A DNA stretch of 49,382 nucleotides from assembly GCA_021204335.1 (NCBI GenBank), contig JAJPZM010000324.1, forward strand, positions 1 through 49,382, written 5' to 3'. A program made the position numbers and the translations under genes. Shown here piece by piece: positions 1 through 49,382 of the stretch. The number at the start of each line of letters is the position of its first letter. Within the stretch, counting starts at the first letter, position 1. Source of the DNA: Parabacteroides sp. (lineage in GTDB: Bacteria; Bacteroidota; Bacteroidia; Bacteroidales; Tannerellaceae). The notes beneath the pieces are model-generated. The model worked only from the letters and a program-made list of their open reading frames with translations. It did not search any database and was not told where the DNA came from.

Positions 1-86
1 GTATTATACTTATTAAACTTTAAACCGGATGCAAAGATAAGCATTTCCGCCGTAATATTATTTGCCTTTAAAGTATTACTTTTGCG

Positions 87-791
87 GTGAATATGGAAAA
101 GAAGATACACGTCAACGATCTGGGAACCATTATCCTTCGTACAATCCCGCGAGCAACCCGTTTTACGCTGAAAATATCAAAGGGAACGATCACCGCCACC
201 ATGCCGGTTGGGGGTGACGAGGGGCGCACGCTGGCGTTTATCGAAGAAAACCGGGAGAAACTTCTCGCTGCATTGGAGAAGCATCCGGCACGTCCGTTGC
301 TCGACGAATCAACAGTCTTGCAAGCAACAACTTTCCGGTTGGAGATATTCCGCACAGACCGCGATAATTACTATATGACCCTGAAAGACGGCTTGCTCCG
401 CATTGCCTGCCCTTCCGATACGCGCTTCGAGTCGGAGAAGGTACAGCAGATATTGAAAGAGTTGCTGGAGAAAGCCCTGCGCCACGAGGCCAAACGCCTG
501 TTGCCCGACCGGTTGATGGCATTGGCTGCCCGCCACCGTTTCACCTGCACCGGCGTACGCATCATGAACAGCAAGACAAGGTGGGGCAGTTGCAGTTCGC
601 GCAAGAGTATCAATCTCTCCCTGTCCCTGATGCTCCTCCCCTGGCACCTGGTCGATTACGTCCTGCTCCACGAGCTTTGCCATACCATCGAGATGAACCA
701 CAGCGACCGCTTCTGGGCCTTGCTGAACAGCCTGACGGATAACAAGGCGCTCGCCTTACGGAAGGAGCTGAAAAGCTATCGTATGTTCTAA
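87..791 (+). CDS. YgjP/DUF45-like M48-type metal-dependent hydrolase
   Basis: 234 aa ORF with WGSCSSRKSINLSLSLMLLPWHLVDYVLLHELCHTIEMNHSDRFW, i.e. the HExxH-like zinc motif and WGSC signature of YgjP family proteins. GTG start at 87 or ATG at 93. Confidence 0.85.
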   Translation: MNMEKKIHVNDLGTIILRTIPRATRFTLKISKGTITATMPVGGDEGRTLAFIEENREKLLAALEKHPARPLLDESTVLQATTFRLEIFRTDRDNYYMTLKDGLLRIACPSDTRFESEKVQQILKELLEKALRHEAKRLLPDRLMALAARHRFTCTGVRIMNSKTRWGSCSSRKSINLSLSLMLLPWHLVDYVLLHELCHTIEMNHSDRFWALLNSLTDNKALALRKELKSYRMF

Positions 792-798
792 AAAGTAT

Positions 799-890
799 CA
801 TATATTATGATACGACTGTGTCACAATATATGATACTGCATTCTCATAATATATGGTACTACATTTTCATAATATATGAGAATATATTCT
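799..890. repeat. Four tandem imperfect 23-bp units with dyad cores
   Basis: 799 CATATATTATGATACGACTGTGT / 822 CACAATATATGATACTGCATTCT / 845 CATAATATATGGTACTACATTTT / 868 CATAATATATGAGAATATATTCT. The core of unit 1 (CATATATTATG) is the exact reverse complement of the cores of units 3 and 4 (CATAATATATG). Confidence 0.85.
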
Positions 891-930
891 CACCACATAG
901 GACTCTCCCTGTCCAAGTAAGGATGTTCTA

Positions 931-3900
931 TTATTGTGCCAGCGAGAAGCGGATAGCTACGCCATAATTTGAATTGGATGTCGGATAGGACGCACTCGAG
1001 ATCAGCGGTTCGTTGATTTGCAGATCATAGAAAGCGCGAAGCGTCAGAGCGCGGCTCAGACCGTAATCGGCAGAAAACTGTATCGTCTTGGCGATGTTTC
1101 CGCTGGTGGCCTGCGTAGTGACGTCTTCGATCTTACGGATCAACGATTGCATTCTATCATAGGAGAAGTCGAGGCGTACGGTCAGGTCATTGCTGAAATC
1201 GCGCGTCTTCTTCATCTTCAATATCTTGTTGAACTCGGCAAACTTATAGCCCAGACCCACTGTGAACTTGTTGGACAGCGCTTCCACGATCTGATAAGAA
1301 GAAATGTTCAGGTTTAGGTTGCGAGTGGTCGTATAGTCGGCACGTATCGTGACGTTGTTCAACATCGTCGCATCGACACCCAGCAGCGGGCTGAAGCTTT
1401 CAGTCAGGCTGACGGACGATATGGAATAAGGAGCCGAGGGAACTGCCTCGTCGGATGCACCCAGCGTGAATCCCAGGTTATCGCCCAGGCCGGCATCTAC
1501 CCAGCTCGACTGCCCGAGGTAGGAACCTATATTATAGGTACAACGATACTGGTGGCTGAGCATGACAGATTTGAAATACTTCTTAACCGTCGGGACGCGG
1601 ATCAGGCCGTCGAACGTAACACGCCAGTTAGGCAGCATGCTGCGGATGGCGGGGAACGGCGACAACGAGATGCTGTTGGCATCTTTGCCGGTATATGCCG
1701 CCAAGAATGCAGGTATCAGCACTTCGGCGGAGTTCATGTTGACGGATCCTTCCTTATAAGGCTGACCACCCAACCCGGTTTGACCCAGGAAGCCGCCGGT
1801 CGGATAAGTAGTCCCGGCATAACGGCTTTCCAGCCGGTTGGCAATGATCTCGCGGTTCTGCACAAACTTCTCGAATGTTTTCGATGCGTAGCCATTATCC
1901 GCATTGCCGGCTCCTTTGAAGAAGCTGCCCAGGGCAATGGTGGTCATGGTGAAGTTACCGCCTGTCAGCTCCGGCATACCGGAATACATGTATTGTATAT
2001 CGGTGCTGCGGGTATCTACGCGGCTGGCGTTGAGGTCGACCTTCAGACCGGTTATCGGTTCCAGGTTCGCCTGGATATTCAGGTTCTTGGCACTGCTCAT
2101 CACAGCGGGGTTCACGTTGTTGGTGTTCTTCACCAGCCAATCGCGCTCGTCGGCATCTTCAATAAAGCGCCGGTTGACGGCACCGAAAGCAAACCCGAGT
2201 CCCGGAGTAAGTCCGAACGGAGAGCGTTGCTGTCCGAATATATCGCCGATCATCGGACGGAAGCCGGGCACCATCATACCATCGGTCGTTGCATACTGGA
2301 TATTAACACGACGGATCATCATCAGGAAGCGGGCAGCGTGTTCGGCCGATTTATACAGGAAATCTTCCGTAGCTTTCGGACCCGGCTTGATCGTCAGTTT
2401 CAGATGCGCGGTATCTTTGTTCAGGATCATTACCTGAGCGTAGTTGATCGGCTTGTATTTGATCGCATACACTTTGCCGTCGGTACCACGCGCAGTGATG
2501 CGCACCTTCTTGGTGAACATGCCATGTTGCACGACTGTTCCGCTATCCAGGTTCAACTGAATATCTTTTTCGAGTTTGATCTCTTTCTTTTCTTTTGTTT
2601 TGGCAGTTGCCCGGGTGGCGGAGAACTTCTGGTTCACTTTCTTCAGATACTTGTTCTTGTTGTAGAAAGAAAGCAGGTTCAGACTGCTTTGCCAATCGAT
2701 CTGGCGCTGGTTCTTGATAGTGTTACCGATTTCCGTTTCGGTGGTGGCACCACGGTCCCAGTTATACTGCGCATTGTAAGTAACCGAACTATTCACCCAA
2801 TCCAGGACAGGGATAAACTGGAGCGGCAGGTTCCAGGTGACGTTGAACGTCTGGTCGTACTTCAACGGTGTACCGAGGTCGGCAATACTTTGTTTAACCG
2901 AGTCTTTCCATATCTGGTACTGGTCGGGAGCCAGCTCTTTGTTGACCTGCACGTAGGGTTCTTCGATACGGGCATTCGTACCGGAAGTAAACGTCATATT
3001 CAGGTTGTTCGTGAAGTCCCAACGCAGGCTGAAAGCACGATCCCAATAGAAGTTGGAACTGAAGATGACGCTGGGCTTGTCGCCGGTGTTCTCCAGGTCG
3101 CGCAGCTGCAATTCGTAGTAGTTACGCATCATAGCCGTCTGGAAACTAATGTTGGAAGGAACATAGTTCAGCGAGAATTGCTTGATATAGCGGGTATATC
3201 CGTTGTTCTTCTTCACTTTCTGGAACGGGCGGAAAGGCTTCACATACGGCGTGTAGTTGTAGGCGAAGTTACCGCGGTAGTCCTTCGTCGTTTCGTATTC
3301 CGTTTCCGGGTTCTGCGTTTTCGACTGGCTGTAGGAATAACCGATCGAGAAGTTCGCCGGGTCGTAAGGCATCGGCGTCTTACTGCGGATATCAGCCTTC
3401 ACATTCGTGAACGAGATGCTTTTGATAACCGTCTTATCTACCGAGAAGCTCTTGATCGAATCCTTTTCCGCTTTCGTCTCCACAGCATCCAGCGCGTCGC
3501 TCAGCTTGATGTCCTGGTCCAGCGGATTATATTTCGGCTTAGTCATTTCCTTGGAATAAGCGTAGTACATCGGTATGCTCACTTTCGCCTTTTCGGGGAA
3601 GAATTTACCCCACTCGATATTGGTCGCTATGTTATATTGCAAGAAGTCGTCGATACGGCGTTCGGATAACGACTGGTCGAGCGCACCGAAACCGGCAGTC
3701 TCGATACGTCCGCCCACATTTACCGTACCCAGGTCGGAGACGGCCACATTCAGGTTGGCGTTGGCTGCCCATCCGCCTTCTTCATTGAAGTCGCTCAGGC
3801 GCAATTCGTTCACCCAGACTTCCGCACTCTTAACGGTATTCTGATTATTGCGCACACCGATCATGATCACTTTCACATCCGACAGGCTGGGGTTACCTAC

Positions 3901-6900
3901 GATACTGATCAGATGTCTCGCATTGTCGGGGTTAGGTATCGAATAAGCGGTTTGGAAGTTGACGCCGCTCACGCCTTCCCGTTTCTTCTTGTTACGTTCC
4001 AGCTTCAGGTTGGTCAAGACTTCAAAACGGAAATCCATCGTATTTACATCCGGGACCCACACCTTCTCTGCCGTAGTCGATTCGCCCCCTTCTCCGGTAT
4101 AATCGGTCAGGGTTAACGGCACTTCGTATTCGTAGTAGTTATTCTTATAATCGGAACCCAGGCGGATAAATACAGACATATCCCCATCGCGAGGCGTATT
4201 CGGATCGCCGTCGAAAAGTTTCTCGGCATGGGCAAACATCTGCAAGCGTTTGTACTGGCGCAGGTCGTAAGAAGTGTTCTTGTAAACGGCACGTGCATCA
4301 TGTGGCGAAAGATTGGTTACTTTCAGCGACAATGCCTGTTCGTTCTGGCGTGTCAACTGCGGCTGCCCGATCACGTTCGCACGGCTGACACCCGGGGGAG
4401 TCATGTATCTGACTGGCTTACGCGTACTGTTCTCTTCTATATTGACAGAAGAAACTTCCAGGGTTCCGTTTGACTGTACCGGCACATTGGGGTTGGACAG
4501 GTCTTGTTCATACGAACGCCAGTCGCCGCGTACCAACTCGAAGGTACCGAAACGCAAAACTGTCGGTTTGTTGAAATCGGTCAGGTACATACGCATGAAA
4601 CGCACACTCTTGAAGTCGCTGATAACACCGATACGACGGTTGTATTTCTTTACAGGTATCTTAAACAGGTACCAGGTAACCTGATCCTCTTTATCGTTGG
4701 CCAGGCGGGGTTTTACCGTTTTCGAATCGACGATATAGTTCTCTCCCACTTTCAGCTCATCCGGGCGGAGCGATACTTTATATTCAAAGTACTTCTCGTT
4801 CCTGTTCATGGTGTTATCCTGGTTCAGGTCTTCCACATCCGGATTCTTAGAGGCGGAAGTATCGTATCTTTCACCGGTTTTGCCGGATTCGGGAGAGTTT
4901 CCTTCGGTACCGTTATAACGTTTGTAACGGGTAAGGATGCCTGCCTGCTCGTCGTCGTAGGCCGTACCGCGGAAGTAACGGAATTTATCTGTTGCCGGGT
5001 TTCTCAAGGGAGAGAATTCGTCACCTACCATTAAAGCCTGAACTTCCGGAGACAGTTTAGTCTTCAACTTCTCTATAAATTCCATATAAGTCGGATATTC
5101 GCATTCCTGCTCGGCAGACAAGCCGTTTAATCCGACATCCTGTCTATCACGTGCTCCGGCAGCATTGTCGAAAGCATATACCGTACTTTGTTGTTTCGGG
5201 ACAAGTCCCCAAACGGTAGAGTCTACTTTACTCATATCGCCATCGATCGGCAGACCGTTCTCATAGAACTTCCTTTCGTCTTTCAGGACATCTTCGGATA
5301 TTTCACCGAGGTTGAAGTAGAGGTCGCCCCCTTTGTTAGAGCCGTCTTCGTTCTTCAGGAACGGATCGAGCATCCAGAATTCGATATATTCGATATTGGC
5401 CGTCTCGAAGTCGCTCTGGTCGATCTTACGCATGACTCCACCCCAGCGCTGTTCCGGGTTCTGGAGTGTACCGTCCGGGTTCACCAGGTCGGCATCCAGG
5501 TTATACGGTCCGCGTTCGTTCGGGTAGTAAGCCAGGTTGAGTACGTTGATTGTACTTGTTTCGTTGTATCCCTGATCCTTATCCGGGAATAACTCGTCGA
5601 CCGGAATTTCGCGCACATAGTGGTCAGAGATAGAGTCTTTATTCAGATACGATGGGCGCTGGCTCGAGTTCTTACGGGTAAACAATCCGTCAATATAGTA
5701 CCATGCCAGCAAAGCGCGGTTCTTACCGTATTCGATATCGTTCACTTTGGATGCTTCCGGGAACCGGGGTCTGACATCATCATCAAACGGAGTACTTGCC
5801 AGCTTCCATGAATAAGGGTTCAGTAAATCGAAGCCGCTCTGGGTCGATTCGAAGTCGTCCAGATAAGAATATCCGCCGGTTTCCTTGTTTTCGTAATGGC
5901 CGGCAATAAGGTTTGCAAACTCGACATTGAATGAAATCTGGCTCGGTCTGGACAGGTTAAGAAGCGGCAACTTGTCGAACATATTGGTAAGCCATTGGCT
6001 CTCTCCTTTATAAGAGGTGTTCAACCCCCATAAGGTATTGTTAATGGATTCATCGCCAATCGTAGTCTTTGTGGTCAGCGGCATTTCCGACATATGCATA
6101 ATGGTGGCACCCAGCATAAAGTCAGGAGTAAACTGATAGTTCAGGTCCAACCCCAACATCGTTTTGCGCTGCATGCTGTAAGCGGTCTGGTTTTCGAGGG
6201 AAACACTGACAGGCGTACCGGCTGCAATGATACTTTCATTCAGAATCGTAACCCGGCCTGAAGTATAATCCACCGTATAATCCACATTCTCGGTCAGCGT
6301 AGCTCCGGCAGCGGTGACACGCACCGAGCCTCGTGCAACGTTTGTAGCTCCCAGATCGATTTCTGCAGCAGAAGAAGCCTTATACTCTCCACGCAGGATA
6401 AACTTGTTTTTCTCGGCAATCTGCCGGGCAACAGTCTGGGTCGAGTCGTACAATTCCTGGAATACATATTTATCGGCAATGGTTGAATTATGGGTAATAG
6501 CCGTTATCTTCTTTTTTAGGCTGGAACCGAATGGCTCGACAGACGGGAAGATTACTTTTCCGGTTGCCGGCTGTATGGTATATCCTTCTACAAAATCGAA
6601 GAATCCGTCGGCATGCTCATCGTTCTGCGAGTTCAGACGGTCGGCACCCATTACCCGGATCCAGATCTGTTTCTTTGCGTCTGATACGGTTTCCGGCAGA
6701 TAGTTGATATATGTACCGGTCGTATCGCTCTGGTAAAGAACATCCAGGCGGAACTTTTCCTTCTGAACGGAGTAGGCACCCAGCGAATAGATATTCTTCA
6801 TCATCAGGTCCCAGTACTTCATACCCGGCGACATGTTAACACCTTTCAACATCTTTACATACAGACAGGCACTGGGATTGCTCGGATTGCTGTCGGAAAA

Positions 6901-8364
6901 CTCACCTACCCGCTGAGTCTGCTGATTGCCGGCATTATCAGCATATTGATATTCGTAAGCTACTGCCAGCACTTCATCTGATTGCAGGTTCATATTCAAG
7001 GATATGTACCCCAGTTGCTTGTCGTATGTATATTCTGAGTTGGCATCCAGCAAACGGGCACTTTCCACTTTCTCATACTCGGAACCGGCAATAAATGCCG
7101 ATAATACCCGGCTGTCGAGATTGCGGGCTTCCGAATAAGTGGTGGTCATTTGGTTGTACAACGTGTTAGCATTGTTGGCAGGCAATGTATAACCGGTTGC
7201 CGGGAAACTGACCGGATTATAAATGTATTTATTGTCGTTCTCACCGATATCGGTAAAAGCAACAATATTACGCGCCTGGTCATAATTTCCTCTTTTATTA
7301 GTTACCCACACTTCCAGACGGGTGATAGATACAGGAGAGCTGATTACGGGTAGCTTGGCCATCGCTTCATCATATCTGTCACGAAAATAGTGTGCCAGGA
7401 AGAAGTGACGGTTCTCGTCGTACTGGTCGATTCGCATTTCGAACGACTTGGTCTGGACACCGCCTTTTGAACTGACCGTTTTCGATTCAGACTCCTGCTG
7501 GGCAAACAGCGTGTTAATCCTTAATTTACCAAATTGTAAGTCTACCTTCATACCGAACAGAGCAGCTCCACCGTTAATCAATGAGTTACTGGTAGTCATT
7601 GAGACATTACCGGCTTCCAGCGATTTGATGATTTCATCTTCTTCACCGGTATATGCTAACTTTAACTTTTTGGAGTCGAAGTCAAACGAAGTCTCCGTAT
7701 TGTAGTTCATATCGAAGTTTACCTTCGATCCGACAGAGGCCTGGACATTTAGCTGTACGCTCTCGTCGAAATTAAAGAAAGTACGGCTACGTGCACGTTC
7801 GGGAAGTGAAGGGTCTTTGGTACTGTTCGTCTTCAACCCTAAAGTAACCTCAGCCGATCCCTGTGTTCTTACACGAACGCCACCGGGACCGAATATCCTT
7901 TCGGCAGCACCAATACCGAACTGCATATCCGACAAATTGAACTGTCTATCAGCTTCTTTCTGGAATTCTTCTTCATTCTTCTGCCGATAGTAGGAACGGA
8001 GCGACTGCTGCATGCTGTAATCCTGATATTCTTCAGGGCTCAGGTTGATAGGTGTGATCAAATCTTTATCGCCTAACCGGGTACGGACAACGTAGCTTCC
8101 GGTCTTGATATCATATTCAACGACTGTCTTCACGTTTTCCGGATCGCGCAAGTCCATCGGCAACTTCTTGCCCAGGTCTTCATAATCTTCCGGTACGGTT
8201 TTGGATACCGGGTAGCGGGTAGCCGGGACAGTATCCTCCTCCACCAACTGAATATCCGGCAGCGTAGCCGTATAGGTCAGATAGTCGGCATTCAGCGAAA
8301 GCATACTGACCCCGAATAGTAGCATGGTTACCCAGATAAGATATTTAAGAATTCTTTTTTTCAT
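931..8364 (-). CDS. sprA: Cell-surface protein SprA (type IX secretion translocon / gliding motility family)
   Basis: 2477 aa ORF with N-terminal membrane/signal segment and very large beta-rich body; length and motifs (e.g. GERYDTSASKNPDVEDLNQDNTMNRNEKYFEYKVSL, SLNLLSFYNKNKYLKKVN) fit SprA family proteins. Confidence 0.9.
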   Translation of the reverse strand: MKKRILKYLIWVTMLLFGVSMLSLNADYLTYTATLPDIQLVEEDTVPATRYPVSKTVPEDYEDLGKKLPMDLRDPENVKTVVEYDIKTGSYVVRTRLGDKDLITPINLSPEEYQDYSMQQSLRSYYRQKNEEEFQKEADRQFNLSDMQFGIGAAERIFGPGGVRVRTQGSAEVTLGLKTNSTKDPSLPERARSRTFFNFDESVQLNVQASVGSKVNFDMNYNTETSFDFDSKKLKLAYTGEEDEIIKSLEAGNVSMTTSNSLINGGAALFGMKVDLQFGKLRINTLFAQQESESKTVSSKGGVQTKSFEMRIDQYDENRHFFLAHYFRDRYDEAMAKLPVISSPVSITRLEVWVTNKRGNYDQARNIVAFTDIGENDNKYIYNPVSFPATGYTLPANNANTLYNQMTTTYSEARNLDSRVLSAFIAGSEYEKVESARLLDANSEYTYDKQLGYISLNMNLQSDEVLAVAYEYQYADNAGNQQTQRVGEFSDSNPSNPSACLYVKMLKGVNMSPGMKYWDLMMKNIYSLGAYSVQKEKFRLDVLYQSDTTGTYINYLPETVSDAKKQIWIRVMGADRLNSQNDEHADGFFDFVEGYTIQPATGKVIFPSVEPFGSSLKKKITAITHNSTIADKYVFQELYDSTQTVARQIAEKNKFILRGEYKASSAAEIDLGATNVARGSVRVTAAGATLTENVDYTVDYTSGRVTILNESIIAAGTPVSVSLENQTAYSMQRKTMLGLDLNYQFTPDFMLGATIMHMSEMPLTTKTTIGDESINNTLWGLNTSYKGESQWLTNMFDKLPLLNLSRPSQISFNVEFANLIAGHYENKETGGYSYLDDFESTQSGFDLLNPYSWKLASTPFDDDVRPRFPEASKVNDIEYGKNRALLAWYYIDGLFTRKNSSQRPSYLNKDSISDHYVREIPVDELFPDKDQGYNETSTINVLNLAYYPNERGPYNLDADLVNPDGTLQNPEQRWGGVMRKIDQSDFETANIEYIEFWMLDPFLKNEDGSNKGGDLYFNLGEISEDVLKDERKFYENGLPIDGDMSKVDSTVWGLVPKQQSTVYAFDNAAGARDRQDVGLNGLSAEQECEYPTYMEFIEKLKTKLSPEVQALMVGDEFSPLRNPATDKFRYFRGTAYDDEQAGILTRYKRYNGTEGNSPESGKTGERYDTSASKNPDVEDLNQDNTMNRNEKYFEYKVSLRPDELKVGENYIVDSKTVKPRLANDKEDQVTWYLFKIPVKKYNRRIGVISDFKSVRFMRMYLTDFNKPTVLRFGTFELVRGDWRSYEQDLSNPNVPVQSNGTLEVSSVNIEENSTRKPVRYMTPPGVSRANVIGQPQLTRQNEQALSLKVTNLSPHDARAVYKNTSYDLRQYKRLQMFAHAEKLFDGDPNTPRDGDMSVFIRLGSDYKNNYYEYEVPLTLTDYTGEGGESTTAEKVWVPDVNTMDFRFEVLTNLKLERNKKKREGVSGVNFQTAYSIPNPDNARHLISIVGNPSLSDVKVIMIGVRNNQNTVKSAEVWVNELRLSDFNEEGGWAANANLNVAVSDLGTVNVGGRIETAGFGALDQSLSERRIDDFLQYNIATNIEWGKFFPEKAKVSIPMYYAYSKEMTKPKYNPLDQDIKLSDALDAVETKAEKDSIKSFSVDKTVIKSISFTNVKADIRSKTPMPYDPANFSIGYSYSQSKTQNPETEYETTKDYRGNFAYNYTPYVKPFRPFQKVKKNNGYTRYIKQFSLNYVPSNISFQTAMMRNYYELQLRDLENTGDKPSVIFSSNFYWDRAFSLRWDFTNNLNMTFTSGTNARIEEPYVQVNKELAPDQYQIWKDSVKQSIADLGTPLKYDQTFNVTWNLPLQFIPVLDWVNSSVTYNAQYNWDRGATTETEIGNTIKNQRQIDWQSSLNLLSFYNKNKYLKKVNQKFSATRATAKTKEKKEIKLEKDIQLNLDSGTVVQHGMFTKKVRITARGTDGKVYAIKYKPINYAQVMILNKDTAHLKLTIKPGPKATEDFLYKSAEHAARFLMMIRRVNIQYATTDGMMVPGFRPMIGDIFGQQRSPFGLTPGLGFAFGAVNRRFIEDADERDWLVKNTNNVNPAVMSSAKNLNIQANLEPITGLKVDLNASRVDTRSTDIQYMYSGMPELTGGNFTMTTIALGSFFKGAGNADNGYASKTFEKFVQNREIIANRLESRYAGTTYPTGGFLGQTGLGGQPYKEGSVNMNSAEVLIPAFLAAYTGKDANSISLSPFPAIRSMLPNWRVTFDGLIRVPTVKKYFKSVMLSHQYRCTYNIGSYLGQSSWVDAGLGDNLGFTLGASDEAVPSAPYSISSVSLTESFSPLLGVDATMLNNVTIRADYTTTRNLNLNISSYQIVEALSNKFTVGLGYKFAEFNKILKMKKTRDFSNDLTVRLDFSYDRMQSLIRKIEDVTTQATSGNIAKTIQFSADYGLSRALTLRAFYDLQINEPLISSASYPTSNSNYGVAIRFSLAQ

Positions 8365-8368
8365 TTTA

Positions 8369-8401
8369 AACTGTCAACTACCACTTATCAACTGTCAACT
8401 A
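8369..8401. repeat. Two direct copies of AACTGTCAACTA at 21-bp period between ruvA and sprA
   Basis: AACTGTCAACTA at 8369-8380 and 8390-8401. Confidence 0.7.
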
Positions 8402-8992
8402 TTAAAGCATTCTGAGTGCGCTTTTTATTACTTGTTCCACTGCCAGCGTCGGCGTACTTTTCAGTATGGAACTAACTGCTTTCTGCGAAGCCGACTTCTG
8501 GAATCCCAACATAACAAGGGCGGCAACCGCTTCTTCTGCAACCGCTGCGTTGCCAACTGAGGAACCGGGTGCGGCACTCACCATCGCTTCGCTTGTTTTC
8601 ACCTTATTTTTCAGGTCTACCAATATACGTTGTGCTGTTTTCAACCCGATTCCTTTTACCGAGGTAAGTGCCGCTTCATTCTTGGTAGCGATCACCTGTA
8701 TCAGTTCGGAAGGCGGAAGGGACGATAAGATCATACGTGCCGTATTGGGACCGACACCGGATACTGATGTCAGCAACAAAAACAACTCGCGCTCAGCTTT
8801 CTGGGCAAAACCGAATAACAGGTGAGCATCTTCACGTATCACCTCATATACGTAAATTTTCCCCGAAGGTTTCCCGCCGAATGCGCTGTATGTAGTCAGG
8901 GATATGTTGAGTTGGTAACCGATCCCGGCACACTCGATAATCATTTGTGTAGGAGTAAGCTCTACGATATCCCCTCTTATATATTCTATCAT
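8402..8992 (-). CDS. ruvA: Holliday junction branch migration protein RuvA
   Basis: 196 aa, [28 protein letters not shown]...[20 protein letters not shown]...[19 protein letters not shown] (OB fold plus HhH motifs). Confidence 0.95.
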
Positions 8993-9040
8993 TCTGTGTT
9001 ATATCTTAGTAATTCGTACCTATTATAACGCAAAATTAAC

Positions 9041-9048
9041 CAAAAGTA
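9041..9048 (-). promoter_or_regulatory. Candidate Bacteroidetes -7 box (TAnnTTTG) upstream of ruvA
   Basis: Minus-strand TACTTTTG about 50 nt upstream of the ruvA start; no clear -33 TTTG. Confidence 0.35.
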
Positions 9049-9086
9049 TATATCAGACCTAAAGAAATCTTCAATTACGTAAATAA

Positions 9087-9974
9087 TTACTCCCTTCCGG
9101 GGTATTCGGCGGTAAAGGTTTCAAAGCAGCCGCGGTCTTGCAGCGTCACATAGCAACGCCGGTTATCGGCTCCTCCGAAAGTTATGTTCGAAGGCTTTTT
9201 CTCTTTCAGTTGTATTTCGCGAATCAGTTTCCCTTGCGGATTGATAAGGGCTACAGTCCCTTTCTCGTAACGGCATAAATAGAGGTTGCCTTTTATGTCG
9301 CAACGGATACCGTCCATGCCGTAGCCTTCGAATGTGTGGAACAGCTTCTTGTTTGCAACCGTCCCGTCGGATTTGATATCGTACACCCAGACTTTTAACT
9401 GGGCAGACTCGTTTACGTACAACTTCTTTCCGTCGGGACTTACATCGATACCGTTTGTCGTTCCCATATTCCCTTCCAGAAGGGTAACATTCCCATCGGG
9501 AGTGATCAGCCAGAGTTGTCCTTTCTTGTTGGGCCAGTCGGGATCGCTGGCATACAGGTTCCCGTTGGGAGTCAGTGCGATATCGTTCGGCTGGTTCATG
9601 TTGGATTCGTGGGCGTATGTCGTGACCTGCCGGGTTTTCATATCTACCTTCAGGATATTGTGTCCGGTATAATCGGCAACCAGCATATCGCCGGCCTTGT
9701 TGAACCGGATACCGTTACCCGTAGAACCTTCCGGCAGCGTAACAAAACATTCGTGAGAACCATCCGGACGCACAATGCCGATAGTGCCCTCTTTCCCATA
9801 ATTCACGGCATACAGGTTTCCCTCCTTATCGGTGGCAGGTCCTTCTATCCCGTTGGTGAAAGTGCCTTCCGGCAGTAAATCGGTTGTTTCCTGCTGTACA
9901 GGAGATTGCGCACCGGCAGCCAGCCCGAAAGAAAGGCTGCACATAATCGAAAGAAGCATTGTACGTGCTTTCAT
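9087..9974 (-). CDS. Secreted SMP-30/gluconolactonase/LRE-like beta-propeller protein
   Basis: 295 aa with signal peptide and NGIEGPATDKEGNLYAVNYG, NQPNDIALTPNGNLYASDP, GMDGIRCDIKGNLYLCRY repeats typical of SMP-30. Confidence 0.85.
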   Translation of the reverse strand: MKARTMLLSIMCSLSFGLAAGAQSPVQQETTDLLPEGTFTNGIEGPATDKEGNLYAVNYGKEGTIGIVRPDGSHECFVTLPEGSTGNGIRFNKAGDMLVADYTGHNILKVDMKTRQVTTYAHESNMNQPNDIALTPNGNLYASDPDWPNKKGQLWLITPDGNVTLLEGNMGTTNGIDVSPDGKKLYVNESAQLKVWVYDIKSDGTVANKKLFHTFEGYGMDGIRCDIKGNLYLCRYEKGTVALINPQGKLIREIQLKEKKPSNITFGGADNRRCYVTLQDRGCFETFTAEYPGRE

Positions 9975-9985
9975 AAGCGTTTATT

Positions 9986-11443
9986 TTATTGTTTCCAGAA
10001 TCCGGGAACGAGTATTGTCAATACGGTAAATATTTCCAGACGGCCGGTCATCATCAGGAACGACAGGAACCATTTGGACACGACAGGTACTTCCGAGAAG
10101 TTGTCGATAGGCCCCAATTTACCCAAGCCGGGCCCGACATTGCTGATAGCCGAAACGGCAGCACCGACGGCATCATCGAAGCCCAGACCGTCGAGCGTCA
10201 GAACGATACTGCTGATCACGATCAGCAAGCCGTAGGCAAAAGCGAAAGCCAGTACCCGGTGCACGATATCACCGGATACGATATGCGAATCCATCCGTAC
10301 AGGGATAATCGCATGCGGATGGGTTTGTTTCTTGAACTCGTTAAACAGGTTTTTCGAAAGGATCACAAACCGTCCCATCTTCAACCCGCCGCAGGTAGAA
10401 CCGGCGCAACCGCAAATGAACATCAACACCAGGGATATCATCCAGAAGAACGGCCCCCAGGGTATATAGTTCTCGGTAGCAAATCCGCAGGTAGATACCA
10501 GTGTGACAACCTGAAAGGATGCCTGCCTGAAGGCTGACGAAAAACCGGTAGCGAACCCCTGAAACATCAGCCAACCGGTTGTAATAGCGATCATCAGCGC
10601 CACAAACCAGAAGAACCAACGGAATTCTTCGTCGTGGAACAACTTCTTTACATTCCCATTGAAACAGAAATAGATTAGGGTTATGTTAGTTGCCCCAATA
10701 AACATAAAGATCGTAATTACATACTCGATATAGGAAGAATGCCAATAAGCGATACTCGCGTTCTTCGTAGAATACCCACCCGTAGAGATCGCTGTCAGGG
10801 CATGGTTTACGGCATCGTATAAATTCATCGGTCCCGCCCAAAGCAACCCGACCAACAGGATAGTAAGGAACAGGTAAACATCCCAAAGGCGTTTGGCAAC
10901 CTGTGTCACGCGGGGACGGAAGCGCTCATGGGTAATACCCGGCGTCTCCGCATTAAACAACTGGGTGGCCCCTCCTCCCAGAATAGGCATCAGGGCTACG
11001 GTAAATACGATCATACCGATCCCTCCCTGCCATTGGGTAAGGCTTCGCCAGAAAAGAATACCTTTCGGAAGCGCTTCGATGTTGGTCAGAATAGTCGAGC
11101 CCGTCGTGGTAAAGCCCGACATCGTTTCGAAGAAAGCATCTGTTATATTGTCGATATATCCACCCAGATAGAAAGGGAGCATTCCCAGTAAGGAGAAAAG
11201 GATCCAGGTAAAGGTAACGGTCAGCATGCCTTCACGCCGACCTGCCGTATATTCGTTGGCACGGAAACCGATTGCATAAAGGGCTATTCCGGTTCCGAAT
11301 ATAATTCCGCAGGATATGAGCAACGGAATCAGGTCTTCTCCCTTATAAAGGAATGCCACGACCGCCGCCATCAGCATAAACAGCGTTTCGAGGATGCACA
11401 TCATCCCCAGCATTTTTATTATAAAACGTATATTCAATAACAT
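9986..11443 (-). CDS. trkH: Trk potassium uptake protein TrkH
   Basis: 485 aa multi-TM; FFETMSGFTTTGSTIL, ALTAISTGGYSTKN, VSTCGFATENY, AISNVGPGLG are TrkH/KtrB selectivity-filter loops. Confidence 0.93.
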   Translation of the reverse strand: MLLNIRFIIKMLGMMCILETLFMLMAAVVAFLYKGEDLIPLLISCGIIFGTGIALYAIGFRANEYTAGRREGMLTVTFTWILFSLLGMLPFYLGGYIDNITDAFFETMSGFTTTGSTILTNIEALPKGILFWRSLTQWQGGIGMIVFTVALMPILGGGATQLFNAETPGITHERFRPRVTQVAKRLWDVYLFLTILLVGLLWAGPMNLYDAVNHALTAISTGGYSTKNASIAYWHSSYIEYVITIFMFIGATNITLIYFCFNGNVKKLFHDEEFRWFFWFVALMIAITTGWLMFQGFATGFSSAFRQASFQVVTLVSTCGFATENYIPWGPFFWMISLVLMFICGCAGSTCGGLKMGRFVILSKNLFNEFKKQTHPHAIIPVRMDSHIVSGDIVHRVLAFAFAYGLLIVISSIVLTLDGLGFDDAVGAAVSAISNVGPGLGKLGPIDNFSEVPVVSKWFLSFLMMTGRLEIFTVLTILVPGFWKQ

Positions 11444-11445
11444 AC

Positions 11446-12783
11446 TTAATTAAAATAATCTTCCAGTTTACGCATGGCAGTCTCCAGGCAGAACACCACG
11501 ACGTGGTCGTAAGCCTGTATCTGGGTATCACCCTTAATCATCATCGGTTCGCCATCGTGTATCAGTCCGCCGAGCGTCAAGTCTTTAGGCAGATGCAGGT
11601 CTTTTACCTGTTTGCGTGTGATCTTGGAGTCAGGACGGGCCACCAGCTCGGCCACATCGGCATTGGCAAAGGTAAGGAACTTCACGTTCGACACGTCCGC
11701 ATCCAGCAGGAACTGATAGATGTGGCTGGCTGCAATCAGCTTCTTGTTGATAACCGAACCGATATCCATATTCTCCGCCAACGGTATATAATCGATATTC
11801 TCGATCTTGGCAACCGTTTTGAATACGCCGAACCGTTTGGCTGCCAGGCATGCTAGTATATTGGTACTCGAGTTGTCGGTCAGGGCCACAAAAGCCTGCG
11901 CATCCTTGATGCCTTCCTGCATCAGCAACTCGGTATCGCGCCCATCACCATTAATGATCAGCACGTTGCTCGGCACAACCTCCGCTATGCGGTGGCTCTT
12001 TTCCTTGTTTGTTTCCAGAATCTTTACGCGGATATTATTCGGCAGGTACTGGCTGGTACGTATCGCAATACGGCTTCCTCCCATAATAAATATCTTCTTC
12101 ACTTCCGGGTCTTTCTTGCCGGCATGTATCTGTACGTCTTTGATATGCTCCTTGGTTGTCGTAAAAAAAACGATATCGCCGGGTAGTATATAGTCGGTAC
12201 CACGCGGGATGATCGTTTCGTATTGCCGCTTGATGGCAACGATATGGTAGAGCTTCTGTTCGTTCAGCAACTCGGCAAGCTGCTTGTTGACCAACCGGGA
12301 GTTTTCGCGCACTTTCACCCCGATCAGGATCAATGCCCCACCGAACAGTTCCCAATACTGGCGTGTCCACGGGCGGCGTATGGCGCTGACAATCTCTTTG
12401 GCAGCCAGCATCTCCGGATAGATCATCGAGTGGATGCCCAACTTCTCGAACAGTTCTTTATTTTTAGGTAAGAGATATTCGTAATTATTGATACGGGCAA
12501 GCGTTTTACGCGCGCCCAGTTTGGATGCCAGGATGCTGGCCGCTATATTGGTCGTTTCTTCGGGAGTAACGCTGACAAATAGGTCGGTTTTCCTGATCCC
12601 CGCCTCTTCGAGGTCACGGATGGAAGTAGGGTTGCCTACCATAGGGAGAATCTCCATATTGGTATTCGTAATATTCAGACGATCCTCGTTAGGATCCATC
12701 AGAATAATATCCTGTTTTTCCTGTGATAGCATCTTTGCTAGATGCGTACCCACTTCGCCTGCTCCGGCAATAATAATTTTCAT
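11446..12783 (-). CDS. trkA: Trk potassium transport regulatory subunit TrkA
   Basis: MKIIIAGAGEVGTHLAKMLSQEKQDIILMDPNEDRL (RCK/NAD-binding); start reassigned from the ORF-track 12852 to the internal ATG at 12783 that fits TrkA. Confidence 0.93.
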   Translation of the reverse strand: MKIIIAGAGEVGTHLAKMLSQEKQDIILMDPNEDRLNITNTNMEILPMVGNPTSIRDLEEAGIRKTDLFVSVTPEETTNIAASILASKLGARKTLARINNYEYLLPKNKELFEKLGIHSMIYPEMLAAKEIVSAIRRPWTRQYWELFGGALILIGVKVRENSRLVNKQLAELLNEQKLYHIVAIKRQYETIIPRGTDYILPGDIVFFTTTKEHIKDVQIHAGKKDPEVKKIFIMGGSRIAIRTSQYLPNNIRVKILETNKEKSHRIAEVVPSNVLIINGDGRDTELLMQEGIKDAQAFVALTDNSSTNILACLAAKRFGVFKTVAKIENIDYIPLAENMDIGSVINKKLIAASHIYQFLLDADVSNVKFLTFANADVAELVARPDSKITRKQVKDLHLPKDLTLGGLIHDGEPMMIKGDTQIQAYDHVVVFCLETAMRKLEDYFN

Positions 12784-12794
12784 TTTACTACTTG

Positions 12795-14699
12795 TTATTC
12801 GTTCATCATCTTTCTGATCTCCCCGGCAATGCTGGCGGTATCCAGGCCACACAACTTATTGAGTTCGGGAATCGATCCGTGTTCAATGAATGAGTCGGGT
12901 ATACCGATGCGTTTTACCCGCGGAGTATATCCGTTATCGGCCATAAATTCAAGCACAGCGCTACCCAATCCACCTTTCACCACTCCGTTCTCAACAGTAA
13001 TGACGCGCTTGAACTTTCTACCTACTTCGTGCAACAATTCTTCATCGATCGGTTTCAGATAAATCATATCATAATGGGCAACCGACAAACCGTCGCCCTC
13101 CACTTCAGCAATGAATTTTATCACTTCGTTACCGATCGGACCTATGGTCAAGACGGCTATATCGTCTCCTTCTTTCAGTTTTTTACCTTTCCCGATTGGG
13201 AGTATTTGCATCTCGTTCCGCCAATCTTTCTTCTCCCCTTTTCCTCTCGGATAGCGGATCACGAAAGTACCCTCCGCCTCTTTATATCCGGTAAACATCA
13301 GATTCCTCAGGTCCAGTTCGTTGAGCGGCGAGGCAATAGTCAGGTTAGGGATCGGGCGCAGGTAAGCCAGATCGAACACGCCATGATGCGTCGCCCCGTC
13401 TTCGCCTACCAATCCGGCCCGGTCAAGGCAGATTACCATGTGCAGCTTTTGCAAAGCCACATCGTGGATAAGATTGTCGTAAGCCCGCTGCATGAACGAT
13501 GAATAAACGTTACAGAACGGGATCATGCCCTCTTTGGCCAGTCCGGCTGAGAAAGTAACCGAGTGCCCTTCGGCAATTCCCACATCGAATGCCCGTTTGG
13601 GGAACGCTTTCATCATATAAATCATGGAACTTCCTGTCGGCATGGCCGGAGTAATTCCCACAATCCGTTCGTCTTGTTCAGCCAGCTCCACCAGCGTATG
13701 TCCGAAGACGTCCTGATACAACTGCGGTTCGTCCAAGTTATGAACGATGATCCGTTCGCCCGTTTCCTTGTTGAATTTACCGGGGGCATGCCATTCGGTG
13801 GCGGATTCTTCGGCAGGTTTGAAACCTTTTCCTTTCTTTGTCTTGATATGCAGCAATTTCGGTCCCTGCAAATCTTTTATATCGTTCAACAGCTTGATCA
13901 TGTAATTTACATCGTGCCCGTCCATCGGACCGAAGTAACGGATGCTGAATCCTTCAAACAAGTTATGTTGTTGTGTAAGTAAAGCCTTGAGGCTGTTGTT
14001 GAAGCGGATAATGTTTTCGCGGCGGTCGTTGTTGATCAACTTCATCTTCCGCAAGCCCTTATACACGTCGTAACGCATTTTGTTGTATGCCTGGCTGGTC
14101 GTGATGTCAACCAGGTACTGGCTCAATCCCCCAACGCAGTTATCGATCGCCATATCGTTGTCGTTGAGGATGATCAGCAGGTTGTTCGGATTCGCCGAGG
14201 CGTTGTTCAATCCTTCAAACGCCAGCCCTCCCGTCATGGCGCCGTCGCCTATTACGGCGATCACATGCCGGTTTTCTTCTTCTTTCAATGCCGAAGCGAC
14301 CGACATGCCCATGGCTGCCGAGATCGAATTGGAGGCATGCCCGGCAATAAACGCATCATACGGGCTTTCATTAGGATTGAGGAAACCGCTGATACCTTTA
14401 AATTTACGAAGTGTATGAAAAGCCTCCCTGCGTCCGGTCAGGATTTTATGTCCGTAAGCCTGATGCCCCACGTCCCACACGATCCGGTCGTAAGGAGTAT
14501 TGAATACGTAATGCAGCGCCACTGTCAGTTCCACAGTGCCTAAACTGGCTCCCAGATGTCCGGGATTTTCAGAAAGTATATCTATTATATATTGACGCAA
14601 CTCTGCACATACCTGTCCTAATTTTTCGGGGGGTAGCTTTCGCAAGTCCTCCGGATAATTAATGACGTTTAATATGTGTTCATCCTTGCAATCTATCAT
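12795..14699 (-). CDS. dxs: 1-deoxy-D-xylulose-5-phosphate synthase
   Basis: [84 protein letters not shown]. Likely start is MIDCKDEH at 14699 rather than 14741. Confidence 0.95.
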
Positions 14700-14718
14700 G
14701 TCCACTAATTTTTTGTGG

Positions 14719-14726
14719 CAAATGTA
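14719..14726 (-). promoter_or_regulatory. Candidate -7 box (TACATTTG) for dxs
   Basis: Minus-strand TACATTTG matches TAnnTTTG; a T-rich -33 region (CTATTTTATG) lies about 19 nt upstream. Confidence 0.45.
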
Positions 14727-14867
14727 AAGAATTAACGGCACATAAAATAGTTTTACCGGGGCATTTATTAGCAGAATGGCAAAAAGGGGCGCCCCGGACT
14801 AGATGCGTCGGCAGTTCTGGAAGAAAAGGCTTACACTTTTTCCTTGAAAACTGCGCGGCTTTTACCA

Positions 14868-15252
14868 TATAGCGTAGCGAGTTGCAGGCTATAGAGTAGA
14901 GAGTGCTACTCTTAAGGGGACGAGCCGATACTATATAGGGAAGAACCCGGCACTATAGTGCCATCCCGTCGGCATGAGTGTCCCGGATGACCAAAACAAT
15001 AGTGCTACGACCTGCCCAATCGGTTAAAAACACCCTCCTACAGAGCGATTCAGATTTTAGGTGTCACCCGTCACCGCTTCCAACCGATTTAGACATAGCA
15101 AATTACAGTGAAGGGTAAATTGTTTTAGCTTTTTTTAGGAAAAACATAGCAGAGTGTCCTAAACGACCACCCATAAGAAACGGCTTGGCATCGGATAGCA
15201 AATGAGTAGGCATCGAATGACAAACGGACAGGCACCCATTTTTAAGAGTAGG
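14868..15252. repeat. Degenerate intergenic array with ~22-bp periodicity (dxs-cstA spacer)
   Basis: TATAGnGTAGnGAGT at 14868 and 14890, TATAGGGAAGAACC at 14934; TAGTGC at 14956 and 15000; GTGTCCnnnAnGACCA at 14978 and 15154 (176 = 8x22 apart); GGCATCGGATAGCAAATGAGTA 15187 / GGCATCGAATGACAAACGGACA 15209 / GGCACC 15231. Confidence 0.55.
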
Positions 15253-15267
15253 GTGTTTTGAAATGTT

Positions 15268-15323
15268 AAGTCCAGTCTTTTAAAATCAAAATAAGGGGCT
15301 TTTGACTTTAAAAGACTGGACTT
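15268..15323. other. 24-bp-stem hairpin (8-nt loop), terminator-like on + strand (TTTTTT follows)
   Basis: AAGTCCAGTCTTTTAAAATCAAAA - TAAGGGGC - TTTTGACTTTAAAAGACTGGACTT; 23 of 24 pairs match, the remaining pair is G-T in the minus-strand RNA. Confidence 0.85.
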
Positions 15324-15457
15324 TTTTCGGCTGATCTGCATTATCCGGGTGAAAGCAGCAGGGTTCACCATATCTCACTATAACTTAACACATTACAAGA
15401 TAAATGAAACGTGAAATCAACTTATTGAAACATGGTGAGAGTATAGCCGAAATCGGA

Positions 15458-16867
15458 CTATTTTGCTAATTTATGCCACCAGAGGAATGCGATAAGCGTA
15501 ATAGCTGTAATCACTCCGCCGATAATCTGCGAAAGGGTCACACCCAGCCCCAACCCTTCGGGGGCAACAAAGATATAGGTGGAGCAGACAGCCGTCATAA
15601 ACAAAGCCGGGATCAGGGTGACGATGTATAGCTTTTTCGACTTTGCCAGAAAGACTGTCAATGCCCAGAGGGTAAAGACCGCCAATGTCTGGTTTGTCCA
15701 GGCGAAATAACGCCAGATCATGTCGAAACCGTCCTTGTCTTTCTGGCTATACAGCAAGATACCGATCGCAACAATAAATAAAGGAATACAAATCATCAGG
15801 CGGCTGGCAATGCTCTTTTGTTCTTTATGCAGGAAGTCGGCAATGATCAGGCGGGCTGAACGGAAAGCCGTATCGCCGGAAGTGATCGGTGCGGCAATAA
15901 CGCCCAAAACGGCTAATATTCCTCCTACGGTACCCAACCATTCTTTTGTAATACTGTCTACAATAACAGCGGCATTGCTTTCGCCCATACCATTATTGTG
16001 ATAGAAATAAGTGGCGGCAGCAGCCCAGATCAGCGCTACAATACCTTCGGTGATCATCGCACCGAAAAAGACCGGACGTCCCATCTTCTCATTCTTCATG
16101 CAACGGGCCATCAGCGGGCTTTGTGTGGCATGGAATCCGGAAATGGCACCGCAGGCGATGCTGACGAACATAATCGGAAAGATCGGCAGGTTGGCAGGAT
16201 ACTTATTGGCTAACCCATCTGTCAGTTCTGGCAGCGGCGGGTGATTGATAAACAGCATAACCAGAATACCGATCGCCATAAATAACAAAGCTGCTGCAAA
16301 GAGCGGGTACATCTTTCCTATTATCTTATCGACAGGCAGCAAGGTTGCCAGGATATAATAGATAAAGACAACGAATATCCAGAAAGTGGCATCCAGAGAC
16401 TCCGGAGTCAGCTTTGCCAGCAAACCGGCAGGACCGGCAACAAACACCGCACCGACAAGAATCATCAGAACAACAGTGAATCCGCGCATAAACTGTTTGA
16501 AGTTCGTACCCAGATAGCGACCAATAACCTCAGGCAAACTTTCACCATTATGCCGCAAAGAAAGCATTCCTGCCAGGTAATCGTGTACGGCTCCGGCAAA
16601 GATACTACCCAATACGATCCAGAGGAAAGAAGCGGTACCGAACTTGGCTCCCATAATCGCACCGAAGATAGGACCCGAACCGGCAATATTCAGAAACTGG
16701 ATCATAAAGACTTTCCAGGAAGCCATCGGGATATAATCGATTCCATCCTGATGAGTGTAAGCGGGAGTTTGGCGGGAAGGGTCAATCCCAAAGATACGTT
16801 CTATAAAAGAACCGTAGATAAAATAGCCTGCGATAAGAGCGAGCAGGCAACAGATAAAGGTTATCAT
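15458..16867 (-). CDS. cstA: Carbon starvation protein CstA-like peptide/pyruvate transporter
   Basis: 469 aa; MASWKVFMIQFLNIAGSGPIFGAIMGAKFG, SGDTAFRSARLIIADFL, IWRYFAWTNQTLAVFTLWA are CstA signatures. Confidence 0.93.
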   Translation of the reverse strand: MITFICCLLALIAGYFIYGSFIERIFGIDPSRQTPAYTHQDGIDYIPMASWKVFMIQFLNIAGSGPIFGAIMGAKFGTASFLWIVLGSIFAGAVHDYLAGMLSLRHNGESLPEVIGRYLGTNFKQFMRGFTVVLMILVGAVFVAGPAGLLAKLTPESLDATFWIFVVFIYYILATLLPVDKIIGKMYPLFAAALLFMAIGILVMLFINHPPLPELTDGLANKYPANLPIFPIMFVSIACGAISGFHATQSPLMARCMKNEKMGRPVFFGAMITEGIVALIWAAAATYFYHNNGMGESNAAVIVDSITKEWLGTVGGILAVLGVIAAPITSGDTAFRSARLIIADFLHKEQKSIASRLMICIPLFIVAIGILLYSQKDKDGFDMIWRYFAWTNQTLAVFTLWALTVFLAKSKKLYIVTLIPALFMTAVCSTYIFVAPEGLGLGVTLSQIIGGVITAITLIAFLWWHKLAK

Positions 16868-16901
16868 CGTTTAAAGTGTTAGAAGTGTAATCAGTCTATT
16901 C

Positions 16902-16934
16902 AAAAAAAAACAAAGGGCGGGCAAACCCCGCCCC
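16902..16934 (-). terminator. Rho-independent terminator closing the dcw operon after yqeY
   Basis: Minus strand: GGGCGGGG TTT GCCCGCCC followed by TTTGTTTTTTTTT. Confidence 0.85.
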
Positions 16935-16965
16935 TATATGGTTCATCTATTTGTCAAATCAAATA

Positions 16966-17424
16966 CTAGCTGTTCAGCAGACGTTTTACCGTTTCCGAAA
17001 TAGCACGTCCTTCGGCCTTGCCGGCAAGGGCTTTAGAGGCGACGCCCATCACTTTACCCATGTCTTTTGGGCCGGCGGCACCTACCTGGGCGATGATCGC
17101 TTTTACTTCGACTTCGAGTTCCTCGGCTGTCATCTGCTTCGGAAGATAAGTTTCGAGCACTTTCACCTGTGCCAGTTCGGCTTCTGCCAGGTCGGCACGT
17201 CCTTGCTGGGTGTAGATTTCAGCAGAGTCCTTGCCCTGCTTTACCAGCTTCTGGATAATCTTCAATGCATCGGCATCACTTAGTGTATCATTGGCTCCCG
17301 GAGCTGTTTTAGCTTCGAGGAAGAACTTCTTTACGTTTCTTAATGTCTCGAGGGCTACTTTGTCTTTCGCCTTCATTGCGTTTTTAATGTCTTCGCTGAC
17401 TTTTTCAAACAAATCCATATCCAA
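16966..17424 (-). CDS. yqeY: GatB/YqeY domain-containing protein
   Basis: 152 aa; MDLFEKVSEDIKNAMKAKDKVALETLRNVKKF ... MGKVMGVASKALAGKAEGRAISETVKRLL. Confidence 0.92.
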   Translation of the reverse strand: MDMDLFEKVSEDIKNAMKAKDKVALETLRNVKKFFLEAKTAPGANDTLSDADALKIIQKLVKQGKDSAEIYTQQGRADLAEAELAQVKVLETYLPKQMTAEELEVEVKAIIAQVGAAGPKDMGKVMGVASKALAGKAEGRAISETVKRLLNS

Positions 17425-17436
17425 TATCTTTTTAAA

Positions 17437-18801
17437 TTATCTGAAACTTATCACTTGCTTACCTCCGGTGTCCGGCTTCTTGCCTTCTGAATGAGCTGCG
17501 GAAGGAGCAACGGTAGCCGATGACACAGGGATCTCCTCACCTGCCACTTTCGAACGGGCACGGGCTATTACTTTCGGATCGCGGTTGTAAGTAGGACTAT
17601 CTTCAATCAGGGCAATCAGGGCATCATCGTCCAGCTCCTCCGGCGTAAGCACAACGGCTTTGGCACGGGCGGCTACGCGACGCATCCGCTGTCCGGAAGC
17701 TCCGTAATATTTGTCGATCAGGTCTTTTTCTTCCTGTTCCTTTTTCAGGCGTTCTTCTTCCAGGCGGAGTTCTTCTTCCGTCATGCGACCTTGTTCGATC
17801 TGGCGCTTTTCGGCGATCTGCGGAATATCTTCCATACCGAAACCGGTAGCCAGAATCGTCATCTTCACTTTCGTACCTAGCGTATTGTCGATAGCCGTAC
17901 CCCAGATTACTTCGATATCGTGTCCGAAGCGCGACATGAAATCGTGAACGTCGTTCATTTCTTCCATACGCAACTCGGCTTCTTCACCGAACGAAACGTT
18001 GAATAATATCTTTTTCGCGTTAAATACATCGTTGTTGTTGAGCAGCGGAGAGTTCAACGCATCTTCGATGGCCTGGCGTACACGTCCTTCGCCTTCACCG
18101 AAACCGTTACTCATCAGGGCTACTCCACCGTCTTTCATCGTGGTGTTGACATCGGCAAAGTCAAGGTTGATAATGCCCGGAAGGGTGATAATCTCGGCGA
18201 TACTCTTGGCGGCAATGGTCAGCGTATCATCCGCTTTCCCGAACGCATTGGTCATGGTCAGGTCGGAATAGATCGCACGCAGACGTTCGTTATTGATGAC
18301 CAGCAGGGCATCAACGTTCTTGCTGATCTCTTCCACCCCGTTCAACGCCTGGATGATCTTACGTTCGCCTTCAAACACGAAGGGGATCGTAACGATACCG
18401 ACGGTCAGGATTCCCATATCTTTAGCAATGCGGGCAATCACAGGAGCGGCTCCCGTACCGGTGCCACCACCCATTCCGGCAGTGATAAAGACCATCTTCG
18501 TGCCGTCGCTCAGCATCTTGCGGATATCTTCCATACTTTCTTCGGCGGCCATCATGGCGCGTTCGGGCTTGTTGCCGGCACCCAATCCCTGGGTGATATT
18601 GCGTCCGAGCGGCACTTTGACCGGCACGTCGGAACGGTTCAGCGCCTGGTTGTCGGTGTTACACAAAACGAATGTAACATCATGTATGCCTTCTTTGTAC
18701 ATGTGGGTAACAGCGTTACCACCACCTCCTCCTACACCGATCACTTTGATGATTTTAGGAGTATCTGTCGGATAATTGAAACTTAATATTGTATCGTCCA
18801 T
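17437..18801 (-). CDS. ftsZ: Cell division protein FtsZ
   Basis: IKVIGVGGGGGNAVTHMY, FITAGMGGGTGTGAAPVIARIAKDMGILTVGIVTIPF (tubulin signature). Confidence 0.98.
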   Translation of the reverse strand: MDDTILSFNYPTDTPKIIKVIGVGGGGGNAVTHMYKEGIHDVTFVLCNTDNQALNRSDVPVKVPLGRNITQGLGAGNKPERAMMAAEESMEDIRKMLSDGTKMVFITAGMGGGTGTGAAPVIARIAKDMGILTVGIVTIPFVFEGERKIIQALNGVEEISKNVDALLVINNERLRAIYSDLTMTNAFGKADDTLTIAAKSIAEIITLPGIINLDFADVNTTMKDGGVALMSNGFGEGEGRVRQAIEDALNSPLLNNNDVFNAKKILFNVSFGEEAELRMEEMNDVHDFMSRFGHDIEVIWGTAIDNTLGTKVKMTILATGFGMEDIPQIAEKRQIEQGRMTEEELRLEEERLKKEQEEKDLIDKYYGASGQRMRRVAARAKAVVLTPEELDDDALIALIEDSPTYNRDPKVIARARSKVAGEEIPVSSATVAPSAAHSEGKKPDTGGKQVISFR

Positions 18802-18830
18802 TGTCTTCCGGTTTATTTACATTCGCTGAT

Positions 18831-20174
18831 TTACTTCGTTTCGTCTTCGTCGTCAAAGAGAGTCTTGCCAAAAGTGTCGATGCCTTTGGTCAGGCGGCCG
18901 AACAAGCCGGGGCCTTTCTTCTTCGGTTTCTCCTGCTTGGGCGGTTTCTGGGGCTCGGGAGCCTTCACCGGTTCTTCTTCCACCGGTTTCTCTACCTTTA
19001 CCTCCACCTTGGGCGGGATATATACGGCACAGTTTTCGGTTCCTCTGGCGAGCAAGCCGACGGCTACGGCATATTCGGGATTGTTGGCAATCATCTCTCC
19101 GCTTTCCACGATTCCTTTACGGACAGCAGAATAGCGTACGTCCATCTTCAACCGTTCGCGTATCACTTCAGCTAAATTCTTCAAAGCAGCACCACCGCCT
19201 GTAATGATGATACCTGCCCCCAGGCTGTTTATTAGTCCGGTAGCTTCCAGGCGGGCATACACGTTTTCGAGGATCTCTTTCATACGCGCCTCGATTACAT
19301 TATTGAGGTCGGCAAGCTTGATCTCACGCAATCCCATGCCATCGGCAGAACTTACCTGGATACTCAGGTCGTTGTCTTTTTCCATCAGGGCGCTACCGTA
19401 AGTAAGCTTTACCCGTTCGGCTTCGGCTTCTACCAAATGCAGGCTGGTGATGTCGCGGGTAATCAGATTACCGCCGAAAGGAATGACCGAGAGGTTGACC
19501 AACTGGCCGGCTTTGTAAACCGTCAGCGTAGTTACTCCCGCACCGAAACCGATCAGGGCACATCCCAGGTCTTTCTCGTTATCGGTCAGCACCACATCCG
19601 CCAGCGCCAGGGGAGAGACGACCAGATCGGCGATTTCTATTTTAGCACGGTCGGCAATACTGTTGACAACATAACGTTTCAACGAAGGCCGTCCGACAAT
19701 CAGTTTATAACGGGCTTCAATCCGGGTACAGGGAATACCCACCGGATTAGGTTCAGGCTTGTCGTCTAAAAAATAGGCCGGCGAAACAGCTGCCAGCACG
19801 TCCAGCATGTCCGGGTGGTAGTTACAACATTCCTCGTAAAGCCCCTCGATAATTTCTTCGGTAACCACTCCATCGGTTCCCAGGATCCGGGGAACGGTAT
19901 GATCGATCGAGCGCAACGACTGTCCGCCGATACCGACATACACCTTGCCGATCGTCGAACCGCCCAGTTTATTTTCGAGCTTCCGGATAAGCCGTTTGAT
20001 CTTATTCGCCGTTTCTTCTACATTATATACACATCCTCTTCGTATACAGGTAGCGGAGTTCTCTACTTCGTAGGCAATAATCGAGAGAGCCCCCGTCGGG
20101 CCCTTCGTTCCTACCATACCGACCATGTGAGAAGAGCCAAGGTCGATGGCTGCTATAAAATCTGTGTATGCCAT
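18831..20174 (-). CDS. ftsA: Cell division protein FtsA
   Basis: FIAAIDLGSSHMVGMVG, IITGGGAALKNLAEVIRERL (actin-like ATPase) with Pro/Lys-rich linker and terminal amphipathic segment. Confidence 0.95.
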   Translation of the reverse strand: MAYTDFIAAIDLGSSHMVGMVGTKGPTGALSIIAYEVENSATCIRRGCVYNVEETANKIKRLIRKLENKLGGSTIGKVYVGIGGQSLRSIDHTVPRILGTDGVVTEEIIEGLYEECCNYHPDMLDVLAAVSPAYFLDDKPEPNPVGIPCTRIEARYKLIVGRPSLKRYVVNSIADRAKIEIADLVVSPLALADVVLTDNEKDLGCALIGFGAGVTTLTVYKAGQLVNLSVIPFGGNLITRDITSLHLVEAEAERVKLTYGSALMEKDNDLSIQVSSADGMGLREIKLADLNNVIEARMKEILENVYARLEATGLINSLGAGIIITGGGAALKNLAEVIRERLKMDVRYSAVRKGIVESGEMIANNPEYAVAVGLLARGTENCAVYIPPKVEVKVEKPVEEEPVKAPEPQKPPKQEKPKKKGPGLFGRLTKGIDTFGKTLFDDEDETK

Positions 20175-20179
20175 ATTAT

Positions 20180-20908
20180 CTATCTTTTAGTACAAACAAT
20201 CTGATCTTTGTATTTTAAATTAATGATACTATATTTCTCCCAACCGATCTTCGGAATGACCTTATCGTAGAAGAGCCGCAGGTTATCCAGCTTTTCTTCG
20301 TAATTATCGAAAGAACCCAGTACGATGCGGTGGTTGCCCACCCGGGGAATCAGTTCTACTTCGTTATCCGGATGAACATAAATCTGCTCTATCTGATTAT
20401 TCCAGAACTCATTCTCCTGCAAAAATAATGCAAATTTGTATAAGTCGGTTACCGCCAGCTCTTTTTCCACATATCCGCTTACCAATGGAACATCGGCAAC
20501 GTAGCGAAAACTGACCGGCATAGTGGTTCCGAGGTTACCCACGTAGAAGTTCCCTCTGGGACTAATCACACGCAAGATAGGAATTTTTTGCTCAACTTCA
20601 AGCTTTACGATCCCCGAAGGTGTCTTATAGACTTCGATGCGGGCAATCATCTCATTCTTTTTCAGTTCCTCCTCTATCTTTTCCGTATTGATATCGCCCA
20701 TAGGCTTGTTGAGCGGGTTCAGACTGGCCTTTTTCAGGATAGAGACCAGGTCGCTCTCGCTTACAAAATGCTTGTCGAGACTGTCTTTCACCACTACCTG
20801 CAAGTCCTGGCATACCTTATCCTGCCTCATATCCCGGAAGAAAAAGGAGACAAACACGATGTAACAAAACAACAGTATCGCAACTACTATGGAAACTGCA
20901 CGAATCAC
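20180..20908 (-). CDS. ftsQ: Cell division protein FtsQ
   Basis: 242 aa, single N-terminal TM, POTRA-like IEEELKKNEMIARIEVYKTPSGIVKLEVEQKIPILRV; position between ftsA and murC. Confidence 0.85.
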   Translation of the reverse strand: MIRAVSIVVAILLFCYIVFVSFFFRDMRQDKVCQDLQVVVKDSLDKHFVSESDLVSILKKASLNPLNKPMGDINTEKIEEELKKNEMIARIEVYKTPSGIVKLEVEQKIPILRVISPRGNFYVGNLGTTMPVSFRYVADVPLVSGYVEKELAVTDLYKFALFLQENEFWNNQIEQIYVHPDNEVELIPRVGNHRIVLGSFDNYEEKLDNLRLFYDKVIPKIGWEKYSIINLKYKDQIVCTKR

Positions 20909-22290
20909 GATCTCTTATCCAATATTTGTTTTACCGGTTCGATCAGCCGGTCGATGTCGCCGGCGCCGATCATTAATACCACTTCAAACGTATCTGCTTC
21001 CTTCTCCACCAGGTCGAGCAGTTCCGATTTACGGATCAGCTTCTTGGCGGGGATGGTGACGGCATCGAATATGATTTCCGAAGTTACCCCCGGAATAGGT
21101 TCTTCACGTGCCGGATAGATATCCAGCAGGATCAACTCGTCCAATAGCGACAGGCTGGCGGCAAAGTCAGGCGCAAAGTCGCGGGTACGGGTGTAGAGGT
21201 GCGGCTGGAAAATACCTGTCACCTTGCGGCCGGCATAGAGTTCCTTTACGGATTGGATACTGGCAGCCAGTTCGGCAGGGTGATGGGCATAATCGTCGAT
21301 CAGCACGATGTTCGCTTTCTTCAGATGGAAGTCGAAACGGCGTTTCGGGCCGGCGAACGAGGCCATGCCTGCCTTTATCTCCTCGGGAGTAATGCCGTTC
21401 AGCCAGGCAAGGGCGATAGCGGCAACTCCATTCTCTATATTTACTTTTACAGGGACACCAAGCTGGATATTGTCTATACGAATATCCGGGCCTACGAAAT
21501 CGAAGAAGATTTCGCCGTTGCCGATACGGATATGCTCGGCATGGAAATCACCGCCATTGGTAGCCGAATAGGTGTATAGTTTTACGCCTTCTTTCAGACG
21601 GGGCGTCACGTCGATGCCTTTCTTCATGATCAGGCAACCGTCGGGACGGATTAGCGAGGTGAAATGTTCGAAGCTTTCGCGATAGGCTTCTGCCGTACCG
21701 TAAATATCCAGATGGTCGGGATCGGCGGCGGTTATGACAGCCATATAGGGAGTCAGCCAATGGAAAGAGCGGTCGAACTCGTCGGCTTCGATGACCGTCA
21801 GGTCGCTTTTGTCGGACAGCATCAGGTTGCTGTCGTAGTTCTTCAGGATGCCACCGAGGAAGGCGTTGCAATCGACATGCGACTGCTTCAGCAGGTGGGC
21901 AAGCATCGAAGAAGTGGTTGTCTTACCATGTGTTCCCGCCACACATAGGCCGCGGGAGCAATTGGTGATTTCGCCTAATACGCGGGCACGCTTCATGATC
22001 TCAAAACCGTTCTGGCGGAAATAGGTCAGTTCAGTATGCGATTCGGGGACGGCAGGCGTATAAACGACCAGCGTCTGCGCCGGATCTTTGAAAGCATCCG
22101 GTATCAGGGATATATTATCTTCATAATGAATAACAGCGCCTTCGCGGTTAAGTTGCGCGGTCAGGTCGGACGGAGTTTTATCATAACCCGCCACCTGCTT
22201 CCCTTTCGAAAGGAAGTAACGGATCAGGGCACTCATCCCGATTCCACCGGCACCGACAAAATAGACGGCTGTTATTGTTGCTATGTTCAT
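20905..22290 (-). CDS. murC: UDP-N-acetylmuramate--L-alanine ligase
   Basis: VYFVGAGGIGMSALIRYFLSKGKQVAGYD, VAGTHGKTTTSSMLAHLL, IDDYAHHPAELAASI. Confidence 0.96.
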   Translation of the reverse strand: MNIATITAVYFVGAGGIGMSALIRYFLSKGKQVAGYDKTPSDLTAQLNREGAVIHYEDNISLIPDAFKDPAQTLVVYTPAVPESHTELTYFRQNGFEIMKRARVLGEITNCSRGLCVAGTHGKTTTSSMLAHLLKQSHVDCNAFLGGILKNYDSNLMLSDKSDLTVIEADEFDRSFHWLTPYMAVITAADPDHLDIYGTAEAYRESFEHFTSLIRPDGCLIMKKGIDVTPRLKEGVKLYTYSATNGGDFHAEHIRIGNGEIFFDFVGPDIRIDNIQLGVPVKVNIENGVAAIALAWLNGITPEEIKAGMASFAGPKRRFDFHLKKANIVLIDDYAHHPAELAASIQSVKELYAGRKVTGIFQPHLYTRTRDFAPDFAASLSLLDELILLDIYPAREEPIPGVTSEIIFDAVTIPAKKLIRKSELLDLVEKEADTFEVVLMIGAGDIDRLIEPVKQILDKRS

Positions 22291-22297
22291 ATTGCTT

Positions 22298-23404
22298 CTA
22301 TTTATCTATAATCTTTACTATCTCGTCGACAATCAGGTCGGCACTGTGATGATGTGCCAGGCGCTCGATATTGCGGCTTAGCGATGCCAGATGCTCGTCG
22401 TCGTGTACGACTTCCAGCGCTTTCGTCACCAGTTGCTGTTCGGCATCCTTATCTGCAACCATTATCGCCGCATCTTTGTTTGCCAGCGCCAGCGCATTCT
22501 TGGTCTGATGATCTTCTGCTACATTGGGGGAAGGAACCAGGATAACCGGCTTCTTCAACAGGCAAAGTTCGGAGATGGAGCTGGCTCCCGCACGCGAAAT
22601 AATCAAATCGGCAGCCGAATAAGCGTAATCTATGCGGGTGATAAAGTCCGAACACCAGATCGGCATACCGCGATAGGCTTTCAGATGTTTTACCGCTTCG
22701 TTGTGATAATAACGGCCGGTCTGCCAGATAACCTGCACGTCGGGATCGGCAAACAGTTTATCCAGTCCGCCCTGTATGCTTCGGTTGATTGTCCGGGCTC
22801 CAAGACTACCGCCTACCACCAGGATCGTTTTCTTTTCCGGCGAAAGGCCGAAGAATGCCAAGGCTTCCTCTTTCTTCTCCGTCGCTTCTTCCAGATCCTT
22901 ACGAACCGGGTTACCGGTAATCACGATCTTGTCGGCGGGGAAGAACTTCTCCATACCGTCGTAAGCAACACATATCTTCGAGGCCTTCTTTGCCAGCAGC
23001 TTATTAGTAACCCCGGCATAGGAGTTTTGCTCCTGTATCAGGGTCGGGATACCGAGCGAAGCAGCCATCCATAAGGTCGGTCCGCTGGCATAGCCACCCA
23101 CACCGACAGCTATATCGGGACGAAACTCGCGAATCGTTTTCTTCGCCAGCTTAAGGCTTTTCCGCAGGCGATTGAGCACTTTTATATTGTTGAGCAGGTG
23201 AGCACGGTCGAAACCGCTCACCGGCAAACCTACTATCTGATAGCCGGCGGCCGGAACCTTTTCCATTTCCATCCGGTCTTCCGCACCTACAAATAAGATT
23301 TCCGCATTAGGAAAACGTTTCCTGACGGTGTTGGCAATAGAGATCGCCGGGAAGATATGCCCCCCGGTTCCGCCACCACTTATTATTATACGGCACTGTT
23401 TCAT
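22298..23404 (-). CDS. murG: Undecaprenyl-PP-MurNAc-pentapeptide GlcNAc transferase
   Basis: RIIISGGGTGGHIFPAISIANTVRKRFPNAEILFVGA, LIISRAGASSISEL. Confidence 0.96.
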   Translation of the reverse strand: MKQCRIIISGGGTGGHIFPAISIANTVRKRFPNAEILFVGAEDRMEMEKVPAAGYQIVGLPVSGFDRAHLLNNIKVLNRLRKSLKLAKKTIREFRPDIAVGVGGYASGPTLWMAASLGIPTLIQEQNSYAGVTNKLLAKKASKICVAYDGMEKFFPADKIVITGNPVRKDLEEATEKKEEALAFFGLSPEKKTILVVGGSLGARTINRSIQGGLDKLFADPDVQVIWQTGRYYHNEAVKHLKAYRGMPIWCSDFITRIDYAYSAADLIISRAGASSISELCLLKKPVILVPSPNVAEDHQTKNALALANKDAAIMVADKDAEQQLVTKALEVVHDDEHLASLSRNIERLAHHHSADLIVDEIVKIIDK

Positions 23405-23407
23405 ATT

Positions 23408-24697
23408 TTATTTTGTTTCTACAACTTCTTCTGTTTCCGGCTGTGTGTCGGGAACCCAGTTTGTTATCTCCTCCTCGGTTATTGCCGGTGGAGCGGCTAC
23501 ACCTTCGGCATTTTCTTCCGGGTCTTCATCTTCTTCGTTGCCCATATTGGCTCCGAAACGGCTTACGCTCAGGATGATTCCGAAATAGATACAGGATATT
23601 ACAGTCGAAGTACCACCACGACTCACCAACGGCATTGGCTGCCCGGTTACCGGTATCAGGTTGACCGCCACCGCCATATTAGCCAATGCCTGCACCACGA
23701 CCAGTAAGCCGCAGCCCAGCACCAGGTATTTGGGAAAGGCCTTCTCGCACTTTCGGGCAATCATCCCGACTCGCACCAACAACATGATATATAGCATCAG
23801 CACGAACACGCCGCCTACCACACCCAATTCTTCAATAATGATCGCATAGATAAAATCGGAATAGGCCTGCGGCAGGAAATCCCGCTGCTGACCATGACCG
23901 GGCAACTGTCCGAACAATCCCCCGCGTGCAATCGCGATCTTTGCATGCGAGACCTGATAATTATCGTCGGTTATCTTATAAACACCATTCTCGTCAGCCT
24001 CTGCCGCATGCCCTTCAAAGAAACGTTCCAAACGTCCCTGCCAGGTAACAAAACGATCGGGCAGATACTGGGCTACACCTGCCGGTGTAAACTTCAACAG
24101 CATGACAAACAAGACAAGCGCCAATACCAACACGCCCGCCAGTTTCCCCAGTTTTATCAACGGCAACTGCCCGATGAACATCATCAGGAAACAAACCCCG
24201 AACAGCATAAAGGCCGTCGAGAAGTTCTCGGGAAGGATCAGAATGCAAGTCACCCCTACCCCGATCAGTATGTATTTGAATATCTGGTCGTCGGTAAACT
24301 TGCTCTGCTTACTAAGCAGGAAGGCGATAAAGACGATCGACGCCAGCTTGGCAAACTCCGACGGCTGAAACTGTATGCCGAATATCTCCAGCCAACGATG
24401 TGCATCATTGGCATTGATTCCCACAAAGGGCGTAGCAATCAGCATCAGCACCGATACGGGAAGCAACAATATAAACGCCGGAAAGAACCGGCACGGGATA
24501 TTGTGCAACAACAAGACCAGCACAAACCCGCCCAGCAGGAAGGTGGCATGACGGACAATCGGCGCCCAATGATTCGCATTCTTGTAGGCGATCGTACTCG
24601 TGGCACTGAACACCTCAACAACCGAAATCAGGCACAGGAACATGAAGATGATCCATATCACCCGGTCGCCCTTAAATAATTTACTTGCCAGATCCAT
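23408..24697 (-). CDS. ftsW: SEDS-family lipid II polymerase FtsW
   Basis: 429 aa multi-TM; QFQPSEFAKLASIVF, AIIIEELGVVGGVFVL, GQPMPLVSRGGTSTVISCIYFG. Confidence 0.93.
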   Translation of the reverse strand: MDLASKLFKGDRVIWIIFMFLCLISVVEVFSATSTIAYKNANHWAPIVRHATFLLGGFVLVLLLHNIPCRFFPAFILLLPVSVLMLIATPFVGINANDAHRWLEIFGIQFQPSEFAKLASIVFIAFLLSKQSKFTDDQIFKYILIGVGVTCILILPENFSTAFMLFGVCFLMMFIGQLPLIKLGKLAGVLVLALVLFVMLLKFTPAGVAQYLPDRFVTWQGRLERFFEGHAAEADENGVYKITDDNYQVSHAKIAIARGGLFGQLPGHGQQRDFLPQAYSDFIYAIIIEELGVVGGVFVLMLYIMLLVRVGMIARKCEKAFPKYLVLGCGLLVVVQALANMAVAVNLIPVTGQPMPLVSRGGTSTVISCIYFGIILSVSRFGANMGNEEDEDPEENAEGVAAPPAITEEEITNWVPDTQPETEEVVETK

Positions 24698-24712
24698 TTA
24701 TTATTCGTTTTA

Positions 24713-26047
24713 TTACAAGTTACGTACGCAAGCCTTAAACTGGTCGCCCCGGTCTTCGTAGCTCTTAAATAGGTCGAAGCTGGCGCAGCAGGGCGACAAC
24801 AATACGGTGTCTCCCTTTTCAGCCAGTTTATAGGCCTTGCTGACCGCTTCTTCCATCGAGCGGGCGTCTTCGATCTGCCCTACTTTCCCATCGAAAAAGG
24901 CGTGTAGCTTCGTGTTGTCCACGCCGAGGAAGATCAAGGCATGTACTTTCTGTTTCACCAGTTCTTCGATTTCGGAATAGTCGTTCCCCTTGTCCGTTCC
25001 GCCCAGGATGAGCACCAGCTTGGTGGTCATACTCTGCAAGGCATACCAGCAGGAGTTGACATTCGTTGCTTTCGAGTCGTTGATATAATCTACACCACGC
25101 ACACGGGCTACCTTTTCCAGACGATGTTCCACGCCGGTAAAGTCGCTTAGCGAAGCGCGTATCTTCTCATCGTGGATATCGACAATCTTAGAGGCGATAC
25201 CTGATGCGAGCGAATTATACAGGTTATGCGTACCCGTTAATGCTAATAAGTCCTGATCCATTGTAAATGTTCCGTTTGAGGTTTCAATTACTATTTGCTT
25301 ATTATCCGTATATCCCTTCACGCCGTCTTCATGCGTTTCGGCGAATGGGTAAAGAGTTGCCGCCGGATGCCGTTTGGCAATCTCGCGGGCTATGATCGGG
25401 TCGTCGTTCCAGAAGATGAATGCATCTTCGGACGTTTGGTTCTGAATAATGCGGAACTTGGCGTCTACATAGTTCTGCATCTCATAATTATAATGATCCA
25501 GATGATCGGGCGTTATGTTCAACAAAACGGCGATATCCGCTTTGAAGTCGTACATGTTATCTAACTGAAAACTGCTCAGTTCGATTACATAGACGGCATG
25601 CGGAGTTTCCGCCACCTGCAAGGCCAGGCTGTTGCCTACATTGCCTGCCAGACCGACATCCACACCGGCTTCTTTCAGAATGTGGTACGTAAGCATGGTT
25701 GTCGTTGTCTTGCCGTTGCTTCCGGTGATACAGATCATCTTTGCATCGGTGTACCGGCCGGCAAATTCTATTTCGGAGATGATATGCGTCCCCTGCGCTT
25801 TCAGTTTTTGGATGATCGGAGCCTTGTCGGGTATCCCGGGGCTCTTGATGATCTCGTCGGCATTCAGAATGTCGGCTTCGGTATGCTGCCCTTCTTCCCA
25901 ACGGATGCCGTGGGCGTCGAGCAACTCCTTATACTTGGGTTTGATAGACGAAAAGTCGGAGACGAACACGTCGAATCCTTTCGCTTTCGCCAATACGGCA
26001 GCACCTGCGCCGCTTTCTCCTCCCCCTAATACAACAATTCTTTCCAC
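24713..26047 (-). CDS. murD: UDP-N-acetylmuramoylalanine--D-glutamate ligase
   Basis: IVVLGGGESGAGAAVLAKAKGFDVFVSD, CITGSNGKTTTTMLTYHIL, FTGVEHRLEKVARVRGVDYINDSKATN. Confidence 0.96.
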   Translation of the reverse strand: MERIVVLGGGESGAGAAVLAKAKGFDVFVSDFSSIKPKYKELLDAHGIRWEEGQHTEADILNADEIIKSPGIPDKAPIIQKLKAQGTHIISEIEFAGRYTDAKMICITGSNGKTTTTMLTYHILKEAGVDVGLAGNVGNSLALQVAETPHAVYVIELSSFQLDNMYDFKADIAVLLNITPDHLDHYNYEMQNYVDAKFRIIQNQTSEDAFIFWNDDPIIAREIAKRHPAATLYPFAETHEDGVKGYTDNKQIVIETSNGTFTMDQDLLALTGTHNLYNSLASGIASKIVDIHDEKIRASLSDFTGVEHRLEKVARVRGVDYINDSKATNVNSCWYALQSMTTKLVLILGGTDKGNDYSEIEELVKQKVHALIFLGVDNTKLHAFFDGKVGQIEDARSMEEAVSKAYKLAEKGDTVLLSPCCASFDLFKSYEDRGDQFKACVRNL

Positions 26048-26062
26048 GTTTCTATATATTTG

Positions 26063-27322
26063 TTATCTCATCTTCAATGTTACAATCGTTATCACCGCCA
26101 GGATAATGCCTATCAGCCAGAAACGAGCGACAATCTTCGATTCGGGCACCACGTTGAACGGTTTCTGTATCAACGCCTGTATGCCGGCATTACCGGGCTT
26201 CTGGAAATGGTGGTGAAGGGGCGTCATTTTAAAGATGCGGCGGCCTTCGCCATACTTCTTCTTTGTATATTTAAAGTAAGCAACCTGCACCATCACCGAA
26301 ATGCTTTCAGCGAGAAAAATACCACAAAGAATCGGGATAAGCAACTCTTTGCGGATAATAATGGCGAACACGGCAATAATACCGCCCAACGTCAGACTGC
26401 CCGTATCGCCCATAAACACCTGTGCGGGATATGAATTATACCATAGGAAGCCGACTGTCGCCCCGATAAAGGCGGCGGCAAACACCACCAACTCTTCCGC
26501 CCCGGGAATAAACATGATATTCAGGAACGAGGCAAACTCGAAGTGGGCGGACATATAAGCCAGTATCCCCAGCGCGACACCTATAATAGCAGAACTTCCG
26601 GCAGCCAGCCCGTCGAGTCCGTCGGTCAGGTTAGCCCCGTTGGAGACAGCCGTCACGACGAAGATCGTCATCAGGACGAATACCAGCCAGGCTGCTTCAT
26701 CCTTATAATCGCCCGCCCAGCTGACCAGTTGGGCATAGTCGAAGTTATTATTCTTCATAAACGGGATGGTCGTCTTGGTCGACTTGGTTTCCACCGTATG
26801 GTAGCGCACTTCCTCGATCACATTGTCGTGGCGCACTTCCATATTCTCTTTGATGACAACGTCGGGGCTCATAAACAACACCAACCCGACAATCAGTCCC
26901 AGACCTACCTGTCCGACAATCTTAAACTTGCCGTGCATTCCTTCCTTGTTCTTGCGGAATACCTTAATATAATCGTCGGCAAACCCGAGCGCACCCAGCC
27001 AGACGGTCGTAATCATCATTAGGAGCACATAGATATTTGTCAGTTTGGCGCAAAGTAATGTCGGAACCAGAATGGCGATGATGATGATAATTCCCCCCAT
27101 CGTAGGCGTCCCTTTCTTGCTCATCTGCCCTTCCAGCCCGAGGTTGCGTACCGTCTCACCAATTTGCAGTAACTGCAAACGGTCGATGATACGACGCCCG
27201 ATAGCCGTCGAGATGAACAAGGACAGGATCAATGCCAATCCGGAACGGAACGATACATATTTAAACATTCCCGCCCCAGGGAAGTCCAATTGATCCAGAT
27301 AATTAAAAAGATAATAAAGCAT
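26063..27322 (-). CDS. mraY: Phospho-N-acetylmuramoyl-pentapeptide transferase
   Basis: 419 aa; [58 protein letters not shown]. Confidence 0.96.
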
Positions 27323-27328
27323 GTCGTT

Positions 27329-28810
27329 TTATTGTTGTTGTGTTGCGAATATTTCCCGTAACTTCTCCCGGTCGTCGAAATGATGTTTCACGCCTTTTAC
27401 CTCCTGGTAATCTTCGTGACCTTTGCCGGCAACGAGGATAACGTCTCCTTTCTTGGCCAGCATGGTTGCCGTTTTGATAGCCTGCGTGCGGTCGGTGATG
27501 CAGAGCGTACGCTCCATATCCGAATGGCTCAGGCCGGCTACCATGTCGTTAATGATATCATCCGGTTCCTCGAAGCGCGGATTGTCGGACGTCAGGATCA
27601 CCTGGTCGCTCAGTTTGGCGGCTTCCTTGGCCATCAGCGGACGTTTGCCTTTGTCGCGGTTGCCGCCGGCACCCACTACAGTGATGATGCGGCCCCGTCC
27701 GTCGAGCACTTCCCCGATGCCGTTCAGCACGTTGGTCAGCGCATCCGGCGTATGGGCGTAATCAACGATAGCGGTATAGCCCAGAGGCGATTGTATCGTC
27801 TCGAAGCGGCCGGAAACGGAATGCAGTGTGCTCAGCACGATCAACGTCTCTTCCGGCTTTTTACCCAGAGATACCGCTGCGCCATAAACAGCCAGCAGGT
27901 TGTAGGCATTGAAACGTCCTACAAAGTGAACCACCACTTCGCGTCCGTTAATAATCAGCTCCGTTCCTTCGAAGTGAGACTCAAGAATCTTTCCTTTGAA
28001 GTCTGCCAACGTACGGAGCGAATATGTCAGTTTCTTTGCCGCCGTATTTTGCAGCATGACGGGGCCGGCCTTATCGTCGGCATTGGTCAGCACGAAAGCA
28101 TCGGCAGGCAGGTCGTCGAAAAACTTCTTCTTGGCTTTCAGATAGTTCTCGACAGTTTTATGATAATCCAGATGGTCGCGTGTCAGGTTGGTAAAGATAC
28201 CACCGTTGAACGACAGGCCACTGATACGTTTCTGGTCGATCGAATGGGAGCTGACTTCCATAAAGGCATACTCGCAACCGGCTTCCACCATCCGCGCCAT
28301 CAGGCTGTGAAGGGTGATCGGGTCGGGTGTCGTATGGTCGGTTGGGATCGCTTCGCCATCGATATAATTGCATACGGTGGAAAGCAGCCCTACCTTATGC
28401 CCCATCTTACGGAACATCTCATATAATAAGGTAGCGATAGTCGTCTTGCCGTTCGTGCCGGTAACGCCTACCAGCGTCAGCTTGTCCGAAGGATTGTCAT
28501 ACCAGGCGGATACCAGCTTACCCAGTGCATCGGCAGAATCCTTCACCCGGATGAAAGTAACATTCCTTTCGGAAGGAATTCTATTTTCTTCCGAAAGGGA
28601 CGGTATTTCCTCGCAGACTACCACAACGGCTCCTTTGGCAATGGCTCCGTCGATATAGGCATGCCCGTCGACTGCCGTACCTCTTACTGCAACGAACAAA
28701 AAGCCGTCTTCCACCTTACGGGAGTCAGACTGGATACCGGCAATCGTCACCTCATCGGTTCCGACCGTCTCCAGCACATCCAACGTATGAATCAATTTCT
28801 TCAGTTCCAT
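27329..28810 (-). CDS. murE: UDP-MurNAc-tripeptide synthetase MurE
   Basis: [55 protein letters not shown]. Confidence 0.95.
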
Positions 28811-28811
28811 A

Positions 28812-30980
28812 TTACTTTAGTGTTAATCTAATGGTTTGCCCTTTCGCAATACGTGTACCTGCTCCCATCGATTGGGCGGAAACGCGTCCCATGCCATCCA
28901 ATGCCACCCGCAGGCCGGCACTTTCAAGCAGGTAGACGGCATCTTTTGCGCCCATACCAATCACATTCGGCACCAGCCCTTCACGAATGGTCAGGTCGCG
29001 CAGGCGGAGTTCTTCCTCGCCTTCTTCGCGCTTGGCTGCCACCCATTTGGTTTCCAGGCTATCCGTATTTGCTTCAATATCGAGTTTACCTAATACATTT
29101 TCGAGTGCATCCAGGTTACCGCTTTTCACAGCCGGCAGAAGCACTGCCAACGAGTCGCGTTCCATATCGCGTACATCGAACGACATGTGGCTGGCATATA
29201 CTTTCTCGGCAATCGCGCGAACCACCCCGCCGGACATCGTACCACCCGAAGGATAACCGATACGCGGACGACGGATTACGACAATACAGGAATATTTCGG
29301 ATTCTCTGCCGGGAAATATCCGCAGAAAGAAACCTGGTGGCCGCTTGTACGATACACACCACCTGTGGCAATCTGCGCCGTACCGGTCTTTCCGGCAATC
29401 TGGATAATATCGGAATGAACGGCCTTACCGGTTCCGCTTTCTACTACGCCTACCAGCATCTTCTTAATCAATTCCAAAGTCCTGTCGGAACAGATAGACG
29501 ATTTCAGCACTTCAGTAGAGAAGCTTTGTACCGTCTTGCCGTTATGCATAATCTCGCGGGTAAACATCGGGCGCACCATCTTTCCGTTATTAGCAATGGC
29601 GTTAAAGAATGCCAGCGTATAAATCGGCGGTATCTGGGTTTCATAACCGAACGACATCCAGGGTAACGTTGTCTTCGACCAGTAAAATGTCGTATCGTTC
29701 GGCATACGTATCTTGGCACGTCCGGCACCCGGTATTTCCAGGTTCAGCGGGATATTCAAGCCCAGGCGGTACAGACCTTCCACATATTTCGTCGGATTCT
29801 TTTCATATCCTTTTAGGATTGTCTTGGCAACGCCGATGTTGGATGAATACCAGATGGCTTGCTCCACAGAGATTCGTCCGTATCCGCCATGATTCATATT
29901 ATGGTCGGTCATACGGGCGCCTTTATACATAAACACGCCTTTGCCTACATCTACCGTATCCTCGGGCTGGCAAACGCCGTCTTCGAGCGCCACCATAATA
30001 GAGGCAACTTTGAAGGTCGAACCCGGCTCTATCTCATCGGCAACGGCATAGTTCTTTGTTTCAGCGTAAACGCCCTCGCGGATGCGTCCCATATTGGTAA
30101 TGGCTTTCACCTCGCCGGTAACCACTTCCATAACGACCGCCGTACCCGATTCGGCATCGATCTTCTTCAACATATCGACCAGCGATTTCTCGGTAATATC
30201 CTGGATATTGATGTCGATCGTGGTGCGGATATCCATTCCGTCGACCGGTTCCACCTCGACGATATTCGTCCACCCGCCACCTACACGACGTACGGAACTC
30301 AGCCCGGCTTCCCCGCGAAGCAGGGAGTCGTATTGCAGCTCCAGCCCATTCTTTCCTTTCGTCACGCCGTCGGCTTCAATCTCTCCGTAGATATCCCCGA
30401 TCGTACGGGACGCCAAAGTGCCGAAAGGTTTCTGGCGCTGTACCATTTCTTTTGTATAGAATCCGCTCTTATAACGGCTCAGGCGCAGGAACGGATACTT
30501 TTTCATCTCTTTCAAGTCCGTATAAGAGGCACGACCTTCATATACGGGATATTGGCGGCTCTTACTTTTCAATCCGCGAAGCAGATGAGCCTTATAGCCG
30601 GCCGGAGTCCGGTTCTTAAACTTACGCGATAAATAAACCGACAGCGAATCGACCCCGTTCACCTTCGATTGCAGGAAAGTATCCACCGAAAAGCCATCGG
30701 CACGAAAGTCGATATAGGTATAATAACGAGGCACACTGGTAGCCATCAGCTTTCCGTCGGCAGAGTAAATATTGCCGCGTCCGGGCAATATCAGCCGGTT
30801 CGGGCGTTTCTGGCTCTCGGCGACCTTCTCCCATTTTTCTTTTTCTACGAAAGCCGTATCAAAAGTACGCAGCAAGATTCCGACCGCAATAAGCCCCAGC
30901 AACAGCACGACAAGAAAGTAACAGAATAATATCCGGTTACTTTTCGGCGCAACTTCTTTTGGTTCGATTTCTTCAGCCAT
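28812..30980 (-). CDS. ftsI: Division-specific transpeptidase FtsI/PBP with C-terminal PASTA domain
   Basis: 722 aa; [49 protein letters not shown]-terminal [27 protein letters not shown]. Confidence 0.94.
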
Positions 30981-30982
30981 AT

Positions 30983-31336
30983 TTATTTATATAATTCATA
31001 CGGCGGAGTTTTGGCTCCTTCCAGTTCTATACCTTGTTCTTCTATTAATAATTCAACTTGCGACTGACGGCTGTTGCCTGTCAGTTCCGACGAAATAGAG
31101 AGTGCTTCGAAACGCACGTCGCGCAATTTCTGTTGCAAGCGATCTATTTCCCTCAACTTCTGCATGCAGGTGTAACGGTTCCCGATAAAAAAGAATATCA
31201 TGATTACAACAAGCACAATCATACGCGTGTGTTTAACGATGAAATCCTCATTTAGGATACCACCGCCCAGCACATACAAAAGAGAAAGACGTTTCTCTTT
31301 TTTCTTTGTCTTCTTACGTTGTTGTTTTTCTTCCAT
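30983..31336 (-). CDS. ftsL: FtsL-like small division protein
   Basis: 117 aa, basic N-terminus, one TM (MIVLVVIMIFFFIG), coiled-coil; located between ftsI and rsmH. Confidence 0.75.
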   Translation of the reverse strand: MEEKQQRKKTKKKEKRLSLLYVLGGGILNEDFIVKHTRMIVLVVIMIFFFIGNRYTCMQKLREIDRLQQKLRDVRFEALSISSELTGNSRQSQVELLIEEQGIELEGAKTPPYELYK

Positions 31337-31363
31337 AAACCCCTACTGTTTTACAGGTTGCTG

Positions 31364-32284
31364 TCACTCTTTTTTCTCAGCAATCCTTAATTTGGCACTT
31401 CGCGAACGGGGATTTCGTTCGATCTCCTCGTCGGAAGGCACAACCACTTTATTATTTACCATACGAAACGGTGTTTGTACGTTTCCAAAAAAGTCCTGCT
31501 CGGTTTTACCTTCAAAGTTGCCCGTTTTCAGGAAGTTCTTTACCAGCCTGTCTTCCAGGGAATGGTAAGTGATGACCACCAGGCGTCCGCCGGGCTTCAG
31601 CACCTGCAAGGTTTGTTGCAGCATCTCTTTCAGGGCGCGCATTTCGTCGTTTACTTCAATGCGAAGCGCCTGGAATGCCTGTGCCAGGAACTTCTTCTCT
31701 TTGTCTTTTCCGGTAAAAGGCTTAACGACTTCCAGGAAGTCGCCGATTGTTTCGATTTTCTTGTTTTCGCGTGTCCGTACCAATACGGATGCCAGTTTAC
31801 GGGCAACTTTCAATTCGCCATACAGATAGAAAACATCTGCCAAGGCTTCTTCCGTATAGGTATTCACAATATCGGCAGCCGTCTGACCTGCCCGGGTATT
31901 CATGCGCATATCCAGCGCCCCGTCGAAACGGAAAGAGAAACCGCGGTCTTTATCGTCGAAATGGTGGGAAGAAACGCCCAGGTCTACCAACAGACCGTCT
32001 ACCTCGCCGGCAACGTCGTGGTAACGCATGAAGTTATACAAATAACGGAAGTTACTGCGGACAAACACGAAACGGTCGTCGTCGGGGATATTATGTTCGG
32101 CGTCAGCATCCTGATCGAAGCCATAAAGCTCGCCTTCGCCATCCAGCTGTTTCAATATCTCACGCGAATGCCCACCACCTCCGAAAGTAACATCTACATA
32201 GATGCCACCTTGTTGAATATTCAGACCTTTCACGCTTTCCTCAAGCATTACCGGTACGTGATAGCAGTTGTCTTTTTCTTCCAT
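31364..32284 (-). CDS. rsmH: 16S rRNA (cytosine1402-N4)-methyltransferase
   Basis: YHVPVMLEESVKGLNIQQGGIYVDVTFGGGGHSREIL, DGLLVDLGVSSHHFDDKDRGFSFRFDGALDMRM, SLEDRLVKNFLK. Confidence 0.96.
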   Translation of the reverse strand: MEEKDNCYHVPVMLEESVKGLNIQQGGIYVDVTFGGGGHSREILKQLDGEGELYGFDQDADAEHNIPDDDRFVFVRSNFRYLYNFMRYHDVAGEVDGLLVDLGVSSHHFDDKDRGFSFRFDGALDMRMNTRAGQTAADIVNTYTEEALADVFYLYGELKVARKLASVLVRTRENKKIETIGDFLEVVKPFTGKDKEKKFLAQAFQALRIEVNDEMRALKEMLQQTLQVLKPGGRLVVITYHSLEDRLVKNFLKTGNFEGKTEQDFFGNVQTPFRMVNNKVVVPSDEEIERNPRSRSAKLRIAEKKE

Positions 32285-32445
32285 TTATTGTGTTCAACGT
32301 TAAACTTTCCCTTAAACAAAAGCAACCTACTTCGTTGTAAACAGGCACGTTACTTTATTAGCGGGTAAAATTAAACATTTATCAAATCACCTGCCAAGAA
32401 ATATAGAAGAAAAGTACAAAAAAGTTATCAACAGGTCGGAGGATT

Positions 32446-32630
32446 CTACTTTTCTCTTGATAGAAAAGTAGGCAAAAGATCAAGGCTGCACCGGCTTCGC
32501 TGCTACGGCAAAAGACTACGCTGTCGTCTGTGAACTCGCTACGCTCAAACAGCACAGCCTCCGGACGCTTCGTCTTTTGCCTTCGCGGACGCTCACCCGC
32601 TGAGGCCTTTCATAGAACGCTCTGCGTTCT
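32446..32630. repeat. Hairpin-rich intergenic element, probably a dispersed repeat
   Basis: CTACTTTTCT-CTTGAT-AGAAAAGTAG hairpin; nested inverted repeats GGCAAAAGAC 32507-32516 / GTCTTTTGCC 32572-32581, GCTGT 32520-32524 / ACAGC 32554-32558, CTGT 32528-32531 / ACAG 32549-32552; AGAACGC-TCT-GCGTTCT 32614-32630. Confidence 0.65.
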
Positions 32631-32672
32631 CTTGGGATGGCCAATACTGGTAGTTGACATGGAGGTGGTTAG

Positions 32673-32766
32673 TTCCAAATAGTTTCTACTGTATGAAACT
32701 TTTGTTTCTCCTAAGGGAAACTTTTGTTTCATTAGAGAGAAACTAAAGTTTCACTTAAGAGAAACT
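32673..32766. repeat. Tandem 22-bp dyad-core repeat array
   Basis: 32695 GAAACTTTTGTTTCTCCTAAGG / 32717 GAAACTTTTGTTTCATTAGAGA / 32739 GAAACTAAAGTTTCACTTAAGA / 32761 GAAACT...; degenerate upstream unit at 32673 keeps GTTTC in phase. Confidence 0.85.
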
Positions 32767-32791
32767 GGTCGCTTGTGTGCAAGAATTTCTT

Positions 32792-34792
32792 TTAAATATT
32801 AACAGAGACAGTTGCCCCTTCTTTTACGGCTTTATGTAATACTGTTTTATCACCGGACTTGATAGTGACATCTTGCTTGCCGTTCTCACGAACTACTTCG
32901 ATATCGAAAGTCGAACCGAATGCTTGTACTTTACGCAGGCTCATCTTGTTCCACTCTGCCGGTAAACGGGGAGTAAGAGTGAATGAGTTTAATCCTGTCG
33001 GACGGATTCCGAATACACCTTCGGTGATGATGCGGCAGTATAATCCGCTTTCAGCGGAAAGATGGCGCTGGCTTCCTTCGGGCCAGGCTTCGATTGCGTA
33101 AGGGACATGCTCGCCTAACAGGCGCTGGTTGGAATAGAACTTTAGATATTCGGTTGCTTTTTCTGTTTCTCCGCAGGCAAATACGCCACGAAGGGCATAA
33201 AGGGTGGAACGATCCCAAAAGGTTTCACTGCCGACCTGGGTCAGCAAACCGTTTTCAGTCCACAGGCGGGGAGAGAACAAGGCATCGATCGTACCTTCTT
33301 TACGGTCGTAAATGCCAACCGTCAGCGGGATGCAGATCCAGGAACGAAGGACATCGTTTCCATCGTAATGCCGGTAAGTATCAAAGCCTTCTACTTTTGC
33401 ACCGAAATAGCTTTCGATATTTTTATGAAGGGCTTTTGCCTGTTTGTCGTAAGCTGCCAGCTGCGAAGATGGTTTACGCAGGTCTTTACCTAAATAGACC
33501 GCCGAACGCAGGGCGTCATAATATAAGGAAGAAGTACAAAGGTTCGCCTCTCCTGCCGGGAAACGTCCTTCCAACTCGTCTGCATCGGAAGCGACGACAC
33601 CCTTGTCATTCAGATTGCGGCGGCAATATTCCAGACACCATTCGATAAGTGGCCAGAGTTCTTCCGCCTCGGCTTTGTCTCCTCTCGCCAGGGCATAACG
33701 GGATGCTCCGTAAGCAACCATGGCAGCATCGCCACGATCGCCGGCTCCTCCCCAGATGTCTATCCCATCAGCGATAATGGAGCTGGGTATCTTTCCATAT
33801 TCGGGATTCATGAAGCGGGCAAAATGTTTGAAAGAGTTCAGGGCGGAACCGTTTCCGACTTCATAGCCCAGATAAGGGAAGAAGGGATTGATATATTCTG
33901 CCTGGTCATTCGCCCAGATAGCAGCATAATAGGATTCGCCGCCGGGGCCATGCATCAGTCCGCCTTTGGTATCGTAAATACTTTCTGCTCCGCGTATTTT
34001 GGCAAAGGCAAACATGGTGTTGATAACGGGATCGGGAGTTTCCAGGATCAGGTTATCCCAAAAGCCGGCAATCAGGGATTTGCGGGCCTGTAGTTCTTTT
34101 TCGACATCGGGCTTCAATTCTGTTTCACCTTTCTTATATCCGGTAATGGCGGCGTAGAAAACAAGTTCTTCATTGGGTTGAAGCTGTTTAGCCGTTGCCC
34201 CGATAATCTCGGAGACTAATTTGTAACTGCCATCTACCCCTTTGCCCGGATCCGTATCTATGACAGAACGGGAAACAGGAACTTCCACTGCAACAGGCGA
34301 CTCGCCGGTGTTTTTAAGAATATATTTCTCATAAACAGCCGGACGGGCTACGGACGGGAAGATTATACGGGTTAAAGCAACACGTGTATTACGTGACGGA
34401 CTGACAGCGCTTTCCACAACCATCGTGCCGTCCAGCGTTATCTTGCTTACTTTCTCGCCGGATAAAGACTGCCCGTTTACAGAAACCATATCCGATGCAT
34501 TCCACGCAAAACGGCGCATCAGACTGGCATGCGTGTTGTTCGGTATCGTACGCAGCATGGGCCAGATCATACTTTTATTCAACATAAAAGAGCCGTCAGC
34601 ATTCACGCCGTAACGCAGCACCGTCGAAACTTTCAAACCGCTCATCTCGATATGGTCATAATGAGGCAAATGCTCATTGATCTGCCACGAGATACTGCCG
34701 TCGGGATTGATCGACCAACGGTTTTGAGAGGCACCGAGCCCGGAACCTAAACACCAAAAGAGCAAAAACACAATTAAAATACTTCTATTCAT
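32792..34792 (-). CDS. Secreted six-hairpin ((alpha/alpha)6) glycosidase-like protein
   Basis: 666 aa with signal peptide; FWDNLILETPDPVINTMFAFAKIRGAESIYDTKGGLMHGPGGESYYAAIWANDQAEYINPFFPYLGYEVGNG and C-terminal GH78/GH95-like sandwich; exact GH family not assigned. Confidence 0.7.
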   Translation of the reverse strand: MNRSILIVFLLFWCLGSGLGASQNRWSINPDGSISWQINEHLPHYDHIEMSGLKVSTVLRYGVNADGSFMLNKSMIWPMLRTIPNNTHASLMRRFAWNASDMVSVNGQSLSGEKVSKITLDGTMVVESAVSPSRNTRVALTRIIFPSVARPAVYEKYILKNTGESPVAVEVPVSRSVIDTDPGKGVDGSYKLVSEIIGATAKQLQPNEELVFYAAITGYKKGETELKPDVEKELQARKSLIAGFWDNLILETPDPVINTMFAFAKIRGAESIYDTKGGLMHGPGGESYYAAIWANDQAEYINPFFPYLGYEVGNGSALNSFKHFARFMNPEYGKIPSSIIADGIDIWGGAGDRGDAAMVAYGASRYALARGDKAEAEELWPLIEWCLEYCRRNLNDKGVVASDADELEGRFPAGEANLCTSSLYYDALRSAVYLGKDLRKPSSQLAAYDKQAKALHKNIESYFGAKVEGFDTYRHYDGNDVLRSWICIPLTVGIYDRKEGTIDALFSPRLWTENGLLTQVGSETFWDRSTLYALRGVFACGETEKATEYLKFYSNQRLLGEHVPYAIEAWPEGSQRHLSAESGLYCRIITEGVFGIRPTGLNSFTLTPRLPAEWNKMSLRKVQAFGSTFDIEVVRENGKQDVTIKSGDKTVLHKAVKEGATVSVNI

Positions 34793-34828
34793 ATTATCAT
34801 ATTATTAAGGTGAACAATCGCTCTGCAT

Positions 34829-37800
34829 TTAAAAAGCCGCATCCACAGATACATAGGGCCGTATCAATACAGGTCCGAGCAAGCCCGAAGCCTGTAAAGG
34901 CGAATCCTCATCCCAATGTTTCCAGGTTGTAAACGTGGTATGCCGGGTTGGGGCATCCGAACCGTTCCGCACCCAGGCAGGCCAACTTTTCGGGGGATAA
35001 TCCCGATGCTCCTGAAAACGTTCGTCACCGATCAACCGGTTAGGCCATAAATTAGTAACCCGGATTTCCAGTTCATTCACACCTTCTTTTACCGCCCGAC
35101 CGATATTGATACGATACGGAGCTTTCCAAACTACCCCGAGACTCTTTCCGTTGACAAACACTTCGGCCATCACACGTACACTGCCCAGATCCAGTTCCAA
35201 TACCCGAGCCGTCCGGATAAGTTCGCCGGACAGTGTAAAGGACTTCCGGTAAACGGCTGTACCCGAGAAATAACGGATATTGTCTTCCGCCGCATTCGGC
35301 CAGGAGATCAGTTTATCAAATATAGCATTGAAAGAGGTTCCCTGTTTTGAGGCAAAAGTGACATTCCAGTCTCCGTCCAATTTAATCGGCGACGGCACCG
35401 AATTCACTCCTATTGTCCGCTCCTCACCAGCCGAAGTCGTGCACGTAAGCTTTCCAGGATAAGGCGTTATCCAAACCGGTTTACTTTCTTCCACAACCAA
35501 TACAGGATTGGGAGTATCTTCCACCAATCGCAATTCGCGACCTTGAGGAACAGCCAATTTCAGCCTCTCCCCTTTGCATTCATAAACCAGTCGCAGCTCT
35601 TTTCCCTCGTTCCGACCGGATGCAGAAGATCCGCCGATTAAAGAATCATCAACCGGTATGATATATTTCCCGGACGCAACCAGCGAAGCCAACCGGGCTG
35701 TGACATCAGAAACCGGCACAGACACCGGGATAGTGCTCAGCCGGCGATCGAACTTTCCATACGCCGCCTTTATGATACTCAGTTCCTCTCCCGGAGAAGC
35801 CTTCATTCTGAAAGGTTGATTTTCGAGGACACTTACCTCTTTATACTGATTTCCTGTTTTATATTCTACCCGCAATTCCTTTATAGAACCGGGCGCCGGA
35901 TCTCGCGATGCCAGATCATTACCGGCAGAGACATTGATTTCTCCGTTATGAATACTTTTATTCAAGGCGGCAGTAACATCCGCCAGCCCGTTCGGGAAGA
36001 ATATGCCATATTCCGCCTTGATAATCTTCAAGTCCGGCAATGGCGTTATATCCTGCGAAAGAAGTTCGGTCTTTGTTTGAACGACATGTCCGGTTGCCGC
36101 CTTGCGAAAGACGACAAAAAGCGAACCTCCCGGGTCGAAAGGTATCGGCACACTCGTCGTTCCGTCCGCATGGCTTTGCCAAACGGCAGCATCCCTGATC
36201 TCTCCTGTTTCCGGGTTCCACAACTCCGGTTGTTTGCCGGTCACCCGGAAACGGCAGGTATCCAGGCAGCCTAGCTTCTGCGAATTAACTACAAAATAAA
36301 TATCCGTATCATCCACCTGGCGATGAACAAAACTAAAATCATCGCCCGTCACCTTAGCCGAACAGTCCGGCTGCAAACCTACCTCTTTCAATATTTCCCG
36401 GACAGAATAATCTTTGATCCAACGGCCATTCCATAATTCATCCGCCAGACCGGCAACCCGGTCGTCACACTGTGGATACCCGGATAAACTGGGAGACCGC
36501 AAAGGCTTCGGACCAATAACAACAGCGCCGGCTTTCGCCAAATCGCCGACTTTCTGCAACAATTTAGGAGTGATCCATTCCGTTTCAGGTAACATCAGTA
36601 TCCGGTATTTACCGCCCGCCGGAGTACGGATCCAACCATCCTCGACGGTCAGGGAAGCCATATTGGAAGTGCTGATCAAATCATAGTCGTAGCCCAATGC
36701 CCGGATATCCGGTTTCAGTATCGCATCGTTGGGAGACGATTCACCGGCAAAGACCAGTATATCCGCTACATACCGTCCTTGCTGAAGCAGATATTGGGAA
36801 CGCGCCAGATACTTCAGGAAATCCGCACTTTGCTCCCACCAGGTGTTCAACCTGTTAAAATCGAGTCCATACGTGCCTAAAGTCATTCCGGGAGCCACAT
36901 TCTAGGGCTGGTGTACATACGTATGGAATATCAGGCGGTTAATACCTTCCGTCCAAGCCCTGTCGCCAATAGGCTTCAATGTTGCCGGATGATCCAGCCA
37001 GCCGCCCAGATTGGTGAAAGACTCGGCTCCCACAAAAGTTTTACCGTTTACATGAGCAGCAGAAGCAACAAACTTAGGCGAGTCGAAAAAGATATTCTCG
37101 CCTGACCAGAATTCACTCATCACAATATCGCCCATTCCTCCGACCTGCAAGCATTCAAAAGGCCCGCCGTAAGGTTCTATGGAGAGCCGCAATCCCTCCC
37201 GGTGGCAAAGTTCCCTGAAATGTCCGTAATAATTGGCGGCCATCAGGTCTCCTATCGTCCGACGGAAATCCCAGAGAAAACGTTCCGTCGTTTCCCCGCT
37301 ATCCACATAATATCCTGCCAGAGTTAACAAATAAGGCAGACAGTCATATCCCCGGAGCCGTTTAAACTCTTTCCGAAAGCCGGAAGTCCAGTTATTGCAG
37401 CCCACTTCGTAACTGTCGATAATGCAATTTACCAAAGAGGTTCCGACCAAAGGTCCCAATTTATCTAAAATAGGCTGGATGCCGCCTTTCCAGTAAACAT
37501 CGACGGCGGTACGGCTCATCTTGTCGCATTCCAGTCCTCGTCCTCCCGTAACGGCCGGAGCGTTTTGCTGCCCAGTCGGCGTATGTCCCAACCGCAAAAT
37601 AACCCAATCGCCTTCTGGCAGATTGTGCTCCAACATTCCGTCATCTGACAGGCCGGAAGTCAGATCCAAAATACGACTTTTATCAATCAGAGCAGACCGG
37701 GGAATAGTCTTCGTATCCGGTTCCAGATGATTGCGGAAAGAATGGCCGGATAATGTTTTCAACTCCAGCTCGTCGATCCTTATATCCTGCAGAGGTTTCG

Positions 37801-38317
37801 GAAATGCTAAAACTGCAATATCCTTATAATAATCCCGTTTCGTCGTCGGCAAAGGCAGCTTCTCCTTAAAAACGCCTCCTCCCCTGCACTCGACTTCGCT
37901 ATAAACAACCGTTTGCATGGCATATTCGGGAGTAACCCAGGGACCGCCGCTCGATGACCAGCCGGCACCATTATTAAATCCCATCTCCATACCCAGGCGC
38001 TTTGCTTCCAACACGGCAAACTTGAAAAGTTCCAGCCACTCATCGCTCAAATAGGCAATTCCCCCTTCCGGGTATCCCATGTCGGCATTAAACAATTGAA
38101 CTTCCTGAATGCCTACCCGGCTCATCGCTTCCAGGTCGGCGGTTATCCCTTCCTTTGTTATATTGCCATCTACCCAATGCCACCAGGTCCGCGCCTTTGC
38201 CGACTCCGGCGAATTCGTAAAACCCGACCGCAGGGAATCGCCGGCCAGCACCGTCAAAGTACTGGCCAACCATCCTAAACAGCATATCAGTATAAACTTA
38301 ATCCGACTCTTTTTCAT
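34829..38317 (-). pseudogene. GH106-like alpha-L-rhamnosidase interrupted by one in-frame TAG
   Basis: ORFs 36902-38317 (ARTWWHWVDGNITKEGITADLEAMSRVGIQEVQLFNADMG) and 34829-36898 (APGMTLGTYGLDFNRLNTWWEQS...) are in the same frame; junction reads CAC CAG CCC TAG AAT GTG GCT CCC GGA ATG (HQP*NVAPGM). Confidence 0.88.
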
Positions 38318-40971
38318 AAATCACATATAATCCGGTAATCGCCCGACTGTATTTCGAAATCATTCGTCTTGTCAGACTTCAATTCATTTATTACTACCGA
38401 TTTCGCTTCTACCGGCAAAGTCAAAGTAGCCTCACACCCTACCGGTATGTGGGTATCCATCTTGAAAGCCGACGCCGTCTTTTCCCATTTCACTTTTAAA
38501 AGCCCGTAAGGCGTATCTTTGGAAACATCAACCCAGGTAATATCTGTCACCAGTTGAGGTTGAATCAGTACATGCCTGTATCCCGGATTCTTTTCATCCG
38601 GCAAAATACCGCCCAAAGCCTGGTAGAACCAGGAACCGATGCCGTTATAGCAATTATGAATATGGCTGCGTTCCCCATTCCAGTGTTCCCAGGTGGTTGT
38701 CGCGCCGTTATCCAACATATATAAATAACCCGGATACTCACTTTTCTTCAACATGGAATACATAAAATCGGCCTGCCGGTTCTTCACCGCCCATTCCGTA
38801 ATAACAGGGATGCCTACTAATCCGGCGGACAGATGCCCTTTAAAACGGTCCGCCGTTACACGAGACAGCGTATTCAAGACATCGGGTAACTCATTTTGAG
38901 GAGTGACACCCGCCAACATCGGATAAACCAAATCGATCTGCGTACCTGTCGAATAACTATTCTCTTTCGGGTCATAAAAAGTCTGATGAATCAAATGCTT
39001 CAATTGTTCCGCCTTTTCGGCATAAGACTGTATATCGCCCTCGCTTTTCCCCAATACTTCCGCTATTTTAGCCATCGTTTGATAACATACGACCATAAAA
39101 CAATTGTTCACCACATCAATGAAAGCTGGGTTTTTCTGGTCTATTCCTACCGGTGTCGCCCAATCACCCAAATACCAGTTGCGATATTCGGTAGCAGGCC
39201 ATGGTCGTAACAAGCCGTCCGGCGAATATTTTTGGGCATAGCCCAGCCACTGCTGCATATACGGATAATAACGTTCCAGCAAACGGCGATCGCCATAATT
39301 CACATAAGTTTGCCAGGAAGCAGTGATGATAAACCCGCACCAATACGGGCCGCCTCCAGCAGAAAACGGATTGGGAGCCGTATGAGGCATACTTCCGTCT
39401 TCACGCATGCAATCGCCCCATGCCTGCATCCAGTTGATATAAAGGAGAGCCATATTATGCATCGTTTACATAGTTACAGTCGAGGCATTGCCATCCCCGC
39501 CGTAGCCTAACCGCTCCACATGCGGGCAGTCCACCATATCGCCACCCAATGTCAGGCAGCTCAATGTATATTGGATCATCTGATGAATCGCGTTCAAATC
39601 ATCGTCCGAACAGGAGAAAGATGAATTTCCGCTATAATCCGTATGGATCAGGCAAGCGGTTATATCGGATAATGCCGGAGCTTTCCGTACATTGGAGATT
39701 TTCAGATAACGGTAAGCATAATAATTGAATTTGTTGGTAAAGGACTCGTTGTCCCGGCCGGAAACGATATAAACATCATAGTTAGAATTGTCGATAAACT
39801 GTCCTTTTTCATCCAGGAAATCACAATAGTTTATCTGTATCCGCTGCCCCTTTTCCAACGACGGGAATTTAATCTTCGTCCATCCGGTAAAATTGGTTTT
39901 CATATCATAAATCCAGGCGGTGTCGCCTACCGACAGGAGCGATTCGGGATGAAACTCTTTCTGTATCCGGTTCAGCTCCACCATCTGGGGCGTTGCCTGG
40001 TGGGACGGGATCGCAACCTCTTTGGCTTTTCCCCATTCAACGCCATTCAAAGAGGCGGCAGCCAGGTCTGTTAATAACAGAGAAGCATCTACTATTTCCC
40101 CGCCTAAGCGATATTTTCTCCAGGTCGATTCGTAACCACTTTCGCGAGCACTCCAGGTTCCATCCGTCACCAGAGAGGTCAGCCACGCACCCTCTTTCCA
40201 TACTTCCAGCTGGGCACGAACAAACGGGCCGCCTTCCACCACACCGGGAAGCCCGTCGTGATACCAGCCCTGCCCTAACCAAACGACCAGATCGTTTTCT
40301 CCTTTCTGAAGCAAGCCGGTCACATCATAAGTGACGGTCAACGACCGCTTGTCAAACTGGGACACCGCCGGCGTCAATACGGCATCACTAACCGGCCGGC
40401 CATTCAGATAAACTTCATGGTAACCCAACGAGTTGACATGCAGCAAGGCTTTCTCGCCGGTATTATCCCATTGGAATGTTTTCCAGAACTGAGGGGAACG
40501 GGGTGGTTCCTGCCCATAATCGACACCTATATAGTTAGCTTTCCAGTCGTCTGCATGCAGCAACCCGACTCCGAAAAAGGCAGGATCACTCCATTTTGTC
40601 GCTATCCTGTCTTCATCCCAGACACGCACCTTCCAATAAGCAAAACTTTTAGAGGTTAACGGCGTTCCCCGGTATAAAACCCAGACAGACTGTTCTGAAT
40701 CGGTCTTTCCCGAATCCCACAAATCCGCTTTGCCTTCAGACAGGAGTTTCTCCGACGAGGCTACAAGTATCTGGTAAGCCGTCTGCCTACTATTCTTTTT
40801 GTCCGATTGAAGCAACCAGCTGAAATAAGGAGACGTGTTATCGATCCCCAACGGATTATCCAGATCTTCACACTGTAACGTACTAATTACCAATGGGGAG
40901 TACGAGTTACAAGATATCACCAAAAGAGCGATAACGATAAAATACAAACTTCTGATCAAACTATTCTTCAT
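38314..40971 (-). pseudogene. GH78-like alpha-L-rhamnosidase (lipoprotein) interrupted by one in-frame TAA
   Basis: ORFs 39466-40971 and 38314-39462 share a frame; junction GGC AAT GCC TCG ACT GTA ACT ATG TAA ACG ATG CAT AAT ATG (GGDGNASTVTM*TMHNMALLYINWMQAWGD), within the conserved GH78 GYGGDG region. Confidence 0.88.
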
Positions 40972-41070
40972 GGCTATTAGCTATATGTCTCAAAGATAAA
41001 ACTTTTTTCAAAGAAAAAGGCCGTACCTCAACCTTTTGTTAAGAAAGACAGGGTACAGCCTTACGATAAA

Positions 41071-42843
41071 TTACCAACCCGGATTCTGCTCTAACTTCAC
41101 ATCTTTATTTGTATCTATAACAGTCTGAGGAATAGGCCACAGGTTATATGTTTTATTTAAAGTCGTGCGGGGATAATCCCAATAAGCATATTTCTTTATA
41201 CGGTCGACAGCTACAGTGCCACCCATGCGCAATAAAGTATTCCAACGGGATTCCTCATATACCAGCTCCCTCGCCCGTTCATCCAGGATCAGGTCGAGGT
41301 TCATATCCGCGGCGGTTACTTTATATTCGCATTTGGCCCGTTCACGCAACAGGTTGATATCGGCTGCGGCAGATTGATTATTACCCAACCTGTATTTTGC
41401 TTCCGCCCTCAACAATATAGTCTCTGGCAAACGGATCAGATAATCATCCCTAAAAAGATGCGACCTGTTTTCACCGTCTTCAATTCCTACATATTTATCC
41501 GGACCGACCTTGCACGAAACGGGGTATAACTGCGTAGTGGCAACATCGTTCTTTTTCCCGGAAGCATCCTCGCGATAGAGCACCGACCAGGGTAACTGTT
41601 TTCCATAATATTCCGTACCGGGCACATTACCCAATATCGTGCGACGGAAAACAGCATCCGAGTTTCTCATATCCGCATTCCATTTGTCTTCATAGATGAT
41701 ATCACGCGTGTAGAATGTAGATTGAACCGCACAAGTACCCAAGCCTCCGACATCTTCCATCGAACCGGTTGCGTATTCGCCTCCCTGGTCTCTGAATACA
41801 GGACAGTAATAGCCGGAATAGATCGTGCCCTGCGCACCTTCCTTCCTATACACATCGTAGTCGAACTGGGCTACCCAAATAGCTTCCCTATTGCCGTTCT
41901 GGTAATCCTGGTTCCCCACCTGGAACAAATCCCAGAATACATTTCCTTCAATTTTATAACCGGCTGTTTCGTAAAGGTGAGCATCCGTCTGTTCCGCATC
42001 CGAGCTGGCACAATAGAACCGGGGATCTTCTGTCGAGCATGTACCGAAACGTTCTGTCATCAAACCATACAACCCGCCGTCAATAACGGCATCTGCATAT
42101 TCTACGGCTTTACTGTAGGTAGACGTTGCATCGCCTCCTTCTTCGGATAAAAGAACTCCTTTATCGATATACAACTGACACAAATTATGCTGGGCTGCCG
42201 CACGCACCAGCTTCCCGGCTTCAGCCGTTGTTTCCGGCAGGTCGTTCAGGCAGGCTTCCATTTCGTCTATTGCAAACTGGTAGGTATCCAAACGGGTGGC
42301 ACGGGTATAGTCATAACGTGGCTCGGTCGTCAAATCCGTTACGATCGGAACACCGCCAAACAATTCTGCCAGGTTCCGGTAAGCAAACGCCCTGAAGAAA
42401 CGGGCTTCCGCCACAATCCTTGCCTTGTCGGCCTCGGAAGCCCAGACAATATTTTCCAGATCGGCAGCAGCAAGTGCGGTATTGGCAATATTGATCAACT
42501 GGTAAAAAGCCGAATACGTGCAAAAGAACCCTTTCGACTGCGAATTTAAAACACTGTAATCGTTGAAACGGTTAGACAAACGGATTGTTGCCACATCATA
42601 CATGTCCGTTCCATTCCCCAGGCGATATGCATACCAGTCCAGGTCCCAGTTTTCATGAGGACAATAGATCAGGCGCACATGGGCATAACAACTCGTAACC
42701 ACCTGTTCCACCTGGCTCGAGGTCGTAAAGATATTCTCTATCGTATAAAACGTTTCCGGATTCTCTCTTAAAAAAGCATTATCATTACAGCCGAACAGCA
42801 TAGACGATAACGCCAATATTCCTACTTTGATACTTATTTTCAT
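41071..42843 (-). CDS. SusD/RagB-family nutrient-binding outer-membrane lipoprotein
   Basis: 590 aa; lipobox MLFGCNDN, ARIVAEARFFRAFAYRNLAELFGGVPIVTD, LPETILLRAEAKYRLGN, DERARELVYEESRWNTLLRMG. Confidence 0.93.
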   Translation of the reverse strand: MKISIKVGILALSSMLFGCNDNAFLRENPETFYTIENIFTTSSQVEQVVTSCYAHVRLIYCPHENWDLDWYAYRLGNGTDMYDVATIRLSNRFNDYSVLNSQSKGFFCTYSAFYQLINIANTALAAADLENIVWASEADKARIVAEARFFRAFAYRNLAELFGGVPIVTDLTTEPRYDYTRATRLDTYQFAIDEMEACLNDLPETTAEAGKLVRAAAQHNLCQLYIDKGVLLSEEGGDATSTYSKAVEYADAVIDGGLYGLMTERFGTCSTEDPRFYCASSDAEQTDAHLYETAGYKIEGNVFWDLFQVGNQDYQNGNREAIWVAQFDYDVYRKEGAQGTIYSGYYCPVFRDQGGEYATGSMEDVGGLGTCAVQSTFYTRDIIYEDKWNADMRNSDAVFRRTILGNVPGTEYYGKQLPWSVLYREDASGKKNDVATTQLYPVSCKVGPDKYVGIEDGENRSHLFRDDYLIRLPETILLRAEAKYRLGNNQSAAADINLLRERAKCEYKVTAADMNLDLILDERARELVYEESRWNTLLRMGGTVAVDRIKKYAYWDYPRTTLNKTYNLWPIPQTVIDTNKDVKLEQNPGW

Positions 42844-42861
42844 AATTATACCATATTAAGA

Positions 42862-45800
42862 TTAAAAACTAATATTTGCACCTAATGACAAAGTTGTCGC
42901 AACAGGATAAGTACCCGAAGTTAGAATATTTCCCAATTTCGGATCTCCGCCCTTCCAGCCGGTGATCGTTGCCAGGTTCCTGCCTGTAAAAAAGACTTTC
43001 AGATCATTGATACCCATATTCTTTATGCAAGGTTGATTAAACGTATAGGATATCGTCAAATCCTGTAACCTTACGTAGGCGCGGCTCTGCAATCCCAGGA
43101 ACTTGCTGTCTCCGGTAAACCAAGCTGCCGGATACTCATTGCTCGGGTTTTGCTCTGTCCAATAAGGCATATAAATATTATTTGCACTGAAGAAGTCGGC
43201 TCTGCCGGCCATATAAGCAGGCGTATTCCCTTCCTGAAAATAACCGTTGCCGCCAAAAGTACCGGTAAACAGGAAATACAATTCCAGGTTTTTCCAGGAA
43301 ATCGTATTACCCAGGCTCAATTTGAAACGGGGATCTTTGTTTCCTACAATGATACGGTCGTCGACAGTTATCACGCCGTCGCCATCCATATCGACATATT
43401 TAGGAGTTCCGGCTTGTACCCCGTTGGCATTCATATATTCCACATCGCTTTCCTGCACGATGCCATCCTGCTTGTAGCCGTAAATGGAATGAATCGATTG
43501 ACCTATAAACAGGTTATTGCCAAGGTCGTCGTCCTCTTTTCCGTCGCCGTTCAAATCTTCGCCATACAAACGGTTCAGGCGATTGCGGTTCAGCCAGAAT
43601 GTCAGGCTGGTGTTCCAGGTCCAGTCGGGCGTTTGGATATTCACCGAACGAAGCGTCATTTCCACACCACGATTACGAACTTCTCCCATCGACGACTTCA
43701 TCTCGTTAAAACCGGTCATCGAAGGGATCGTCCGGTTGAATATCTGGTCATACGTTTTGGAGAAATAGACATCCAGGTCTGCAAACAACCGGTTGTTCAG
43801 CCAGGAAGATTCAAAACCGACATTCCATGCTTCCGTAGTTTCCCATCCCAATAAGGCATTCCCGATCATTTGTTGTTTTATACCGTAGGAAGGTGTACCT
43901 GTATTTCCAAAAGGATAAAAAATACCACCGGAAGATCCAGCGTTTACTTTCGACAAGGTTCCGTAGGGATCTATTCCCTGGCTACCATTCTTACCCCACG
44001 ATAATTTGAGTTTCAGGTCATCCAAAAAGCCGGCAGACTCCAGGAACGGTTCATTCGAGATTCGCCAGGCGGCACCCACTGCACCGAAATTACCCCATTT
44101 ATTCTGTGCTCCGAATACAGAGGCTCCGTCCCTTCTGTAAGAACCCGTTAAATAATAAATGTCGTTATATGAATAAGACAACCGGGCAAAGTAACCGACA
44201 TTCCTCTTTTTCACATTATTATTGGCAAGCTTCTGTATGGTTGCATAATGCAATCCGTCTACTCCCAGAATAGTATTGCCGTTGGCTGCAAAATCAGTGC
44301 CGGTCATTTCCTCGTCTTTGCTCGCCCAGCTATCCCGGGTGGCAATGGCAGTCAGGTCGATCGTATGTTTGCCGAACGTATTTTTATAATTCAGGATATT
44401 ATCCAGTACCCAACTGGTTGTTTTTATATTTTGGGCAAAACCGTTTGCACTGGCTAAATAACTCTGCTGCGTAGTAACCGAATAACGGGATTCATCGTCG
44501 TAAGGACCTATAGGCGTATAATAGGATTCGTGGTAGAATTGCCCTACTCTCCGGTAGTCCAGGTTGCCGGTATAATTCAGACGGTAGCTCAATCCTTTTA
44601 CCCAAGGCAATTTTACGACTGTAAAGGCATTCATTCTGAAATTATTACGAAAATCGGTATCATCCAGGTTGTCGGAATCTACACCCCCACAACGGATTCA
44701 TCGCCTCGCTCTGCCCGTTCGGATATTTTTCCAACAGGGAAGAAGAAGCTCCGCGATACATCATATCGTAAGGGGTAAGGATCTGTGTATTCGTTAAGTT
44801 GGCACCGACTCCCGAATAGTCGGAATGCGTATAAGCGGCATCCACACCGATCTGCAACCAGTCCGTTATATCCGTATTGACTTTACCTAAAACGGTCATT
44901 CTCGAGAAATCATCTCCTTTTACGATCCCCTGGTTATCCGTATAAGAAGTCGACAGGTAATAATTCATCTTTTCTCCGGCTCCCGACACAGATACCTGAT
45001 AATCCTGTATCCAGCCCGTACGGGTAGATTCATCGAGCCAGTCGATTTCCTGCCCTGCCTCATAATTCAATTTTTGCTGGGCAAACAAGAAGCTGTAGTC
45101 TTCATACCTGTTCTTGTCGCGAACCATGTTCAGCCATTGTTCGCCTTTCAGCAATTCGGGACGACGATGCCAGTTCTGCATGCTTCCCGTCACATTCATA
45201 TTGATGACAGGCTTGCCCGTTCTTCCTTTCTTGGTAGAAATAATGATCACCCTGTTTGCGGAACGTGAGCCGTAAGCCGCCGCCGATGTCGCATCTTTCA
45301 GAATATCGAAAGAAGCAATATCGTTCGGATTGATATCGTTGATGCTTCCCATAAAGATAACACCGTCGACAACAATCAACGGATCGTTCGAGCCGGAGAT
45401 AGAGTTCTGCCCACGAACCTGCATCGACGGCTGTCCGCCTGCCGAGTTGGTTGCTCCGATATCCAGACCGGAAACGCTTCCCTTCAACGATTCGAGGGCA
45501 TTCATATTCAGAGAAAGGGCAATCGGAGAATTCTCCAGCTTCAAAGAACTGACAGAACCGGTAAAGTCCTTTTTAGTCGTCGTTCCATAGCCGATCACGA
45601 CGACTTCATCGATCAGCTCGACATTCTCCGCCAGGCGGATTTCCAGATTCTTTTGATTATTCACCGCCACTTCCCGGTCTTCATAGCCAATATAAGAAAC
45701 TTTCAAAACCGCACCGGGAGCTACATACAGGGTAAAAACCCGTTAACATCGGTAATCATCCCGTTCGTCGTCCCTTTTTCCACCACATTGGCTCCGATAA

Positions 45801-46196
45801 CAGGGTCGCCTTGCGAATCAAACACAACACCTGTTACCTTTTATTCGTTTGCTGGAGCAGCCCATCGGCACCTATTTTATTCAGCACAATTTGCCGTCCG
45901 TTGATAGAATAGGAGATGCCAGTATTTTCAAACAGGTTGTTCAATACCTCGGCTATATTCTTATTGTCTGCCGAGACATTTACTTCGCGTTCCACATCAA
46001 CAATTTTCTTGTTATAAAGAAAACGGAATTCAGTGTCTTCCTCTATCTGGTTCAGCACCTCCTCTATGGAAACATTATTCATCCGAAGACTCATAGATGT
46101 CGACTGGGAATAAGATACCGAAGCCAGAATTTGTGTTAGACTTAAAGCAATAAATAACAGGCACAATCTCATAACTCGAAAGATTTTAACGGCCAA
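42862..46196 (-). pseudogene. SusC/RagA-family TonB-dependent receptor with STN domain, broken into three fragments by three 1-nt indels
   Basis: Fragments 45834-46196 (signal + STN), 44660-45706 (plug: SLKGSVSGLDIGATNSAGGQPSMQVRGQNSISGSNDPLIVVDGV), 42862-44634 (barrel). Frame changes at T-run 45839-45842, A-run 45734-45738, C-run 44684-44688; correcting each restores a continuous SusC reading. Confidence 0.9.
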
Positions 46197-46295
46197 ACCA
46201 GGCCTTTCGATTTTTTATCCGAAATGAAATTCATACATTTGTTTGTTTAGTTAGAAAATAAGGTTACTAAAAACTTTCGGACAGCTAAATGATCT

Positions 46296-46324
46296 AAAGG
46301 AAAGGCCTCGCACACCTTTCCTTT
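46296..46324. terminator. Hairpin with terminator-like features upstream of susC
   Basis: AAAGGAAAGG - CCTCGCACA - CCTTTCCTTT followed by TTATTT on + strand. Confidence 0.45.
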
Positions 46325-46593
46325 TTATTTAAAGCCGTTCCATTGATCTCGCTTGATTCATAAGACTACTTCATAGGCATCAGATTTTAAAGTGAACAAA
46401 TAATAATTATCTCCTTACATAACTAAGACGTTCCAGTTATTCTTTACCACAACCGAAAAGCCACTTTTCTTACAAAAAAAATAAATGTCGGACGAATGAT
46501 CAAGTACGCGGAAGCAGGCTGCCTCTGTTTATTAGGTAAAAAGGTTAATTAATCTTAGCAGTAACAAAATAGTTGCCGTACCACTTGTGCATC

Positions 46594-46615
46594 AGTAACA
46601 ATTCCGTTACTTTTG
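46594..46615 (+). promoter_or_regulatory. hicAB promoter (-7 box TACTTTTG 46608-46615) overlapping a dyad AGTAAC-N6-GTTACT (46594-46611)
   Basis: TAnnTTTG match about 27 nt upstream of the hicA ATG, TTGT at the -33 position, and a second CAGTAACAA copy at 46559-46567. Confidence 0.5.
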
Positions 46616-46642
46616 TATTGCATTAATAAAGCTCTTTGAAAC

Positions 46643-46825
46643 ATGAAAGTATCAGAGTTGGTAAGGTTGCTCAAGGCGTCCGGCTGCTCGATCTATCGAA
46701 GAGGCGCAAACCATGACATCTGGATTAGTCCTGTCACAGGAAAAACTTTCCCGGTGTCGCGCCATAAAACGGAAGATCTAAAGCCCAAGACGCTGGAAAG
46801 CATCAAGAGCAAAGCGGGGATTTAA
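46643..46825 (+). CDS. hicA: HicA-type mRNA interferase toxin
   Basis: 60 aa; MKVSELVRLLKASGCSIYRRGANHDIWISPVTGKTFPVSRHKTEDLKPKTLESIKSKAGI, the HicA dsRBD-like fold with the catalytic His region. Confidence 0.92.
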   Translation: MKVSELVRLLKASGCSIYRRGANHDIWISPVTGKTFPVSRHKTEDLKPKTLESIKSKAGI

Positions 46826-46888
46826 TTCCCCGCTCCGCTTTCCTTTGATACTGGCATAGATCAAGGGCTTTATTTAAAATTACAGATT

Positions 46889-47296
46889 ATGAGAATAACA
46901 GCTATCATTGAAAGAAATGACAACAACTATTATCAGATTAGTTCTGATGCTGAATTAATGAGGTGTTGTTTTGGTGGATACGGGTATTCCGTATCAGAGG
47001 CAAAAGAAGACTTTTTGAAGAGTATTGATGAAGCGAAAGAGATTATTGCAGAAAGGGGAGAAGTCATACCAGAAAAAGATAGTCATATAGAGGTCTCATT
47101 TAAGTATGATATCCCTTCCTTCTTCAATTATTTTGATTGGATTAATGTCAGCCAGTTCGCAAAGAAAGCAGGGATTAACGAATCCAAGATGCGCCAGTAT
47201 AAGGCCGGGTTAGCTTTCGCGTCTGAATCAACTACCAAAAAGATTCTTAAAGCAGTCAAGGAAATAGGTTTAGAATTACAGTCTGCATCTATTTAG
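46889..47296 (+). CDS. hicB: HicB-type antitoxin with C-terminal HTH
   Basis: 135 aa; HicB pocket N-terminus (GYGYSVSEAKEDFLKSIDEAKEII) plus NVSQFAKKAGINESKMRQYKAGLAFASESTTKKILKAVKEIG helix-turn-helix. Confidence 0.9.
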   Translation: MRITAIIERNDNNYYQISSDAELMRCCFGGYGYSVSEAKEDFLKSIDEAKEIIAERGEVIPEKDSHIEVSFKYDIPSFFNYFDWINVSQFAKKAGINESKMRQYKAGLAFASESTTKKILKAVKEIGLELQSASI

Positions 47297-47348
47297 AGAA
47301 TATTCCAACCGTCAAGCTCTGACCTTGTTTAGAGCTATATTAATGCAT

Positions 47349-47377
47349 GCCCCGCTCCTTATGGTTCGGGGCTTTTT
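47349..47377 (+). terminator. Rho-independent terminator after hicB
   Basis: GCCCCG CTCCTTATGGTT CGGGGC TTTTT. Confidence 0.8.
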
Positions 47378-47419
47378 GTTGTATAACTTAGTCCTTCTTT
47401 GAAAAGACCGAATCCCCTC

Positions 47420-48451
47420 CTACTTTCTTTTATAAACCTCTATCGCCTGTTTCTCGTATGTGTTGTTGCTGTCCTTCACTCTTTTGTTTTGTTTGAAATG
47501 CAAAGGGGCACTCATCTCCAACAACCGAAGTATTTCATCCAACGATTCATATTCGAATGTTGCGCGGTAAGGAGCATTTGCCAACGATGAATCTTTGAGA
47601 TCTATATCGACATTAAAGGTCAGTCCCAGCCGCTTGAACACATACGATAAAGGATCATCCCGAAATATCATCAGGCCGTCTTTCCAGGCATACCATTTGT
47701 AAGGATCGGTCTTTGCTATCAGGCATTGTTTGGTCAGGTTATTGAAAGAAGCACGTTCGCCCGGCTTCATACTGACCGGCGAAGAATTTCCGAAAACAAC
47801 ATCGACCTTGCCCTTTACCATCGTAACGGCCGTTATGGAGTCTTTGTTGTAGGCTTCTATATTAAAGGCTGTACCCGTCGCCCGGAGAGTGATCTGTTCT
47901 GTTTTCACGATAAACGGATTTTCCGTATCGGAATGTACTTCAAAATAGCCTTCCCCATTCAGGAACACATCGCGCTCGCCTTTCCGGAAAGCCAAAGGAT
48001 ACCGGAGGGTACTGCCGCCATTCAGCCAGACAAGGGTTCCGTCCGGCAGACGTACTTCCGAAAAAGTGCCATGAGGAGATTTCACTTCCTGGTATTCGAC
48101 CGTATTGTGCAAGGCATCGCCTTTATCCAAATACAGATAGGCACAAAGTAGCAGTAAAGAAATAACCAGGATAGCTGCCGCGCGTTGCCAATAAATCAAC
48201 AAAGCCCGGGTAATATTCCTCCTCGTGGATGCGATATTTGCCAATATATTTTCCCCGGCTTCATTTACGTCAATCTCAGCAGGGTTAAATGCGGGGTGCA
48301 TTACCTGCCATACATTACGCACCTGCTGAAAATACTGGTCATTTTCAGCAGATTGCCTCACCCAATCTTCCAGTTTACGGCGTTCTTCCTCCGTTGCTTT
48401 TCCGGATAGATAAGCTGTTATAATAGGTTGTATTTGATCCTTGTCTGTCAT
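47420..48451 (-). CDS. FecR-family anti-sigma factor
   Basis: MTDKDQIQPIITAYLSGKATEEERRKLEDWVRQS, single TM, FecR domain VKSPHGTFSEVRLPDGTLVWLNGGSTLRYPLAF...FEVHSDTENPFIVKTEQITLRATGTAFNIEAY. Start set at the internal ATG (48451). Confidence 0.92.
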   Translation of the reverse strand: MTDKDQIQPIITAYLSGKATEEERRKLEDWVRQSAENDQYFQQVRNVWQVMHPAFNPAEIDVNEAGENILANIASTRRNITRALLIYWQRAAAILVISLLLLCAYLYLDKGDALHNTVEYQEVKSPHGTFSEVRLPDGTLVWLNGGSTLRYPLAFRKGERDVFLNGEGYFEVHSDTENPFIVKTEQITLRATGTAFNIEAYNKDSITAVTMVKGKVDVVFGNSSPVSMKPGERASFNNLTKQCLIAKTDPYKWYAWKDGLMIFRDDPLSYVFKRLGLTFNVDIDLKDSSLANAPYRATFEYESLDEILRLLEMSAPLHFKQNKRVKDSNNTYEKQAIEVYKRK

Positions 48452-48513
48452 TTTTTCTTTTCTAGTATATAAGACGTTCGGAAAATGATTGTCCACATTG
48501 TTTATAACTTTTT

Positions 48514-49092
48514 TTAGGGAATACCGATTAATAGCAAAAACAGGAAGAAATCTTTCAGCTGTTTCCTCAATAACTCCAACGTCTTGCTGACACGCACTTC
48601 GACCGTACGTTCGGAGACATTCAACTTCTCTGCTATTTCTCTATATTTCAATCCTTCAAACCGGTTCAGCTCGAAAGCTTCCCGGTATAAATCAGGGACT
48701 TTCTCCAAGGCTCGATACAGGTGATCGTGCAAATCCGAATACAAGACATAGTTTTCCGTATCGTAACTATCCAGTACGGAGCCTTCATAACCTGTCTCAT
48801 ATTGGCGAACGATTTCCAAATGACGGAATTCATCCAAACAGCTGTTGCGCACCGCTTTCAGCAAATAAGATTTCAGGGAAGTTTCGATCTGTATATTTTT
48901 CCGGTCGTTCCAAAGTTTCAGGAAGATAGATTGGACGATGTCTTCGCAGGCACTTTTTTCTTTTATAAAGTTACCGCAAAACAGCACCAGATCGGTATAA
49001 TAGGTCTGAAACAATAATGAGAAAGCCTCTTTGCTGTCTTGCTTCAAAGCCGACAAAACAAAGTTTTCTTGTTGTTTTTCCAGTTTTCCCAT
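48514..49092 (-). CDS. ECF RNA polymerase sigma factor (FecI-like)
   Basis: 192 aa; FSLLFQTYYTDLVLFCGNFIKEKSACEDIVQSIFLKLW and KVPDLYREAFELNRFEGLKYREIAEKLNVSERTVEVRVSKTLELLRKQL. Confidence 0.93.
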   Translation of the reverse strand: MGKLEKQQENFVLSALKQDSKEAFSLLFQTYYTDLVLFCGNFIKEKSACEDIVQSIFLKLWNDRKNIQIETSLKSYLLKAVRNSCLDEFRHLEIVRQYETGYEGSVLDSYDTENYVLYSDLHDHLYRALEKVPDLYREAFELNRFEGLKYREIAEKLNVSERTVEVRVSKTLELLRKQLKDFFLFLLLIGIP

Positions 49093-49188
49093 ATTTATTT
49101 CAAGTATAGATTCTCTTTCCCAGGGGGCTAAATTAATTACATTTTTCTATATTTCAGCTATTTTGCCAGGCAAAACTACAAGCAACAA

Positions 49189-49223
49189 AGCCCCTGCGAT
49201 ACGAGATCGCGGGGGCTGTTTTT
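49189..49223. terminator. Hairpin terminator upstream of the sigma gene, usable by transcripts entering from the right or by + transcripts
   Basis: AGCCCCTGCGAT - ACGAG - ATCGCGGGGGCT followed by GTTTTTTG on + strand; T-rich tract also on minus strand. Confidence 0.65.
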
Positions 49224-49330
49224 TGTCTGTATCCCTTCCTCACGGGAGAAATAACAGAAGAACTTTATTTTATTACTTAATATTAATAACCACTTTTTCG
49301 CCTGTCGCAGGGTATTTGATGGTTAGTAGA

Positions 49331-49357
49331 AGGTGTCCTAAAAGGATGCCTTCTTTT
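49331..49357 (+). terminator. Small terminator-like hairpin near window end
   Basis: AAGGTGTCCT AAA AGGATGCCTT C TTTTTT, 10 pairs including two G-T. Confidence 0.4.
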
Positions 49358-49382
49358 TTGTTATGCGGCCAATTCATTATCC

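Follow-up and report, generated by a model that had tools for sequence, protein, structure and literature searches.

An intergenic array at positions 32682-32765 of a 49,382-nucleotide stretch of Parabacteroides sp. DNA (contig JAJPZM010000324.1; the whole stretch is called the window below) consists of four tandem palindromic units with a period of 22 bp, and is a member of a class of tandem dyads with periods of 21-23 bp in Bacteroidales. The same design is found before nearly every long HU-HIG gene tested, which suggests that such rows of units are landing strips for these proteins. The explanation that we favor, with moderate confidence and a probability of roughly 0.5, is that the arrays are binding platforms for dimeric proteins, that HU-HIG proteins are the best candidates for the class, and that the arrays act both as operators in gene leaders and as dispersed targets. 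Binding itself is inferred. No published description of the array class, or of its link to HU-HIG genes, was found in the open literature searched.

The array and its neighborhood

The relevant features of the window are as follows (ORFs were called by a simple longest-ORF method).

32682..32699, no strand: unit 1, GTTTC-TACTGTAT-GAAAC, arms exact
32704..32721, no strand: unit 2, GTTTC-TCCTAAGG-GAAAC, arms exact
32726..32743, no strand: unit 3, GTTTC-ATTAGAGA-GAAAC, arms exact
32748..32765, no strand: unit 4, GTTTC-ACTTAAGA-GAAAC, arms exact
32792..34792, minus strand: gene upstream of the array, a glycosidase according to the initial annotation; ORF without an NCBIfam match
31364..32284, minus strand: rsmH, which faces the array, first gene of a cell-division cluster (TIGR00006, E=6e-94)
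795..882, no strand: second class member in the window, four 19-bp dyads plus N4, period 23
15171..15339, no strand: two weak period-22 dyad arrays, intergenic (z=6.1 and z=5.7)

The initial annotation had reported an array at 32673-32766 with three full units; the array is real and its period is 22 bp (Tandem Repeats Finder), but it contains four full units rather than three. The spacers between the units are TTTT, TTTT and TAAA, so that the 22-nt unit can be written GTTTC-N8-GAAAC-N4. Because the units are both palindromic and tandem, the GAAAC-N4-GTTTC dyads originally noticed and the GTTTC-N8-GAAAC dyads used here are one array read in two ways. The array scores z=8.5, against a top value of z=6.2 in 1000 dinucleotide-preserving shuffles of its intergenic region. 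The gene at 32792-34792 ends 26 bp ahead of the array, and rsmH, on the same minus strand, follows 397 bp beyond it.

Two familiar identities were considered for the array and rejected. A CRISPR would have unique spacers of ~30-40 bp, whereas those found here are 4 bp long; an intrinsic terminator does not agree with AT-rich 5-bp arms, the lack of a T-run after the array and the absence of any orientation bias. A repeat of ~200 bp adjoins the array at 32447-32647 and has copies throughout the genus, often as inverted pairs separated by a few tens to a few hundred bp.

A class defined by period and symmetry

The initial annotation had inferred a structural class of intergenic elements in which the sequence varies and the period and symmetry are kept, and held that this would be refuted by a lag signal no stronger than in shuffled DNA, or by arrays all explained by one known repeat family. 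A scan for lag identity combined with local palindromicity, over periods of 12-40 and with no sequence model, supports the class and meets neither of these refutations. The scan gave 30 intergenic hits in 800 kb of P. gordonii (21 at 22 bp and 6 at 23 bp), 15 in 223 kb of the window's genome (7 and 5) and 13 in 400 kb of a third Parabacteroides, G012 (5 and 4). Dinucleotide-shuffled controls for the three genomes gave 5, 0 and 6 hits from three whole-sequence repeats each, which amounts to 0 to ~2 hits per genome-equivalent; the signal at 22/23 bp exceeds the shuffled control. No hits at 22/23 bp were found in 396 kb from two array-free Bacteroidales samples (G005 and G019). E. coli DNA has no match to the window array, and 50 kb of it gave no 22/23 signal either.

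More than 10 unrelated dyads fall into the observed class, among them GTTTC..GAAAC, CACCCGGGTG, GCCGACnnnnGTCGGC, TTCGTTTAAACGAA and CTACTTATAAGTAG. When identity and pairing are averaged over arrays, both periods give a peak ~3-8 bp off the axis and a fall beyond 9 bp. Judged from sequence alone, this geometry is that predicted for two half-sites about one helical turn apart with a 4-5 bp spacer, as for a helix-turn-helix (HTH) dimer. The window array meets the class criterion of at least three dyads of ~18-19 bp, a ~4-bp spacer and a strict period of 21-23 bp. The array at 795-882, which the initial annotation placed at 799-890, does share this design as had been proposed, with a period of 23 versus 22, and it too represents a dispersed family.

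Several variants deserve mention. The 23-bp family (window 795-882; L145-L149) has several loci in the genome and a conserved center, CATATATTATG, and its arms switch among GTATC, GTGTC, TTCTC and GTACC. A 16-unit period-22 array in G065 (L367:12887 onward) has GTTTCCC..GGGAAA-type dyads in its last four units and decayed symmetry in the others. Period-21 arrays of GCCGAC..GTCGGC type (L183, L190, L192 and L195) occupy the orthologous site of a GTTTC array. All four are similar to the operator that precedes a P. distasonis HU-HIG gene (L391), and they can also be read as heptads in one frame. The hits at L183 and L190 were read initially as coding heptads; the choice is undecided.

Distribution and context of the GTTTC family

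With two GTTTC units as the pattern, the window's genome gave 34 exact matches on each strand and the reversed control gave none. Allowing up to 2 mismatches, other members of the genus have 0 to 81 copies; among 198 genomes drawn from the order, 5 contain the pattern. Three units, searched for in 85,000 species, yielded at least 114 stretches, and the matches listed are nearly all from Bacteroidales, with the same arms in Bacteroides, Porphyromonas, Parabacteroides and others. Phages were rejected as carriers: viral contigs gave only 4 pattern matches in 2.9 million. The unit-to-unit spacing is 22 bp in 403 of 414 cases and the commonest unit number is four, with free variation in N8 and N4. 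The 800 kb of P. gordonii contain four runs of three or more units and no isolated intergenic unit. Flanks common to different arrays were not seen by inspection among Parabacteroides arrays; Porphyromonas arrays do share flanks.

The genes on either side of GTTTC arrays are co-directional, divergent and convergent in 51, 17 and 14 cases, the same mix as the background (140, 52 and 30) and without orientation bias. Where the -7 box of Bacteroidales (TAnnTTTG) could be seen between array and gene, it was at least 40 bp from the array and at no fixed spacing. Taken together, context and promoter distances fit neither terminators nor operators at a fixed distance from a promoter. A regulon was also rejected, since no family is enriched among the 137 genes that face GTTTC arrays (sigma-70, aminoacyl-tRNA synthetase and others have no more than 3 members).

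Some arrays have an internal polarity or symmetry. Those of G011 (for example C2:1742319-1742446) have polar arms, GTTTC..GGAAC in the same direction throughout, except that the first unit faces the opposite way from the others. Among three-unit arrays of the P. gordonii group, the N8 of unit 1 can be the exact reverse complement of the N8 of unit 3 (for example L058, L196, L201, L216 and L225); the relation is exact in 5 of 31 and holds at 7/8 or better in 7 of 31, the exact count being far above chance.

Constraint on the arms

Arm constraint is directly observed at orthologous sites. Between orthologous arrays of equal unit number, 2 of 350 arm positions have changed, compared with 117 of 280 in N8 and 39 of 100 in N4; four-fold degenerate sites in measured pairs of the same species differ at 27-48%. 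The P. gordonii ortholog of the window array (L197) keeps all four units and is identical at 39 of 40 arm positions, with 21 of 32 N8 positions and 9 of 12 N4 positions changed between flanks that are 85-88% identical. These ortholog pairs are not independent, and in many of them it was the arm pattern that led to both members. For an unbiased test, the P. goldsteinii sites corresponding to nine P. gordonii arrays were located through their flanks only. An array of the same family was retained at three of the nine sites and was missing or replaced at the remainder, and the three retained arrays differ at 1 of 90 arm positions, 26 of 72 in N8 and 10 of 24 in N4.

Arms that are nearly fixed while N8 and N4 drift about as fast as four-fold sites argue for each unit being a putative pair of sequence-specific half-sites. 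No compensatory change between the two arms of a unit was found, and this lack of covariation indicates that it is the sequence of the half-site that is kept, not pairing. At some intergenic GTTTC sites of P. gordonii, a relative holds a different 22-bp family (L155/G212 and L164/G211). An orthologous three-unit array (L176 versus L058/L297) aligns better between P. goldsteinii and P. gordonii as inverted in place, with 3 differences in N8 and 0 in N4, than directly, with 5 and 4.

HU-HIG genes and their leaders

Matches to the HU-HIG family (PF18291) number 54 in P. gordonii, 43 in the window's genome, 14 in G012, 5 in G005 and 1 in G019. HU-HIG genes are thus abundant where arrays are abundant, array-bearing genomes having 3 to 54 matches, but genome size is a confounding factor and there are exceptions: P. 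uenonis has 3 HU-HIG and 62 GTTTC matches, while G010 has 20 and 4. Long HU-HIG proteins combine an HU domain with a winged-helix-like C-terminus; the basis of the winged-HTH (wHTH) assignment is the family description in Pfam together with a motif conserved in the C-terminus, without a structure.

The association of long HU-HIG genes with arrays is a matter of observation. Each of the three long HU-HIG genes in unbiased P. gordonii DNA is directly preceded by a 22-bp dyad array with a sequence of its own, compared with one of five short HU-HIG genes from all unbiased samples. Among independent HU-HIG loci of P. distasonis, B. finegoldii and Ph. massiliensis, 14 of 15 have a leader array; these 15 were taken from annotated chromosome pieces labelled as plasmids. 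(The records in question, OY725747-OY726023, were deposited as plasmids of the three species and include genes of the chromosome, ruvA and queC among them.) Leader arrays are present at 17 of 18 long HU-HIG genes versus 39 of 947 background genes (~4%; Fisher p=1e-21). They start just after the -7 box, mostly at 23, 33, 44 or 53 bp and hence in steps of ~11, which is the placement expected of an autoregulatory operator. The leader arrays are therefore probably autoregulatory operators, with autoregulation inferred.

Protein similarity is correlated with operator similarity (Mantel p=0.0015 for the HU part and p=0.017 for the C-terminus). Considering that the signal is stronger for the HU part, shared ancestry may contribute. 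Dispersed arrays resemble HU-HIG operators beyond what their column-permuted versions do (8 of 46 at p<0.05; KS p=0.015): L334 and L380 match the operators L341/L391, and L378, of the 795-882 family, matches L398. Between the GTTTC half-site and the known HU-HIG operators the match is only weak, with p=0.075 for the window array; a likeness to the L402 operator, CGTTTGAC, was seen in one GTTTC array (p=0.035).

In the mechanism that we propose, each 18-bp unit would offer two inverted half-sites, GTTTC and GAAAC, to one dimeric DNA-binding protein; along an array, between three and five such dimers would lie side by side, every 22 bp. A long HU-HIG gene would have a gene-specific array at the start of its own leader, probably as an autoregulatory operator; arrays of the same families that lie scattered between other genes would serve as additional targets. 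Cooperativity remains an inference, as does the reading of GTTTC by an HU-HIG or similar protein. Since the window array has no adjoining HU-HIG gene and only a weak operator match, it is by its architecture that we assign it to an HU-HIG reader. A broader and more tentative idea, which we would not yet call probable, is a diversified chromosome addressing system of Bacteroidales. In it, every member of a set of HU-wHTH proteins that has expanded in the lineage would have a palindrome code of its own, given as 3-5 tandem sites at 21-23 bp, once before the gene of that protein and again at intergenic addresses scattered elsewhere.

If the proposed mechanism is correct, a large uncharacterized HU-like family of human gut bacteria gains candidate DNA addresses and hence a testable function, and many unannotated repeats of such genomes are accounted for, possibly including the minisatellites of P. 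gingivalis. Each HU-HIG gene seems to carry its own array, so that specificity could be deduced from sequence and tested for one gene at a time.

Other readers, other origins

Which protein, then, reads the GTTTC arms? Perhaps a different dimeric protein, such as a HipB- or Cro-like repressor, binds this family, and HU-HIG proteins read the other families only. By analogy a HipB-like reader is a serious alternative, possible in our judgment though short of probable. The HipB operators, TATCC-N8-GGATA, share the 5-N8-5 geometry (PMC3920265), P. uenonis has few HU-HIG genes, and no HU-HIG gene adjoins a GTTTC array in the loci examined, the window array itself facing rsmH; GTTTC arrays are also placed differently from HU-HIG leader arrays. 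Nevertheless, the two kinds of array are equal in period, unit count, N4 spacer and dyad profile, the likeness to the L402 operator has to be set against a separate reader, and no regulator family is preferentially flanked by GTTTC arrays. Lrp/AsnC octamers were rejected as a candidate, their copy number being 2-4 throughout and zero in array-rich P. uenonis.

Three other alternatives were weighed. Dispersed MITE- or REP-type mobile repeats, kept only by copying, would explain the range of 0-81 copies within one genus, the presence or absence of arrays at orthologous sites and the wider flanks common to Porphyromonas arrays, and there is a precedent in BrickBuilt, a 23-nt minisatellite inside a MITE (PMC4596501). 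We consider this unlikely as a full account, given arms that stay fixed while N8 drifts, a stable unit number without single units, and no flanks seen shared in Parabacteroides; a Y1 (RAYT) transposase as driver was rejected because PF01797 is absent from most array-rich genomes, namely G000, G011, G012, G211 and G065. Mobility is not excluded as the origin of new arrays. RNA hairpins (terminators, mRNA 3' ends or leader structures) are suggested by the palindromic units, by the leader position of HU-HIG arrays and by the reverse-complementary N8 of units 1 and 3 in the P. gordonii group. They are nonetheless improbable: the arms lack compensatory change, 17 of 82 arrays lie between divergent genes, a share like that among intergenic gaps generally, any promoter that can be seen has its -7 box 40 bp or more downstream of the array, and there is no Rfam family, a search having given only chance matches to microRNA models. 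Least credible of all is that template switching between inverted repeats (quasi-palindrome correction) homogenizes the arms in the absence of selection. Inverse N8 copies inside arrays and the better inverted fit of L176/L297 between species point that way, but it is difficult to reconcile with the same GTTTC arms in several genera, a period fixed at 22/23 for unrelated sequences, and the specific targeting of HU-HIG leaders.

Relation to described systems

REP/BIME elements with RAYT are likewise dispersed intergenic palindromes whose sequence varies by species; the arrays differ from them in their strict 22/23 bp phase and in the five array-rich genomes without a Y1 transposase. The closest described relative of the array class is BrickBuilt of P. 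gingivalis (Klein et al. 2015), an intergenic 23-nt tandem repeat within a MITE, with up to 18 full repeats and a leader and tail with IS5-like ends, described only from P. gingivalis and P. gulae (PMC4596501). When we rotate its consensus, it reads GAGA-YCATARTATCC-TCTC plus RTRT, a 19-bp near-dyad plus 4 bp. However, BrickBuilt has its own 23-nt unit, AGAYCATARTATCCTCTCRTRTG, unlike the 22-nt GTTTC-N8-GAAAC-N4 of the window; no protein link has been proposed for it; and the window array lacks the IS5-like terminal inverted repeats of its leader and tail, inspection having shown no shared flanks among Parabacteroides arrays. P. gingivalis W83 also has 22-nt tandem direct repeats, with sequence and locations not given (PMC4596501); their period of 22 is that of the window array, within the same taxonomic order.

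In the hipBA system, HipB binds four operators with the consensus TATCC-N8-GGATA cooperatively (PMC3920265), and the likeness lies in the 5-N8-5 geometry and the four operators for HTH dimers. That system differs in having one autoregulated promoter, half-sites of TATCC/GGATA as against GTTTC/GAAAC, and no dispersed class of many families. The leaders of HU-HIG genes (PF18291) carry arrays with the architecture of the window array itself.
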